Of a stretch of DNA of 56,857 nucleotides, positions 1 to 56,857 are shown piece by piece. The stretch is from Candidatus Latescibacterota bacterium (lineage in GTDB: Bacteria > Krumholzibacteriota > Krumholzibacteriia > G020349025), in assembly GCA_020349025.1 (NCBI GenBank), contig CP070763.1, positions 1,400,558 to 1,457,414 of the forward strand, written 5' to 3'. The position numbers and the translations under genes were made by a program. The notes under the pieces were generated by a model that made no database searches, was not told where the DNA came from, and saw only the letters and a program-made list of their open reading frames with translations. The stretch's first letter is position 1. Each line of letters opens with the position of its first letter.

Positions 1-3000
1 CGCTGCGACTCCCCCCGGAACCACGGTGATGGTCACGAGCGCGGTGTCGCTGCCGCCGGCACCATCGTCCGCCGTGTAGCTGAAGGTGTCGGTTCCGCTG
101 AAGGTGGAGTCGGGCGTATAGGTGAAGCCACCGTCCGGGTCGAGGAGCAAGGCGCCATTCGCCGGTCCAACGAGCGTCGACGCCGTGAGCGCATCGCCGT
201 CGACATCGCTGTCGTTGCCCAAGACACCCGCCGCGGCGACGACGAGCGGGGTGTCTTCATCGGTGCTGTAGGAGTCGTCCGCTGCAACCGGCGCATCCTG
301 GACCGGGTTCACCGTCAGCGTCACGGTGGCGCTGTCGACGCCGCCGTTGCCGTCGCTGGCGCTGTAGGTGAAGGCATCGACGCCGTGGAAGTTGGCATCG
401 GGCGTGTACTCGAAGCTCCCGACCGCGGTGATGAGGAGGGAACCGTTCGCTGGTTGCGCAACCACCGCGGTGCTCAGCGCCTCCGCTTCCGGATCGCTGT
501 CGTTGGCGAGAAGCCCCGGCGACGACACGGAAAGCACGACATCCTCGTCGGTGGCGTAGGCGTCTGCGACGGCGACCGGCGGGTCGTTGACGCTGTTCAC
601 GGTGAGCGTGACGTTGGCGCTATCGCTGCCTCCGTTGCCGTCACTGACGCTGTAGCTGAAGCTGTCGGCACCGCTGAAGTCGGGGTTCGGTGTGTAGCGG
701 AAGCTGCCATTCGCGCTCAGCGTCAAGCTGCCGTTGGCCGGGCCGGTCAGAAGCGAGGCGCTCAGCGCGTCCCCGTCGGCGTCGGCGTCGTTCTGCAAAA
801 CACCCGGCGCTGTGATCACGAGCTCGACATCCTCGTCGGTCGCGTAGGCGTCGTTCGCGCCCACGGGTGAGTCGGGTGTGCCGGTCACGTCGATCGTGAC
901 CGTCTGCACGCTGCTGCCGCCATTGCCGTCGCTGGCGCTGTAGCTGAAGCTGTCGACGCCGTTGAAGTCGGGATCGGGCGTGTAGGTGAAGCCGCCATCG
1001 GCAGCGAGCGAGATCGAGCCGTTGGCCGCAGGCGTGTCCAAGGCCGCCGACAGCAGATCCCCTTCCGGATCGGTGTCGTTGCTCAGAACACCGGGTGCGG
1101 CCACGCTCAACGGGCTGTCCTCGGTCGTCGCGTAGGCATCGGCAACCACGACGGGAGCATCGTTCACCGCGTCCACGGTCAGAGCCACGTTTCCGCTGTC
1201 GCTGCCGCCGTTGCCGTCGCTCAGCGTGTAGGTGAAGCTGTCAGCGCCGTTGAAGTTGGCGTTCGGCGTGTAGGTGAAGGACCCATCCACGTTCAGCGTC
1301 ACGTTTCCGCTTGCTGGTCCACTGGCAAGGGTCGCCGACAGCACGTCGGCGTCGACGTCGTTGTCGTTCGCGAGCACGCCGGGCGCGACGACGACCAGCG
1401 GCGTGTCTTCCGCTGTCGCATACGCGTCGTCCGTCGCGACCGGAGCGTCGTTGAGCGCATTGACGCTGAGGTCCACGCTGCCTGCGCTGCTGCCACCGTT
1501 GCCGTCGCTCGCCGTGTAGGTGAAGCTGTCGCTGCCCGCGAAGTCCGGGTTCGGTGTGTAGGTGAAGGAGCCATCCGCGCCGAGGCTCAGGCTCCCGTTC
1601 GCGGGCCCGCTGGCGAGCGCGGCAGAGATGCCATCCCCATCCACGTCGAAGTCGTTGGCGAGGACTCCGGGCGCGGCCACGATGAGCTGCACCTCTTCGT
1701 CGGTGGCGTAGCCGTCGTCGGTAACGGCGGGAGCGTCGTTCACCGGGTTCACCGTCAGCGTGACGCTTGCGGTGTCGCTGCCGCCTTTGCCGTCCGTCAC
1801 CGTGTAGGTGAAGCTGTCGCCGCCGTTGAAGTCGGCGTTCGGTGTGTAGGTGAAGGAACCGTCGGAGCCGAGCGTGAGCGTGCCCTCCTGCGGCGGCGTC
1901 GCCATGCTGCTCGTCAGCGCGTCACCATCCAGATCGCTGTCGTTGCCCAGGACTCCGGGTGCAGCGACGACGACAGGTGTGTCCTCGTCGGTGGCGTAGG
2001 CGTCCGCGACCGCGACGGGGGCATCGTTGACCGGGCCCACGCTGAGTGTGACGCTGCCCGTGTCACTGCCGCCGTTGCCGTCGCTCAGCGTGTAGGTGAA
2101 AGCGTCCGCGCCCACGAAGTCCGGGTTCGGCGTGTAGGTGAAGGAGCCATCCGCGGCCAGTGACAGGCTCCCGTTCGCAGGCCCGCTGGCGACGGTGGAT
2201 TGCAGCGGATCCCCGTCGACGTCGTTGTCGTTGGCCAACACACCAGGCGCCGTCACGATCAGCTGCACGTCTTCATCGGTGGCGTAGGCGTCGTCGGTCG
2301 CCACGGGGGCGTCCGCGAGCGGATGGATGGTGAGCGTGACCAAGCCCGTGTCGGCGCCGCCGTTGCCGTCGCTCACCTGGTAGGTGAAGGCCGCGGTGCC
2401 GTTGAAGTCGGGGTTCGGCGTGTAGGTGAAGGAGCCATCCGTGTTCAGGGTCAGCGTGCCGTTTGCGGGTGGCGTGACGACGACGCTCGTCATGAGATCG
2501 GCATCCGCGTCGGCGTCGTTTGCGAGAACTCCGGGCGCGGAAACGACGAGTGCAACGTCCTCATCGGTCGCATAGGCGTCGTCGAGCGCGACGGGGATGT
2601 CGTTGACGGAATCGACGCTGATGCTGACCGTCGCCGTGTCGCTCCCGCCGTTGCCGTCCGAGGCCGTGTAGATGAACGTATCGATGCCGTGGAAGTTGGC
2701 ATCCGGAGTGTAGATGAACGAGCCATCGGCGTTGAGGATCAGCGCGCCGTTGACCGGCGCGACGTCGACCGACACCAGGAGCACGTCTGCATCGACGTCG
2801 CTGTCGTTGCCGAGCACGCCGGGTGAGGCCACCGCGAGCTGCACGTCCTCGTCGGTCGTGTAGGCGTCATCGAGCGCCACGGGCAGATCGTTGACCGGCG
2901 TCACAATGATCGTGACCAGCCCCTCGTCGGTCGCGCTGCCGTCGCTGAGGGTGTAGGTGAAGGTGTCGGCGCCGTTGAAATGGGCGTTCGGCGTGTAGAT

Positions 3001-4910
3001 GAACCAGCCACTCGGGTCCAGGCTCAGCACGCCTTGGGTCGGAGGCGTGGCGACGCTGGCGGAGAGCGCATCCCCCTCGACGTCGCTGTCGTTTCCAAGA
3101 ACGCCAGGAACGAAGATGACGAGCTGGACGTCTTCGTTGGTCGTATAGTCGTCGTCCACGGCGGCTGGCGGATCGTTCAACGGGCTCACGCTCAGGTCGA
3201 CGCTCGCCGTATCGCTCCCACCCTTGCCGTCGCTGATCATGTAGGTGAAGGCGTCGGCGCCGTTGAAGTTCGGGTTGGGCGTGTAGGTGAAGGATCCGTC
3301 GGGGTCCAGTGTGAGCGTCCCTTGCGCCGGCCCGGACGCCACCTGGGCGCTCAGCGGATCACCATCGGCGTCGGCGTCGTTCGACAGCAGACCCGGCGCG
3401 GGCACGCTGAGGGTGCTGTCCTCCGGCGTCGAGTAGGCGTCGTTGGCGGCCACGGGCGGGTCGTTGACGGCGCCCACGTCGAGCGTGACGCTGGCGTTGT
3501 CGACTCCCCCCTGTCCATCGCTGACCGAGTAGGTGAAGCTGTCGAGGCCGTCGAAGTCGGGCGCCGGCGTGTAGACGAAGGAGCCGTCCGCGTTCAGCGT
3601 CAGACTGCCGTTCGCGGGAGCCGAGGTCGGTGTGACCGTGAGTGCATCGGCATCGACGTCGACGTCGTTGGCAAGCACACCGGGAGCCGGCTCGTTGCGC
3701 GTGCCGTCCTCGGCCACGGTGTAGTAGTCGTCCTGTGCCGCAGGCGCGTCGTTCACAGGCAGCAGCGTGAGCGTGACCGTTGCCTCGCTCTCGCCCCCGA
3801 GACCATCCGCGACGCGATAGGTGAAGCTGTCGCTGCCATTGAAGTCGGCGTCCGGGGCGTAGGTGAAGCCGCCGTCCGGGGCGAGCGTCAGCGTGCCGTG
3901 CGCGGGGTCGGTCGAGACGCTGGCCGCGAGCGCGTCGCCATCCACATCGGCGTCGTTGGCGAGCACGCCCGGCGCGGCGACGACCAGGGTGCTGTCCTCC
4001 GCGATGGTGAACGACTCGCCGGTGACGGACGGGGCATCGTTCACCGCGTTGACCACGATCGCAACCGACGCGGAGTCGGCTGCGGTTCCGTCGTCGACGA
4101 TGTAGGTGAACAGATCGGCGCCGTTGTAGTTCGCATGGGGCGTGTAGTCGAACGAGCCATCCGTGCCGAGCACGACGTTCCCGTGCAGCGGCGCCACGTC
4201 GAGCGCGCTCTGCAGTGCGTCTCCATCCACGTCCGCGTCGTTGCCCACGACCCCCGGTGCGGCAACCGAGAGGAGCTGGTCCTCATCCACTGCGTAGCTG
4301 TCGTCGCTGGCCACGGGCGCGTCGTTCGCCGGGACCACGGTGACCGAAACCGAAGCGGAGTCGCTGCCGCCGTTGCCGTCGCTGACGTTGTAGACGAAGG
4401 CGTCCGCTCCATGGAAGTCCGCGTTCGGCGTGTAGGTGAAGGAGCCATCGGCTGCCAACGACAGCGTGCCGTTGGCGGGACCTGAGGAGAGCGACGCGCT
4501 CAGTGGATCGCCCTCGACGTCCGTGTCGTTGCCGAGGAGTCCCGGCGCCTCGATCGACAAACCGCCGTCCTCGAGCGTTGCGTAGCTGTCGTCGCCCGCC
4601 ACCGGGTCATCGTTGAGCGGGTTGACCGTGATGCTGACGCCACCCGTGTCGGAGCCGCCACGCGTGTCGCTGACCCGATAGGTGAAGGTGTCGACGCCCG
4701 CGAAGTTGGTGGCCGGTGTGTAGGTAAAGGAGCCGTCGGCGCTCAACGCCAGCGTGCCGGAGGCGGGTTCCGTGACCAGCGAGGCGCTGAGGGCGTCGCG
4801 CGGATCGTCGCTGTCGTTCGCCAGCACCCCCGGCTGCGGCACGACGAGCTGCACCTCCTCGTCGGTCGTGTAGGCATCGTCCGTGGCCACCGGATCGTCG
4901 TTGGGAAGAT
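1..4910 (-). repeat. 17 tandem coding repeats of about 288 bp (cadherin-like)
   Basis: The DNA repeats with a period of about 285-291 bp. Each unit encodes one domain of about 96 residues that begins with a variant of DDAYxTDEDxxL, passes through GVLANDSDxDGDxLxA and GxFTYTP, and ends xVTLTVNPVND. Unit boundaries fall near 302, 590, 878, 1168, 1456, 1744, 2029, 2317, 2605, 2893, 3180, 3468, 3756, 4044, 4330 and 4620. Units differ by many substitutions but share long near-identical stretches at DNA level. They are therefore candidates for recombination-driven change in copy number and for assembly collapse. All copies stay in frame. Confidence 0.85.
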
Positions 4911-7209
4911 CGGTCTCGACGAGCAGCTGCGGCGGCACGGAGCCCTCCTTGGAGCTGTACTCGACGGGCCTGTTCGAGAGATTCTGTAAGGCGAAGCTGT
5001 AGGTGCCATCCCCCGTGATCGCCTGCGTGACGTCGAAGTCGACCCAGACGTCGTCCGCGACGACGCCGGCAGAGTCAAGCGCGGGAGACGTGATCGCCGG
5101 AGCGTTGCTCCACGTGAGCCCATTCTCGTCCCACGGCGTCGCGCTTCCCTGATAGCTGTTCGAGACCGCGTGCGCACTGCCACCATCGGGTCCGCCGTTC
5201 ACCGAGAAGAGTCGCAACGTGGCACGCAGGACGTTGGGGCCCACACCCGAGACCTGGAACTTGAGGTAGCTGTTGAAAACGGTGTTGTCCTGCTCGACGC
5301 GCAACGTCGCGCGGCTGCCGAAGTTGCTGTTCTGGTTCGACGAGCGCACGTATGCGTCGCCGATCGCCGTGCCCGGAAGGACGACGGGCGACACCGAGAT
5401 CGAAACGGTCGCCTGCGAAGTCGCCGATCCGTCGCTGATCTTGTACGTGAAGCTGTCCGTGCCGATGAACTCGATGAGCGGTGTGTAGCTGAAGGAGCCG
5501 TCCGGGTTGAGGAGGAGCGCGCCGTTCGCCGTGCCGATGACCAGCGTCGCGACCAACGGTTCCCCGTCCGGCTCGATGTCGTTGGTCATGACGCCGGGCG
5601 CCGCTTCATTCAGCGACTGCCCAGTCTCGACGACGTACAGATCGTCCACGGCTATCGGAAGGTCGTTCACCGGGTTGACGAGAATCGTGACGCTTCCCGT
5701 GTCCATGCCATTGTTGCTGTCGTGGGCCGTGTAGAGAAACGTATCCACGCCGAACCAGTTCGGCTCCGGTGTGTAGGTGAAGCTGCCATCCGCCGCCAGC
5801 GCTACGTTGCCATGCTCCGGCGGCTGGAACAACGTGGCGCTCAGTGGCAGTCCGCTGCCGTGGCTGTCGTTCGCGAGGACGCCGGGCGGCCCGAGCGTGA
5901 GCACGCTGTCCTCGTCGGTGCTGTAGAGATCGTCGCCTGCAAAGGGCAGCGTCGCCGGATCGGCGGCGACGACGCGTACGATGTCGCTTCCGGTGTAGAA
6001 GCCATCGAAGGCGGCGAGGCGGAGCTCGTACGTCCCCATGCTGCTGAAGCTCACGCTGGCGCGCGCCGAGTCGGCGCCGACGAAGGTCGCGCTGCCGGGA
6101 CCGCTGACCTGGCTCCACCCGAGATCCAACGGCGAGGTCGGCAAGCCATCGTCGTTCGTCTTGCCGTGGAGGTAGGCCGACTTGAGCGCGTTGACGACGA
6201 TGTCGTTGCCGGCGTCGACGCAAGGGACGTTGTTGACGAGCGGCGCGTCCGCGGACCACGGGTCCTTGTTGACGATGAACGGTTGCGTTGCATCGCGTGT
6301 CGCCGTCACGCGCACCCACGGACTCGTCGCGCGCGGCACCTGCACGCGCAGGACGTTCGGCACGCCGTACGGATCCTCGTACTCCCAGTTGTGGCCATCC
6401 CCATGAATGAAGAGGATCGGCTTGCCGAATGCAGCGGCATCGACGAGGAAGGGATCGAAGAACATGTCGCGCGAGCCGCTAGGACCCGCTTGCGAGAAGA
6501 CGACCGCGGATCGAACCGCGGCGCGTGCGAGCTGGAGGTTGTCACGCACCCAGGCGGCTGCGTCCACCATGGTCTCGTCCGGTGCGCCAGCGACGAGGTT
6601 GATTCCGATGAAGAGCACGCCACTCTGGACGAAGACGAAGTTCTCGGGGCGAACCGGCTGGTGTTCCACGTTCGGGACGCCGCAGAACTTCTGCTCGAGC
6701 CCCATCAGGTGCTTCTCCCAGAAGAACCATCCTTCGTCGGGGTCGGCACAGTCGACCCACTCGTTGTCCCCCGGGATGATGAAGGTGGGCACGGCGAGGC
6801 CCGTCAGCCAGGTCACCATGCGCTCGTAACGATCCTCGGTGCACGGCTCGCTGCCGCCGAAGATGTCGCCGACGTGCACGACGAACTTCGAACGGGCGTA
6901 GAGATTGTGATCGTTCAGGTGTTGCAGGAAGGAAGCGATCTGGTCGTCGCCGTAGGGCGCGTCTCCCATCACCGTGAAGGTGATCGGCCCGGCGAACGGA
7001 TCTCCGGTTCTGGTGTGCGGGCTCTGCTCGAAGTTGCCGAGGTGCGGGTCCCCCTCGCCCTCGTCTCCCGATTGGGCTGCGGCGGGCGCGGCCGACAGCA
7101 GCACGACCCCGACCAGGCACAGCAGGAGACACATACGAGCGGGGGCAGCGCCGCTGCGGGCCCCCAATCGGGTCGATTCTGGAAGGCGAGCCTTCGTGGT
7201 GACATCCAT
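1..7209 (-). CDS. Giant secreted metallophosphoesterase with tandem cadherin-like repeats (3' end beyond window)
   Basis: The frame is open for 2403 codons and runs off the left edge. The ATG at 7209 gives a basic N-region, then a signal peptide (about residues 27-45) ending ...APAAA-Q; an in-frame ATG at 7134 just before the hydrophobic core is an alternative. Residues about 76-310 are a calcineurin-like phosphoesterase: MGDAPYGD (81-88), VHVGDIFGG (111-119), PGDNEW (146-151, replacing the usual GNH[D/E]) and HGDGHNW (269-275). An Ig/PKD-like segment follows, then two repeats of about 96 residues, a DNRLRE/CBM96-like module (about 606-765, starting GDAYVRSSNQNSNFGS) and 17 more repeats to the edge. 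The repeats are Big_9/Cadherin_5-like, with DEDxxL, GVLxNDxD and GSFxYTP motifs. A secreted phosphoesterase or phosphodiesterase on a long stalk is likely; the substrate is unknown. It diverges from the GAF-phosphatase gene. Confidence 0.85.
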   Translation of the reverse strand, partial: MDVTTKARLPESTRLGARSGAAPARMCLLLCLVGVVLLSAAPAAAQSGDEGEGDPHLGNFEQSPHTRTGDPFAGPITFTVMGDAPYGDDQIASFLQHLNDHNLYARSKFVVHVGDIFGGSEPCTEDRYERMVTWLTGLAVPTFIIPGDNEWVDCADPDEGWFFWEKHLMGLEQKFCGVPNVEHQPVRPENFVFVQSGVLFIGINLVAGAPDETMVDAAAWVRDNLQLARAAVRSAVVFSQAGPSGSRDMFFDPFLVDAAAFGKPILFIHGDGHNWEYEDPYGVPNVLRVQVPRATSPWVRVTATRDATQPFIVNKDPWSADAPLVNNVPCVDAGNDIVVNALKSAYLHGKTNDDGLPTSPLDLGWSQVSGPGSATFVGADSARASVSFSSMGTYELRLAAFDGFYTGSDIVRVVAADPATLPFAGDDLYSTDEDSVLTLGPPGVLANDSHGSGLPLSATLFQPPEHGNVALAADGSFTYTPEPNWFGVDTFLYTAHDSNNGMDTGSVTILVNPVNDLPIAVDDLYVVETGQSLNEAAPGVMTNDIEPDGEPLVATLVIGTANGALLLNPDGSFSYTPLIEFIGTDSFTYKISDGSATSQATVSISVSPVVLPGTAIGDAYVRSSNQNSNFGSRATLRVEQDNTVFNSYLKFQVSGVGPNVLRATLRLFSVNGGPDGGSAHAVSNSYQGSATPWDENGLTWSNAPAITSPALDSAGVVADDVWVDFDVTQAITGDGTYSFALQNLSNRPVEYSSKEGSVPPQLLVETDLPNDDPVATDDAYTTDEEVQLVVPQPGVLANDSDDPRDALSASLVTEPASGTLALSADGSFTYTPATNFAGVDTFTYRVSDTRGGSDTGGVSITVNPLNDDPVAGDDSYATLEDGGLSIEAPGLLGNDTDVEGDPLSASLSSGPANGTLSLAADGSFTYTPNADFHGADAFVYNVSDGNGGSDSASVSVTVVPANDAPVASDDSYAVDEDQLLSVAAPGVVGNDADVDGDALQSALDVAPLHGNVVLGTDGSFDYTPHANYNGADLFTYIVDDGTAADSASVAIVVNAVNDAPSVTGESFTIAEDSTLVVAAPGVLANDADVDGDALAASVSTDPAHGTLTLAPDGGFTYAPDADFNGSDSFTYRVADGLGGESEATVTLTLLPVNDAPAAQDDYYTVAEDGTRNEPAPGVLANDVDVDADALTVTPTSAPANGSLTLNADGSFVYTPAPDFDGLDSFTYSVSDGQGGVDNASVTLDVGAVNDPPVAANDAYSTPEDSTLSVPAPGLLSNDADADGDPLSAQVASGPAQGTLTLDPDGSFTYTPNPNFNGADAFTYMISDGKGGSDTASVDLSVSPLNDPPAAVDDDYTTNEDVQLVIFVPGVLGNDSDVEGDALSASVATPPTQGVLSLDPSGWFIYTPNAHFNGADTFTYTLSDGSATDEGLVTIIVTPVNDLPVALDDAYTTDEDVQLAVASPGVLGNDSDVDADVLLVSVDVAPVNGALILNADGSFIYTPDANFHGIDTFIYTASDGNGGSDTATVSISVDSVNDIPVALDDAYATDEDVALVVSAPGVLANDADADADLMTSVVVTPPANGTLTLNTDGSFTYTPNPDFNGTAAFTYQVSDGNGGADTGLVTLTIHPLADAPVATDDAYATDEDVQLIVTAPGVLANDNDVDGDPLQSTVASGPANGSLSLAADGSFTYTPNPDFVGADAFTYTLSDGNGGSDTGSVTLSVGPVNDAPVAVADAYATDEDTPVVVAAPGVLGNDSDLDGDALTSSMATPPQEGTLTLGSDGSFTYTPNADFNGGDSFTYTVTDGKGGSDTASVTLTVNPVNDAPAVTDDGYATDEEVQLIVAAPGVLANDFDVDGDGISAALASGPANGSLSLGADGSFTYTPNPDFAGSDSFTYTASDGNGGSSAGSVDLSVNALNDAPVATDDAYATAEDTPLVVVAPGVLANDNDVDADVLSATLASGPASGNVTLNVDGSFTYTPNANFNGADSFTYTLSDGNGGSDSGNVALTVDAVNDAPVVVADAYATTEDSPLSVAAPGVLSNDTDPEGDLLSAALDTPAANGSISLAADGGFTYTPDPDFNGVDSFSYSASDGNGGSSVQTVTIDVTGTPDSPVGANDAYATDEDVELVITAPGVLQNDADADGDALSASLLTGPANGSLTLSANGSFRYTPNPDFSGADSFSYSVSDGNGGSDSANVTLTVNSVNDPPVAVADAYATDEDVVLSVSSPGLLANDSDPEAEALSTAVVAQPANGSLLITAVGSFEYTPDANFHGVDAFTYSASDGNGGVDSATVTLTVNPVQDAPVAADDSYSTDEDTPLVVAAAGVLGNDSDVDGDALTASTLVGPANGALLLDPDGGFTYTPDSTFSGTDTFSYTADDGAGGSDTALVTITVVPGGVAA
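5391..5955 (-). repeat. Two further cadherin-like repeats upstream of the DNRLRE-like module
   Basis: Two units of about 285 bp encode the first two cadherin-like domains after the phosphoesterase. They are more diverged than the downstream array (for example DLYSTDEDSVL and DLYVVETGQSL at the unit starts). A DNRLRE/CBM96-like insertion at about 4915-5390 separates them from the 17-copy array. Confidence 0.75.
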
Positions 7210-7556
7210 GTTCGTCGCGCCGGGATCCTTCGGCCGTACGGGACGTGGCGTGGAGTGAAGTCCCCTTCAGCACCTCCAGCAAGTGCTCAAACACCACGTG
7301 GAAGGCACTGTCATGGAAGAGCTTAAACCATACGAATCTCAAACCAAACCGAAAACGGTGCGGGCCGAGGGGGCGCCCCCAACGACCGTCTCGAGGGGCG
7401 AGCGGGAGTGGCCCGCAACTCCCCGCTGCGCCATTTCGCCCAGGCGCGCCCGGCGACGGGCTCGTTGCTATGGAGGTAAGCTCCGGGATGGCACTTTCCG
7501 GCGGCGCGCGAGTTTCGCAACTTTGAGAAGGTCGCGACGTTCCACCAAGGCCACGC
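7210..7556. other. Divergent intergenic region, no gene seen
   Basis: These 347 bp lie between the divergent starts of the giant phosphoesterase (-) and the GAF-phosphatase (+), so promoters for both are expected here. A relatively AT-rich stretch (about 7310-7360) borders a perfect 12-bp palindrome, GGGGGCGCCCCC, at 7369-7380. I could not identify convincing -35/-10 pairs, and no frame here looks coding. Confidence 0.4.
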
Positions 7557-8873
7557 ATGCACCCGGGAGACGGCATGGACTCGGCCCGGCCGGAAGACAC
7601 CGCCGCATCGCGTCTCGGCGCGGCGAATCCGCGCCCCGCGGATGCGTTGGCCTCGTGGCGCTTCATCTCCGATGCGGCGAGTGAGCTCACCGCCAGCCTC
7701 AAGCTCGCGGACGTTTTCCAGCGCATCGCCAAGCGCGTGCTCGATGTCGTCCCCAGCCACCTCTTCTGCATCATGTTGTGGAACGAAGAGCAGCAGGCGC
7801 TGGAACACAGCTACTCGCTCAAGTTCGGTGAGCACGTCGAGCAGAATGGGCTCTTTCCGCTCGGGCACGGGATCTCCGGCTCCGCAGCACAGCTGCGTCG
7901 CTCCATCCGTGTCGCCGACGTGAAACAAGATCCACGCTACGTCCGCTTTCGACACGCCGAGGTCAACATCCGTTCCGAGCTCGCGATTCCGCTCATCGTG
8001 CAAGATCGGCTCGTCGGAGTGCTCGACCTCGAAAGCATGGAAGCGAACCTCTTCACGGACGAGCATGAGCACATGCTGACCGCCCTCGCATCGCACATCG
8101 CGACCGCAGTGGAAAACGCGCGGCTCTACGAGCGACTTCTGAAGAACGAGCAGCGCCTCGCGCAAGAGCTGGCGATCGCGCGCAAGATCCAGCTGAGCCT
8201 GCTTCCGAACTACGTTCCGCGCCTGCGCGGGATCGAGATCGGCTCCTCGTTCGCGCCCGCCCGGGAGCTCGCAGGCGACTTCTTCGATTTCCTCCCGTAC
8301 GGCGCAGGCATCGCGATCGCGGTCGGCGACGTCGCGGGCAAGTCGACTCCGGCGGCACTCTACGGGTCGCTCGCCGTCGGCACCCTGCGCGCCCACGTCG
8401 TGCAGCACCAGTGCACGCCCGCCGAGTTGATGGAGCACGTCAACGAGCAGCTGCAGGTCTTGCGCAACGAGAATCGTTTCGTGGCGCTCGTGTACTGCCT
8501 CGTCGATCCGGACACGCGCCGGATCCGAGTCGCCAACGCGGGTTTCCCGCTGCCGCGCCTCGTACGTCATGGCGTGGTGCGAAGCCTCGAGGTTTCGGGG
8601 CACCCGCTCGGCATGTTCAAGAGCGTGCACTACGACGAGCTGGAGCTGGAGCTGCAGCCGGGAGATGTGATCGCGCTGTGCTCGGATGGACTGGAGGAGT
8701 GCCTCGAGGACTCCGGCCAGAAAAGCTGCCTCGATGCATGGCTGGCACGTGTTGCCAAGCTGACGGCGCAGGACATCGCGGACGAGCTGATGCGTCACAG
8801 CGCGCCGACCCCCGAAAAACCGTCCCGCGTCGCCGACGATCGCACGGTCGTCGTCATTCGCGCCACCGAGTAG
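7557..8873 (+). CDS. GAF-domain PP2C/SpoIIE-type serine phosphatase (RsbU-like)
   Basis: The 438-residue protein is predicted to be cytoplasmic, with no signal peptide or membrane segment. Residues about 40-190 form a GAF sensory domain. A helical linker (about 187-215) leads into a SpoIIE phosphatase domain (about 215-437) that keeps its metal-binding motifs: GDFFDF (240-245), GDVAGK (257-262), SDGLEE (376-381) and VADDRT (425-430). Proteins of this architecture dephosphorylate anti-sigma-factor antagonists or similar phosphoserine switches in response to a ligand at the GAF domain. No STAS or anti-sigma kinase gene is visible nearby, so the partner is unknown. The start at 7557 has AAGG six bases upstream; ATG 7575 is an alternative. 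It overlaps or abuts the next small gene. Confidence 0.9.
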   Translation: MHPGDGMDSARPEDTAASRLGAANPRPADALASWRFISDAASELTASLKLADVFQRIAKRVLDVVPSHLFCIMLWNEEQQALEHSYSLKFGEHVEQNGLFPLGHGISGSAAQLRRSIRVADVKQDPRYVRFRHAEVNIRSELAIPLIVQDRLVGVLDLESMEANLFTDEHEHMLTALASHIATAVENARLYERLLKNEQRLAQELAIARKIQLSLLPNYVPRLRGIEIGSSFAPARELAGDFFDFLPYGAGIAIAVGDVAGKSTPAALYGSLAVGTLRAHVVQHQCTPAELMEHVNEQLQVLRNENRFVALVYCLVDPDTRRIRVANAGFPLPRLVRHGVVRSLEVSGHPLGMFKSVHYDELELELQPGDVIALCSDGLEECLEDSGQKSCLDAWLARVAKLTAQDIADELMRHSAPTPEKPSRVADDRTVVVIRATE

Positions 8874-9248
8874 GTGATTGGCAACGCGATGCTTGGTTCG
8901 TCTTCATCGGATGAGCGCCGGCGGCGGCTGAGCGGACTCTACCCGCAGCTGGGGCGTCGGTACGAACGCGTCGACTTGACGGCGCACCGGCATCGCAGCC
9001 GTGCGGCCCGGCGCCGTGCGCTGTTGCTGAAGACGATTTTCGAATCGGTCGTCGTGCGCTATTCGAAGGAGCTCCAGGTCGAGCCTGCGATGGTCGAAGA
9101 CTTCGCGCACGTGGTCGCGAGCCGACTCCGCACCGAGGTGCGTGCCGATTGGAGTGTCGAGAAGGCCGAAGCACGCGCCCACGAGATCGCCGAACGCCTC
9201 TTCGAAGAGCTCGACGCCCCGGGCAACGATTCCGCCGCGCCCGGCTAG
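8874..9248 (+). CDS. Small basic protein of unknown function, next to the phosphatase gene
   Basis: A 124-residue frame starts with GTG directly after the stop of the phosphatase gene; an ATG at 8889 is an equally possible start. The N-terminal third is rich in arginine (DERRRRLS, RSRAARRRALLLK) and the rest looks alpha-helical, with regular acidic and hydrophobic spacing. I see no signal peptide, membrane segment or known motif. Immediate adjacency suggests co-transcription with the GAF-SpoIIE phosphatase, so it may be a partner or regulator. The last 4 bp overlap the end of the convergent gene. Confidence 0.6.
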   Translation: MIGNAMLGSSSSDERRRRLSGLYPQLGRRYERVDLTAHRHRSRAARRRALLLKTIFESVVVRYSKELQVEPAMVEDFAHVVASRLRTEVRADWSVEKAEARAHEIAERLFEELDAPGNDSAAPG

Positions 9249-10186
9249 GGACCGACCCGGACCGACAACGCTCCATGCTCCGGTGCGTCCGGAGCAACCT
9301 CCGTCAAAGCCTGGATCCGCGACGGATCACCGAGCACGCGCGGGCCGAGCTCACGCACGAGGTTCTGCGTCAGCGCGTTCGCGAGCTCGAAGCTGCGCGC
9401 GATCGCCTTGACCTGCACCGGCTGGTCGAGCTGCGCCGCCTGGTTGATCCAGCTCGCCGTCTCCAGCACCACGGGTGCCGGCATCGGCGTGCGTTGACGC
9501 GGATCCGCCTTCACCCGCAGCGCCTCGCCCGAAAACATCATCAGGAGAGAGTCATCGTTCTGCACACGATACGGTCGCAGCTCGAACCCCTGGCCCACGA
9601 AGTTGCGTTTGTTCCCGGCGCGGTCGTGCGCCTCGAGCACATAGGAGTAGGTGAGGCCCGGCAACGAGGGCTCACCCGCAGTGGAGAGCCCATTCCACGC
9701 GATCTCCTGCGGCGGCTTGCCGCGCCCGCCGAATTCCACCACCGTCTCCCCGCGTGAGTCGGCCACCGTGAGCTTCCAGCTCTCGACGCCGTCGAGCTGT
9801 GGGCGGAAACGTGCCACCGGGCCGTCGCCCAACTCGTCGAGCCAGGCGCGCCCGAGATAGGGGGAGCGCGCAAAGGCGGAGGCCGCAAGCAGCGGCGTGT
9901 TCAGGTCGGGGCGCTCGCGGTCGAGCACCTCGCGTGCGTCGCCCAGATCGAGCCCCTTCGTCTGTCGCGGATCGAAGTGCAGATCCAGCGTCGGGCGCTC
10001 GAACTCGATCCGGATGCGATCCTCACCCTCGATCGTCAGGCTCCCGAACGCAGTCCCCTCCTTGCCCCCCTGCAACGTCATCTTCTCGTCGCGAGGCGGA
10101 TCATCGGCCGCGCTCCACATCGGTGCCGCCACCAGAAGGGCGCCGAGTAGCGCGGCACGTGTGCATCGAATCGACCATGCGGACAT
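9245..10186 (-). CDS. Exported protein with FlgD-like Ig domain, last gene of the ExbBD-TonB operon
   Basis: The 313-residue protein has a signal peptide (MSAWSIRCTRAAL... to about residue 27). ATG 10186 is chosen because GAGGTGA lies seven bases upstream. The centre (about 125-210) resembles FlgD-type Ig modules: WKLTVAD, VVEFGGRGKPP, IAWNG and YSYVLEAHDRAGN. This is the same arrangement as the C-terminal domain of the PorV-like protein in this operon (EWRLEIVN, RRFGGRGAPP, VMWDGKDESG). The last 100 residues are unassigned. It starts 7 bp after the tonB stop, so it belongs to the operon and probably acts in the periplasm or at the outer membrane with the motor proteins. Confidence 0.75.
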   Translation of the reverse strand: MSAWSIRCTRAALLGALLVAAPMWSAADDPPRDEKMTLQGGKEGTAFGSLTIEGEDRIRIEFERPTLDLHFDPRQTKGLDLGDAREVLDRERPDLNTPLLAASAFARSPYLGRAWLDELGDGPVARFRPQLDGVESWKLTVADSRGETVVEFGGRGKPPQEIAWNGLSTAGEPSLPGLTYSYVLEAHDRAGNKRNFVGQGFELRPYRVQNDDSLLMMFSGEALRVKADPRQRTPMPAPVVLETASWINQAAQLDQPVQVKAIARSFELANALTQNLVRELGPRVLGDPSRIQALTEVAPDAPEHGALSVRVGP

Positions 10187-10193
10187 CGTCACA

Positions 10194-11120
10194 TCACCTC
10201 GCACGGAGTCGGAAATGGAACGTGATCGTTCCCCACTGCTCACCCGTCACGCCGGGCCCGAGCGGGGCGAATCTCCAGCTGCGCAGCGCTGCCACCGCGT
10301 TGGCGTCGAACTCCTGGTATCCGGAGGTTTTCTCGACGAAGATGTTCTCCTTGATGCTGCCATCGGGTCGCACGACGAAGTAGAGGCTGACGGAAGCTTC
10401 GACCCCCTGCGCTTTCGCCCACTCCGGATACTCCGGCGCCGAGTGCGAGCGCAGCGGTCGGTCCGCCACCGGTCCCATCAGCGAGGCCCCCGCCAGGTTC
10501 CTGACGTTGGAGCGGTCGACGTCTTTCGGACGCGACGACGCTGTTTCCGGTGTCGGCGCCTTCACCTGCGCCAGGCGTGGCGTCGACGGCAGATTCGAGG
10601 CACGCACCAAAGGCACCGGGGGCTGCTTCTTGCCCGCGTCGCGCTTGAGCGCCAGGGGCGCCGCACGCGTCGGCTCGCTCGGCCGGACCGGCTTCACGCC
10701 CGACACGGGAGTGGGCGCTTCGAGCGCCGCCGGGCGGCGCTCTTGATGCTCGCTGCGCTGCAGCGATGCCAGACGCTTGCTCAAGCGGTCCTGCACCGCG
10801 CGCGGCGACTGCGGCCTCGGTGCCACCTCCGCTTTCGGCTCGCGGCGCTCGAACTGCTGCGGCTGCGGCTTCGGTTGGCTGCGAGGCGCAACCTCTTTCA
10901 CCGGCTCTGGTGCCTGAGCCGGCTCCGGTTGTGCGGGCTGCAGCAGCGCCTCCGGGTCGATCCACGTGATCTCCGTGATCGCCGGGGTCTCCGAAATGAG
11001 GTGTGGGTGCAGCGCCATCCACATCAGGACGAGCGCGTGCACGACGAGGCTCACTCCCTGGGCTCGTCGCGTGCGCACATCGATGCGCAGATGCTCGACT
11101 GTGGAGGTAGCGGCGGTCAC
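10194..11120 (-). CDS. tonB: TonB-family energy transducer
   Basis: The 308-residue protein has the TonB layout. A short cytoplasmic N-terminus is followed by one membrane anchor (about residues 20-40, GVSLVVHALVLMWMAL). A long Pro/Lys/Arg/Glu-rich periplasmic linker (about 55-200) follows, then a C-terminal TonB domain (about 225-305) with the motifs PEYPEWA, VSLYFVVRPDGS, TSGYQEFDANAVAALR and WRFAPL. It starts with GTG overlapping the exbD stop (GTGA), so translation is coupled. Acting with the ExbB and two ExbD proteins encoded just upstream, it would carry proton-motive energy to an outer-membrane partner. The PorV-like barrel and adhesin in the same operon are the obvious candidates; no TonB-dependent receptor is present. 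Confidence 0.9.
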   Translation of the reverse strand: MTAATSTVEHLRIDVRTRRAQGVSLVVHALVLMWMALHPHLISETPAITEITWIDPEALLQPAQPEPAQAPEPVKEVAPRSQPKPQPQQFERREPKAEVAPRPQSPRAVQDRLSKRLASLQRSEHQERRPAALEAPTPVSGVKPVRPSEPTRAAPLALKRDAGKKQPPVPLVRASNLPSTPRLAQVKAPTPETASSRPKDVDRSNVRNLAGASLMGPVADRPLRSHSAPEYPEWAKAQGVEASVSLYFVVRPDGSIKENIFVEKTSGYQEFDANAVAALRSWRFAPLGPGVTGEQWGTITFHFRLRAR

Positions 11121-11539
11121 GGGGTCTCCTCCCCTTTCTGGCGCGTGGCGATGGCGAGTCGAACCGCCCCCGCGTTTCGCACCCGCCCGAGAATGGACTC
11201 CACCTGAGCGTACGGGGTGCCGCGGTCGGCGCGCACGACGACGAGCACGTCCTCTTCGATGCCGTCGAGCCGAGCGCCGAGAACGGCCTCGAACGCCGTC
11301 GATGCCACCGTTTCGTCATCCACCGCCAGCTCGCCCGCTTGTCCCACCGTGATCAAAATGCGTGTCGGGTCCTCGCGCCCTCGAGTGTGCGCCTGTGGCA
11401 GATCGATCTCGAAGTCGGCAACCGAGAGGATGGGAGCCGTGATCAACAGGATGATCACGAGCACCAGCGCCACGTCGATGATCGGCGTGACGTTGATCCG
11501 CGACACCATGTCGCCTTTCTTCACCAGTGGAGCGCGCAT
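11117..11539 (-). CDS. exbD: ExbD/TolR-family protein (second copy)
   Basis: The 140-residue protein has a single N-terminal transmembrane helix (about 19-40, TPIIDVALVLVIILL) containing the conserved aspartate D22 needed for proton passage, and a periplasmic ExbD fold (about 50-135). ATG 11539 sits six bases after GGGGAG and one base after the previous exbD stop, so an in-frame extension upstream is unlikely. It differs clearly from the neighbouring ExbD (residues such as EIDLPQAHTRGRED), so the motor probably contains two non-identical ExbD/TolR subunits, as in AglQ/AglS of myxobacteria. Confidence 0.9.
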   Translation of the reverse strand: MRAPLVKKGDMVSRINVTPIIDVALVLVIILLITAPILSVADFEIDLPQAHTRGREDPTRILITVGQAGELAVDDETVASTAFEAVLGARLDGIEEDVLVVVRADRGTPYAQVESILGRVRNAGAVRLAIATRQKGEETP

Positions 11540-11540
11540 G

Positions 11541-11951
11541 CTATCTCCCCATGACTGCGATCTCGCCCGCTCCGGAGAGCTTCGCCACATCGAGAACGTC
11601 GACGAAGGCCCCGTGCGAAACGCCCTGCGCACACGTCACGACCACGGCGCGCCGGGAGCTGTCGGTCAGGAGTGGCTCCAGCGTGCGCCGCAGGGAGGCC
11701 CTGGCAACGATCTCGCGGTTGACCCGCACGCTGTCCTCCGACACCACCTTGAGCTCGACGAACTCGACCTGCTTCTCCTGGCGAGCCGATTTCGCCTGCG
11801 CCTCCGAGCGGTTGACGGCGATGCTCGACTCGAAGGCCAGCGGTGTCGCTAGCATGAGCATCACGACGAGCACCAACGAGACGTCGATCAGAGGCGTCAG
11901 GTTGACGTTGCCTTCATCGCCCTTGGCATTCCGAAGCTGCTTTTGAAACAC
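11541..11951 (-). CDS. exbD: ExbD/TolR-family protein (first copy)
   Basis: The 136-residue protein has the transmembrane helix NLTPLIDVSLVLVVML (about 17-38) with the conserved aspartate D23, followed by a periplasmic domain with two cysteines. It starts with GTG, with GGAG six bases upstream, 10 bp after the exbB stop. Family knowledge: ExbD/TolR dimers sit inside the ExbB/TolQ pentamer and couple proton flow to movement. Its stop is separated by a single base from the start of the second exbD. Confidence 0.9.
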   Translation of the reverse strand: MFQKQLRNAKGDEGNVNLTPLIDVSLVLVVMLMLATPLAFESSIAVNRSEAQAKSARQEKQVEFVELKVVSEDSVRVNREIVARASLRRTLEPLLTDSSRRAVVVTCAQGVSHGAFVDVLDVAKLSGAGEIAVMGR

Positions 11952-11961
11952 GACCGGCTCC

Positions 11962-12702
11962 TCAGATCACTCGCGACGTCGCCGGAGACGGCGTCTGCAG
12001 CTTCGCCTTGTGCGATTTCTCCGGCGTCACATTGGCGCCGGCCGGTGGCTGCGACGGCGGTGTGGAGGCATCCACGTCGCCGAGCGCACCGTGCACGAGG
12101 CTCGCGCGCAGCGTGCGCGCATGGTTCTCCGCCACCGTGAGCATCACGTTCATCTGGCGGGTGAAGTGGTTGTAGAGCATGACTGCCGGCACGGCGATGA
12201 CGAGGCCCGCCGCCGTGGTCACGAGCGCCTCGGCGACACCGGCTGCGACCACCGCGGGTGCAGCCGAGCCGGTCTGCGCCATGTCGTGGAAGGCGCGCAT
12301 GATGCCCCACACCGTACCGAGAAGCCCGACGAGCGGCGCCACGGCTGCCATCGTTCCCAGGAATCCGAGGTTGCGCTCGAGAAGCAGCTTCTGCTCGGAG
12401 AGGGTGATCTGCATCTTCTCCTCGATCTCCTGCTTCGACCCCGCCTGGTGCTCGAACACCTGCGCCGCCACCGCACCCATCGGGTGCGACGAAGACTGGC
12501 AGGCCCAGGCCGCTTCGCGCACCTGCCCGGCGTGCAACTTCTTCAGCGCATGCGCCAGGGTGTCGTCCGGGTTGCCGCGGCGCTTGTGGAAGTAGTAGAC
12601 GCGCTCCAGCACGACACCGAGCGTGAGCACGCTGCAACCGATCAGCACGACCATGACGGGGCTGCTACCGATTGCTCCGATCCAGTCGAAGTGGGTCAGC
12701 AT
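11962..12702 (-). CDS. exbB: ExbB/TolQ/MotA-family proton channel subunit
   Basis: The 246-residue inner-membrane protein has three predicted helices at about 15-35, 116-138 and 158-180, with the cytoplasmic domain between the first two. This is the standard ExbB/TolQ topology. The signature stretches VAPLVGLLGTVWGIM and ALVTTAAGLVIAVPA are present. The ATG is preceded by GGAG at eight bases. It lies 23 bp downstream of the large TPR gene and 10 bp upstream of exbD, so it is part of the same transcript. It would form the stator of the operon's trans-envelope motor. Its C-terminal 40 residues are hydrophilic and unassigned. Confidence 0.92.
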   Translation of the reverse strand: MLTHFDWIGAIGSSPVMVVLIGCSVLTLGVVLERVYYFHKRRGNPDDTLAHALKKLHAGQVREAAWACQSSSHPMGAVAAQVFEHQAGSKQEIEEKMQITLSEQKLLLERNLGFLGTMAAVAPLVGLLGTVWGIMRAFHDMAQTGSAAPAVVAAGVAEALVTTAAGLVIAVPAVMLYNHFTRQMNVMLTVAENHARTLRASLVHGALGDVDASTPPSQPPAGANVTPEKSHKAKLQTPSPATSRVI

Positions 12703-12725
12703 GTCGCGAACTCCTTCTCTTGCTG

Positions 12726-15700
12726 CTACTGCACGGTGGTCTCGAGCTCCGCGGCGCGCTCCTTCGCGGCTGCAACGAGCTCTGCATCCTCGGCGTTCCG
12801 GACCAGATCCCGGTACGCCACCAGCGCCTTCTTGTAATCCCCACGCTCTTCATGCAGTGCGGCCACGCGCACCACGGCGGAGAGCCGGAAGGCGTTCGAC
12901 TTCTCTTTCGCTTTCATGGCTTTGCCGTACGAAACGAGAGCCGCATCCACGTTCCCCAGTTGCTCGTGGCACCCGCCGACCCGGTAGCGCAGCTCGACGC
13001 GGAGCGCTTGGCTCGGCTTCGAAGCCAAAGCCTTCTCGAACTCCGCCAAGGCCAGGTCGTAGGCGCCCGACTTGTCGTGGATGTCGCCAATCTGATAGGC
13101 GATGTCGGCGGCGCGCTCGTCCTGCGGATGCGCGGCACGATAACGCTCGAGCGTCTGCTTCGCCGCGTCGCTGTCTTCGAGCATGCGTTGGCAAAGCCCC
13201 AGGTTGTAGAGCGACGCTCGCTTCATCTCGTCGGTGCCGTCCGAATCGAGGACGCCGGTGAACTGCACGGCGGCACGCATGTAATCGGATGCACCGAAGT
13301 GCAGCATGGCGAGCCGGAACTGCGCCGTCGAGCGCAGCTCGCTCTCCGGGAAGAACATCAGGAACTGCTCGTAACCGCGGCGTGCGTCGTCGGCGGCCTC
13401 CATTTGCTCGTAGGCGTCCGCCATCAGGAAGTGCGCCTGGTCCACGGCAGAGAAGCCGGGGAACTGCGTGACGACGCGTCGAAAGGCGTCCGCGGCCTCC
13501 GTGAAGCGTTTCGCATCGTAGTGGTGCATGGCGATCTTGAACTGCGCATCCGCGGCGAAACTGCTCGACGGATAGCGATCCACCAGCTCGGCGAGCACCT
13601 GCATGCCACCCTCTTGCTGCCCCAGCCGGTAGAGCGCCAGCTCGCTGCCGCGCTCCGCTTCGTGCCCCACTTCGGTGCCCGCGTAGCGTTGCGCCACTTC
13701 GGAGAAGCGCTGCAAGGCCTCGGCGTCACGCCCGGCGTTGTAGTCGCACTGCGCCAGGCGCAAGCTCGCCATCGCCGCGGCCGGGCTGTTGGCAAAGTTC
13801 TCGAGCAGACCGGCGTAGCTCGCCTTCGCCTTGTCGTAATGCTCGGCGCGGAAGTAGAGGTCGCCGGCACGGACCCAAGCCTGCTCGGCGATCCCCTCCG
13901 TGGGGGCTTCCTGCACCAGGACCTGCCAGCGGTCGACGGCGTCGCCGTTCTGATCGAGGCGCGAGTAGGCGACGCCGGCCTGATAGAGCGCCTGCAGCCG
14001 CCCGTCGCTCTGCGGGAAGCGGCGCAGGAAATCCTCGTAGGCTGCCGCCGCTTCCACGTAGCTCTTGCGGTTGAAGAGCACGTGCGCCTTGTTCAAGTAG
14101 GCGTTCGCCATGTACTCCGGGTTGCCGCTCGCGGCGTAGCGCTGCAGCATGCGCTCCTCCGTCTCGATGGCGAGCTGATCCTGCCCCTGCTGTGCATAGG
14201 TCCACGCCAACAGGCGGTTGGCGAGGATCGCCACCTCGTGCTCCGGAAAGTCGCGGATCAGGGCTTCGAGAGTACCCTGCGCCTCCTCGTGCCGTCCCTG
14301 CGAAGCCAGCGCGTCCGCGTCGATGAGCAGCGCGAAGGCGCGCCAGTTCGTGCGACTCGGTGGCATCTGCTGCAGGGTGAGATGCGGCACGCCGGAGAGC
14401 TGCCCGAGGTCACCGGCGCGGTGATACGACAGCTGCAAGAGGGCGAGCGCCGCCTCCACGAGCTCCTGATGCTCTGGCGTCTCGAAGACGAAGACGCTGG
14501 CGGACTCGTCCAGGTGCGCGTAGCGATCGAGGACGATCTGGAAGTAGGGCGCCGCGGCGAGCGGCAGACCTTGATCGAGAAGCCCGACACCGGCCAGGTA
14601 CGCGGCAGCCGGTGCTTCGCGCTGCAACGAGTATCCGGAGACCACCGCCTGGTAGGAGCTGGTGGCCTCGGTGCCACGCCCGAGCGCGTCGAGGCTCAAG
14701 CCCACGCGGTACTGGGCGGCCGCCGCCAGCTCGTGCTCGAAGTAGGAGGTCAGGACGCGGTTGAACTCGACGATCGCCTCCTCGTGGCGCTGCTGCACGT
14801 AGAGCACCTCGCCGAGGAGAAACTGCGCCCGCGCCGCGACGCCGGTCCCCGCGTGTGCTTGCGTCACCGCGCGCAGCTCGACCGTGCCGTTCTCGTAGTC
14901 CTCATCCAGGACCAGAGCGGCGGCGCGACGCAGCGCCGCCTCGGCACCCACCTCGGGAGTCGAGACCATCTCGGTGACGCGGCCGAACTCTTCGGCGGCG
15001 CTTCGGTATGCCTTGCTGTCGAGGAAGGTGTTGGCCTTGGCGATCAATGCGTGATCACGCAGGTGCGACTCCGGGTAGCGATCGACGACTTCCTGATAGA
15101 GCGCGGCGGCCTTCAGCCGTGCCCCCTGTGCGTCCTGGCACAGCGCGCGCAGGAAGCTGGCGGAAGCGCCGGTGACATCGGGCGTGAGCGCCGCCAGCGC
15201 ATCGTCGACGCGTGCCTCCAGATAGGCGAGCGTCGCCGTGGCCAGTCCGACGCGCGGATCGTTCTGCATCCAGGGGTAGCGGGCGCGCAGCTCCTCGAGC
15301 GTCCCGGTCGCCTCCTTCAGCGCCACGCGACGCAGCGCATTCCAGGTACGCGCCAGCTTCACTTCGGGAGCGAGCGGGCTTTGGGAATGCTTCTTCTCCC
15401 ACTTCGCCCATTGCTTCGCTGCCTCCTCGTCGGCGCCCTCGGCCTCGAGCGCCTCGATGGCCGCGAAGGCCGCATCGTCGGCGAAGGGACCGCGCTTGTC
15501 GGAGCGTGCGGCGTCACGAAACGCCTCTGCGGCGGCGCCGAAGTTGCCGCGCGCGTAGTGGATCTCGCCGGCAAGAAGCTGTGCCGCAGCACGCCGGCCG
15601 TCGGCGCCGCCTGCCCGCAACGCCTCGGCCAGGGCGTGCTCCGTCTCGCTCAGCGCGGCCTCACGCTCGGCGAGCGTGCGTGCCCGCGCCCGCTCCAGCT

Positions 15701-15839
15701 GCATTCCCACACCGGCGAGAGTCGGAGCCGACTGCTGCGAGGCCTCCTGCTCCCCGGCACGCGCCGATGCGGGCAGCACAATGCTAGCGCCTGCAAGCAG
15801 CACTGCGATCGCGGCGCCTCGTGTACGCATGCTCGTCAT
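12726..15839 (-). CDS. Large exported TPR-repeat protein
   Basis: The 1037-residue protein has a signal peptide (MTSMRTRGAAIAVLLAGASI...ASARA, cleavage near residue 27) and is otherwise an almost continuous TPR solenoid. Recurrent pairs such as AAAAYEDFLRRFPQSDGRLQALYQAG and ADAFRRVVTQFPG recur every 34-38 residues across about 80-1030. ATG 15839 is chosen because GAGGGAG lies eight bases upstream; the frame extends further 5' but without a comparable start. TPR solenoids of this kind are periplasmic or outer-membrane-associated scaffolds. Its position between the PorV-like barrel and exbB suggests it links the outer-membrane part to the inner-membrane motor, comparable in position, not proven in homology, to the TPR components of gliding machines. 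Confidence 0.88.
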   Translation of the reverse strand: MTSMRTRGAAIAVLLAGASIVLPASARAGEQEASQQSAPTLAGVGMQLERARARTLAEREAALSETEHALAEALRAGGADGRRAAAQLLAGEIHYARGNFGAAAEAFRDAARSDKRGPFADDAAFAAIEALEAEGADEEAAKQWAKWEKKHSQSPLAPEVKLARTWNALRRVALKEATGTLEELRARYPWMQNDPRVGLATATLAYLEARVDDALAALTPDVTGASASFLRALCQDAQGARLKAAALYQEVVDRYPESHLRDHALIAKANTFLDSKAYRSAAEEFGRVTEMVSTPEVGAEAALRRAAALVLDEDYENGTVELRAVTQAHAGTGVAARAQFLLGEVLYVQQRHEEAIVEFNRVLTSYFEHELAAAAQYRVGLSLDALGRGTEATSSYQAVVSGYSLQREAPAAAYLAGVGLLDQGLPLAAAPYFQIVLDRYAHLDESASVFVFETPEHQELVEAALALLQLSYHRAGDLGQLSGVPHLTLQQMPPSRTNWRAFALLIDADALASQGRHEEAQGTLEALIRDFPEHEVAILANRLLAWTYAQQGQDQLAIETEERMLQRYAASGNPEYMANAYLNKAHVLFNRKSYVEAAAAYEDFLRRFPQSDGRLQALYQAGVAYSRLDQNGDAVDRWQVLVQEAPTEGIAEQAWVRAGDLYFRAEHYDKAKASYAGLLENFANSPAAAMASLRLAQCDYNAGRDAEALQRFSEVAQRYAGTEVGHEAERGSELALYRLGQQEGGMQVLAELVDRYPSSSFAADAQFKIAMHHYDAKRFTEAADAFRRVVTQFPGFSAVDQAHFLMADAYEQMEAADDARRGYEQFLMFFPESELRSTAQFRLAMLHFGASDYMRAAVQFTGVLDSDGTDEMKRASLYNLGLCQRMLEDSDAAKQTLERYRAAHPQDERAADIAYQIGDIHDKSGAYDLALAEFEKALASKPSQALRVELRYRVGGCHEQLGNVDAALVSYGKAMKAKEKSNAFRLSAVVRVAALHEERGDYKKALVAYRDLVRNAEDAELVAAAKERAAELETTVQ

Positions 15840-15855
15840 GGCTGCGCTCCCTCGT

Positions 15856-17121
15856 TCACGGTTCCACGTACACCGGCACCGAGCCCTGCGGGCCGCTCGT
15901 GGCGATCTCGACCTGGCGAACTCGACTGGCGACCTCGCGCCCGTGCTTGTCCCAGACCGCGATCTGATAGCGATAGATGCCGTCGGCCAGCGGCAACCCG
16001 GACTCATCCTTGCCATCCCACATCACGTGAGCGGGCGGTGCGCCACGACCACCGAAGCGGCGTACGACCTGGTTGGAGGCGTTGACGATCTCGAGACGCC
16101 ATTCGCGCGCCTCCGCTTTCGTGTGCGCCTCGAGCTGGATCTTGGTCACCGACTGCTGACCGGTCGGCGAGAAGACGGGCGGGCTCGCGACCGAGCTCGC
16201 GAAGAAGCCGCCAAACTTGTAGGCAACGCCCACACGATGCACCAGCCCGAGCGCGTGGTCGGAGACGCCGTAATCGAAGCGCAGGCCGGTCGGCAGCCGG
16301 TAGCTGAAGCCCCCGGCGGCGTAGGCATCGTTGTAGCCGAGCCGGAGCGCCATCGTCGGATGCACCCAGACCTCGCTCCCAGTGTGCAGGCTCGGGCCCG
16401 GACCGTCGCGGTTGTCGAGCTCGGCTGCGACCGTGCCGCGTCCACCAAAGAACTGGAACGCCAGACCGCCGCGGAACTCCACCGGGAAGCTCTCCCCCGT
16501 GTCGCGCAGCTTCAGCGTGGGGCCGCCGATGTTCATCAGCGACGTGCCGACACGCAGACTCGGCGTGACGTCGAACATGAGACCCAGGTCCACGCCGAAG
16601 CCAGCGCCTTCGAACTCCTCGAGCGTTTGCCGCACGATCTTGAGGTTCGTTCCCAGCGAAAAACGTGGCGTCACGGTTTTCGAGGCCGTCAGCAGAACCG
16701 CCACGTCCCCCTCGTCGAACGTCCCGAGCGACTCGTTGAGCTCGCTCGTGCGCTCGAACTCTCCGGAGGAGAGCTGCAGGAACGTGAATCCGAAGCTCGG
16801 GATCCGACGCGCCGGGGCAGCGAAGCTGAAACCGTAGATCGCCGTGTCCTCGAACAGGCGGGTGGTCTCGAAGTGCACCTCGTTCTGGAACATGAGCGAC
16901 AGACCGGCCGGGTTCCACACCACACCCATGGGCTCGTTGGCGACGGCCACGAAGGCCCCGCCATACCCCACCGTGCGCGCACCGGAGTAGCGCGATAGCC
17001 AGTCGCCCGGTGCGCCACCATTCTGATCCTCAGCGTGCGCGACCGAAGCCAGCGTCAGTCCGGCCGCAAGCGCCAGGACCAGGACTCGGCCGCAGTGCGT
17101 ATGACGTGCGTTGAGATCCAT
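15856..17121 (-). CDS. PorV/PorQ-like outer-membrane barrel with C-terminal FlgD-type Ig domain
   Basis: The 421-residue protein has a signal peptide (about 1-30). Residues about 40-320 form a predicted beta barrel of the PorV/UPF0164 type. The N-terminal signature is typical: ARTVGYGGAFVAVANEP then GVVWNPAGLS, the latter echoing the NPAGLA-type motif of PorV/FadL-related proteins. Unusually, residues about 335-415 add a FlgD-like Ig module (EWRLEIVNASNQVV, RRFGGRGAPP, MWDGKDESGLPLADGIYRYQI). PorV shuttles substrates in type IX secretion. Here the barrel gene lies 11 bp after a surface protein with a sorting-like C-terminus. The start has GGAGGAG four bases upstream. Confidence 0.8.
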   Translation of the reverse strand: MDLNARHTHCGRVLVLALAAGLTLASVAHAEDQNGGAPGDWLSRYSGARTVGYGGAFVAVANEPMGVVWNPAGLSLMFQNEVHFETTRLFEDTAIYGFSFAAPARRIPSFGFTFLQLSSGEFERTSELNESLGTFDEGDVAVLLTASKTVTPRFSLGTNLKIVRQTLEEFEGAGFGVDLGLMFDVTPSLRVGTSLMNIGGPTLKLRDTGESFPVEFRGGLAFQFFGGRGTVAAELDNRDGPGPSLHTGSEVWVHPTMALRLGYNDAYAAGGFSYRLPTGLRFDYGVSDHALGLVHRVGVAYKFGGFFASSVASPPVFSPTGQQSVTKIQLEAHTKAEAREWRLEIVNASNQVVRRFGGRGAPPAHVMWDGKDESGLPLADGIYRYQIAVWDKHGREVASRVRQVEIATSGPQGSVPVYVEP

Positions 17122-17132
17122 GGCTCCTCCGA

Positions 17133-20100
17133 TCAGCGCACGACCGCGATTTTGCGGCGCATGACGTGAAGTGTTTCGCCGGCTCCCTCCGCCTCGACGA
17201 CGAGCAGGTAGCCGCCGCTCGAAACGAAATCACCGTCACCGTTGCGTCCATCCCAGACGTACTCGTTGAGCCCCACGCGCCCACCGACTTCACCGGCCTG
17301 GAACTCCTGGCGCAGCACCAGGCCACCGCTCAGCGTGTAGAGCTCGATGCGCACGCTGGCGTTGTCGGCCAGCTTGTAGGCGATCGTCGTCGGCGCTTCG
17401 CCCGGATGGAACGGATTCGGATAGTTGGTCACGAAACCACCCGGTGCGGTCGGATCGACGAAGGCGGTCTCCAGTTCGTAGTCGGTGACGAGAGCGCCCG
17501 ACGTCGCCCGCACCACGGTGATCTGCGGCGAGCGCGCACTCAGGAAGTCGGCGCGCGACACGCCACCGTCGTCGGTCAAGCTGTCGACCGGCGTCAGCTC
17601 GCCGTCGCCACTCACGATCGAGAAATCGACCACCTGTCCCGGCACGCCGTTGTCGAAGGCATCGAGCACCGTGGCGATCACGGTCGCGTGCTTGTTGCCT
17701 CCGACCCAGGTCGGGTCGCTCGTCAAGGTCAGTGCGGCCGGCTGTCCCGGGAGCACCGTGATCACCTCGGACACCGCCGGCTCGTTGCCGGCGTCGTCGC
17801 GGATGATCAGGACGATCGGCTCGGAGAAGGTGTAGGTGAGAGCCACCGAGCGCTGCCCCTGCAACAGCTGGAACTGCGTCTGGCTCAGCGTGCCCGCACC
17901 CGGGTCCTGCGTCGAAGCGTTCTGCACCTCGATCTCGACCGAGGAGTTGATCTCCTGGATGACACTGCCGGCGTCGTTGGTGACGGCCACGGTCAGCGTG
18001 AACGGCTCACCTGCCTGCACGGTCGTCGGAGTGACCTCGGCCTCGAGGTGAAAGCCGCTCGAGATCGCACGCACCTGGGTGGTGCTGCTCGGGATCCCGG
18101 GGTTGCTCACGTTCGACGCCGTGATCTGCTGGAAGCCACCCGTCGACAGGCGTATCACCATGTCAGCGAGGCCATCCACCATGGCCGCGTCGGGCGGCAG
18201 CTGGGCGAGCGGGTCGTTCGACGTGATCGCCACGACGTCCGTCACCCCCGACACCGGGTTGAACCAGTTGTCGGTGGCGTAGACCCGAAGCGTGAAGGCG
18301 AAGTTGATCGACTGGTCGGTGGCGCTCCCGGTACGCCCCTCCTCCGTCCCGGGCGCCATCTCTTCGCCCGGGGCGAGGAGCAGAAGGCGCGCGTAGGGAC
18401 CGGAGAGCACCTGCACGGCACTCGACGTATGCCCGGCGACACCGCTCGTGTCGACCGCGCTGACGCTGATCGTCTGCGACCCCGCCCTGAAGAGCGTGAT
18501 CGGCAGGAAGAGCTCACCGTTCGTCAGAGTCGTGTCGCTCGGCATGTCGGCGAACCCGTCGCTCGAGACGAGTGCGAAGCGTGCGTCGATACCTGGAACG
18601 CGGTTCCAGTAGTCGTCGACCGCGCGCACCTGCAGGTTGAAGCTGCTGCCGGCGTTCTGATCATCCGGCGCACCGCTGATGCCGGAGTCGGTGCCGCCCG
18701 CGGGCGTCTCGCCCGGTAAGAGCACCTGCAAACCGGTGAAGGCGCCCGGCAAGACCGTGAAGTTGTCGCTCGTCCCGATGTTGGGAGGCGAGGAGTAGTC
18801 GGAGCAGGTGAAAGCGACAGCTCCGCCGGCGCCCCGGAACACCATGGCGCCGCTCCACACACCGTTGGTGAACACGATGGCCTCGGGCGAGATGCTTCCC
18901 GGTCCGGTGTTGGCCGCGAGGATCGCGTCACCGTTGTAGTCGACGAGCGGGTTGCCGCCGCTGTCCGAGGCGCGAATCGTGACGCTCACCGGATCTCCCG
19001 CCGTCACCGGCGAGGCGATCGGATCGATGAGGAACTGGCTCACGGCGGCGGGGATCACCTGGATCCCGGGGGTCGTCATTCCCCGGATCGAACCGTTGCT
19101 CTGGTCCGTGATCGACAGCGTCTGCGTGCCGACCGTGTTGAGCGTCACGAAGAACTGACCGATGCCGTTGTTCATCGCTCCCGTGACCGGGGTGCTGGCA
19201 TTGTTGTCACTCGACGTGATGCGCACGGTGTCGCCGCTCGGCACCGGGTTCCAGTACTGGTCGGTGGCGAAGACGTCGACCTCGAAGGTCTGGCCGACAC
19301 CGTGCGTCGCAGGCGAGCCCGTGACGCCGCTGACGCTTCCGGGAAGCGGGTCTTGACCAGGAACGACGATCTGCACCCGAGCGAAGGGCCCCGGATGCAC
19401 GGTGAATGGATCGCTCGTGCCGTTCTTCGACTGGTCGACGCCGAGGAAAGCGAAGATGTTCACGTTGCCACGATTGATCGCGGTCTCGTCGGCGCGGTAC
19501 ATCGTCACGGACCCGGACCAGGTGCCACCGCTCAGCGTGACGATGCTCGGCTCGATACGCCCCACGCCGAAGCTCGTGATCTGCTGTAGGCGCACCGCAC
19601 CGGTGAAGCCGCTGACCACGTTGCCCTGCGGATCCACGGCCGACAACGTGATCGCCATCGGCTGCCCTGCGTTCTGGTTTTTCTGGTTGATGCGTGAGAA
19701 CTCGAAACCGTTCACCACCAGAGCGGTGAAGGGGGCCGAGGTCGCCTGCGGGATCGTCGGGTCGGTCAGATCGTCGGCCGAGAACGTGAAGGAGCCGGCG
19801 GCGTTGACCGTCACCGTGAGCGTGACCTCGCCCGCGCTCAGAGCCGTCTGACCCGGGAGTGTCGCGCCCGCGTCGGACGACGAGAGCTCGACGACATCGC
19901 TGATCGAGGTCACGGTGTTCCACGAATCGTCGCAGGCTCTCACCCGAATGTCGAAGGGGATGCCGACAGTCTGCGCGTCGGGTGTACCGAGCTTGCCGGT
20001 CCCGGTCCCCGGGGCAGCGCTCTCCCCGGGCAGCAACACCTGCAGCTGCGTGTACTCCTGTGCGAAGCCCGACGCGGGGTGCAGAAGCTGCAACGACAGG

Positions 20101-20144
20101 ACTGTACTCGCAACAATGAGACTTCTCAGAAACGTTCGTTGCAC
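17133..20144 (-). CDS. Large repetitive surface/adhesin-like protein with FlgD/T9SS-like C-terminal domain
   Basis: About 1003 residues. The frame also has GTG at 20153, but GAGG lies nine bases before the GTG at 20144. A signal peptide (ending near GFA-QE) is followed by beta-sandwich repeats of two kinds. Type A occurs four times (about residues 37, 260, 475 and 590, numbered from 20153) with the pattern LxVLLPGE...GTxxGxxGxPxxQ...FxxxVxAxDxxWNPV. Type B (about 150 and 374) contains AGxPxxxTxxAxDxxGNxV. A Big_1-like segment precedes the C-terminal 100 residues, which start NYPNPFHPGE and contain EYVWDGRNGDGD and a basic end. This last module matches FlgD-Ig/type-A sorting domains. First gene of the eight-gene operon. 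Confidence 0.8.
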   Translation of the reverse strand: MQRTFLRSLIVASTVLSLQLLHPASGFAQEYTQLQVLLPGESAAPGTGTGKLGTPDAQTVGIPFDIRVRACDDSWNTVTSISDVVELSSSDAGATLPGQTALSAGEVTLTVTVNAAGSFTFSADDLTDPTIPQATSAPFTALVVNGFEFSRINQKNQNAGQPMAITLSAVDPQGNVVSGFTGAVRLQQITSFGVGRIEPSIVTLSGGTWSGSVTMYRADETAINRGNVNIFAFLGVDQSKNGTSDPFTVHPGPFARVQIVVPGQDPLPGSVSGVTGSPATHGVGQTFEVDVFATDQYWNPVPSGDTVRITSSDNNASTPVTGAMNNGIGQFFVTLNTVGTQTLSITDQSNGSIRGMTTPGIQVIPAAVSQFLIDPIASPVTAGDPVSVTIRASDSGGNPLVDYNGDAILAANTGPGSISPEAIVFTNGVWSGAMVFRGAGGAVAFTCSDYSSPPNIGTSDNFTVLPGAFTGLQVLLPGETPAGGTDSGISGAPDDQNAGSSFNLQVRAVDDYWNRVPGIDARFALVSSDGFADMPSDTTLTNGELFLPITLFRAGSQTISVSAVDTSGVAGHTSSAVQVLSGPYARLLLLAPGEEMAPGTEEGRTGSATDQSINFAFTLRVYATDNWFNPVSGVTDVVAITSNDPLAQLPPDAAMVDGLADMVIRLSTGGFQQITASNVSNPGIPSSTTQVRAISSGFHLEAEVTPTTVQAGEPFTLTVAVTNDAGSVIQEINSSVEIEVQNASTQDPGAGTLSQTQFQLLQGQRSVALTYTFSEPIVLIIRDDAGNEPAVSEVITVLPGQPAALTLTSDPTWVGGNKHATVIATVLDAFDNGVPGQVVDFSIVSGDGELTPVDSLTDDGGVSRADFLSARSPQITVVRATSGALVTDYELETAFVDPTAPGGFVTNYPNPFHPGEAPTTIAYKLADNASVRIELYTLSGGLVLRQEFQAGEVGGRVGLNEYVWDGRNGDGDFVSSGGYLLVVEAEGAGETLHVMRRKIAVVR

Positions 20145-20524
20145 GACATCCACCCTCTCTGGGCTGATTCACAAAAGCCGGAGGTCGCATCGGGAACCAC
20201 GAGGTTCCATCTGATGCAGCCAATCCTGCGCAGTGAAATATGACTCCATGCAACTATCAGGAGTCGTGCCACCGGCGGTCGACGACGAAGGCGACGACAA
20301 GCGCACGAGCCGCTCAGAACAGAGTCGATCGCGAACGCGGGGGCGTGGCGACCTGCGAACGAAAGACGCCCGGGGCCTCTGGCGCACGCAGACCTTGCAA
20401 CATGCAAGTTGGAGAGGGCGGCTTGATGCTCGTTCTCGGGTCCCGACATCCTGACCCATCGGACCCCGGAGGTGTGACCGCTCCGTTGCGAGCAACGCTC
20501 CCCGTTGTCGCCCGTCCTTCCCGA
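20145..20524. other. Intergenic region upstream of the eight-gene operon, no gene seen
   Basis: This 380-bp stretch lies between the start of the adhesin operon (-) and the stop of the small barrel gene (-), so it should hold the operon promoter. The first 150 bp are locally AT-richer (TGAAATATGACTCC near 20232). Two short perfect inverted repeats are visible: GGAACC-acga-GGTTCC (about 20193-20208) and CTTGCA-aca-TGCAAG (about 20394-20408). Either could be an operator. No clear -35/-10 pair and no plausible small gene were found. Confidence 0.4.
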
Positions 20525-20995
20525 TCAGCGAAAGGCCCAGCCGACGGTGAATTTGAAGTCGGGACTGTCCACCAGGCCGAGACGCATCTCGCCGAAGAAG
20601 GAGCCGGAGCGCGTCGGCGTCTGCAAACCGCCGATGAGGCCCAGCCCGACCTCGGTGTCGTCGTCGGCGTTGTCGCGATTGAGAACGTGCAGCGCGGGTC
20701 CGGCACCGGCGTAGGGGCGCCAGCGCGTGCGCGTAGCAAAAACGTACTTGAAATCGAAGTTCACCGAGAAGAGCACGGTCTCGTCGCCGATCCCCACGTC
20801 GAAGCTGGGGGCGAAGGCCAGGCTGGGCGCGAGGTCGCCGGCGTGGACGTGGAGCCCCACGTGCACCTGATCCGGATCACCCGTGAGGCCGAGCCGCGGG
20901 CCGATCCCCCCGGCCGCCACCGAAGACGCAGCCGCAAGGCTGACCACGAAGACGATCCCGGCGAGCGCCCAGCTGCGTTTCTTTCCTTTCAACAC
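20525..20995 (-). CDS. Small outer-membrane beta-barrel protein
   Basis: The 156-residue protein has a signal peptide (LKGKKRSWALAG... ending ASSVAAG). The remainder alternates in the manner of an eight-stranded barrel (VHVGLHVHAGD, VLFSVNFDFKYVF, RPYAGAGPALHVL, GLGLIGGLQ) and ends in an aromatic residue followed by arginine (FTVGWAFR), close to an outer-membrane insertion signal. GTG 20995 is chosen because AAGGAGG lies nine bases upstream. It is downstream of glnS on the same strand. The function is unknown; such barrels are often structural or adhesive. Confidence 0.75.
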   Translation of the reverse strand: MLKGKKRSWALAGIVFVVSLAAASSVAAGGIGPRLGLTGDPDQVHVGLHVHAGDLAPSLAFAPSFDVGIGDETVLFSVNFDFKYVFATRTRWRPYAGAGPALHVLNRDNADDDTEVGLGLIGGLQTPTRSGSFFGEMRLGLVDSPDFKFTVGWAFR

Positions 20996-21028
20996 GGTTC
21001 CTTCCTCCTTGAAAGGAGCGAGGGCATG

Positions 21029-21043
21029 ATTGGATCCAATTGG
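21029..21043. promoter_or_regulatory. Overlapping palindromes in the leader of the small barrel gene
   Basis: The sequence ATTGGATCCAAT (21029-21040) is a perfect 12-bp palindrome that overlaps a second one, CCAATTGG (21036-21043). It is unusually AT-rich for this genome and lies 34-48 bp upstream of the GTG start at 20995. A repressor or activator site, or part of the promoter, is possible. Confidence 0.3.
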
Positions 21044-21131
21044 ATTGAATCGTGGAGTCGATGCAAGGGATACGCCGCTGCGAAGTGTCGGGACGGGATC
21101 CACACGCCAGGGTGCGTGGAAGTCAGCCGGC

Positions 21132-22871
21132 TTACGGCTGCTGCTTCTTCTCGATCTTCGACCAGCTGTCACGCAGGCCGATGGTGCGATTGAAGACGAG
21201 CGCGCCGGGAGCGGAGTCGGGATCGACACAGAAGTAGCCGTGGCGGAGGAACTGGAAACGCTGGCCCGCGTGCGCCGTGGCGAGCGAGGGCTCGACGCGG
21301 GCGCCCCGCACGACCTCGAGCGAAGCGGGGTTGAGGAGGCTTTCCAGCCCCTCCTCGCGACCCGCCTCGGCAGGATTCGCGCTCAGGAAGAGGTGTTCGT
21401 AGAGACGCACCTCAGCCTCGACGGCGCTGCCGGCACTGACCCAATGCAGCGTCCCCTTCACCTTGCGCCCGTCGGTGGCCGAGCCGCTCTTCGTGGCGGG
21501 ATCGTACGTGCAGCGCAGCTCGACGATGTCGCCGGCGTCGTCCCTCACGACCTCTTCGCACTTGAGGAAGTAGGCGTGCTTGAGGCGCACCTCGCGTCCG
21601 GGTGCCAGGCGGAAGAACTTCTTCGGGGGATCCTCACGAAAATCATCGCGCTCGATGTAGAGCACGCGCGAGAACGGGATCCTGCGCGTGCCCACCTCGG
21701 GATCCTCCGGGTTGTTGATGGCTTCGAGCTCCTCCACCTGCCCTTCCGGGTAGTTGTCGATGACGACGCGCAGCGGCCGCAGCACCGCCATGACGCGCTT
21801 TGCGCGCTTGTTGAGATCTTCGCGGATGTAGTACTCGAGCAGCGACACGTCCACGAGATTGTCGCGCTTCGCCACGCCGATCCGGTCGCAGAAAGCCCGA
21901 ATCGCCTCCGGCGTGTAGCCGCGGCGGCGCAAGCCGGAGAGCGTCGGCAGGCGCGGGTCGTCCCAGCCGCGCACGATCCCCTTCTCCACGAGTTCGAGCA
22001 GGGTGCGTTTGCTCATCACCGTGTGGCTGAGGTTCAGGCGCGCGAACTCGATCTGCTGCGGGTGATGGACGTGGACCTGATCCAGGAACCAGTCGTAGAG
22101 CTCGCGGTTGTTCTCGAACTCCAGCGTACAGAGAGAGTGCGTGATCCCCTCGATCGAGTCGGAGAAGCAGTGCGCGAAGTCGTACATCGGATAGATGTTC
22201 CAGGCGTCGCCCGTGCGATGGTGTGGAACGCGGCGGACGCGGTAGATCAACGGGTCGCGCATCTTCATGTTGGGCGACGCCATGTCGATGCGGGCGCGCA
22301 GCACGTAGGCGCCATCGTCGAACTCGCCGCGCCGCATGCGCTCCAGCAGGTCCAGATTCTCCTGCACCGAGCGCGCCCGATCGGGACTCTCCTTGCCCGG
22401 CTCGGTGACGGTGCCACGATCGCGGCGGATCTCCTCCTCGCTCGAGCTGTCGACGTACGCCTTGCCATCCTGCACTAGCTGCACGGCGTAGTCGTACAGG
22501 CGCTCGAAGTAGTCGGAGGCATGGTAGAGATGTCGGCCCCAATCGAAGCCGAGCCAGCGCACGTCCTTTTCGATCGACTCGACGTAGTGGGGATCCTCCT
22601 TCAACGGGTTGGTGTCGTCGAAGCGGAGGTGGCAGCGGCCACCGTACTCCGCCGCCACGCCGAAGTTGAGACAGATCGACTTGGCGTGTCCGATGTGGAG
22701 ATAGCCGTTCGGCTCGGGCGGAAAGCGCGTCACCACGCGGCCGTCGTGCTTCCCCGCCGCCACGTCGGCCGCGACGATGCTGCGGATGAAGTCGAGCGGC
22801 TCACCGTTGGCAGCGCCCGACTGGGCCTCGGGCGCAGCGGCCGCTGTCTTCCGCGTTGGATCGTTCCTCAT
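21132..22871 (-). CDS. glnS: Glutaminyl-tRNA synthetase
   Basis: The 579-residue cytoplasmic enzyme charges tRNA-Gln with glutamine using ATP. The class I signatures are present: [15 protein letters not shown] with HIGH at 59-62, and VMSKR (285-289) as the KMSKS-type loop. The C-terminal anticodon-binding beta-barrels follow from about 350. The length fits bacterial GlnRS without extra domains. ATG 22871 is chosen for AAGGAAG seven bases upstream; a longer frame upstream lacks homologous-looking sequence. Family knowledge: bacterial GlnRS descends from a eukaryotic-type GluRS/GlnRS and is patchily distributed. It is divergent from the flavoprotein gene. Confidence 0.96.
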
Positions 22872-22951
22872 CGCGTCTTCCTTCGACAAGGCGCTCCGCG
22901 CTCGAGCGTCCCGACGCCGCCAGCGTAGCAGCCCCTCCCCCCTCGACGCCA

Positions 22952-23006
22952 TTCCCCGTTTCTGCGACATGTTCCCCTTTCCAACGACAGCGCCGACTAT
23001 GGGGAA
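22952..23006. promoter_or_regulatory. Repeated TTCCCC elements between glnS and the flavoprotein gene
   Basis: TTCCCC occurs at 22952-22957 and 22972-22977, each followed by a TTTC/TTCC tail and spaced by 20 bp (about two helix turns). The inverse GGGGAA occurs at 23001-23006, 32 bp before the ATG at 23038. The arrangement in a divergent promoter region suggests a regulator binding site. This rests on the pattern alone. Confidence 0.3.
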
Positions 23007-23037
23007 ACCTGCACCCGTCACACCTGCTGGAGGAGAC

Positions 23038-24222
23038 ATGCTAGCCACTGCGAACTCCGTTCTGCCCGACGACATCTTGCAGCGCTGCCTCGAGCGCGCT
23101 CCGGGGTACGACCATGAGAACCGCTTCTTCCAGGAGGATTTCGACGAGCTGCGTGGCGCGGGCTATCTGACGATGGCGGTGCCGAAGGAGCTCGGTGGGC
23201 GCGGGATGTCGCTCGCCGAGGTCTGCCGCGAGACGCGGCGCCTGGCCTACCACGCCCCGCCGACGGCGCTCGCACTCAACATGCACAACTACTGGGTGGG
23301 TCTGGTCGCGGATCTGTGGCGCGGCGGCGACAAGTCGCTCGAGTGGCTCCTCGAGGCTGCCGCCGACGGTGAAGTGTTCGCGGCGGGCCACGCCGAGAAG
23401 GGCAACGACATCCCGCTCCTCTACTCGACGACGATGGCGGAACGTGTGGACGGAGGTTACCGCTTCACGGGACACAAGTCGTTCGGGAGCCTGACGCCGG
23501 TATGGACCTATCTCGGCATCCACGGTCTGGACACGAGCGACCCCAACGCCCCGAAGGTCGTGCACGCGTTCATGCCGCGCTCGAGCGCGGGCTACCGCGT
23601 CGAGCCCACGTGGGATCACGTCCTCGGCATGCGGGCCACGCGCAGCGACGACACGATCCTGGAGGGTGTCTTCATTCCCGATCAGTACATCGCGCGTGTC
23701 GTGCCGAGCGGCTTCGCCGGCATCGACGGCTTCGTCCTCGGCGCGTTTGCCTGGGCGCTGCTCGGTTTCGGCAACGTCTATCTCGGTCTTGCCCGGCGCG
23801 CCTTCGACCTCACGACGACCTCCCTGCAGAAGAAGACGTCCGTGTCGCTGTCGCGCGGCGAACTGAAGCACCACCCCGGCTTGCAGCACGATGTCGCCGA
23901 GATGGCTCTCGAGCTCGAGCGCATCGAGCCTCACCTGGAGAGCGTGGCGCGCGACTACTCGGAGGGCGTCGACCACGGCCACGCCTGGGGACCGAAGATC
24001 GTGGCGGCGAAGTGCGCCGCGGTGGAGGGGGCCTGGCGCGTCGTCGACATGTCGCTCGACGTCCTGGGTGGCTTCGGGATCTTCCCGGCCTCCGGGATCG
24101 AGCGGCTCATCCGCGACGCACGCCTCGGCCGGCTGCACCCGGCCAACTCCTATCTGACGCGAGAGATCCTCGCCAAGGCGAGCCTCGGCATCGACCTTGA
24201 CGAGCGGCCGCGCTGGGGCTAG
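23038..24222 (+). CDS. Acyl-CoA-dehydrogenase-fold flavoprotein upstream of boxCB
   Basis: The 394-residue protein has the full acyl-CoA dehydrogenase fold: an N-terminal helical part ([21 protein letters not shown], 42-62 region), a middle beta domain ([24 protein letters not shown]) and a C-terminal helical part. The usual C-terminal catalytic motif YEGT is absent; the chain ends [20 protein letters not shown]. This is the style of ACAD-like oxidases and flavin monooxygenases, or of dehydrogenases with the base elsewhere. The ATG follows GGAGGAGAC, which favours 23038 over an ATG at 22999. It lies upstream of boxC on the same strand, with a gap of 257 bp, so a role in aromatic or acyl-CoA metabolism is plausible but unproven. 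Confidence 0.8.
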
Positions 24223-24362
24223 ACGCCCCGGCGCCTGCCGCGCTCTGCGGCTGCCACCAGAGGGCAGAGATCGCGCGCGATCCGCGCGGCGCCCTTGCGG
24301 GACGTGTCGATCGTGATGTCGGCGCAGCGATCGCGTAGAAGCTCGTACGTCTCCAGCTTCCA
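24219..24362 (-). pseudogene. Shikimate-kinase-like C-terminal remnant, possibly of a boxR regulator
   Basis: Read on the minus strand, 47 codons run WKLETYELLRDRC...DITIDTS...AARIARDL and end at a TAG. They resemble the C-terminal end of shikimate kinases (ADIxxDTS motif, then a helix). An in-frame TAG stands immediately before the tryptophan and no start codon or P-loop is present, so this is only a fragment. BoxR regulators of benzoyl-CoA pathways join an XRE-type DNA-binding domain to a shikimate-kinase-like domain. A relic of that C-terminus beside boxC would fit. Its stop codon overlaps the stop of the flavoprotein gene tail to tail. Confidence 0.45.
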
Positions 24363-24371
24363 CTATATTGC

Positions 24372-24401
24372 TTCGGCAAGTCCGAGATGATGCAGTATAC
24401 T
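24372..24401 (+). promoter_or_regulatory. Possible promoter of boxCB
   Basis: TATACT at 24396-24401 is a good -10 element in an otherwise GC-rich region. A weak -35-like TTCGGC lies 18 bp upstream (24372-24377); TTGCTT at 24368 is the alternative but is 22 bp away. The element is about 79 bp upstream of the boxC start. Confidence 0.35.
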
Positions 24402-24479
24402 CCGCCGCTCGGGCCTCGCTTGCGCCCGGGGACACCTCCAAGCCACCATCCCAGCACACCGGAATCGATTGGCAGGAGC

Positions 24480-26111
24480 ATGCATCCGATCCACTTCGAG
24501 ACCCACCCGGACCGTTACCGGCACTGGACGTTGAGCGTCGACGGAGCGATCGCGCGGCTCCGGCTCGACGTGCAGGAGGACGCGCCGCTGCATCCCGGCT
24601 ACGTTCTGAAGCTCAACTCGTACGATCTCGGCGTCGACATCGAGCTTGCGGACGCCGTCCAACGTCTGCGCTTCGAGCACCCCGAAGTGGGTGCCGTGAT
24701 CATCCAGAGCGACAAGGATCGTGTCTTCAGTGCGGGCGCCAACATCCACATGCTCGGGATGTCGACGCATGCCTTCAAGGTGAACTTCTGCAAGTATACG
24801 AACGAGACGCGTCTCGCCATCGAGGATGCCAGCCGCAACTCGGGACTGCACTTCATCGCGGCGTGCAACGGCGTCACTGCGGGTGGCGGTTACGAGCTGG
24901 CGCTCGCGTGCGACGAGATCATCCTGATCGACGACGGCAGCTCCGCGGTCAGTCTTCCCGAGGTGCCGCTCCTCGGTGTGCTCCCGGGGACCGGCGGCTT
25001 GACACGCGTTGTGGACAAGCGCCAGGTGCGCCGCGACCGCGCCGACATCTTCTGCACCCTGAGCGAAGGGATCCGCGGCAAGCGCGCGATGGAGTGGGGG
25101 CTCGTCGACGCGCTCGTTCCGCGCAGCCGCTTCGACGCCGAGGTCGAAAGCCGCGCCCGCGCGCGCGTGGAGTCCTCCACGCGGCCACAGGCGCCCGGCG
25201 TCTTGCTGCCGCCGCTCGAACCGGAGAGGGGCAACGACGGGACGCGCTACCGCCACGTCACGCTGGCACTCGATCGCGAGCATCGGCAAGCACGCATCAC
25301 CGTCCACGCTCCGAAGGAGGCTCCGCCCGCGGCGGCCGCCGGCGTGCGCGAGCAGGGAGCCGACGCCTGGCCGTTGCGCGTGTTCCGGGAGCTCGACGCG
25401 GTCCTCTGCGACCTGCGCTTCAACGAAGCGCAGTGCGGGCTGATCCTGCTGGAGACGCGCGGCGACGCCGAGCACGTGCTCGCCTGGGATCGTCTGCTGC
25501 ACGCCGAACGCCACGACTGGTTCGTGCGCGAGATCGTGCTGCATGCAGCGCGCACGCTGCGGCGGCTCGATCTCACGGCCCGCAGCCTCTTCGCCCTCGT
25601 GCAGCCCGACTCCTGCTTTGCAGGCACGCTCCTGGAGCTGGCGCTGGCTGCCGACCGCACCTACGCGCTCGACGATCCGGAGCGTCCGGTCGAGATGGCC
25701 ACGAGCCCCCTGAACGCCGGCGCCCTGCCGATGACCCACGGGCTCACGCGCCTGCAGGCGCGCTGGCTGCACGCACCCGAGCGCGTGCAGGAGGTGCTGG
25801 AGGGGGGACCGTACCGGCCGGAGGAGGCGGAAGCGGCCGCTCTCGTGACCGTCGTCGCCGACGACATCGACTGGGAGGACGAGGTGCGCGTTGCGATCGA
25901 GGAGCGCTGCAGCCTGTCGCCGGACGCTCTCACCGGCATGGAAGCGTCGCTGCGCTACCCCGGTGCCGAGAACATGTCGAGCAAGGTCTTCGGCCGACTC
26001 TCGGCGTGGCAGAACTGGGTGTTCCAGCGCCCGAACGCGGTGGGTGAGCGTGGCGCCTTGAAACTGTATGGCCGTCCCGAGCGCCCGAGCTTCGACTGGG
26101 GCCGTACGTAG
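24480..26111 (+). CDS. boxC: Benzoyl-CoA-dihydrodiol lyase BoxC
   Basis: The 543-residue cytoplasmic protein is an enlarged crotonase-family enzyme, close to the 550 or so residues usual for BoxC. Crotonase signatures are SAGANIHMLG (84-93) for the oxyanion/CoA site, then GVTAGGGYELALACD (131-145) and SLPEVPLLGVLPGTGG (158-173). A second half (about 220-540) carries another crotonase-like segment. In the aerobic benzoyl-CoA pathway, BoxC cleaves the ring of the 2,3-epoxide product hydrolytically, giving 3,4-dehydroadipyl-CoA semialdehyde and formate. ATG 24480 is preferred over an in-frame ATG at 24387. boxB follows after 48 bp. Confidence 0.93.
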   Translation: MHPIHFETHPDRYRHWTLSVDGAIARLRLDVQEDAPLHPGYVLKLNSYDLGVDIELADAVQRLRFEHPEVGAVIIQSDKDRVFSAGANIHMLGMSTHAFKVNFCKYTNETRLAIEDASRNSGLHFIAACNGVTAGGGYELALACDEIILIDDGSSAVSLPEVPLLGVLPGTGGLTRVVDKRQVRRDRADIFCTLSEGIRGKRAMEWGLVDALVPRSRFDAEVESRARARVESSTRPQAPGVLLPPLEPERGNDGTRYRHVTLALDREHRQARITVHAPKEAPPAAAAGVREQGADAWPLRVFRELDAVLCDLRFNEAQCGLILLETRGDAEHVLAWDRLLHAERHDWFVREIVLHAARTLRRLDLTARSLFALVQPDSCFAGTLLELALAADRTYALDDPERPVEMATSPLNAGALPMTHGLTRLQARWLHAPERVQEVLEGGPYRPEEAEAAALVTVVADDIDWEDEVRVAIEERCSLSPDALTGMEASLRYPGAENMSSKVFGRLSAWQNWVFQRPNAVGERGALKLYGRPERPSFDWGRT

Positions 26112-26159
26112 ACGCAACAGGAATCGCGGTCCACGCATTCGAACAGAGGGGACGACGTG

Positions 26160-27563
<1,404 letters not shown>

Positions 27564-27595
27564 GCACGCTCGAGCGCCCGCCTCGCCCCTGCCGA

Positions 27596-27618
27596 GCGCC
27601 CGCCCGTTTGGCGGGGGC
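27596..27618 (+). terminator. GC-rich hairpin after boxB
   Basis: GCGCCCGCC (27596-27604) and GGCGGGGGC (27610-27618) can form a nine-pair stem with one mismatch and a five-base loop, 33 bp after the boxB stop. No T-run follows, so it is at best a weak intrinsic terminator or an RNA-stabilising hairpin. Confidence 0.35.
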
Positions 27619-27738
27619 GTCGAGGCCCTTGCGTTGGCTGCCTGGAATCTGCAACATCTTCCAGACCACATGGCACCCCCGGGCCGGGAGTTGTCCGTCT
27701 CGCGCCGGGGTGGCTCATGCTCACGAGGGAGGTTCGCG

Positions 27739-27978
27739 ATGAGCCCTGCACGGGTCGGTCCCGGGTCAGACGGGTTCGCGCCGAATTTGGACATGAGTCG
27801 TGGCCGCGACGAGGTGGAAGACGTCGACAGCGCTGAGGAGTGGGACGAATCCGACGACGAGTCTGCAGTCGTCATCGACGACTACGACGACGACGACGAC
27901 GAGCTCGACGAACTCGAGGAGGAGGAGCTCTACGAAACGAATCGCTATCGCGATGACGACGACGACGAGGAGTACTGA
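27739..27978 (+). CDS. Small, highly acidic protein of unknown function
   Basis: The 79-residue protein starts at ATG 27739 behind a strong GAGGGAGG (six bases). After about 25 mixed residues (MSPARVGPGSDGFAPN), nearly every second residue is Asp or Glu, with runs such as DDYDDDDDELDELEEEE and DDDDDEEY at the C-terminus. The calculated charge must be strongly negative. No cysteines, signal peptide or membrane segment are seen. It could be a disordered charge-buffering, metal-binding or nucleic-acid-mimicking tail protein. It lies downstream of boxB but after a hairpin, and is convergent with the transaldolase gene. Confidence 0.65.
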   Translation: MSPARVGPGSDGFAPNLDMSRGRDEVEDVDSAEEWDESDDESAVVIDDYDDDDDELDELEEEELYETNRYRDDDDDEEY

Positions 27979-28014
27979 GACAGCCCGGCATCGCGTCTGC
28001 AGCCCAACCCCAGC

Positions 28015-29295
28015 TCAGCCGAGAAGGCCTCGCACGCGATCGTCCAGCTGCTTCTGATCGGCCGCGAAGGAGTACAAGCCGCTCAGGTTGAGGAGCGAAT
28101 CGAGCGAGGTCGTACCCGCCTGCAGCCGCGCCTGCCAGCGTTCCGCCTTTGGGATCTTCCCATCCTGCTGAATTGCATTGATCTCGTCCGGCGTGTATTC
28201 GGGGAAGAGGTCTGTTGCGCCGTGCCGGCGTAGCGCCGCAACCAGATCCGCGCCGCTCATGGCGTCGACGTTGCCGGCGCAGGTGGCGTCCAGCGCCTGC
28301 CGGAACGCGTCGGGGATGTCCCAGAGCACGTCGAAGCGCAGACTGCGCGCCGCCTCCCGGCTCACCTCCGTCTCGATGGCGGCGGCCGCGGGTCCCGCAC
28401 CCGACGGCGGGGGCGTGGCCGACGTGTGGTACGCCCGCGCCACCGACAGCGGGATCGTGAGGACGTCGGTCCCGGCCAGGGTCCACACCTGCTCGCCACC
28501 TCGCATGCTCGCGGCGATCTGGCGCGTCGCCGCCTGCCCGCTCTCACGCAGGGAGCGGATCGCCTCCTGACTGGCAACCGTTGCCTTCTCCCCCACCCCG
28601 GCGCCGCTTCCGGCGCCGGACTCGGCGGTGAACGCATTCAGGCGTCCGAGGAAGACGTTGACGTAGTCGGGGTTGCCCAGGCGCGCGGCGAGCAGGTTCT
28701 GCCGTGCCGAGAACCCGAGCGTGAAGTTGATCGGAACGCCCTCGCGCCGCAGCCGCCGCATCGCCAGCAGCCCCGCCGCGGTCAACGGCACCTTGACGAT
28801 GAAGCGCTCGGGACAGATTGCGTGGAAGCGTTTGCCGTACAGCACCGCCAGCTCGATGTCGTGTGCCAGATCGGTGTGCTCCTCCACGCTCACGAACGCA
28901 TCGAAGTGTTCGACGAGACGCAGACCGTGCCAGGCGTTGAGGACGAAGGCGATCTCCAGAAGCAGGAGCGCATCGGGAATGCGCGGCTCCCGTTGACGCA
29001 GGTGTGCTGCGGTCTCACGCACCAGCTGGTCGTACTGCCCGCGCTGCACCTCCTTGTTGAGCAGCGTGTTGTTCGTCGTCAGGGCGCTGAATTCGCTCCT
29101 CCACAGCTGCGTGATCCCGTCGACGTCACCGGTGTCGAGCCAAAGCTCGCTGCCCGCCTGCCGCACCGCCTGCCAGCGCGCATCGGTGTCGAAGCGCTTC
29201 TTCCCGAACGCAGGTTCGAAACCACGTCGCACCCACTCGTGCACTGTGGGGGCGAGAGCGTGTGCCATCTGGAGTGTCTCGGAGGAATGGATCAT
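28015..29295 (-). CDS. tal: Transaldolase-family protein
   Basis: The 426-residue cytoplasmic TIM-barrel enzyme transfers a dihydroxyacetone unit between sugar phosphates in the pentose phosphate pathway. Family features present are LWLDTGDVD (51-59, Asp), LTTNNTLL (72-79), VSVEE (135-139, Glu) and the Schiff-base lysine in IVKVPLT (K168), followed by INFTLGFSARQ. It is longer than most transaldolases (about 320-370), with a Gly/Ala-rich insertion around 255-340. ATG 29295 has AAGGGA eight bases upstream. It is downstream of the GH13 gene on the same strand, separated by a strong hairpin. Confidence 0.88.
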   Translation of the reverse strand: MIHSSETLQMAHALAPTVHEWVRRGFEPAFGKKRFDTDARWQAVRQAGSELWLDTGDVDGITQLWRSEFSALTTNNTLLNKEVQRGQYDQLVRETAAHLRQREPRIPDALLLLEIAFVLNAWHGLRLVEHFDAFVSVEEHTDLAHDIELAVLYGKRFHAICPERFIVKVPLTAAGLLAMRRLRREGVPINFTLGFSARQNLLAARLGNPDYVNVFLGRLNAFTAESGAGSGAGVGEKATVASQEAIRSLRESGQAATRQIAASMRGGEQVWTLAGTDVLTIPLSVARAYHTSATPPPSGAGPAAAAIETEVSREAARSLRFDVLWDIPDAFRQALDATCAGNVDAMSGADLVAALRRHGATDLFPEYTPDEINAIQQDGKIPKAERWQARLQAGTTSLDSLLNLSGLYSFAADQKQLDDRVRGLLG

Positions 29296-29312
29296 TGCAG
29301 ATTCCCTTCGAC

Positions 29313-29348
29313 GGCCGACCCCCTCCACCCTGCGTGGTGGAGCCGGCC
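29313..29348 (-). terminator. Strong hairpin between the GH13 and transaldolase genes
   Basis: An inner stem CTCCACC/GGTGGAG (29323-29329 with 29336-29342, loop of six) is extended by an outer stem GGCCG/CGGCC (29313-29317 with 29344-29348) across an asymmetric internal loop. It is 18 bp upstream of the transaldolase ATG. A T-tract is missing, so partial termination, mRNA processing or translational control are all possible. Confidence 0.4.
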
Positions 29349-29394
29349 CAGTATGGCACAAGAAGGGAATCGACGCATGCCGACGCCGCAGCGT

Positions 29395-30708
29395 CTAGAG
29401 AATGTAGGCCACTTCGGCGGGTGCAAGCTGCAGCTCGCGCGCTGCCGACTCCTCTGCCGCGATCTCGATGCAGACGCGCAGGAAGCGCCGACCGCGCGCC
29501 TCCTCTGGAAGCGTCAGCGACTGGCTCGACTCCCAGTCCTTGTTGATGGCGATCCAGGCAGGCGCGTCCGATCCCCGCCGCTCGAGCAGGAGCGTGGGGC
29601 GATCGAGCGGCGTCCGGTTCGTGACCGTCTCACCGAGGAAGGCGTCGACGCTCCAGCAGATTTCGTGAACGCGCCGGATGAAGGAGGTCAAGTCGACGCT
29701 CTCCTCCTCCCAGTCTTCCGGACGCGTGTGCACGACGTGGAGCGCCCGGCGGAAGCCGAACTCGTAGCCAATCGGCATCAGGGCAGCGCTCGAGAATGCA
29801 GCTGCAAAGGCAAAACGCTGGCGCTGGACCGCTTCGTTGCCGCCCGTCTCGGCCCACAGGCGCGGCGTGTCGTGCGACTCGGGGAATCCAACCGAGCGCA
29901 TGCAGCTCCCGAGGTCGCGTTGCTGCTCGAGACACCACGTGGTGTCGAAGGCCCAGTACTTGGAGCTGTTGAACAGGTACTCCATTCCCGATTCACGCAG
30001 TGCATCCACTTCTTCCGCTCGCGCGCCGAGCGTCTCCGCGAGGAAGAGAACGTTCGGATTGCGGCGACGCGCGGCGTCGATGACGCGGCGCCACAGCGCG
30101 GCGGGAACCTTGTAGGCTGCATCGCAGCGGAAGCCCTCGAAACCGAGGTCGACGTATCTCTCCACGCGCTCGACCCAGAAGCTCCAGAGCGCCTCGCGCG
30201 CGCTCGATTCCGAGTGGTCGAGCTGCGCCAGGTCGCCCCACACGGTCACCCGACGAGCGTCGGCCGGGTCGATGGCGCTCGGGCTCGTGATGTTGCCCTC
30301 GGCGTCGACCCGGTACCACTCCGGGTGCTCGCGCACGAGGATCGCGTCTCGCGACGTGTGGTTGAGCACGAGGTCGATCATCGGCCGCATCCCCGCTTCA
30401 CGCACGGCCTGTAGCGTCTCGGCGAGCAGCTCCATGCCGCCGTCCGCGCGCACCTTCTCGTCGTAGTGTCGATCGGGATGAGCCGCTGGCAGGAGGATCG
30501 GGTCGACGCGCTCGTAGTCCTTGACCGCATAGCAGCTGCCGGAGAAACCGGGAAAGTGGATCGGGTTGAGAAGCAGCCAATCGAAGCCCATGCCGTGCGC
30601 GCGCCGCGCATGCTGCGGCCAGCGAGGCATCTCTCCGACCAGACGGGGAAACAGGTTGTAGATGCGCGGGGGGAGGCGCTCTGCTGGCATGCCACCCTGC
30701 AGGGTCAC
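29395..30708 (-). CDS. Alpha-amylase-family (GH13) glycosidase or transferase
   Basis: The 437-residue cytoplasmic protein (no signal peptide) is a GH13 TIM barrel with all conserved regions: MIDLVLNHT (110-118), GFRCDAAYKVP (192-202, nucleophile D196), LFLAETLG (221-228, acid/base E225) and ESHDTPRL (277-284, D280). The start of the barrel (MGFDWLLLNPIHFPGFSGSCYAVKDY in pieces from 40) recalls maltosyltransferases of the GlgE type more than secreted amylases, though it is shorter than GlgE. An intracellular glucan- or sugar-phosphate-active enzyme is likely; specificity cannot be read from sequence. Its start overlaps the stop of the upstream barrel gene by 4 bp. Confidence 0.88.
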   Translation of the reverse strand: MTLQGGMPAERLPPRIYNLFPRLVGEMPRWPQHARRAHGMGFDWLLLNPIHFPGFSGSCYAVKDYERVDPILLPAAHPDRHYDEKVRADGGMELLAETLQAVREAGMRPMIDLVLNHTSRDAILVREHPEWYRVDAEGNITSPSAIDPADARRVTVWGDLAQLDHSESSAREALWSFWVERVERYVDLGFEGFRCDAAYKVPAALWRRVIDAARRRNPNVLFLAETLGARAEEVDALRESGMEYLFNSSKYWAFDTTWCLEQQRDLGSCMRSVGFPESHDTPRLWAETGGNEAVQRQRFAFAAAFSSAALMPIGYEFGFRRALHVVHTRPEDWEEESVDLTSFIRRVHEICWSVDAFLGETVTNRTPLDRPTLLLERRGSDAPAWIAINKDWESSQSLTLPEEARGRRFLRVCIEIAAEESAARELQLAPAEVAYIL

Positions 30709-31316
30709 GGTGCCTCCGAGCGCGGACGCGAGCCTTCCAGTGGCATCTGCATGCCCACGAGAAGCGAGACGAAACCCGGCGACTCTTCCGCACCCAGGTC
30801 CATGTACGTGTAGCGCGCGCCGAGCGACCAGCGCGTCGTGCGGTAGAGAGAGCGCGAGAAGCGCAGCCCGGCGCTCAGGGCCAGGCCGTCGTGGCTGCTC
30901 TTCTGGCGCACGAAGCGGTCGCCCGTGATTCCTTCGATCGTCTCGCGTCCCCAGCCCGCGCTCAGCTGCAAGCTCAGCCGCTCCTTTTTGCTGCTCTCAC
31001 GCTCCCACCAGAGCCAGCGCAGCGGCACGCCCACGCGTGTGTAACGGCGCTCGCCTCCGAAGCCGCCGAGGCGCGGCAATCCGGTGTACGTGAACTGGAT
31101 GAACTCCGCGTCGATCCCCACCTGCACCTTCGGCGTGAGGCGCACGCGCAGGCTGCCACCGATCCCGAGACCGGCACCCCAGCCTCGTGTGAACTGCTGC
31201 GGCGTCAGCGGCGCCCCCGCCATTCCGACCGCTTCGAGCAACCAACCCGACTGCGCCCGCGCTGCGTTCGCCCCGATCAGGACAAGCAGAAAGGCGAGCG
31301 GGGCGCTCAATCGCAT
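30705..31316 (-). CDS. Outer-membrane beta-barrel protein
   Basis: The 203-residue protein has a signal peptide (MRLSAPLAFLLVLIGANAARA-Q) and alternating amphipathic strands (GGSLRVRLTPKVQVGIDAEFIQF in pieces, LSLQLSAGWG, WSLGARYTYMDLG). This is typical of a porin-like or OmpA-like small barrel. The start lies within the last codons of the E1-alpha gene (overlap about 10 bp), and the end overlaps the GH13 start, so it is embedded in the operon. A much longer in-frame extension upstream only mirrors the E1-alpha gene. Function unknown. Confidence 0.75.
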   Translation of the reverse strand: MRLSAPLAFLLVLIGANAARAQSGWLLEAVGMAGAPLTPQQFTRGWGAGLGIGGSLRVRLTPKVQVGIDAEFIQFTYTGLPRLGGFGGERRYTRVGVPLRWLWWERESSKKERLSLQLSAGWGRETIEGITGDRFVRQKSSHDGLALSAGLRFSRSLYRTTRWSLGARYTYMDLGAEESPGFVSLLVGMQMPLEGSRPRSEAP

Positions 31317-32521
31317 GCACGTGCGTAGACACCCTGGTCGACGTCGGATCCGTCCGGCATCGCGGTGCCTCGGCTCTCGAGCGCTTCGGACGCCGCGCGT
31401 TCCACTTCCTCCTGCGCGGCTCGAGCCACCTCGGCGAGGAGGAATCGGTTGCGCTCGCGACGCTCCTGCGGCAGCGCATCGCGCTCCTGCACCCAGGCAC
31501 CGGCGCCCTCCTCGAGGCGCAGATCGGAGCGCTCGAGCCACGCTTCGTAGGTGCCGACCGGGTCGCGACGGCCCCAGTACTGGAACAGCGCTGCCGGCAA
31601 CATGTCGCGCGCTTCCGCTTCGTCGTGGGTGGCGTGTCCGCCCATCCGGAAAGTCGTTGCGGTCACCAGAACTGGCCCGCGCCCCTTGCGACAGTCTGTG
31701 GCAGCCTGCGCCGTCGCGGCATAGGTATCGAGGACGTGGTTGCCGTCGCATGTGTATCCCTTCACGCCGTACGCGACGTGGAGCTTGTCGAGCGGCGCCC
31801 GCGTGTGCACTTCGACGCGGGTGCCGAGAGCGACCTGGTTGTTCTGGACGACGACCACGAGAGGCAGCGCCAGCGACGCTGCCAGGCTCATCCCCTCGTG
31901 GAAATCTCCGGTGCGCGTGCTCCCGTCTCCCACCCAGGTGAGTGCCACGCGCTCCTCGTGACGCTGCTTGAAGGCGAGCGCCACGCCGGCGAACACGGGC
32001 ACCAGAGCCGCGACCATGCTGATCGGAGGCACGAGCCCATACTCGAGATCGCCGATGTGCAGGTCCCGCCCTTTGCAGAGCTGATCCCCGGTCCCCAGGT
32101 AGGAGCGGAAGACGGCGGCCATCGGCATGCCCATCTCGCGATAGGCGCCCGCATTGCGGATCATCGGCCCGACGACGTCGCCGCTTCGGCCGCGGCGCAG
32201 CGCATGCACGCTGCCGACCGTGACGGCCTCCTCTCCCGTCCCCAACCACGCCTTGGAGATCACACCCTGCTTGACCCACCGTTTCAAGAAGGTGTCCATG
32301 AAGCGGAAACGCAAGAGACCGGCGAAGAGATCGAGGTGCTCGCGTGGAGTGAGGCAGTCGACGATGCGGCGGCGCGAGCGCGACGCGTCGAGCGTCTGGT
32401 CCCACTCCCGCAGTACCGACGCGTCGGCTTGCCAGGAGACGTACTCGGGTGGATCGTACGCTTCGGATCGAGTGACCACGCGCGCAGTATCCGCGATGTG
32501 GATACCTGCTGTCAAACGCAT
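31307..32521 (-). CDS. 2-oxoacid dehydrogenase E1-alpha subunit (pyruvate or branched-chain type)
   Basis: The 404-residue protein shows the E1-alpha thiamine-diphosphate fold. The binding motif begins WVGDGSTRTGDFHEG (197-210, GDG at 198-200) and ends at QNNQ (226-229), with the phosphorylation-loop-like region RMGGHATHDE downstream. It decarboxylates a 2-oxoacid and passes the acyl group to an E2 lipoyl protein. E1-beta, E2 and E3 genes are not adjacent; neighbours are a metallopeptidase and an outer-membrane barrel. Branched-chain oxoacid specificity is suggested by the overall pattern (long N-terminus, GTGEEAVTVGS) but is not certain. Confidence 0.87.
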   Translation of the reverse strand: MRLTAGIHIADTARVVTRSEAYDPPEYVSWQADASVLREWDQTLDASRSRRRIVDCLTPREHLDLFAGLLRFRFMDTFLKRWVKQGVISKAWLGTGEEAVTVGSVHALRRGRSGDVVGPMIRNAGAYREMGMPMAAVFRSYLGTGDQLCKGRDLHIGDLEYGLVPPISMVAALVPVFAGVALAFKQRHEERVALTWVGDGSTRTGDFHEGMSLAASLALPLVVVVQNNQVALGTRVEVHTRAPLDKLHVAYGVKGYTCDGNHVLDTYAATAQAATDCRKGRGPVLVTATTFRMGGHATHDEAEARDMLPAALFQYWGRRDPVGTYEAWLERSDLRLEEGAGAWVQERDALPQERRERNRFLLAEVARAAQEEVERAASEALESRGTAMPDGSDVDQGVYARACD

Positions 32522-32533
32522 GCGCTCGCGCGC

Positions 32534-33508
32534 TCACGCGTCGCGCTCGTCGCGCAACAGTTCGAGTGCGGCCTCCTCCGCCGCCCACTCGCGCCGGCGC
32601 CTGCGATTGCGCAGGAGCTTTCGCAGGCTCGCTGCCAGGAACAGAAGCGTCATCATTCCGAAGAGCGTCACACCGCTCGTGAGCAACGACAGGTAGCGCC
32701 AGCGACGCGAAACTTCCTGGAACACGCTTTCTGCAAAGGCGTCCACCGACAAGCCGTAGACCGCCAGGAACGCGTCCTCGAACTCCTCGCCGCGAGCCAG
32801 GCGATCGAGAAGCGGCGCAATCGGTCCACTCTGCAGCAGACGACGCACCGCGGCGTGACTCTCCAGGTACGCCAGTCGAGCACGCGCCGGGCTGGCGGGG
32901 AAGACGTTCTCCAGCTCGTCGAGGCGCACCGGGCCGCGCCCCCAGCTGACGAACCGGTCGCGCAGACGGCTGTAGTTGGAGAAGTGAACGGCGAGCCCCT
33001 CGTGCAGCCACCTCGGCATCCAGGCCTCGTCGCCGAGACGCGCATGGACGACCAGGTGCGCCACCTCGTGCGCCACCGTTTCCCGCAGGTTGAGTCGCGT
33101 CGTGTGCAGCGCCGGGCCGGAGAGCACGATGAGGTGCCGATGCGGCCGCGCGATGGCGGCGCTCCAGCTCGGCGCCTCGAGCGCCAAACGACCGCCTGCC
33201 GCTGCGATCACGATCCAGATCGGCAGCACCTCCTCTGCGCGCACGCCGAGCTCCAGCGCCACGCGCGGCAGACTCTCTCGCGCCGCCGCGACCACGCGCG
33301 CCGCATCACGCTCCCATCCCGGCGTCGCGTAGGCACGCACGTCCGCATCGCCGACCTCGTGCCACTCCTGGGGCCCGAGGTATTGCCGCAAGAGCTCCGG
33401 GTCGAGGCCGCGCCCGCCCGCATCGCGCTGCTGCGCCGCCCCCGCGACGAAGCCGCAGCAGAGAAGGAGGAACGCAAGAGCGAGATTGCGAAGAATCGTG
33501 GGAGACAT
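32534..33508 (-). CDS. Membrane-anchored gluzincin-type metallopeptidase (peptidase MA-like)
   Basis: The 324-residue protein has a signal peptide or anchor (about 5-25) and the zinc site HEVAH (147-151), with a downstream LHEGLA (168-173) supplying the third ligand E170. A transmembrane helix (about 281-301, GVTLFGMMTLLFLAASL) is followed by a basic then acidic cytoplasmic tail. The arrangement matches peptidase-MA-like proteins common in FCB-type and deltaproteobacterial genomes, probably facing the periplasm. The ATG overlaps the mnmA stop by 1 bp (TGATG), so translation is coupled. The substrate is unknown. Confidence 0.8.
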   Translation of the reverse strand: MSPTILRNLALAFLLLCCGFVAGAAQQRDAGGRGLDPELLRQYLGPQEWHEVGDADVRAYATPGWERDAARVVAAARESLPRVALELGVRAEEVLPIWIVIAAAGGRLALEAPSWSAAIARPHRHLIVLSGPALHTTRLNLRETVAHEVAHLVVHARLGDEAWMPRWLHEGLAVHFSNYSRLRDRFVSWGRGPVRLDELENVFPASPARARLAYLESHAAVRRLLQSGPIAPLLDRLARGEEFEDAFLAVYGLSVDAFAESVFQEVSRRWRYLSLLTSGVTLFGMMTLLFLAASLRKLLRNRRRRREWAAEEAALELLRDERDA

Positions 33509-34617
33509 CAGCGCAGAGCCGCGACGATCCGGCCACCGCCGACGACGACATCCGCGTCGTAGAGGACGGCCGCCTGTCCCGGTGCCACGGCAGCGTGTGG
33601 AGACTCGAACTCGATCCGCAGCGTGATCGCATCCTCGCACTCGATCCGCTTGACGCCAACCGCTGCGCTTCGATGACGCAGCTGCAGGCGCAGCCCTGTG
33701 GACTCGTCGTCGTGGCGTCGCCAGAAGGGTCGCAGCTCGACACCGCGACTGCGCAGCGACTCGGCGTCTCCCAGGACGACGGTGTTGCGCTGCGCGTCGA
33801 TCTGCTGCACGTACAACGGCTCCCCCACGGCAATCTGCAAGCCGCGACGCTGCCCGATGGTGAAGTTGCCGATCCCTGCGTGCGTCCCCAGCTGTCGGCC
33901 CTCAAGGTCGACGACCGCGCCGGGGCGTGGACTGCCGTGCGTCTCGAGGAACTCGCGGCGCTCGCCGGTGGGCAGGAAGCAGATCTCCTGGCTCTCCGCC
34001 TTCTCGGCGACCGGCAGTGCCGCATCGCGCGCGACGCGGCGCACCTGCTCCTTTTCGAGCTCGCCGAGAGGAAAGACGCACTGGCTCAAGCATGCCTCCG
34101 GCACCGCGTGCAGGAAGTAGGACTGATCCTTGGCGGCGTCGGCTCCGCGTCTCAGGAACCAGCGATCGGCTGCGCGTCCGACGCGCGCGTAGTGCCCCGT
34201 GGCCACGAGCTCCGCCCCCAGCGCGCGCGCCTGCGCCAACAGGATCGGGAAGCGCACGCTCTCGTTGCAGTCGACGCATGGATTCGGCGTGCGCCCTGCT
34301 TCGTACTCGGCGACGAAACGCTCCATGACGAGTCGGCGGAAGTCGCGCCTGACGTCGAGCGTGAAGTGCTCGATTCCGAGCGCCTCGCACACGCGTCGCG
34401 CGTCGAGCATGTGCTCGAGAGAACAGCAGCTCGTGTTGGCACCGCTTTCGACGTCGGAGTAGCAGAAGTTCTTCATCGTGATGCCGAGCACGCGCGCACC
34501 ACGGCGCTGCAGCAGCACGGCAGCGGCACTGCTGTCGACGCCGCCGCTCATGGCGAGCAGGACGGTGCGGCCGCGAAGCGCATCACGCTCCGCACGTGGA
34601 TCGTCGAGTTGCAGCAT
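33508..34617 (-). CDS. mnmA: tRNA-specific 2-thiouridylase MnmA
   Basis: The 369-residue cytoplasmic enzyme introduces sulfur at C2 of the wobble uridine (U34) in tRNA-Lys, -Glu and -Gln, using ATP and a sulfur relay. The PP-loop SGGVDS lies at 24-29. The two catalytic cysteines are in NPCVDCN (C114) and SQEICFL (C213). The C-terminal beta-barrel ends AVLYDADVVVGGGRI. A pair of extra cysteines (NTSCCSLEHM, 61-70) is typical of one MnmA subgroup. It is followed by a coupled metallopeptidase gene and preceded 22 bp upstream by a TPR gene. Confidence 0.95.
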   Translation of the reverse strand: MLQLDDPRAERDALRGRTVLLAMSGGVDSSAAAVLLQRRGARVLGITMKNFCYSDVESGANTSCCSLEHMLDARRVCEALGIEHFTLDVRRDFRRLVMERFVAEYEAGRTPNPCVDCNESVRFPILLAQARALGAELVATGHYARVGRAADRWFLRRGADAAKDQSYFLHAVPEACLSQCVFPLGELEKEQVRRVARDAALPVAEKAESQEICFLPTGERREFLETHGSPRPGAVVDLEGRQLGTHAGIGNFTIGQRRGLQIAVGEPLYVQQIDAQRNTVVLGDAESLRSRGVELRPFWRRHDDESTGLRLQLRHRSAAVGVKRIECEDAITLRIEFESPHAAVAPGQAAVLYDADVVVGGGRIVAALR

Positions 34618-34639
34618 GCGGAACTCCGCCCGGAAAAGC

Positions 34640-35305
34640 TCAGCGGGGAATGAGGTATCTGTTCAACAGCTCGACGTTCTCGGCCGCCGAGCGCCCGAGC
34701 TCGCTCTCGGGCTCGAGCGCACTGACGCGGGTCCAGTAGCGCACCGCTTCACGGAAGATCCCGGCATCGGCGAACGCGACTCCGACGCTGTAGAGAGCGT
34801 GCGTCGCATCGGCGTCGAGCGCGAGCGCCTTGCGATACAGCTCCATCGCCTTGGCGTAGTTGCCCTGGGCGTAATACGTGTTGCCCATGTGGCTCCACAC
34901 GTCCGGGTTCTCCGGCTCGATCGAAGCGGCGAGCTCGAACACCTCGAGCGCCCTCGGATAGCTCTCCTGCTCGTCGTACATGAGAGCCAGGTTGACGGCC
35001 GCCTTGAAGTATTGCGGATCGAGCTCCAGCGCCTTCCCGAAGGCCAGGATCGCACCCTGCACGTCGTTGACGGCAAAGTAGGCGTTGCCGAGATGGAAGT
35101 AGATCTCCTTGCTGCTGCGACCCTCGTCCACCGTGATCTTCAGGAGCCGCAGCCTCTCCTCGGGGCTCTTGCCTTCGAGCTCCTGCAGCAGCGCCTCGGT
35201 GTCGGTGTCGGCGCGAAGGGGTGTGGGGTGCAAGCCCACGGCGGCCAGAAGGGCCACCGCCACGGTGAGAGCCGCAGCGCGTGCGAGTCGCGTCGGGTTT
35301 ATCAT
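34640..35305 (-). CDS. Exported TPR protein
   Basis: The 221-residue protein has a signal peptide (MINPTRLARAAALTVAVALL...PLRA, about 1-34) and four to five TPR units (for example IYFHLGNAYFAVNDVQGAILAFGKAL in pieces from 55, DVWSHMGNTYYAQGNYAKAMELY, ALYSVGVAFADAGIFREAVRYW). ATG 35305 is chosen because GGAG lies five bases upstream; ATG 35326 is in frame but less well placed. It is probably the first gene of the run continuing through mnmA. Such small TPR proteins are periplasmic adaptors; the partner is not identifiable. Confidence 0.82.
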   Translation of the reverse strand: MINPTRLARAAALTVAVALLAAVGLHPTPLRADTDTEALLQELEGKSPEERLRLLKITVDEGRSSKEIYFHLGNAYFAVNDVQGAILAFGKALELDPQYFKAAVNLALMYDEQESYPRALEVFELAASIEPENPDVWSHMGNTYYAQGNYAKAMELYRKALALDADATHALYSVGVAFADAGIFREAVRYWTRVSALEPESELGRSAAENVELLNRYLIPR

Positions 35306-35353
35306 TCCGTCTCCAAGTCTCGACATCCAGCCGTCCTCGCGTCGAAAGACCTC

Positions 35354-35359
35354 AGTATA
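35354..35359 (-). promoter_or_regulatory. Possible -10 element upstream of the TPR-mnmA gene run
   Basis: Read on the minus strand this is TATACT, preceded by GCG and located 49 bp upstream of the TPR gene start. No good -35 is seen at 16-18 bp. It equals the -10-like hexamer found upstream of boxC. Confidence 0.3.
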
Positions 35360-35475
35360 CGCGAGGCACGTCCTCTGTGCAGCGGCTGGGCCCCTCGGTC
35401 CATCGTGCGGCGTGGTCGGCGTTTGTGTGTGCGGGCTCCCCGCACTCGAGCTTGCAAGGAGCGGACCGCGGCGGG

Positions 35476-36681
35476 CTAGTCGCTGCGCGGTGACTTCCGC
35501 TTCCACTCCTCCTGCCCCGAGATGCTCACGACCACGCGGAAGCTGCGTTCCTGCAACCCGTTGCGCTCGAGATCGCCGATCCAGGCGTGTTCCAGCGCCA
35601 GATCGAGCCTCCCCATGTCGGGGTGGATGGCAATCCCGACACCCAGGTGCAGGGTGGTTTCGCGCAAGCGTTCGCCGCCGACGTACTGCGGCCAGGTCCA
35701 CTGGCTGCCCCCGACACGGAACGCAACACGCCCGTTCGGATTGAGTTCCACGCCGCCCCCGGCGCGGTTCTCGTTGCCGACCTTCTCCGCTTCGTAGCTG
35801 CTGCCGCCGTACGCCTCCCACTGCCGCCACAGGTAGTCTCCGGTGAGCAGGAGACGCGATCCGAGGCGAACGGAGGCACCCAGGCGCCACACTTTCGGGA
35901 AACGGAACGTGGAGTTGACCGTGGCGTCGCGGAACGGCGTGCTCGAGGAGCCGCCCGGCGCCGCACTCTCCAGCGTCTCGCGCCGCTCACGCTGGACGTC
36001 GAACTCCGGGCTGTACGTCGCCCCCACCTCCAGCCACGGGGCGGGTCGCAGCAACACACCCAACGTGCCCGTGATGCCGGAGAGTCGATCGCGCCGGCGT
36101 GAGCCGAGCGGCAGGAGCGATTCTCCTTCGGTGATCCACGCTTCGTCGATCGTCCCCAGCATGAAGTCGGCCGTCGCACCGACGCGCAGGAGCGGACCGA
36201 GCGATCCGGCGAGGCCCACGGGCACCACGTAGAGGGTGCCGTCACGCTCGAAGCGCTGGGCATAGGTCAGGTCATCGATCTGGTCCGGCTCCAGCGTGAA
36301 CTCGCCGCGGAAGTTGCGCATCGCCATGAAGCCGGTCGTGAAGACCACCTTGCCGAACAGCGGCAAGGAGCCGCGAAGCTGTGGAAAACGCGCCATCCCG
36401 AAACGCTGCTGGGAGTCCATGTCGCTTGTCTCGCGCGATCCGGCCACGGCCATCACCGACAGCGACATGTGGTTCGCGCCACCAAGCGTCGCCGGGTTGA
36501 GAACGATGGCGGTGCGTGTCTCGTCGAGCCCGACACCGAGTACTCCGAGCGAGCGCGCCCTGCCATCCCCCGTCTCCTCGCTGACGCCGAGAAACTGCAG
36601 CGCAAAGACGGATTCCTGCGCGGACGTGGACGCCCACGCCAGCGGCAGCAGGACGAGCGCTGCCAGGAGAGGTCTTCTCAT
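35476..36681 (-). CDS. Outer-membrane beta-barrel protein (PorV/FadL-like)
   Basis: The 401-residue protein has a signal peptide (MRRPLLAALVLLPLAWAS...SA-Q) and the PorV/FadL-like opening: a glycine-rich plug (GRARSLGVLGVGLDE) followed by TAIVLNPATLGGANHMSLS. Regular barrel strands run to the C-terminus (RLDLALEHAWIGD, RSFRVVVSISG). ATG 36681 follows GAGGAAG, with GTG 36693 as an alternative. The start overlaps the end of the lipoprotein gene. It probably works with that lipoprotein and the TonB-like protein upstream, as a three-component outer-membrane assembly. Confidence 0.75.
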   Translation of the reverse strand: MRRPLLAALVLLPLAWASTSAQESVFALQFLGVSEETGDGRARSLGVLGVGLDETRTAIVLNPATLGGANHMSLSVMAVAGSRETSDMDSQQRFGMARFPQLRGSLPLFGKVVFTTGFMAMRNFRGEFTLEPDQIDDLTYAQRFERDGTLYVVPVGLAGSLGPLLRVGATADFMLGTIDEAWITEGESLLPLGSRRRDRLSGITGTLGVLLRPAPWLEVGATYSPEFDVQRERRETLESAAPGGSSSTPFRDATVNSTFRFPKVWRLGASVRLGSRLLLTGDYLWRQWEAYGGSSYEAEKVGNENRAGGGVELNPNGRVAFRVGGSQWTWPQYVGGERLRETTLHLGVGIAIHPDMGRLDLALEHAWIGDLERNGLQERSFRVVVSISGQEEWKRKSPRSD

Positions 36682-36689
36682 GCGCTTCC

Positions 36690-37916
36690 TCACGGTCGCG
36701 TCTCCCCGAAGTCGGCGGGCAGGCCGTAGATGATGCGGACCCGCGGTCGACGCTCCGGCATCGCGTCACGCGGCCCGTAGAACTCGAAATGCCGCGCGCT
36801 CGTTCCCTCGTTCGACAGACGCAGCAGCATGCCGCGATTCACCACGCTCCCCTCCTGCTGATCGAAGAGGTAGGGGGTGACCTCGATCTGCACAATGTCG
36901 TCGGCAGCCGGGATGGAGGTCCTGAAGGCCAGCGAACGCGTGTTTTCCGCCTCGGAGAACACGAGGGTGGAGTCGATCAGGACGGAATCGGACGGCACCA
37001 TGACGCCGAACTCGCGCAGCCAACCGAAGAAGTCCGCCTGGACGAGGATGAGGTCGGCGCGCTCGACGAACGCCGACTCCGGCAGCACGCTGCTGACGTC
37101 GGCGAAGTGGATGAAGCTGTGCAGGCGCCAGCCGTCGCTCGCCACGAGGTTGGTGCCAGGCGAGTAGGTGGTGTCGAACTCGACCACGGTGAGCCGGCGG
37201 TCCGGCGCGACGAGCTCGATGACGTCGTCGTAGGTCGCGTTGAAGGAGGCCGTCTCGACGTTCGACGCGTCGAGGTAGGGGTACTCGACGAACCCGGGCC
37301 CACCGCTTTCGAAACCTTCGAAGAGCATCGCCACGTTGACCTCGAGCAGGCTGTCTCCGCTCGCCATCACCGAGTCGAAGTCGGCGAGCTGCGCGAGATC
37401 GATGATGAACTCGAGTCGGGTTCCCTCGCTCAGATCCTCGCTGCTCAGCGTCTCGGGTGCAGCGATGATGGCCTCGGTGAGCTTCGGCACCGCGGTGAGG
37501 ACGGAGTCGACGCTCCAATCGCGCGCCCCGGGAGCGACCTCGCGCAGCGCGATAGGCATCGTGCCGCTGAAGAACTCACCCACCTGCGTCATGTCGACGG
37601 CCACTCGTCCTGCCGACAGCGCGATGGAATCCTCCACCGTCGTGGGCACGAAGAAGTCGTACAGAACGTGCGTCGTATACGCTCCCTGCGTCCCGAGCTG
37701 ACCGCGCCCTGAGTTTCCGAGCGACACCGGAATCAGGAAGACGCTGTCGAACTGCACCGTGGTGAGCAAGGTGTCGGCGAGCCCGGGCGGTGGTGAGCGC
37801 AGATCCGCGCCGAGCATCGTCAGCTCGTCCTCGCTGCAGGAGAAGCCGATCGCACCCAGGAGGAGGATCCCCGCGATGCGGTGCAATCCGACCGAGATTC
37901 GCTTGTCGGTTTCCAA
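36690..37916 (-). CDS. Large lipoprotein of unknown function
   Basis: The 408-residue protein begins at a TTG (37916) with AGGAGG four bases upstream. The N-terminus ends in a lipobox (LLLGAIGFSC, followed by SEDE), so it should be lipidated; acidic residues after the cysteine are common in outer-membrane or surface lipoproteins of Bacteroidota-like bacteria. The mature part is rich in beta structure, with alternating DSV, DST and TTV segments (FIIDLAQLADFDSVMASGDS, RADLILVQADFFGW) resembling DUF4270-like lipoproteins. I cannot assign a family firmly. It is followed by a barrel gene with a small overlap. Confidence 0.7.
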   Translation of the reverse strand: METDKRISVGLHRIAGILLLGAIGFSCSEDELTMLGADLRSPPPGLADTLLTTVQFDSVFLIPVSLGNSGRGQLGTQGAYTTHVLYDFFVPTTVEDSIALSAGRVAVDMTQVGEFFSGTMPIALREVAPGARDWSVDSVLTAVPKLTEAIIAAPETLSSEDLSEGTRLEFIIDLAQLADFDSVMASGDSLLEVNVAMLFEGFESGGPGFVEYPYLDASNVETASFNATYDDVIELVAPDRRLTVVEFDTTYSPGTNLVASDGWRLHSFIHFADVSSVLPESAFVERADLILVQADFFGWLREFGVMVPSDSVLIDSTLVFSEAENTRSLAFRTSIPAADDIVQIEVTPYLFDQQEGSVVNRGMLLRLSNEGTSARHFEFYGPRDAMPERRPRVRIIYGLPADFGETRP

Positions 37917-37995
37917 ACTTCCTCCTCGTACACACGCAGCCGGACGCACGGGCAGCGGCGGACCGGCGCCAGTCAACATCGTGTCCAGGGGGCCG

Positions 37996-39015
37996 TCAAG
38001 GCACGTCTCGTGCCCCCGGCGGCAGGTAGATGAAGCGCACCGTCACCACGAGGTTCTTCTCCGGGAAATCGGCAGGCAGGGCCCGGAATGGTGCTGCCCC
38101 CTCCATGGCGGCCTGGCTGGCGCGGTGCAACGATTCATGTCCTCGGCTCTCGACGATCTCGACGTTCGACAGCGTCCCGTTCGGCTCGATCACTGCCCGC
38201 ACGAGCGTCCAGCCGCCGTCGATGATGCCGTACTGCGCGTACGCCGCCGGCGGATACCAGGCGGCCATCAGCTTGCGGCGCATGGAATGCCAGTACGGCT
38301 CGTAGTCCCACGCGCGCGTGCTGAACGCATACTCGCCGAACGAGAGCGCGCCCGCGTCCGCGAAATCCTCCGACCGACGGGCGCCGTACCCGGGGCGCTG
38401 CGGCTTCTCGCGCTTGCCGGTCATCATCTGCTCCACCGTCGCCGGGAGCCGGTCACGCAAGCCGGGCTGCACCGACTGGATCGCATCGAGCAGAGTGCGC
38501 GGCTCGCGTTCCGGGACGCCGGGCTGTTCTTCCGCGGCGGAAGCGGGGCTTGGACCGTTGTCATCGCCATCGGCACCCGGAGCATCCTCCTCGGCACCCG
38601 TTCCAGGGATGCTGTTGTCGAAACCGATCGTGCCGCCGGCCGGAACGTTCGTGTCCTTGTCATCGCGCACCATGTCCCGCGCCAACGAGTTGAAGCGTCC
38701 GAGAATGTCGGTGTCGGGCGCTTGTTCGACGCGGCTCGACTCCGACACGTCGGCGGTGATCTCGTTGAAACGGAAGCGCACGACTTGCATCTCCGGCTCC
38801 GCCGGCGCCACCCCGAAGCGCTGCGCCAGGACGGTGAGCATCGGCGCGACGGCCCAGATGAAGAGCAGGATGAGCAGGTGCAGAAGCAGCGAGAAGCTCA
38901 CACTGCGCCCAAAATGATCGTGGATGGAATCGACGTCGAGCACCTGAGGCGTCCTCGCACGGGTCGAGACGATGTCTGGCCACCGCGCGGTGCGGGCCGA
39001 TGGCTTCTTCAACAA
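37996..39015 (-). CDS. TonB-like protein (second TonB homologue)
   Basis: The 339-residue protein has one membrane anchor near the N-terminus (about 38-60, SVSFSLLLHLLILLFIWAV), an acidic/proline-rich periplasmic region (about 70-230) and a C-terminal TonB/TolA-like domain (about 240-335). That domain contains WHSMRRKLMAAWYPP, GWTLVRAVIEPNGTLSNVEI and LHRASQAAMEGAAPFRALP. The longest frame starts TTG-TTG at 39015 without a ribosome binding site; GTG 38943, with GAGG nine bases upstream, is a good alternative. No ExbB/ExbD gene adjoins it, so it may borrow the motor encoded at 11117-12702. Confidence 0.8.
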   Translation of the reverse strand: MLKKPSARTARWPDIVSTRARTPQVLDVDSIHDHFGRSVSFSLLLHLLILLFIWAVAPMLTVLAQRFGVAPAEPEMQVVRFRFNEITADVSESSRVEQAPDTDILGRFNSLARDMVRDDKDTNVPAGGTIGFDNSIPGTGAEEDAPGADGDDNGPSPASAAEEQPGVPEREPRTLLDAIQSVQPGLRDRLPATVEQMMTGKREKPQRPGYGARRSEDFADAGALSFGEYAFSTRAWDYEPYWHSMRRKLMAAWYPPAAYAQYGIIDGGWTLVRAVIEPNGTLSNVEIVESRGHESLHRASQAAMEGAAPFRALPADFPEKNLVVTVRFIYLPPGARDVP

Positions 39016-39092
39016 TATAGCAATCGCCGAGGCCCCGCACCGGGGCGCGGTCGGTTCCGTGTGTGCGGCCGCGCACGAGAACTCAAAACACC

Positions 39093-39098
39093 ATTATA
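39093..39098 (-). promoter_or_regulatory. Consensus -10 element upstream of the second TonB-like gene
   Basis: On the minus strand this is a perfect TATAAT, about 78 bp upstream of the proposed start at 39015. It lies inside a conspicuously AT-rich island (39081-39110) in the 144-bp gap between the methyltransferase stop and the TonB-like start. No recognisable -35 hexamer is present at 16-18 bp. Confidence 0.4.
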
Positions 39099-39159
39099 CA
39101 GTTGGTTACGGCCACAACCTCGACTGCGACTCGAGACGCCGCGGGCGCGGCGCGCCACC

Positions 39160-40005
39160 TCAGAGCCGCCGCAGGTCGGCGAACACCAGCCCGGCCAGGT
39201 ACTCGCGCAGGGGCGGCGCCTGCAGGAGCGGCTGCAGGAAACGAAAGCGTGGCACGACATAGTGGACGTCCACAGGCTCGAGACGCTTCTCGGCGGCGAC
39301 GATCTCGTGGAAGCCCTCGACCGTGATTCCGTTCACGCAGTTCTCGAAGTAGTCGACGATCTCGTCGTAGCGTGCGCGCGCGCGCGCGTCGGCATCCGCT
39401 CCCCCACGCACCTGCTCCTCGGCGCGCAGCGAGCGTTCGAGCGTGCCGTACAGGAGGCGTCGCGACAGCAGCAGCTGGCACCAGGGGATCTTGACGTGAT
39501 CGTAGAGGTGCGAGCCGAGGGGTGAACGCCACGGCGTGAAGTAGAGGTAGAGGTGGCCGCCCGGCTCGAGGACTCGCGCCAGCTCGGCCAACGCCGCGGC
39601 GGGGTCGGCGAAATGCTCCATCGAATCGTTCGCGGTCACGACCGAGAAGGTCGCATCGGCGAACGGAAGCTGCATCGCATTCCCCTGCAGGATGCGGACG
39701 CGCTCCTCCTGGTTGCGGCTGCGCGCGAAGCGCAAGCTCTGGCGCACGTGGCGTGGCTCCAGATCGAGACCGACGACGGGATCCGCTCCCGACTCCGCGT
39801 ACCACACCGTCTTGCCACCCATGCCGCAGCCGACATCGAGAAGGCGGGCCGCGCGCAGCCCCCCGGCGCCGAAGTGCTCGAGGAAGACGCGGCGACCGAC
39901 GTCGTACTCCCACTCGGAGTACGCTTGCTCCGACTCGCGACCGCCGACGTTCGGGCGCGGCAGCAGGCGGTTGATCCGCACGACGGTTTCCAGGAGAAGA
40001 TCCAT
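39160..40005 (-). CDS. SAM-dependent class I methyltransferase
   Basis: The 281-residue cytoplasmic protein has the Rossmann-type methyltransferase motifs: motif I LLDVGCGMGGKT (55-66), the acidic end of strand 2 in VVGLDLEP, and VVTANDSMEHFADP as motif IV/V with ELARVLEPGGHLYLYF following. The C-terminal third is unassigned and would recognise the substrate, which is unknown. It starts 4 bp after the HAD gene stop, so co-transcription is very likely. A short alternating CG run (about 39374-39389) lies within the gene. Confidence 0.85.
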   Translation of the reverse strand: MDLLLETVVRINRLLPRPNVGGRESEQAYSEWEYDVGRRVFLEHFGAGGLRAARLLDVGCGMGGKTVWYAESGADPVVGLDLEPRHVRQSLRFARSRNQEERVRILQGNAMQLPFADATFSVVTANDSMEHFADPAAALAELARVLEPGGHLYLYFTPWRSPLGSHLYDHVKIPWCQLLLSRRLLYGTLERSLRAEEQVRGGADADARARARYDEIVDYFENCVNGITVEGFHEIVAAEKRLEPVDVHYVVPRFRFLQPLLQAPPLREYLAGLVFADLRRL

Positions 40006-40009
40006 GCGC

Positions 40010-40843
40010 TCAGCTGACGACGGAGTCGAGGACGTAGGTGGGGCGGATCTCGCCACGCGCCATGGCGCTCTCCGCTTCGTCGCGGCTGCGGTGCCACCCC
40101 GAGAGCACCAGCATCGTGTCGAAGCCCATCTGCGCGCCGCCGCGGATCCCCGATTCGATGTTGTCGTCGACGACGAGAACGCGCGGTGACGCGAGCGAAG
40201 TGCGCGCCCGCACGCGTGCGATCGCGAGCTCGAAAATGGGGCGGTACGGCTTTCCCAGCCACTGCACCTGCACACCCAGCTCGCGTTCGAAGATGCGCGC
40301 CAGGGCTCCGGCGACCAGCGTGATCTCACCCGCGCCCGTTGGCGTGAAGACGTCGGGGTTGGTGCAGAACACCGGAGCGGCGCAGCGGTACACGGCGTTG
40401 CAGGCAGCATCGAGGACGTCTTTGTCGAGCTGGCGCGAGCTTCCGACCACGACACCGCGCGCCTCAGGATAGCGGCGGCGCGCTTCCGCATTGGCGATGA
40501 CGACACCACCGGCGCGGCGGACGTACTCGGCCGCCGCCTCGTTGCCGATGCTCAGCAACGGCGCACCGACGAGATCTCGGCGCGGCAGCTCCAGCGTCAG
40601 CACTTCGCCGGCCGTTATCAAGTTCTCGGTCGGAATGCGCAGGCCGATCTGCGACAGCCCCTGGCTGATCTGCTCCGGCAGCGCCGTCCCGTTGTTGGTG
40701 ATGAAGAAAACAGGCGGGCCCTCGGCGTCGAGCCTGTCGAGGAGAGCGGGCACCCCTTCGATGGCATCGCGCCCCAGGTGCAGAACGCCGTCGACGTCGC
40801 ACAGGACGACGTCGTAGGCGCGGAAGATCTCGAGGCTCTGCAT
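40010..40843 (-). CDS. HAD-superfamily phosphatase (NagD/4-nitrophenylphosphatase-like)
   Basis: The 277-residue cytoplasmic protein has HAD motif I DVDGVL (16-21), motif II FFITNNGT (46-53), a lysine in WLGKPYRPIF for motif III and VLVVDDNIESGI for motif IV, here with DDN in place of the more usual GDxxxTD. The order and the C2-type cap between motifs II and III match the NagD group, which acts on small sugar or nucleoside phosphates. The ATG has GGAGGAG close upstream. It lies between an acyl-CoA dehydrogenase gene (35 bp upstream) and the methyltransferase gene. Confidence 0.87.
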   Translation of the reverse strand: MQSLEIFRAYDVVLCDVDGVLHLGRDAIEGVPALLDRLDAEGPPVFFITNNGTALPEQISQGLSQIGLRIPTENLITAGEVLTLELPRRDLVGAPLLSIGNEAAAEYVRRAGGVVIANAEARRRYPEARGVVVGSSRQLDKDVLDAACNAVYRCAAPVFCTNPDVFTPTGAGEITLVAGALARIFERELGVQVQWLGKPYRPIFELAIARVRARTSLASPRVLVVDDNIESGIRGGAQMGFDTMLVLSGWHRSRDEAESAMARGEIRPTYVLDSVVS

Positions 40844-40878
40844 CTCTCCTCCGCAAGCAGCCGTCTACCCCACGCAGC

Positions 40879-42024
40879 CTACGAGCGCTCGAAGATCTCC
40901 TTGGCGATGATGAGTCGCTGGATCTGGCTCGTTCCCTCGTAGATCTGGAACACCTTGGCGTCGCGCATCAACTTCTCGACCGGATACTCGGTGCTGTAGC
41001 CGTAGCCGCCGAAGATCTGCACCGCATCGAGAGCCACGCGCATGGCGGTGTCCGCCGCGAAAGCTTTGGCGTACGCCGCCTGCAGCGTGTTGCGACGCCC
41101 CTGATCGATGGTCCATGCGGAGAGCCACACGAGCAATCGCGCCGCCTCGACGTCCTTCGCCATGTCCGCGATCATGAAGGAGATCGCCTGGTGGCGCGCG
41201 ATCGGAACGGCGAAAGCGACGCGCTCCTGCGAATACTGCACCGCGTGCTCCATGGCGTGCCGCGCCAGTCCCACGGCGGCGGCGGAAACGACCGGGCGCG
41301 TATGGTCGAACGCGGCCATGGCGATCTTGAAGCCGTCTCCCTCGTTGCCCAGGCGATTCGCCGCCGGCACTCGGACTTCACTGAAACGAACGGCGCGCGT
41401 GTCGCTGGCGTGTTGGCCGAGGTTCGTTTCCTTCTTGCCGACCTCGACACCCTGCGATTCTCGCGGCACGATGAATGCCGACATGCCGCGGTGCTTCTTC
41501 GCCGGATCGGTGTAGGCGAGGACGAAGTACCAATCCGCGTGGCTGGCACCGGTGATCCACATCTTCTCGCCGCTGACCACGTATTCGTCGCCCGCCTTCT
41601 TCGCCTGGGTCTTGATGCTGGCGACGTCGCTCCCGGCGTCCGGCTCGGTGACGCAATAGGAGGCGAGCTTGAACTCCTGCGTCATCGGCGTGAGCCAGCG
41701 CTTCTTCTGCTCCTCCGTTCCAGCGACGATGATGGGAGCCTCGGCGAGGCCGTTCGCCTCCATCGCCGTGCCGATGCCGGTGCAACCCCATCCGATCTCC
41801 TCCGCCAGCAGGCAGCCCTCGAGGACACCCAGCCCGAGGCCGCCATACTCCGACGGAACGTGGGTGTTCATGAGACCCACCTCCCACGCCTTGCGCAGGA
41901 TCTCGGTGGGGAACTCGCCGGTGCGATCGTGCTCCACGGCGCGCGCATAGATCTCCTTGGCGGCGAACTCATGCGCCAGGTCGCGCAGCTGGCGCTGCTC
42001 CTCGGAGAGGCTGAAGTCGATCAT
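40879..42024 (-). CDS. Acyl-CoA dehydrogenase (short/medium-chain type)
   Basis: The 381-residue flavoenzyme introduces the alpha-beta double bond into acyl-CoA and passes electrons to ETF. FAD-site segments are YCVTEPDAGSDV (about 119-130) and VVSGEKMWITGA. The C-terminal catalytic motif is YEGTSQIQ (E363 at the position of the medium-chain enzyme base), with QIFGGYGYSTEYPVEK before it. ATG 42024 is chosen because AGGAG lies seven bases upstream. The 247-bp gap to the divergent 3-hydroxyacyl-CoA dehydrogenase gene should contain both promoters (a TACCAT near 42235 is a weak -10 candidate on the plus strand); I see nothing else in it. Confidence 0.93.
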   Translation of the reverse strand: MIDFSLSEEQRQLRDLAHEFAAKEIYARAVEHDRTGEFPTEILRKAWEVGLMNTHVPSEYGGLGLGVLEGCLLAEEIGWGCTGIGTAMEANGLAEAPIIVAGTEEQKKRWLTPMTQEFKLASYCVTEPDAGSDVASIKTQAKKAGDEYVVSGEKMWITGASHADWYFVLAYTDPAKKHRGMSAFIVPRESQGVEVGKKETNLGQHASDTRAVRFSEVRVPAANRLGNEGDGFKIAMAAFDHTRPVVSAAAVGLARHAMEHAVQYSQERVAFAVPIARHQAISFMIADMAKDVEAARLLVWLSAWTIDQGRRNTLQAAYAKAFAADTAMRVALDAVQIFGGYGYSTEYPVEKLMRDAKVFQIYEGTSQIQRLIIAKEIFERS

Positions 42025-42271
42025 GGACTGCTCCTCGACTGGTTGCTCGTTCCGAACCGCAGGGTAGGAGGGCCCTCCGGGACGGTCAAGCGCCCGGCGC
42101 GCCAGCCGGTGCGCACGGAGGGGCCGACGCGATCGAATGCTCCGTAGTGCAAAGCGGCCATGGCGACCGCCGCGCCGGGCGTTCCACACGGGAACGGAGC
42201 TGCAACCGATGTTCCAAGCGATCGGGGTCGTGTACCATGGGGCCACACTTGGAAGCCGGGAGGATTGGCGC

Positions 42272-43126
42272 ATGGGTTTGACCCGGATTGCGATCGTCGG
42301 GGCGGGAATCATGGGGCGCGGGATCGCCCAGGTCGCGGCGCAAGGTGGCCTCGAGACGTTTCTTCAGGACGTCGATCGAGCACAGCTCGAGAACGCCGGA
42401 AAGGCGATCCGCAGCAACTTGCAGCGAGCGGTGGAGAAGAAACGCTTGACCCAGAAAGAGGCGGACGCGGCGCGCGAACGCCTGCGAACGACGACCGAGC
42501 TGCCAGAGGCCGCGGCGGAAGCGGAGGTCGTCATCGAGGCGGTGCCGGAGCGGATCCACCTCAAGATCGAGATCCTCGCCGAGCTGGACCAGCTGTGCCA
42601 CCCCGAAACGATCCTCGCCTCCAACACCTCCTCACTCTCGATCACCGAGATGGCCGCGGTGACGCAGCGTGCGCCAAACGTCGTCGGCATGCACTTCTTC
42701 AACCCGGTGCCGCGCATGCGACTGCTCGAGATCGTGCGCGCGCTCGAAACCAGCGATGAGACGCTGCGGACCGCGGAGGCGGTCGGCCAGCTCATGGGCA
42801 AGGAAACGGTCGTCGTGCGCGAGTCGCCCGGGTTCATCACCAGTCGGATCAACGCGCTCATCGGCAACGAGGCCTTCCGCATGTTGGAGGAGGGAGTTGC
42901 CAACGCCCACGATGTCGACAAGGCGCTCAAGCTGGGCCTGAACCATCCCATGGGTCCGTTCGAGCTCGTCGACCTCGTCGGTCTCGACACACGCTTGTCG
43001 ATCCTGGAGTACCTGCACCGGACGCTGGGTGACCGCTTCCGCCCGTCGCCCCTGCTCGTGCAGTACGTCAAGGCGGGTCGACTCGGACGCAAGACCGGCC
43101 GCGGCGTCTACGCCTACGGCTCGTGA
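42272..43126 (+). CDS. 3-hydroxyacyl-CoA dehydrogenase (PaaH/FadB2-like)
   Basis: The 284-residue NAD-dependent enzyme oxidises L-3-hydroxyacyl-CoA to 3-oxoacyl-CoA. The Rossmann motif is GAGIMGRGIA (10-19). The catalytic histidine is in VVGMHFFNPVPRM (H141), with SNTSS (117-121) and E153 nearby. The C-terminal dimer domain has NHPMGPFELVDLVGLD. Length and single-domain architecture match the stand-alone 3-hydroxybutyryl-/3-hydroxyadipyl-CoA group rather than fused FadB. ATG 42272 follows GGAGG at eight bases. It leads a cluster with enoyl-CoA hydratase and aldehyde dehydrogenase. Confidence 0.93.
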   Translation: MGLTRIAIVGAGIMGRGIAQVAAQGGLETFLQDVDRAQLENAGKAIRSNLQRAVEKKRLTQKEADAARERLRTTTELPEAAAEAEVVIEAVPERIHLKIEILAELDQLCHPETILASNTSSLSITEMAAVTQRAPNVVGMHFFNPVPRMRLLEIVRALETSDETLRTAEAVGQLMGKETVVVRESPGFITSRINALIGNEAFRMLEEGVANAHDVDKALKLGLNHPMGPFELVDLVGLDTRLSILEYLHRTLGDRFRPSPLLVQYVKAGRLGRKTGRGVYAYGS

Positions 43127-43157
43127 CCGCTCGCCGACTTCGACCCGGGCGCCGGGG

Positions 43158-43185
43158 TTGACTGCTTGCCGCGATCTGGTAGCTT
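43158..43185 (+). promoter_or_regulatory. Sigma70-like promoter before the enoyl-CoA hydratase gene
   Basis: TTGACT (43158-43163) and TAGCTT (43180-43185) are separated by 16 bp and lie about 48 bp upstream of the ATG at 43234. The -35 element matches the consensus at five of six positions. It would allow the hydratase, aldehyde dehydrogenase, amidohydrolase and oxidoreductase genes to be transcribed separately from the preceding gene. Confidence 0.45.
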
Positions 43186-43233
43186 GGTCCGGATTCGTGA
43201 CCGGACCCTCCTCCAATTCCCAGGGAGATTCGC

Positions 43234-44037
43234 ATGGCGGAGCAGTCCGCCGGCCGCGAGCGGGTCGGCTACTCGTTGGACGGAGGCATCGCGATTCTCG
43301 AGCTGCGGGAGCCTCCGGCCAATTGCTACAGCTACGAGATGATGCGCGAACTCGACGACGCCATCCTCACGGCGCGGTTCGACGACAACGTCCACGTGCT
43401 GCTGCTGCGGGGAGCCGGTGAGAAGTTCTTCTGCGCGGGCGCGGACATCCGCATGCTGGCGCGCGTCTCGCCCGACTACAAGTACTACTTCTGCCTGCAT
43501 GCGAACGAGACGCTCAACCGCCTCGAGCAGACGCCGAAGTTGGTCATTGCGGCTCTGAACGGCCACTGCGTCGGCGGCGGCCTCGAGGTGGCTCTCGCCG
43601 CGGATCTCCGCATCGCGGCGCGAGGAGCGGGCAAGATTGGTCTGCCGGAGGTGAACCTCGGCGTCCTCCCCGGTACGGGGGGCACGCAGCGCCTGGCACG
43701 GCTCCTGGGCAAAGCGCGCGCGCTCGAGCTCATGGCGAGCGGGAGCACCATGTCGTTCGAGGAGGCGCAGGGACTCGGGCTCGTGAACCACGTCTTCGAG
43801 CCGGGGGGGTTCATGCAACGCGTGGTGGAGTTCGCACGCCAGTTCACGCCGCCCGGACGCGCCGCGCGGGCGGTGGGATTCATCAAGCGCGCCGTGCAGA
43901 CGGGGCTCGAGGTCGGCTTCGAGCAGGGGCTGGCGCTCGAGCGCGAGCTGCAGCAACAGCTCTTCGAGAGCGACGACGCCGCTGAGGGGCTGCGCGCCTA
44001 CAACGAGAAGCGCCGGCCGGAGTTCAAGGGCCGCTAA
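43234..44037 (+). CDS. Enoyl-CoA hydratase/isomerase family protein
   Basis: The 267-residue crotonase-fold enzyme hydrates 2-enoyl-CoA or carries out a related reaction. The oxyanion-hole segment is FFCAGADIRML (65-75). Both hydratase glutamates are present: E118 in GGGLEVALAADLR and E139 in LPEVNLGVLPGTGG. These make true hydratase activity likely. GGGAG lies seven bases before the ATG. The aldehyde dehydrogenase gene begins 20 bp downstream. Together with the adjacent 3-hydroxyacyl-CoA dehydrogenase it could process unsaturated dicarboxyl-CoA intermediates or ordinary fatty acyl-CoAs. Confidence 0.92.
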   Translation: MAEQSAGRERVGYSLDGGIAILELREPPANCYSYEMMRELDDAILTARFDDNVHVLLLRGAGEKFFCAGADIRMLARVSPDYKYYFCLHANETLNRLEQTPKLVIAALNGHCVGGGLEVALAADLRIAARGAGKIGLPEVNLGVLPGTGGTQRLARLLGKARALELMASGSTMSFEEAQGLGLVNHVFEPGGFMQRVVEFARQFTPPGRAARAVGFIKRAVQTGLEVGFEQGLALERELQQQLFESDDAAEGLRAYNEKRRPEFKGR

Positions 44038-44057
44038 GCACAACGAAGGGGATTCTC

Positions 44058-45542
44058 ATGAGCACCGAGACGCGTGACGCTGCCGAGCTCCGCCTGCCAC
44101 CCCTCGATCTGTTCATCGGCGGCGAGTGGCGCGAGGCCAGCTCGGGGGCACGTTTCGCATGCGTGAATCCGGCCGACGCGAGCCCGCTCGGGGAGGTTGC
44201 CGAAGCCAGCGTCGAGGACGTCGCCGCTGCGGTCGAAGCCGCGCGCGCCGCCATGAACGACAAGTGGAGCCGCCTGCCCGCGAGCGAACGCGGCAAGCTG
44301 CTCTGGCGCCTCGGTGACGCCATCCTCGCCAACGCCGACGAGCTCGCCGCGCTCGAAAGCGCCGACACCGGCAAGCCGATCGCGGAGGCGAAGATGATCG
44401 ACGTGGCGCTGACGGCCGATTGCTTCCACTACTACGCCGGTCTCGCCACCAAGATCGAGGGCGCGACGATCCCGGTGCGTGGGCCCTTCTTCACCTACAC
44501 GCTGCGCGAGCCGATCGGAGTCATGGGCCTCATCACGCCGTGGAACTTCCCCATGCTGCTGTCGGCGCGCAAGCTCTCGGTGGCGCTGTGCGCCGGCAAC
44601 GCCGTCATCCACAAGCCCGCAAGCGAGACGCCCTTGTCGGCGCTGCGGCTGGCCGAGCTCGCGCACGAGGTCGGCTTCCCGCCCGGCGCGTGGAACGTGA
44701 TCCCGGGGCGCGGCTCGGTGGCGGGGGCCGCCCTGGTGGAGCACCCGCAGGTCGGCGCCATCGCCTTCACCGGCTCCACCGAGGTGGGACAGCAGCTCAT
44801 GCGCCAAGCCGCGGGAACGCTGAAGAAGCTGACGCTGGAGCTGGGCGGCAAGTCGCCCCACATCGTTCTCGCCGACGCGGATCTGGACAAGGCGGCGAAG
44901 TTCGCGATGCTCGGCATCTTCTACAACGCCGGCGAGGTGTGTACGGCAGGCTCGCGTCTGTTCGTGCAGTCGGAGATCTACGAAGACTTCATGGAGAAGC
45001 TGGTGCAGCGCAGCTCGACGCTGGTTCCCGGCGATCCGACGCATCCGAAGACGCGCCTCGGCCCGCTGGTGTCCGCCGCTCAGCTCGACAGCGTACAGCA
45101 CTACGTCGACCTGGGAAAAAAGGAGGGCGCCAAGCTCCTTCTCGGCGGCGAACGCTCCGACGTCCCCAACCCGGAAGGCTACTACTACAAGCCGACGATC
45201 TTCGCAGACGTGCGCTCGGAGATGACGATCGCGCGCGAGGAGATCTTCGGGCCGGTGTTGGCGGCGCTGCGCTTCGACACGCTCGATCGCCTCGTCGAGC
45301 AGGCGAACGACACGCCCTACGGCCTGGCGGCGGGGGTGTGGACGCGCGACGTCCAAAAGGCACACAGCCTGGCGCGTCGACTCAAGGCGGGGACCGTGTG
45401 GGTGAACACCTACAACATGTTCGACAGCGCCGCACCCTACGGCGGCTACAAGGCGAGCGGCTTCGGACGCGAGTCGGGTGTGGCGGCGCTCGAGTCCTAC
45501 ACCCAGCTGAAAACGGTGTGGGTCGACATCAAGGGCTCGTGA
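44058..45542 (+). CDS. NAD(P)-dependent aldehyde dehydrogenase
   Basis: The 494-residue enzyme belongs to the ALDH superfamily (ALDH1/2/betaine-aldehyde-like). It has the cofactor site ITPWNFP (159-165) and FTGSTEVG (237-244), the general base in LELGGKSP (E261) and the nucleophile in NAGEVCTAGSR (C295). The C-terminal motif is YGGYKASGFGRE. It oxidises an aldehyde to the acid. In this cluster a dehydroadipyl-CoA semialdehyde or another ring-fission semialdehyde is an attractive but untested substrate. GGGGA precedes the ATG, and the amidohydrolase gene starts 6 bp after the stop. Confidence 0.93.
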   Translation: MSTETRDAAELRLPPLDLFIGGEWREASSGARFACVNPADASPLGEVAEASVEDVAAAVEAARAAMNDKWSRLPASERGKLLWRLGDAILANADELAALESADTGKPIAEAKMIDVALTADCFHYYAGLATKIEGATIPVRGPFFTYTLREPIGVMGLITPWNFPMLLSARKLSVALCAGNAVIHKPASETPLSALRLAELAHEVGFPPGAWNVIPGRGSVAGAALVEHPQVGAIAFTGSTEVGQQLMRQAAGTLKKLTLELGGKSPHIVLADADLDKAAKFAMLGIFYNAGEVCTAGSRLFVQSEIYEDFMEKLVQRSSTLVPGDPTHPKTRLGPLVSAAQLDSVQHYVDLGKKEGAKLLLGGERSDVPNPEGYYYKPTIFADVRSEMTIAREEIFGPVLAALRFDTLDRLVEQANDTPYGLAAGVWTRDVQKAHSLARRLKAGTVWVNTYNMFDSAAPYGGYKASGFGRESGVAALESYTQLKTVWVDIKGS

Positions 45543-45548
45543 TCGGCC

Positions 45549-46433
45549 GTGAGCATCCCGCCCGTTTTCGATGCCCACATCCACGTGCAACCGTGGCACA
45601 TGCTGCACGCGGCCGTGCGTGATCGCCTCTGGCACGGTCGTGCGGGTCTCGAGCGCGTGCTCGAGACGGCGCGCGACCCGGCAACGTTGCTGCGCTTCCT
45701 CGATGCCGAAGGAATCGAGCAGGCGGTGCTCGTGAACTACGTGAGCCCCGACGTGATGGGTTTCACGCACGAGACCAATCCCTGGATCGCCGACTACGTG
45801 CGCGGCCACGAAGACCGTCTCGTCGCCATGGGCTCGGTGCACCCACGTCACACCGACGACGCCGCGGAGGAGGTGGCGCGTCTCGTGGAGATGGGGATCC
45901 GCGCCCTGAAGCTGCATCCACCGCACCAGCTCGTGCGTCCGAACGCCTACCTGGACGGCATGGAAACGCTGGCGTCGCTGTACGCAGCCGCGGCCCAGGC
46001 GGGGCTGCCCCTGATGGTGCACACCGGAACCTCGATCTTCCCCGGGGCGCGCAACCGCTTTGCCGACCCGATGCCGCTCGACGACGTTGCCTGCGACTTC
46101 CCCGAGCTGCGCATCATTCTCGCGCACGGCGGCCGACCGCTCTTCATGGACACGGCGCTCTTTCTGGTGCGGCGCCATCCCAACGTCTGGATCGACGTGA
46201 GCGGGATCCCGCCCAAGCTGCTCCTCGATTACTTTCCGAAGCTCGAGAGCATCGCAGACAGAGTGCTGTGGGGCACGGACTGGCCGGCGCCGGGCGTGCC
46301 GTCGCCGCGTCGCAACGTCGAAACGTTCTGGGCGCTGCCGCTGGCCGAGGCGAGCAAGCGCCGTATCCTGCGCGACAACGCGATCGCCCTCTTCGGTACG
46401 CGAGCGCGCTTCGGCACGGGGGGTGGAGCATGA
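45549..46433 (+). CDS. Amidohydrolase_2-family metal-dependent hydrolase or decarboxylase
   Basis: The 294-residue TIM-barrel protein of the ACMSD/amidohydrolase_2 type has the metal ligands DAHIHV (H10, H12), MVHTGT, ILAHGG and the C-terminal WGTDWP aspartate. Members hydrolyse or decarboxylate aromatic and lactone compounds. The exact reaction here is unknown, but the setting (aldehyde dehydrogenase upstream, MDR oxidoreductase downstream) points to degradation of an aromatic or a lactone. It starts with GTG six bases after the aldehyde dehydrogenase stop, and its stop overlaps the next start by 4 bp (ATGA), so the genes are translationally coupled. Confidence 0.85.
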   Translation: MSIPPVFDAHIHVQPWHMLHAAVRDRLWHGRAGLERVLETARDPATLLRFLDAEGIEQAVLVNYVSPDVMGFTHETNPWIADYVRGHEDRLVAMGSVHPRHTDDAAEEVARLVEMGIRALKLHPPHQLVRPNAYLDGMETLASLYAAAAQAGLPLMVHTGTSIFPGARNRFADPMPLDDVACDFPELRIILAHGGRPLFMDTALFLVRRHPNVWIDVSGIPPKLLLDYFPKLESIADRVLWGTDWPAPGVPSPRRNVETFWALPLAEASKRRILRDNAIALFGTRARFGTGGGA

Positions 46434-47461
46434 GAGCGATCGTCGTCTCCGAACATGGCGGCCTCGACAAGCTCGAGCTGCGCGAGATCGATCCTCCCGA
46501 GCCGGCTCCCGGAGAGGTGCGCGTGCGGCTGCACGCCGCCTCGGTGAACCACCTCGATCTCTGGGTGCGGCGCGGAATCGCGGGGGTGCGCTACCCTCTT
46601 CCGCTCGTGCCTGGATGCGACGGCGCCGGCGTCGTCGACGCCTGGGGTGCGGGCGTGTCGGACCTGGAGCGTGGGGCACGCGTCGTCCTGCAGCCGGGTG
46701 TCTCCTGCGGACACTGTGCTGCTTGCCTCGCCGGAAACGATCACCACTGTCGTTTATACGGCATTCTCGGCGAGCATCGCGATGGCACGCACGCCGAGCT
46801 CGTCACCGTGCCACGCTTGAACGTCATCCGCTTGCCGGAAGCGCTCGACTTCGAGACGGCGGCGGCCTTTCCCCTCACCTTTCTGACCGCCTGGCACATG
46901 GCGGTGGAACGCGCCCGCATTCAGCCAGGCGAAGACGTCCTGGTGCACGCGGGCGCGAGCGGCGTCGGCAGCGCCGCAGTCCAGATCGCGCGTCTCCTGG
47001 GCGCGCGCGTGATCACGACGGCCGGAAGCGCCGAGAAGGTGGCGCCGCTGCGTGAGCTCGGAGCCGAACACGTCATCCTCTACCGGGAGTCCGACCTCGC
47101 CCAGGAGACTCGCAAGCTCACCGGCAAGCGCGGCGTCGACGTCATCCTCGACCACGTGGGGCTCGAGACGTGGGAAGCGAACTGCCGCAGCCTCGCGCGC
47201 GGCGGCCGGTTGGTCGTCTGCGGGGCCACGAGCGGTCACGAGGTGCCCACCAACCTGCGCCTTCTCTTCTTCAAGAACCTCTCCTTCCTCGGCTCGACGA
47301 TGGGAAGCAAGTCGGAGCTCCTTCGCATCCTGCCGCTGATCGAACGCGGTGCGCTGCGTCCGCTCGTCGATCGCGTGCTGCCGCTGAGGGAGATCCGACG
47401 CGCACACGAGCTGCTCGAGCACCGGGCTGCGGTGGGAAAGATCGTGCTGCGAATCGACTGA
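46430..47461 (+). CDS. MDR-family zinc-containing oxidoreductase (quinone reductase-like)
   Basis: The 343-residue protein is a medium-chain dehydrogenase/reductase. The structural-zinc loop is complete (C93, C96, C99, C107 in SCGHCAACLAGNDHHC), and the NAD(P) site is VHAGASGVGSAAVQIAR. The position of the catalytic-zinc cysteine is instead asparagine (SVNHLDLW, N40), as in quinone oxidoreductases and enoyl reductases, so alcohol dehydrogenase activity is unlikely. The ATG overlaps the amidohydrolase stop. It is the last gene of the cluster and ends 9 bp before the convergent GTPase gene. Confidence 0.88.
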   Translation: MRAIVVSEHGGLDKLELREIDPPEPAPGEVRVRLHAASVNHLDLWVRRGIAGVRYPLPLVPGCDGAGVVDAWGAGVSDLERGARVVLQPGVSCGHCAACLAGNDHHCRLYGILGEHRDGTHAELVTVPRLNVIRLPEALDFETAAAFPLTFLTAWHMAVERARIQPGEDVLVHAGASGVGSAAVQIARLLGARVITTAGSAEKVAPLRELGAEHVILYRESDLAQETRKLTGKRGVDVILDHVGLETWEANCRSLARGGRLVVCGATSGHEVPTNLRLLFFKNLSFLGSTMGSKSELLRILPLIERGALRPLVDRVLPLREIRRAHELLEHRAAVGKIVLRID

Positions 47462-47470
47462 CCCGCAAGA

Positions 47471-48541
47471 TCAGGTGTGGATCTCGACGATGTCGCGGTC
47501 GACGATCACGTGCTCACGCGGAACCGTCTGGCCGTCGAAGAGCCCGCTCCCCCACAGGCGTGCGAAACGCAGCGAGGCTGCGATGTCCTTGTGGATCATC
47601 TCGGCGAGATCCATGACGGTTGCGCCCTGCGGCAGCACGAACGGTTTCTCGGTGTCGGGCTTGTGGCCGGGTGTCTTGGTGTAGACGCGCACGACGCGGA
47701 GTGCCTCGAAGAGGGCGCGCGGGAGCGTGTCGAGACCCGCGCGCGTCGTCGAGGAGACGACGTGCAGGCAGGATTGCGGCAGCGGCTCGCCGAAGAGCTC
47801 TTCGACGATTGCGCGCAGCAGCGGCAGCCTCTCGGCGGCGCCGGGGCGATCGCGCTGCGTCGCCGCCACCACAGTCTCGATCCGTTCGCGCTCCGCGTCG
47901 CTCTCCGGCTCCCCCTCACCCTCACCCTCACGCCCGCCACGCTCCTCCTCCGCCGCGTCGGCTGCCGGGGCCAGTGGCATGAGGTGGATGCGGCGTGCCG
48001 CGAGGGTGCGGAACACGTTCTCGGTGTCCTCCAGAATGGTATCGCTTCCGAGGTCGGTCACGAGCAGGACGCGATCCGCGCGACGCACGAGCTCGGGGAA
48101 CCACGTGTCCATGTGCTCCGGGCTCACGGGGGGCGCGTCGACCAGCTGGATCTGCGCGTCCTCGTAGTCGACCATGCCGCACTGCGGCTCGATCGTGGTG
48201 AAGGGGTAGTTGGCGATCTTCGGATGCGCAGCGGTGAGCGCAGCGAGCAAGCTCGACTTGCCCACGTTCGGCGCGCCGAGGAGAAGGAACTGGCCGGCCC
48301 CTTCGTGCGGCACGTACCCGGGACTCGGACGTCCGCCCGACTTGCGCCGCCGCTCCGACTCGACCTCGTCCTGCAGGCGCGAGAGCTTGCGCCGATGCTC
48401 GGCACGCAGCTTCTCGGTCCCCTTGTGCTTCGGAATGACCGCCATCATGTGACGCAGCGCCTTGATCTTCTCGGCGGGCGTCGACGCTTCCTTGAAGCGT
48501 TTCTCGGCATCGAGGTATTGCGGGGTCAGGTTTGCCGGCAC
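47471..48541 (-). CDS. DRG/Obg-related GTPase with C-terminal TGS domain
   Basis: The 356-residue protein has an N-terminal basic coiled helix (about 1-70), a GTPase domain with P-loop GAPNVGKSS (89-97) and switch NYPFTTIEP (111-119), and a C-terminal TGS domain (about 280-356, [18 protein letters not shown]). This is the DRG/OBG layout of archaea and eukaryotes. The G3 motif reads DAPP (135-138) rather than DTPG, and a clear NKxD motif is not visible; VVSSTTRAG may serve as G5. An acidic Gly-Glu-rich linker (about 200-225) is encoded partly by a CCCTCA-type short repeat. It starts with GTG six bases after GGAGG. A ribosome-associated role is likely. Confidence 0.82.
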
Positions 48542-48571
48542 CGCGCGCCTCCACTCCTCGGTTCTCGGGCT

Positions 48572-48577
48572 ATTCTA
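48572..48577 (-). promoter_or_regulatory. Possible -10 element of the GTPase gene
   Basis: Read on the minus strand this is TAGAAT, one base from the consensus, 31 bp upstream of the GTG start. It lies in the 103-bp gap after the VanZ-family gene stop. That gap also contains a CGCACG-tacgt-CGTGCG hairpin near 48599. A matching -35 is not evident. Confidence 0.3.
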
Positions 48578-48644
48578 CGCAATTCGCCGGCGGCTTTGCG
48601 CACGTACGTCGTGCGTCTGCGCACCCGCTCCGCGATACAAACGA

Positions 48645-50027
48645 TCAAGACGACGTTGTTGCGATGAGGCTTGCTTCGGCGCTCGCTGTCGCGGCTCGTG
48701 GCGTGGATGCAAGCATCGAACGCTGCGCCTCCTCGGCGGCTGCGGCCTCCGACCAGGCGCAGGCGTAGGCACCGACGAGCCCGCCGAGGCTGGCGGAAAC
48801 GAGACGCCAACCGTCGGCGCCGCCCAGCACGAGGAGTCGCGTGGTCTCCAGAAGCAGTGCCACGCTGGCACACGCCGTCGCCACCCAGGCTCCGAGCTTC
48901 CAGGAGGAAGGATCCGTTTGCAGATGGTGGCGGCGCGCGACGAGATAGCCGAGCGGGGCATAGAGCAACAGGTGCAGCAGCGATCCGGTCACGATCGACA
49001 GCGACGGCTCGACGCGCGCGCTGGAGGTGAGGCCGAGCCAGCGCGACACCGTGATCCAGGGTCGAACGTCGAGCAGCGTGACGCTGACGAGCCCCAGCGT
49101 GTAGCCGCCTGTGACCCACGCCCAGGCGTGGCGTGGGCGCCGCCAGACGAAGCCTGCAACCAGGATTCCGACGCTGCTTCCGAGGAGTGCTGCCACCACG
49201 TCGAGAAGCGCGGTGGTACGCGAGTGCAGCACGAGCTGCGCTGCTTCGAGCAACGTGGAACCGACGAGGACGGCCGCGAGCACGAGCGCGAAGCGCGTCA
49301 GGCGGCGCCTTCTGGAGCGCTTCAGCGCCGGAAAGAGAAGAACGCCCGCCAGCAGCGCGTACACCGGCGCTGCATGCAGGTTGTCGGCTCCCGCACCGAT
49401 CCAGGGTGCGGCTCGGAGCGCCTCGAGGGCTCGCGCGGCGGAGCGAAGCGAGGGATCGAACGGCAGCAGTCCCTGCAGCATCACGACCATGACGAGGCCT
49501 GCGGCTGCGGTCCCACCCGGTCGGGTGCGAACCCGGTGCGCGAGGCGTCGAAACCGTCCGGAGCGCTTCCAGCGCCAGGCAGCCGCCGTGACGACCGCGC
49601 CGAGCAGAGCTCCGAGCGTGTTCGTCAGGAGATCGCTGGTTGCTGGGCTGCGACCCGGCGTGAGCAACTGCAGCGTCTCGACCGCAAGACTGAGCGCCAA
49701 GCCCCAGGCGGTCGCTCGCGCGATGCGAGCGCGGTCGCTGCCCGTGCGACGACGCTGCGCCAGATAGGCCAGCACCCCGAGCGGCATGAAGAAGATGATG
49801 TTGCCCACGAGATCGAAGGCGGGAGCCGGGAGCCCGTACACGTTGTGCAACGGATGCCAGCTGATGCGGTCGAGGTTGGCTGCGAGCGTGGCGCGATCGA
49901 GGCTGAAACGAAACGGCAGCAGCGTCGTGTAGGTGACGAAGAGACAGTACGTGACCAGAAGCGCGCGACTGGCGCGACGACGGTTGAAACCCGCTGCAGC
50001 TGCCTCGATGACACGTCGATCTTCCAT
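48645..50027 (-). CDS. Polytopic membrane protein with two VanZ-like domains
   Basis: The 460-residue protein has a cytoplasmic N-terminus and about ten predicted helices arranged as two VanZ-like halves. The first spans about 25-160 (TTLLPFRFSLD, NIIFFMPLGVLAYLA, VETLQLLTPGRSPATSDLLTN). The second spans about 190-320 (LLPFDPSLRS, LHAAPVYALLAGVLLFPAL, EAAQLVLHSRTTALLDVV). The paired xPF and ETxQLxxxxRxxxxxDxxxN motifs are diagnostic. VanZ confers low-level teicoplanin tolerance in enterococci, but most homologues are of unknown function. A further unassigned hydrophobic C-terminal part follows. The start is uncertain. The preceding membrane gene ends 46 bp upstream. Confidence 0.8.
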   Translation of the reverse strand: MEDRRVIEAAAAGFNRRRASRALLVTYCLFVTYTTLLPFRFSLDRATLAANLDRISWHPLHNVYGLPAPAFDLVGNIIFFMPLGVLAYLAQRRRTGSDRARIARATAWGLALSLAVETLQLLTPGRSPATSDLLTNTLGALLGAVVTAAAWRWKRSGRFRRLAHRVRTRPGGTAAAGLVMVVMLQGLLPFDPSLRSAARALEALRAAPWIGAGADNLHAAPVYALLAGVLLFPALKRSRRRRLTRFALVLAAVLVGSTLLEAAQLVLHSRTTALLDVVAALLGSSVGILVAGFVWRRPRHAWAWVTGGYTLGLVSVTLLDVRPWITVSRWLGLTSSARVEPSLSIVTGSLLHLLLYAPLGYLVARRHHLQTDPSSWKLGAWVATACASVALLLETTRLLVLGGADGWRLVSASLGGLVGAYACAWSEAAAAEEAQRSMLASTPRAATASAEASLIATTSS

Positions 50028-50073
50028 GGCTCTCGGGTCGTGCAATTTCCCGACCAGCGTTTGCCGGTTGGCG

Positions 50074-50566
50074 TCAAAAGAGTGGCTGGACCAGGAACGC
50101 TGTGGGAAGACAGGCGACGCTCCAGGCGGCGAGGAGCCGCCATGAGGCCGCCCGCCTGCGCCTGCGAGCGAGCGTCCAGAGGAGCTCGGGAGCTGCGAAG
50201 AGCAGCATGGGCGCCGCGATCGCCGCCGCGACGGGCGGTGCATCGACGAGCCACGCTGCCGCCAACCCCACGCTGGCTGCAGCTGTTCCACACACGACGC
50301 TGCGTGGCCATCCCGAGCGCCGGACGCAGCGGAAGAGGAGCGCACCGAGGAACGCGGCGACGGCGAGCGCGGCGACGGCGCGCCGGACGTACGGCATCAG
50401 GATCGTACGTAGATCGAGGCTCAAGTAGGCCCGCGCGCTCCGCGCCCGTGTCGGCGAGAACGACCAGGAGCCGTTTCGCCGCTGGACCCGCACTGGACGC
50501 TTGCGAGAGCGCCACGCACGGCAGGAACAGGAGGAGCCCTGTGATCGAAGCGAAACGACGGCTCAC
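50074..50566 (-). CDS. Membrane protein, probably frameshifted near 50430
   Basis: A GTG at 50566 (GGAAG four bases upstream) begins a frame with a convincing signal peptide (SRRFASITGLLLFLPCVALSQA) and then AAKRLLVVLADTGAERA. Past about 50430 that frame becomes arginine-rich and loses its G/C-ending codons. A second frame one base away then continues as a clean membrane protein (YLSLDLRTILMPYVRRAV, followed by three to four hydrophobic helices) to a stop at 50074. Removing one C from CCC at 50430-50432 would join them into a protein of about 163 residues. A sequencing error, a real inactivating indel or two separate short genes remain possible. The partner is probably the VanZ-family protein downstream. 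Confidence 0.5.
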
Positions 50567-50766
50567 GCGACTTCCGATCCTCCTGGGGTGACTACGCCTC
50601 GTACGCTCTCGAGTGACGCCACGTTGCACCCGAGATCAAACGACTCGAACACTCTTTGGAGTGCAACCGCAACCGCCGCGAGCCGGGCGCGTATCCTGGA
50701 GTGGCGCGCGCCTCGAAGCTCGCGCGAGCGCTCGAATGCGCCCATATTCCAAGGAGGAGGTGCTGG

Positions 50767-52653
50767 ATGCGACACGTGCACACGCGGCTGCGGATTCCGT
50801 TCCTCATCGCCCCCCTCCTGGCAGCGACGCCCACCTTCTCGGCGGAGCTGCCGTGGCTGGCTCGGGTGGACGGCTGCACACACGAGGTCACGAGCGCCCT
50901 GCTCGAGCACGGCATCGTCGTGTCGCAGAGGCTCGGTGACGTCGGACTCCTCTTCGCCGACGCCACGCTGCCGCCGATCCTCGAACGGCTGGGGTGCACC
51001 TTCGCCGTTCTCGATGCGGATGCCAACCTGCACGAGCACTACCTCGTTCGCGACGACGCCGCCCGACTCGAGGCAGCGCGGCCACCTCTACGCCTGCTCG
51101 ATCGCGTGGATGGGACCGCGATCGTGGCGCTGCCGCGCGGCGACGTGGCGCGCTTGCTTGAGCTCGGCGTCGAGATCCAGAAGCTCTTTCGCACGCCGAT
51201 GCGCCTGCCCCGTCTCAGGCCTGCAACGTGGCGCGACGCCGACGTGGCGTCCTCCTCCGCCTTCATCCACGCGCTCGTCGAGGGGGTCTCGGCCGACTCG
51301 CTGCAGGCCTTTGTCTCGACGCTCGAAGCGTTCGGTACGCGCAACGCGACGAAGCCGCAGTCGCACGCGGCGGCGCAGTGGCTCGCCGCAAAGTTCCGCA
51401 GCTACGGGATCGACGATGTGCAGATCCGCACCTGGAGCACGACTTATCCGGGCAACGTCGTCGCGACCATCCCCGGCCGCGTCGCACCGAAGGACGTCTA
51501 CCTCGTCGGTGGGCACTACGACTCGGTTGCGCCGGAGCAGAAGCTGGAGCCCGGAGCGGACGACAATGCAACCGGCACCGCGTCCCTCCTCGAGTGCGCC
51601 CGGCTCTTGGCGCCGCACGAGTTCGCGGCCACGCTGCGCATCGTGGCCTTCAGCGCCGAGGAGTACGGCTTGGTCGGGAGTGAGGCGTACGCTGCACGGG
51701 CGGCATCCTCTGGCGAGAACATCCTCGGGATGATCAACCTCGACATGCTCGGCTACCTCGCTCCTCACGACAGACTGGACCTCGACCTGATCACGAACAG
51801 CCCGAGCACGTGGCTGCGCGACGCGGCACGCGAGGTCGCCGCGACCTACGTTCCCGACCTTCCCGTCGTCAACGGCAAGCTCCTGCGCGGGACCAGCGAT
51901 CACGCTTCCTTCTGGCGCCACGGCTTCCATGCCATCTTCCTGCACGAGGACTCGACGCAACCGTCACCGTTCATCCACACGATGGATGACGTCACCGGAC
52001 TGAGCTACAACAACCCGGAGCTGCACGCGCTGTGCACCCAGGCGACCGTGGCGCTTCTCTCGACGCTCGCCGGTGCGGTGGAGGTGCCCGTCGTGCTGCA
52101 CTCCTTTTCGCTGCATCGGGAAGCAGATGCCGTGCGCCTGATCTGGAAGCTGGCCCCCGCGGTTCGCATCCAGCTTGCGTCGGTCGGCGTGCAACGCGCC
52201 GAAACCGAAGCGGGGCCCTACGCGCGTTTGGGTGGCGCACTTCCCGCAACGCGCTCTGAATTCGTGGATCTCGACGCGCCGGCGACACACGTCTGGTACC
52301 GGCTGGCGCTGCGGCACCGGGATGGCACGGAGTCTTTCACGAGCTCGATGGGCGCCAAAGCGTACACGACGCGAACCGCGCTCGATGGCGTCGAAAGCGC
52401 CTCTCACGACGGCTCAATCCGCATCCGTTTCCGCGTGGCCAGCGGCGCAGGGCGGCTTCGGCTCGGGATCTACGATGTCCGCGGGCGCCTCGTTCGCCGC
52501 CTGGTGGACGCCACGTTGGCACCTGGCGACTACCTGCAGACGTGGGATCGCGGCGACGTGCGAGGTCGCACGGTCGCGCGCGGTATCTACTTCGTACACT
52601 TGCGCAGCCTCGACGCGCGCAGCACGAGGAAGCTCGCCGTGCAGGGCCGATGA
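50767..52653 (+). CDS. Secreted M28-family zinc aminopeptidase with FlgD/T9SS-like C-terminus
   Basis: The 628-residue protein has a signal peptide (MRHVHTRLRIPFLIAPLLAA...FS-A). An M28 peptidase domain (about 195-440) contains all metal and catalytic residues: GGHYDSV (H250), GADDNATG (D265/D266), SAEEYGL (E298, E299), NLDMLGY (D326) and SDHASF (H379). The segment 440-540 is Fn3-like. The last 80 residues form a FlgD-Ig/sorting-like domain (LRLGIYDVRGRLVRRLV, GDYLQTWDRGDVRGR, GIYFVHL) that ends basic (TRKLAVQGR). ATG 50767 follows AGGAGGAGG at seven bases. The function is extracellular release of N-terminal residues or peptide scavenging. It is convergent with the next metalloprotease gene. 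Confidence 0.93.
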   Translation: MRHVHTRLRIPFLIAPLLAATPTFSAELPWLARVDGCTHEVTSALLEHGIVVSQRLGDVGLLFADATLPPILERLGCTFAVLDADANLHEHYLVRDDAARLEAARPPLRLLDRVDGTAIVALPRGDVARLLELGVEIQKLFRTPMRLPRLRPATWRDADVASSSAFIHALVEGVSADSLQAFVSTLEAFGTRNATKPQSHAAAQWLAAKFRSYGIDDVQIRTWSTTYPGNVVATIPGRVAPKDVYLVGGHYDSVAPEQKLEPGADDNATGTASLLECARLLAPHEFAATLRIVAFSAEEYGLVGSEAYAARAASSGENILGMINLDMLGYLAPHDRLDLDLITNSPSTWLRDAAREVAATYVPDLPVVNGKLLRGTSDHASFWRHGFHAIFLHEDSTQPSPFIHTMDDVTGLSYNNPELHALCTQATVALLSTLAGAVEVPVVLHSFSLHREADAVRLIWKLAPAVRIQLASVGVQRAETEAGPYARLGGALPATRSEFVDLDAPATHVWYRLALRHRDGTESFTSSMGAKAYTTRTALDGVESASHDGSIRIRFRVASGAGRLRLGIYDVRGRLVRRLVDATLAPGDYLQTWDRGDVRGRTVARGIYFVHLRSLDARSTRKLAVQGR

Positions 52654-52657
52654 CCCG

Positions 52658-55228
52658 CTAACGCATGACGACCGCGCGCGTCACCCACGCCCGCGTCCCG
52701 GTATCGACACGCACGAAGTAGGTGCCCGCGGCCACCGCAACGCCACGCTCGTCACGTCCATCCCACGCCACGCGATGCTCCCCCGGGGGACACGGCTCGC
52801 CGCGCAGCAGCGCGCGCACCCGCCGACCGGCGACATCGTAGATGACGAGCCTCACCGGGGACTCGTGCACCAGCGCGAAACGGATCTCCGTGTTGATCCG
52901 GAACGGGTTCGGCCAGACGCCGCTGCGCACGAAGCCTTCGACGCGGTTCGCGGGCTCGAAGGCGTCGGTGGGTCGACCCACCGACACCGAAACCACGGTC
53001 GCACCGGCGTTCGAGCTGATCGTCAGGTCACACGCTGCGGGCTCTGGAGAATTGGCGACGTAGCAGACGTCCAACATCGTCGTGTCGCCGGGTGCGAGAC
53101 TGAAGCTCGTGCCGCTCGTGTCGACGTAGAAGTCGCCGCTGTCGCAGCCGCTGATCGACGTGAGGTCGAGCGGCAAGTCGCCGTTGTTGACGATCGTCAC
53201 CTCTCCGCACGTGGTGTCCGCCGTGGCCACCGGACTGAGGACCAGATCGTCTGGGAAGACTTCGAGAAAAGGACCCTGCGGGCAGGTGACCGTGATGATC
53301 GCCTGGCACGTGTCGCTGGCGCCACAGACGTCGGTCACCGTCAGCACGACGGGGGTGGTGCCCTCGGGGTACGGTCCCGCGGGCTCGAGCGCCAGCGTCA
53401 CGTCGCCCCCGTCCGGATCGAACGATCCGTCGTCCACCTGGGACGGTGCGACGGACACCTCGCACTGCAGCGAGTCCCCCATCACCGCGACGTCCTGACA
53501 CGACGCCACGGGCGCCGTGTTGGCCACACACGCATCCCCGCAGGCGGCGAACGCGAGCGTGCCTTCGCCGAGATCGAAGTCGTCACCGCCACCGAGAAAG
53601 TTCTCGTACACCGTCGTTCCCGCGATGGGCTGGATCGCATTGCTGAGGTCCGTTTCACCCGGGTTCGCGGCGCCGCCACCCGGTGTGCGTCCTGCAAGAG
53701 CCGCCGTGGCTTCAACGACGCCGTACTCGACGTCGTAGGTGCCGTCGGAGCGCAAGCGGAACGTGAAGTTGTTGGAGTTGTTGGTGTTGAACTCGGGAAC
53801 GTCGTCGAACGTGACCAGGAACTCTCCACCCACCTCCACCGCCGTCACCGTGCCCTGCTGAGGGCTCAAGTCGGTCCACAACGCGGAGATGCGTGGCGGC
53901 CCCGCGAGGAAATCGCCCACCGATGGAGAGAAGTCTTCGTCGCCGGCTCCGAACGTCAGGGAACCGTTCGCATTGATGAAGAGCGTCGTGTATGCGACGT
54001 CGCAAAACGCGAACGTGAACGGAAGGTCCACCTCGATGAAGTCGTCGTCGTTGAGCGGGATGAACGGCTCGTTGATCCAGATGTCGGCCGTGATCGGGCT
54101 TGCGGCCGTCGCGGTGAGAGAGACGGAAGCGCAGCGATCGTCCGTGCTCGGATCGGAGCCTTCCGCGGCGCCGTTGTAGAACTCCTCGGCAACTCCGGGA
54201 ACACCGGATGGCGGTGTGCTGAAGCCACCGGCCACGATGCCATCGATGTAGACGACGTACTCCGCGCCGGGTGTGAGACCGTTGAAGGTGTAGAGTCCGT
54301 CGCGCCCCAAGTTCCCCTGCGTGAAGTCGCCGGAGAGGGCCGAGATGGCATCGCTCCACGGCGCGGCGAGATTGCGGGCGATGACGTTGACGCCCGTGAT
54401 CTCGGTCGTGCCGTCCGAGGCGAAGACCCGGCCCTCGATCGTGCCGAAGGACCCCGGCCAGCCTGCAGCCGGGTAGACGTTCGACAGCGCCGCGATGTCG
54501 TCGAGCTGGTCGACGCTCGCCTGCTCGACGCCCGCCCCGCCGGGCGACGGATCCAGGAACGGGTACATCGTCTCCAGGTCGGAGACGAGCGGCAAGCCAC
54601 CATACGGGGGCGTGCAGCCGGCCGGTCCGATGTCGTCGCCGAAGAAGCCCACCGCGCCATTGGTCTGCGTGTGCGCCAGGTTGATCGAATGCCCGAACTC
54701 GTGCGTGAAGACGCCGGCGAAAGAGGCGCCCCCCGTGTCGGCAGGGTTCACCGAGGCGCCGTTGAGGACCACCCAGCTCTCCGTCAGCGTTCCCGCGCTG
54801 CCGAACTCCGGGCTCGCGATTCCCAGAACGCCGGGTGGAGCACCGAAGAAGTCCGAGGTGACGCTGCCATCGTCATCGTAGATGACGTGAATCCCGCCGC
54901 CGTTGAACGCTCCGATGACGAGCCCGGCGTTGGCGCCGGTGATGTCGGGCAAGCCGATCGACTGGAAGGACCCGGCAACCGCCGCACTGAAGACGGCCGT
55001 GGTCACAGCGGTCCACTCGGCGTAGCTCGTGGCGACGATCCCGTCGGCGGTGTTGTTCGACAGCGGCCCCAAGCTGCCGCGATCGGTATAGACCGACACC
55101 GTGCCGCTGTACGCCCAGGGGGTGCGCGTCGCTGGATCGAAGAGAAGTAGTGGGCCGCCCGCGTGAGACACCGACGCCCCGATCGCGAGCGCCAACAGCA
55201 AGCTCGGGAAGGCTGGTCTAACGCGCAT
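52658..55228 (-). CDS. Secreted zinc metalloprotease with FlgD/T9SS-like C-terminus
   Basis: The 856-residue protein has a signal peptide (MRVRPAFPSLLLALAIGASVSHA) and the metzincin-type zinc site HEFGHSINLAH (176-186) in an N-terminal catalytic domain. A carboxypeptidase-regulatory-like beta sandwich (about 265-340), an Ig/HYR-like domain (TAPVASCQDVAV onward) and a segment with paired cysteines follow. The last 100 residues are a FlgD-Ig/type-A-sorting-like domain starting SGVWPNPFRINTEIRF, with RLVIYDVAGRRVRALL, HRVAWDGRDERG and a basic end (VTRAVVMR). The start overlaps the upstream exported gene by 11 bp, and GGAGG lies seven bases before the ATG. It is likely a cell-surface or extracellular protease. 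Confidence 0.88.
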   Translation of the reverse strand: MRVRPAFPSLLLALAIGASVSHAGGPLLLFDPATRTPWAYSGTVSVYTDRGSLGPLSNNTADGIVATSYAEWTAVTTAVFSAAVAGSFQSIGLPDITGANAGLVIGAFNGGGIHVIYDDDGSVTSDFFGAPPGVLGIASPEFGSAGTLTESWVVLNGASVNPADTGGASFAGVFTHEFGHSINLAHTQTNGAVGFFGDDIGPAGCTPPYGGLPLVSDLETMYPFLDPSPGGAGVEQASVDQLDDIAALSNVYPAAGWPGSFGTIEGRVFASDGTTEITGVNVIARNLAAPWSDAISALSGDFTQGNLGRDGLYTFNGLTPGAEYVVYIDGIVAGGFSTPPSGVPGVAEEFYNGAAEGSDPSTDDRCASVSLTATAASPITADIWINEPFIPLNDDDFIEVDLPFTFAFCDVAYTTLFINANGSLTFGAGDEDFSPSVGDFLAGPPRISALWTDLSPQQGTVTAVEVGGEFLVTFDDVPEFNTNNSNNFTFRLRSDGTYDVEYGVVEATAALAGRTPGGGAANPGETDLSNAIQPIAGTTVYENFLGGGDDFDLGEGTLAFAACGDACVANTAPVASCQDVAVMGDSLQCEVSVAPSQVDDGSFDPDGGDVTLALEPAGPYPEGTTPVVLTVTDVCGASDTCQAIITVTCPQGPFLEVFPDDLVLSPVATADTTCGEVTIVNNGDLPLDLTSISGCDSGDFYVDTSGTSFSLAPGDTTMLDVCYVANSPEPAACDLTISSNAGATVVSVSVGRPTDAFEPANRVEGFVRSGVWPNPFRINTEIRFALVHESPVRLVIYDVAGRRVRALLRGEPCPPGEHRVAWDGRDERGVAVAAGTYFVRVDTGTRAWVTRAVVMR

Positions 55229-55859
55229 TGCGGAGCCTCCCGCGCTCGATCCAGCCGTTGCGTACCGCATTGCCCACGAACGACAGGAAGGCTTCGGCGT
55301 CCACAGGGCCACTTCGGGCAGCCAGGAGCTTCGACTCCGCAGACGACAGCAGGCCTTCGTCTGCATGCACGCCGTCGAAGAGGCCGCGGTTGGAGATCGC
55401 GTTCTGCACCTGGCCGTTGTCGATGTTGAACTTGCCCTGCATCAGGCCGACGGTGGTGCGCAAGCCGGTCTGGGCGCCCGCCTTGTAGAGGAAGAGCACC
55501 ACGACCTCGTCGGGCCGGAAGCGTGGCCAACCTTCGGGCGAGCGCATCAGGTTCACGCGCCCGTCGGGCATCGCACGCGGCTCGAGGAGGCCGAACTGGC
55601 GGAATGAATACGTCTTCGAGGCGCTCCCTTTCAGAGCCTCGTCGACCCGCAGCGTGATCTCGGTGTACGGCACTTGGTTGTCGGTGAAGCCGTCTCGTAC
55701 GTCGAGAACCGTGCCGACGACGATCCGTTCCGAGAGCTGGATCAGATCGACGACGGTGCGCGCCAGAACGCTCGCACCCCGTGCCGGGGTGCTCAAGAGA
55801 AGACCCGAGAGCAGAGCGACGGCAGCAGCGGCGATGGGAACGGGGACAGGCGCTCGCAT
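55218..55859 (-). CDS. Exported protein of unknown function coupled to the metalloprotease
   Basis: The 213-residue protein has a signal peptide (about 1-29, MRAPVPVPIAAAAVALLSGLLL...ARG). The mature part contains LIQLSERIVVGTVLDVRD, YTEITLRVDEALKG and FRPDEVVVLFLYKAG, a pattern of a small beta-rich domain sometimes found next to matrixin-type proteases. I cannot name a family. The stop lies inside the start region of the metalloprotease gene (11-bp overlap), which implies translational coupling. It may be a chaperone, propeptide-like partner or inhibitor of that enzyme. Confidence 0.7.
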   Translation of the reverse strand: MRAPVPVPIAAAAVALLSGLLLSTPARGASVLARTVVDLIQLSERIVVGTVLDVRDGFTDNQVPYTEITLRVDEALKGSASKTYSFRQFGLLEPRAMPDGRVNLMRSPEGWPRFRPDEVVVLFLYKAGAQTGLRTTVGLMQGKFNIDNGQVQNAISNRGLFDGVHADEGLLSSAESKLLAARSGPVDAEAFLSFVGNAVRNGWIERGRLRNAR

Positions 55860-55952
55860 GAAACCTCCCGAAGTTCCGGCGTCGTGACGTGGCAGCAGGG
55901 CTTCGGCCGTGCAGATTGTAACTGCAAGGGCCAGATCTGCGCTGCGTCCAAA

Positions 55953-56857
55953 TCAACCACCCATCTCCCCGGAGGATGCGAGGAGCCGGTACTGCAGCGC
56001 CTCCGCCACGTGTTGCACGTCGACGTCGCTCGTGCCCTCCAGGTCGGCGATGGTGCGGGCGACGGCGAGGGCTCGATCGAAGGCGCGCACGCTGAGGTTC
56101 CAGTGCGTCATGGCCCGGCGCAGGAAGTCGATCGCCTCACGTCGGGCGCCGATCAGGGTGCGGCGCAGCTCCGCTGTCGCCTGCGCGTTGCAGTGCACGC
56201 CCTCGAAGCCCGCGTAGCGATCGACCTGTCGGCCACGCGCCGCAGCGATGCGTCGGCGCAGCTGCCGCGACTCCTGTGCGAGCCGAGAGACATGCGGCGG
56301 CGCGGCGGCGACTCCCACCTTGTCCGCCGGCGGCGTTCCCACCTCGATGCGCAGGTCGATGCGATCCAGAATCGGTCCCGAGATCTTCGAGCGGTAGCGC
56401 TGCACGTCACCTGGAGTGCACTTGCACGGCTTGCGCTTCAGTCCCAGATTGCCACACGGGCACGAGTTCATCGCCGCCACCAGCTGGAAGCGAGCGGGAA
56501 AGGCGAGGCTGCGATTCGCACGCGCCAGTCGGATGACACCCTCCTCGAGCGGCTGTCGCAGCAGATCGAGAAGTCGGCGCGGGAACTCGGGGAGCTCGTC
56601 GAGAAAGAGAACTCCGTGCTGGGCGCGCGTGATTTCGCCCGGGACCACGGGACGGCCGCCACCGACGAGGGCGGGCACCGTGATCGTGTGGTGCGGTGCC
56701 CGAAAGGGCCGCCGCACCGCCGCTGTTGCCGCCGCCTCATGCTGACCGCAAACGGAGAGCACCTGGCGCACCTCGAGCGCCTCCTCCTGGGCGAGAGGCG
56801 GCAGAAGCGCGGGAAGACAGCGCGCGAGCATGCTCTTGCCGACACCAGGCGGGCCCT
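55953..56857 (-). CDS. comM: ComM/YifB-family Mg-chelatase-like AAA+ ATPase (5' end beyond window)
   Basis: Only the C-terminal part, about 300 residues, is inside the window. The Walker A motif GPPGVGKSML sits at the right edge. Walker B is VLFLDELPEF, the sensor region AAMNSCPCG, and the arginine-rich C-terminal helical lid follows (RIAAARGRQVDRY, HWNLSVRAFDRALAVARTIADLEG). In competent bacteria ComM is a hexameric helicase that aids branch migration during transformation; it is also widespread as YifB of unclear role. The two short intergenic bases before 55953 and the 93 bp to the next gene show nothing further. Confidence 0.9.
   Translation of the reverse strand, partial: GPPGVGKSMLARCLPALLPPLAQEEALEVRQVLSVCGQHEAAATAAVRRPFRAPHHTITVPALVGGGRPVVPGEITRAQHGVLFLDELPEFPRRLLDLLRQPLEEGVIRLARANRSLAFPARFQLVAAMNSCPCGNLGLKRKPCKCTPGDVQRYRSKISGPILDRIDLRIEVGTPPADKVGVAAAPPHVSRLAQESRQLRRRIAAARGRQVDRYAGFEGVHCNAQATAELRRTLIGARREAIDFLRRAMTHWNLSVRAFDRALAVARTIADLEGTSDVDVQHVAEALQYRLLASSGEMGG

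Follow-up and report, generated by a model that had tools for sequence, protein, structure and literature searches.

In the available part of its published account, the Agl-Glt gliding machinery of Myxococcus is built on a core comprising a TolQ/MotA-type subunit, two TolR-type subunits, the giant TPR protein GltD (1191 aa) and a TonB-like transducer (PMC3169522). The same portion of that paper records clustered core genes in Gammaproteobacteria, Geobacter and Fibrobacter, with the function of the gammaproteobacterial complex given as unknown (PMC3169522). For type IX secretion, a model found in the accessible sections of one article has PorV and its cargo driven off SprA by an input of energy (PMC10994853). 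In Flavobacterium, the gene for a type B cargo is followed by that of its cognate SprF-PorP shuttle, and five such operons add a PorE-like, peptidoglycan-linked protein, according to the part of the report that is open (PMC12618676). Tandem exbD genes are described, in the excerpt at hand, from a Ton cluster of Xanthomonas (PMC3551730).

The locus considered here lies in a window of 56,857 nucleotides, the whole stretch of DNA analysed, in which domain and profile scans revealed all the predicted parts. Eight genes, g1 to g8, follow one another on the minus strand, on which all coordinates below are placed, and the successive intergenic gaps are 11, 16, 23, 10, 1, −4 and 7 bases. A sequence-only reading of this DNA had described a tightly spaced operon of eight genes on one strand, and the spacing, which ranges from −4 to 23 bases, bears that description out. 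The first gene, g1 (17133..20144), encodes a probably exported protein of 1003 aa with a Big_1 match of 54.4 bits, Ig-like repeats and a C-terminal FlgD_ig domain (17181..17402; PF13860, 28.7 bits against a cut-off of 27) resembling a type IX C-terminal domain (CTD). Its start is a GTG at 20144 preceded by AGAGAGG; the open reading frame as listed begins at 20153. Next comes g2 (15856..17121; 421 aa), an outer-membrane barrel of the PorV/PorQ family (NF033709 PorV_fam, 109.6 bits, cut-off 90), followed by g3 (12726..15839; 1037 aa), a probably exported TPR protein matched by TPR families and, in part, by YbgF, YfiO and PorW. The motor genes are g4 to g7, and g8 (9245..10186; 313 aa) encodes a probably periplasmic protein with an N-terminus that, by eye, resembles a leader.

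By architecture, the closest known relative of this operon appears to be the Agl-Glt core (AglR, AglQ, AglS, GltD, GltE, GltG, GltC). Both have a TolQ-like subunit (g4), two TolR-like subunits (g5 and g6), a giant TPR protein (g3) and a TonB-like protein (g7), but the operon adds PorV, g8 with its modelled FlgD-Ig and OmpA-like domains, and a surface protein with a putative CTD. A GltG-type FHA domain was found neither in g7, which has TonB_C only, nor elsewhere among the eight genes; there is a single TPR gene among them, and counterparts of GltE and GltC were not found in the operon. With type IX secretion the locus shares the PorV shuttle family, a candidate CTD-like cargo, SprA elsewhere in the genome and a motor driven by the proton-motive force. 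It differs in having an ExbB/ExbD/TonB motor, co-encoded with one cargo-shuttle pair, in the failure to find GldL, and in an extra Ig domain on PorV. The Flavobacterium operons likewise place the cargo gene directly before that of the shuttle barrel; there the shuttle belongs to the PorP/SprF family, whereas here it is of the PorV family and the motor genes, those for two ExbDs and TonB among them, sit in the operon.

Ton and Tol-Pal have proteins of the same kinds in their motors. The proton-channel subunit g4 (11962..12702; 246 aa) is of the ExbB/TolQ type (MotA_ExbB PF01618, 116.3 bits, and alignment with relatives), g5 and g6 are of the ExbD/TolR type, and g7 (10194..11120; 308 aa) is of the TonB/TolA type, with an S-x3-H motif and a C-terminal TonB domain at 10206..10439 (TonB_C PF03544, 56.4 bits). 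The hydrophobic S-x3-H pattern was present in 65 of 68 operon TonBs. The TPR protein and the OmpA-like g8 are reminiscent of CpoB and Pal in Tol-Pal; in contrast to Ton and Tol-Pal, however, the operon has no receptor, TolB or Pal lipoprotein, and its two ExbDs occur one-to-one over 68 loci. Identity with Tol-Pal was rejected; TolB and Pal are absent from the eight genes, and the genome has its own Tol-Pal-like cluster (TolQ-TolR-TolA-TolB-Pal) at L072.

ExbD1 (g5, 11541..11951; 136 aa; PF02472, 60.6 bits) carries its transmembrane aspartate at D23 (codon 11885-11883) and ExbD2 (g6, 11117..11539; 140 aa; PF02472, 82.3 bits) at D22 (codon 11476-11474). In a quick tree across 68 loci the two fall on the two sides of one branch (SH-aLRT 98), and they are ancient separate paralogues. 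The proton-carrying Asp is missing from one ExbD in 29 of the 68 operons, from ExbD2 in 28 and from ExbD1 in one (L197), and no operon among the 68 lacks it in both. Because one Asp has often been lost and both never, the pattern points to an obligate ExbD1-ExbD2 heterodimer. The best tree of the 68 operon ExbBs needs three changes for the ExbD2 loss, but several independent losses could not be upheld, as the AU test does not reject a common origin for the 28 (p 0.45); no more than two loss events, one for each ExbD, are therefore required. The locus with the ExbD1 loss is a long branch of uncertain placement.

The PorV-like call made for g2 in the sequence-only reading holds by sequence profile, and the modelled fold is compatible with it. 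The g2 profile matched PorV of F. johnsoniae (6h3i_F) with E 4.8e-15. An AlphaFold2 model (pLDDT 85.4) predicts a PorV/FadL-type barrel of 14 strands, counted by eye (16213..16884; residues 80-303), and a C-terminal FlgD-type Ig domain (15952..16152; FlgD_ig 35 bits), predicted to be periplasmic. PDB PorV structures were also the top Foldseek hits, although fold comparison alone cannot tell PorV from FadL, for which Z was tied. In one of 38 full loci (L184) the PorV and TPR proteins form a single open reading frame of 1356 aa, and nine of 16 public protein hits (P0001-P0009, 1206-1394 aa) show the same join, so that in one lineage the two are physically linked as a fused polypeptide. The PorV match in all ten fusions stops at residues 303-313 of the window's PorV, where the barrel ends, and a search with a profile of the Ig domain recovers no fusion at E 10. 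Not counted were the 911-aa P0011 and P0013-P0015, whose TPRs barely match the operon TPR profile (10 bits), and P0010, P0012 and P0016, which are other PorV-containing proteins. The Clostridia label of the L184 locus was not relied on, since it encodes outer-membrane parts.

The candidate cargo, g1, differs in length between two operon types, with about 1000 aa in the first and, measured from stop to stop in uncut copies, about 2180-2460 aa in the second. Three type IX proteins of NCBIfam match its tail, with E between 1e-6 and 8.9e-5 but far under the model cut-offs; among PDB sequences it hits FlgD (E 0.0012) and nothing else below E 0.01, including no type IX CTD. The host genome holds 84 FlgD_ig places and 11 PorV places. 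At five of the best eight of the latter, the operon's own pair included, a FlgD_ig domain lies within 1 kb upstream on the same strand, whereas 100,000 random placements averaged 0.09 and reached 3 at most; the pairing was noticed first and tested afterwards. At the far end of the operon, g8 is modelled as a FlgD-type Ig domain (FlgD_ig 13.4 bits, under the cut-off of 27) joined to a predicted OmpA/MotB-like domain (9248..9577). Diaminopimelate is bound by OmpA domains through an Asp/Arg pair. This canonical pair was not seen by eye in g8, which makes peptidoglycan binding by g8 doubtful.

All eight genes are present in 38 of 92 distinct ExbB loci, from Krumholzibacteriota, Eisenbacteria and Calditrichota. 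These 92 represent 113 of the 117 loci, after 21 duplicates had been merged and L102, L104, L108 and L210 left out; the complete sets outside Krumholzibacteriota include L147 in Eisenbacteria and, in Calditrichota, the closely related L175 and L182. A further locus, L167, comes from a Caldithrix MAG. Gene order is kept in relatives whose ExbB identity drops to 31%, and since it recurs at this distance and in other phyla, the arrangement goes beyond chance. By the terms of the sequence-only reading itself, a gene order not kept in relatives would have counted against it; the order recurs both in relatives and across phyla, and the earlier picture of a single conserved, proton-driven unit spanning the envelope is supported. 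Among the window and the 36 loci fetched first, through their match to g8 or to its Ig domain, 32 are adequately flanked, of which 31 carry the complete set; the exception, L104 of outgroup genome G096, was fetched by its Ig match and has PorV only.

SprA is encoded elsewhere in the host genome, as an open reading frame of 2232 aa (SprA_N, E 8.9e-14) that matches SprA of the PDB (6h3j and 6h3i, E 4e-26 and 8.7e-26). Among 80 genomes of the host's class, 46 have both SprA and g8, 10 g8 alone, 21 SprA alone and three neither (Fisher p 0.74); the SprA calls, frequently low-scoring Pfam matches in draft genomes, may miss true cases. No genome of the 80 had a GldL match above the cut-off of 68.3 bits, the best being G010 with 19.8 bits; the GldL model gave 190-195 bits in two other genomes of 387 and matched none of 14 named controls. 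The GldM profile had no match in 98 genomes, and no control matched it either. With no statistical association between SprA and the operon, the data do not support reading the latter as the missing type IX motor.

We consider the operon likely to encode a carrier reserved for a single surface protein and driven by protons, with g1 riding on its own PorV and the motor pulling, a reading to which we assign a probability of roughly 0.45. The g1 protein would cross the outer membrane through the SprA encoded elsewhere, and PorV, binding on the outer face, would collect it by its C-terminal domain. The periplasmic Ig domain of PorV may dock on the TPR protein, while five ExbBs with one ExbD1 and one ExbD2 would drive TonB, which could pull the PorV barrel from the periplasm; g8 might brace the complex against peptidoglycan. 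The pull on PorV would free the PorV-g1 pair from SprA and then hold or position it. The chances are a little short of even that such loci form a class of their own among proton-driven envelope machines, with one motor for each cargo and PorV shuttle, an obligate ExbD1-ExbD2 pair and often a single proton-binding Asp, so that an asymmetric axle with one carboxylate can drive a 5:2 motor. If the carrier reading is right, surface proteins outside Bacteroidota can draw power from a Ton-like motor that is encoded beside a type IX shuttle and works on it, and type IX secretion, Myxococcus gliding and Ton/Tol, usually treated separately, would be joined.

The same parts could instead make a motor for surface motility, with ExbB-ExbD-ExbD-TonB dragging a PorV-g1 adhesin as in Myxococcus AglRQS-Glt or Flavobacterium GldLM-SprB. 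The kinds of parts match those of the Agl-Glt core as far as the available text describes it (PMC3169522), and g1 in both its lengths is a long Ig-repeat protein; its sequence, however, is conserved (about 1000-1960 bits in uncut copies), unlike that of many adhesins, and the operon has no GltE, GltC or FHA parts. We consider motility unlikely, and we know of no motility phenotype in these mostly uncultured groups. A general type IX motor, serving every CTD-bearing cargo of the clade in place of GldL/GldM, would fit the finding that 67 of the 80 class genomes have SprA and none has GldL over the cut-off, and the many FlgD_ig places suggest many cargos. Yet 21 of the 67 lack a full-length g8 match, and among 307 outgroup genomes SprA occurs in 79 and a g8 match better than E 1e-18 in only four, which makes such a role improbable. 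Equally improbable is ordinary Ton/Tol housekeeping, in which TonB would power TonB-dependent receptors encoded elsewhere or anchor the outer membrane. The ExbB, ExbD and TonB domains are ordinary, five receptor barrels are encoded elsewhere in the genome, and tandem exbD genes have the Xanthomonas precedent, in the portion of that paper available (PMC3551730). Against this, no receptor is found among the eight genes, the linkage of PorV, TPR and g8 is kept across phyla, and the genome already has both its Tol-Pal-like cluster and a second, separate ExbB-ExbD-ExbD-TonB cluster (L073). The carrier reading is the one we favor.

The arrangement had also been held to be undescribed in this form. 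No published account of the eight-gene operon, and no paper treating Krumholzibacteriota and type IX secretion together, was found in a literature that excluded bioRxiv preprints and most subscription papers, and to that extent the claim stands; the Agl-Glt core and the cargo/shuttle/PorE operons, as described in the available parts of their papers, are already published. A core of TPR, ExbB, two ExbDs, TonB and g8 also occurs in Elusimicrobiota, where neither a barrel nor a surface gene was detected, and neither PorV nor g1 was detected beside the core in five loci (L163, L185, L190, L197 and L211) with about 10 kb of upstream flank each. A locus labelled 'Fibrobacter sp.' (L206) was dropped as an extra phylum; the place of the SprA match in its genome, G405, is identical to that in class member G040. 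Inserts separate the TPR and ExbB genes in L094, L100 and L103, and that of L100, the only one scanned for families, encodes an enoyl-CoA-hydratase-family protein and a 4Fe-4S protein with no clear tie to the machine.

The genome carrying the window (G000) is a single contig of 3.84 Mb. The operon is an eight-gene run on the minus strand, read from 20144 to 9245, with intergenic gaps of 11, 16, 23, 10, 1, -4 and 7 bases. By family scan, the first gene (g1) encodes an Ig-repeat protein with a FlgD_ig domain (Pfam PF13860) at its C-terminus, and the second (g2) a PorV/PorQ-family barrel that likewise carries FlgD_ig at its C-terminal end. These are followed by a TPR protein of 1037 residues (g3), ExbB (g4), two ExbDs (g5 and g6), TonB (g7) and g8, for which the family scan gave nothing above cut-off. 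Two plus-strand ORFs (7557-9248) converge on the operon; one resembles, by eye, a GAF-SpoIIE phosphatase, and the other, of 124 residues, has no credible match to any family. Searches of the window for tRNA, tmRNA and, at gathering score, Rfam RNA families were negative.

A protein search with g8 gave matches in 59 of 98 genomes, part of these to the Ig domain alone. The loci compared were 36 stretches from relatives, picked for a match to g8 or its Ig domain, and 80 loci named by one ExbB scan. With the window these make 117, of which 113 had ExbB above the bit cut-off (L102, L104, L108 and L210 were left out) and 92 were distinct once 21 duplicates had been merged. The complete eight-gene set is present in 38 of the 92, counting L184, in which PorV and TPR form a single ORF. 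It was found in Krumholzibacteriota, Eisenbacteria (L147) and Calditrichota (L175), and also in L182, a near relative of L175 in the ExbB tree. When the window is taken together with the 36 stretches from relatives, the flank was sufficient in 32, and 31 of these have the complete set; the exception, L104 from the outgroup genome G096, has PorV only. Among the 36, the window's flanking genes are shared with the same-family relative L075 alone, and therefore it is the unit, not the region, that is conserved. In 13 of the 92 loci the run TPR-ExbB-ExbD-ExbD-TonB-g8 stands alone. This state is not a contig-end effect in L163, L185, L190, L197 and L211, since about 10 kb is present upstream, and such loci therefore argue for a core machine with a separate outer-membrane/cargo module (g1 and g2). 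Some public MAG labels are misfits: L184, labeled 'Clostridia', encodes outer-membrane parts, and L206, L155 and L140 ('Fibrobacter', 'Gemmatimonadales' and 'Latescibacterota') are contigs or genomes of the window's class. We infer a Krumholzibacteriota origin for the window, and take the last two record names for mislabels of class members.

The operon occurs in two types, one with a g1 of about 1000 aa and the other of about 2180-2460 aa (stop to stop), and both are found together in single genomes (G017, G029 and G068). In L094, L100 and L103 about 4.4 kb is inserted between the TPR and ExbB genes; the L100 insert encodes an enoyl-CoA-hydratase-family protein and a 4Fe-4S protein. The fusion in L184 is a single frame of 1356 aa, comprising a PorV barrel (residues 8-330) and an operon-type TPR protein (350-1354), and is flanked by a CTD-bearing protein on one side and ExbB-ExbD-ExbD-TonB-g8 on the other. 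A search restricted to the length range of this fusion gave 16 proteins, nine of which, from several sources, have the same join (1206-1394 aa, 45-94% identity). Their TPR-profile scores are 506-770 bits, taking for P0002, whose match is split, the part that scores 547 bits; in P0008 the first half of the barrel is missing. In all ten fusions, L184 included, the PorV match ends at the end of the barrel (window PorV residues 303-313). None of the ten was matched, even at E 10, by a profile of the Ig part, which does recover the window PorV, but the window PorV is one of its training rows. We infer from these sequences that PorV is normally docked on the TPR protein by its Ig domain, which would be dispensable once the two are covalently joined. 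Another protein, P0010 (758 aa), joins a PorV-like barrel to an S-layer homology domain (PF00395).

In a quick tree built on few columns, the first and second ExbDs of 68 distinct operon-type loci lie on opposite sides of one branch (SH-aLRT 98). The transmembrane Asp is kept in both ExbDs in 39 of the 68, the window among them. The residue is replaced in ExbD2 by Asn (23 loci), Gly (3) or Ser (2) and in ExbD1 by Asn (1), and there is no locus in which both lack Asp; both Asp are kept in 12/12 non-operon loci with two ExbDs. The best tree requires three changes for this pattern, and one in which the ExbD2 loss arose once is not significantly worse (AU p 0.45). Such a pattern in ancient, never-separated paralogues is what would be expected of an obligate heterodimer, since an Asp-less subunit as a homodimer would be without the transmembrane-Asp proton carrier. 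According to a review, whether AglQ and AglS form hetero- or homodimers is unsettled (PMC9389320). In a recent structural study, proton transfer during the power stroke is expected to fall to one of the two Asp residues (PMC12215075). Tandem exbD genes are also found in a Xanthomonas Ton cluster, where exbD2 is unnecessary for iron uptake (PMC3551730).

SprA is encoded in G000 by an ORF of 2232 aa (PDB SprA match, E 4e-26). At L116 (G000:C1:2472000-2491000) SprA adjoins two membrane proteins that by eye resemble LptF/LptG permeases, and neighbors similar by eye are seen in L118, L119 and L121. Of 387 genomes, 2 gave a GldL match above cut-off; neither is among the 80 of the class, where G010 had one match below cut-off; GldM was found in 0 of 98 genomes, and no control matched either. 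SprA was matched in 146 of the 387, only one of which (G281) has GldL above cut-off, and therefore SprA without a recognizable GldL is widespread. A role for the operon as the general type IX motor is not claimed, because SprA and g8 show no association across the genomes of the class (both, 46; g8 only, 10; SprA only, 21; neither, 3; Fisher p 0.74). In the 307 outgroup genomes SprA was matched in 79, and g8 better than E 1e-18 in 4. In 16 of 22 genomes identified through their ExbB loci, whether or not they bear the operon, SprA was matched, in 11 of them above cut-off.

The PorV family (NF033709) has 12 matches at 11 places in G000, 6 above cut-off, and FlgD_ig is found at 84 places, 69 above cut-off. 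Of the eight best PorV places, five, with the operon pair among them, have FlgD_ig at most 1 kb upstream in the same orientation; when placement was random, the mean count was 0.09 and the highest 3 in 100,000 trials, the pattern having been spotted before it was tested. None of the three weaker PorV places has a preceding FlgD_ig within 1 kb. The five pairs suggest that cargo-shuttle pairing is a common pattern in G000. The order matches that described for Flavobacterium type B cargo, in which the cargo gene precedes the shuttle (PMC12618676).

In the proposed mechanism, g1 would exit through SprA and be picked up by g2, a shuttle of its own, on which an ExbB5-ExbD1-ExbD2 motor would pull by way of TonB and the TPR protein; g8 would serve as a brace. 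In the type IX model, energy input pushes PorV and cargo off SprA (PMC10994853); the co-encoded motor may carry out this release, and possibly later movement of the pair. Myxococcus PopC/Oar offers a precedent for TonB-driven export (PMC11658791). The mechanism is built on the observed gene content, order and conservation, the folds as models, the fusion and the Asp pattern, and from these it proposes an export route, docking, a force path and a heterodimer stoichiometry.

By its parts list, the middle of the operon resembles the Agl-Glt core (PMC3169522), but it is without the FHA, GltE and GltC of that system. Periplasmic force transducers were surveyed in 2025 (PMC12204202); the survey, whose main text has no mention of 'Krumholz', reports vWA transducers with which TPR genes co-occur, and a PorE tether. 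Literature searches found no description of the eight-gene operon.

Two other clusters in G000 contain related parts. The paralogous L071 (G000:C1:2658000-2677500) again links PorV to ExbB-ExbD-ExbD, and encodes a TonB-dependent receptor with CarboxypepD_reg domains, PorV, a GWxTD-domain protein, ExbB, two ExbDs and an outer membrane efflux protein, together with a protein whose tail is CTD-like by eye, with no family match. The Tol-Pal cluster L072 (G000:C1:1541000-1558000) encodes TolQ, TolR, TonB_2, a PD40 TolB-like protein, an OmpA Pal-like protein and TPR, and a FlgD_ig-bearing protein (G000:C1:1542219-1542392) comes after the Tol-Pal genes.
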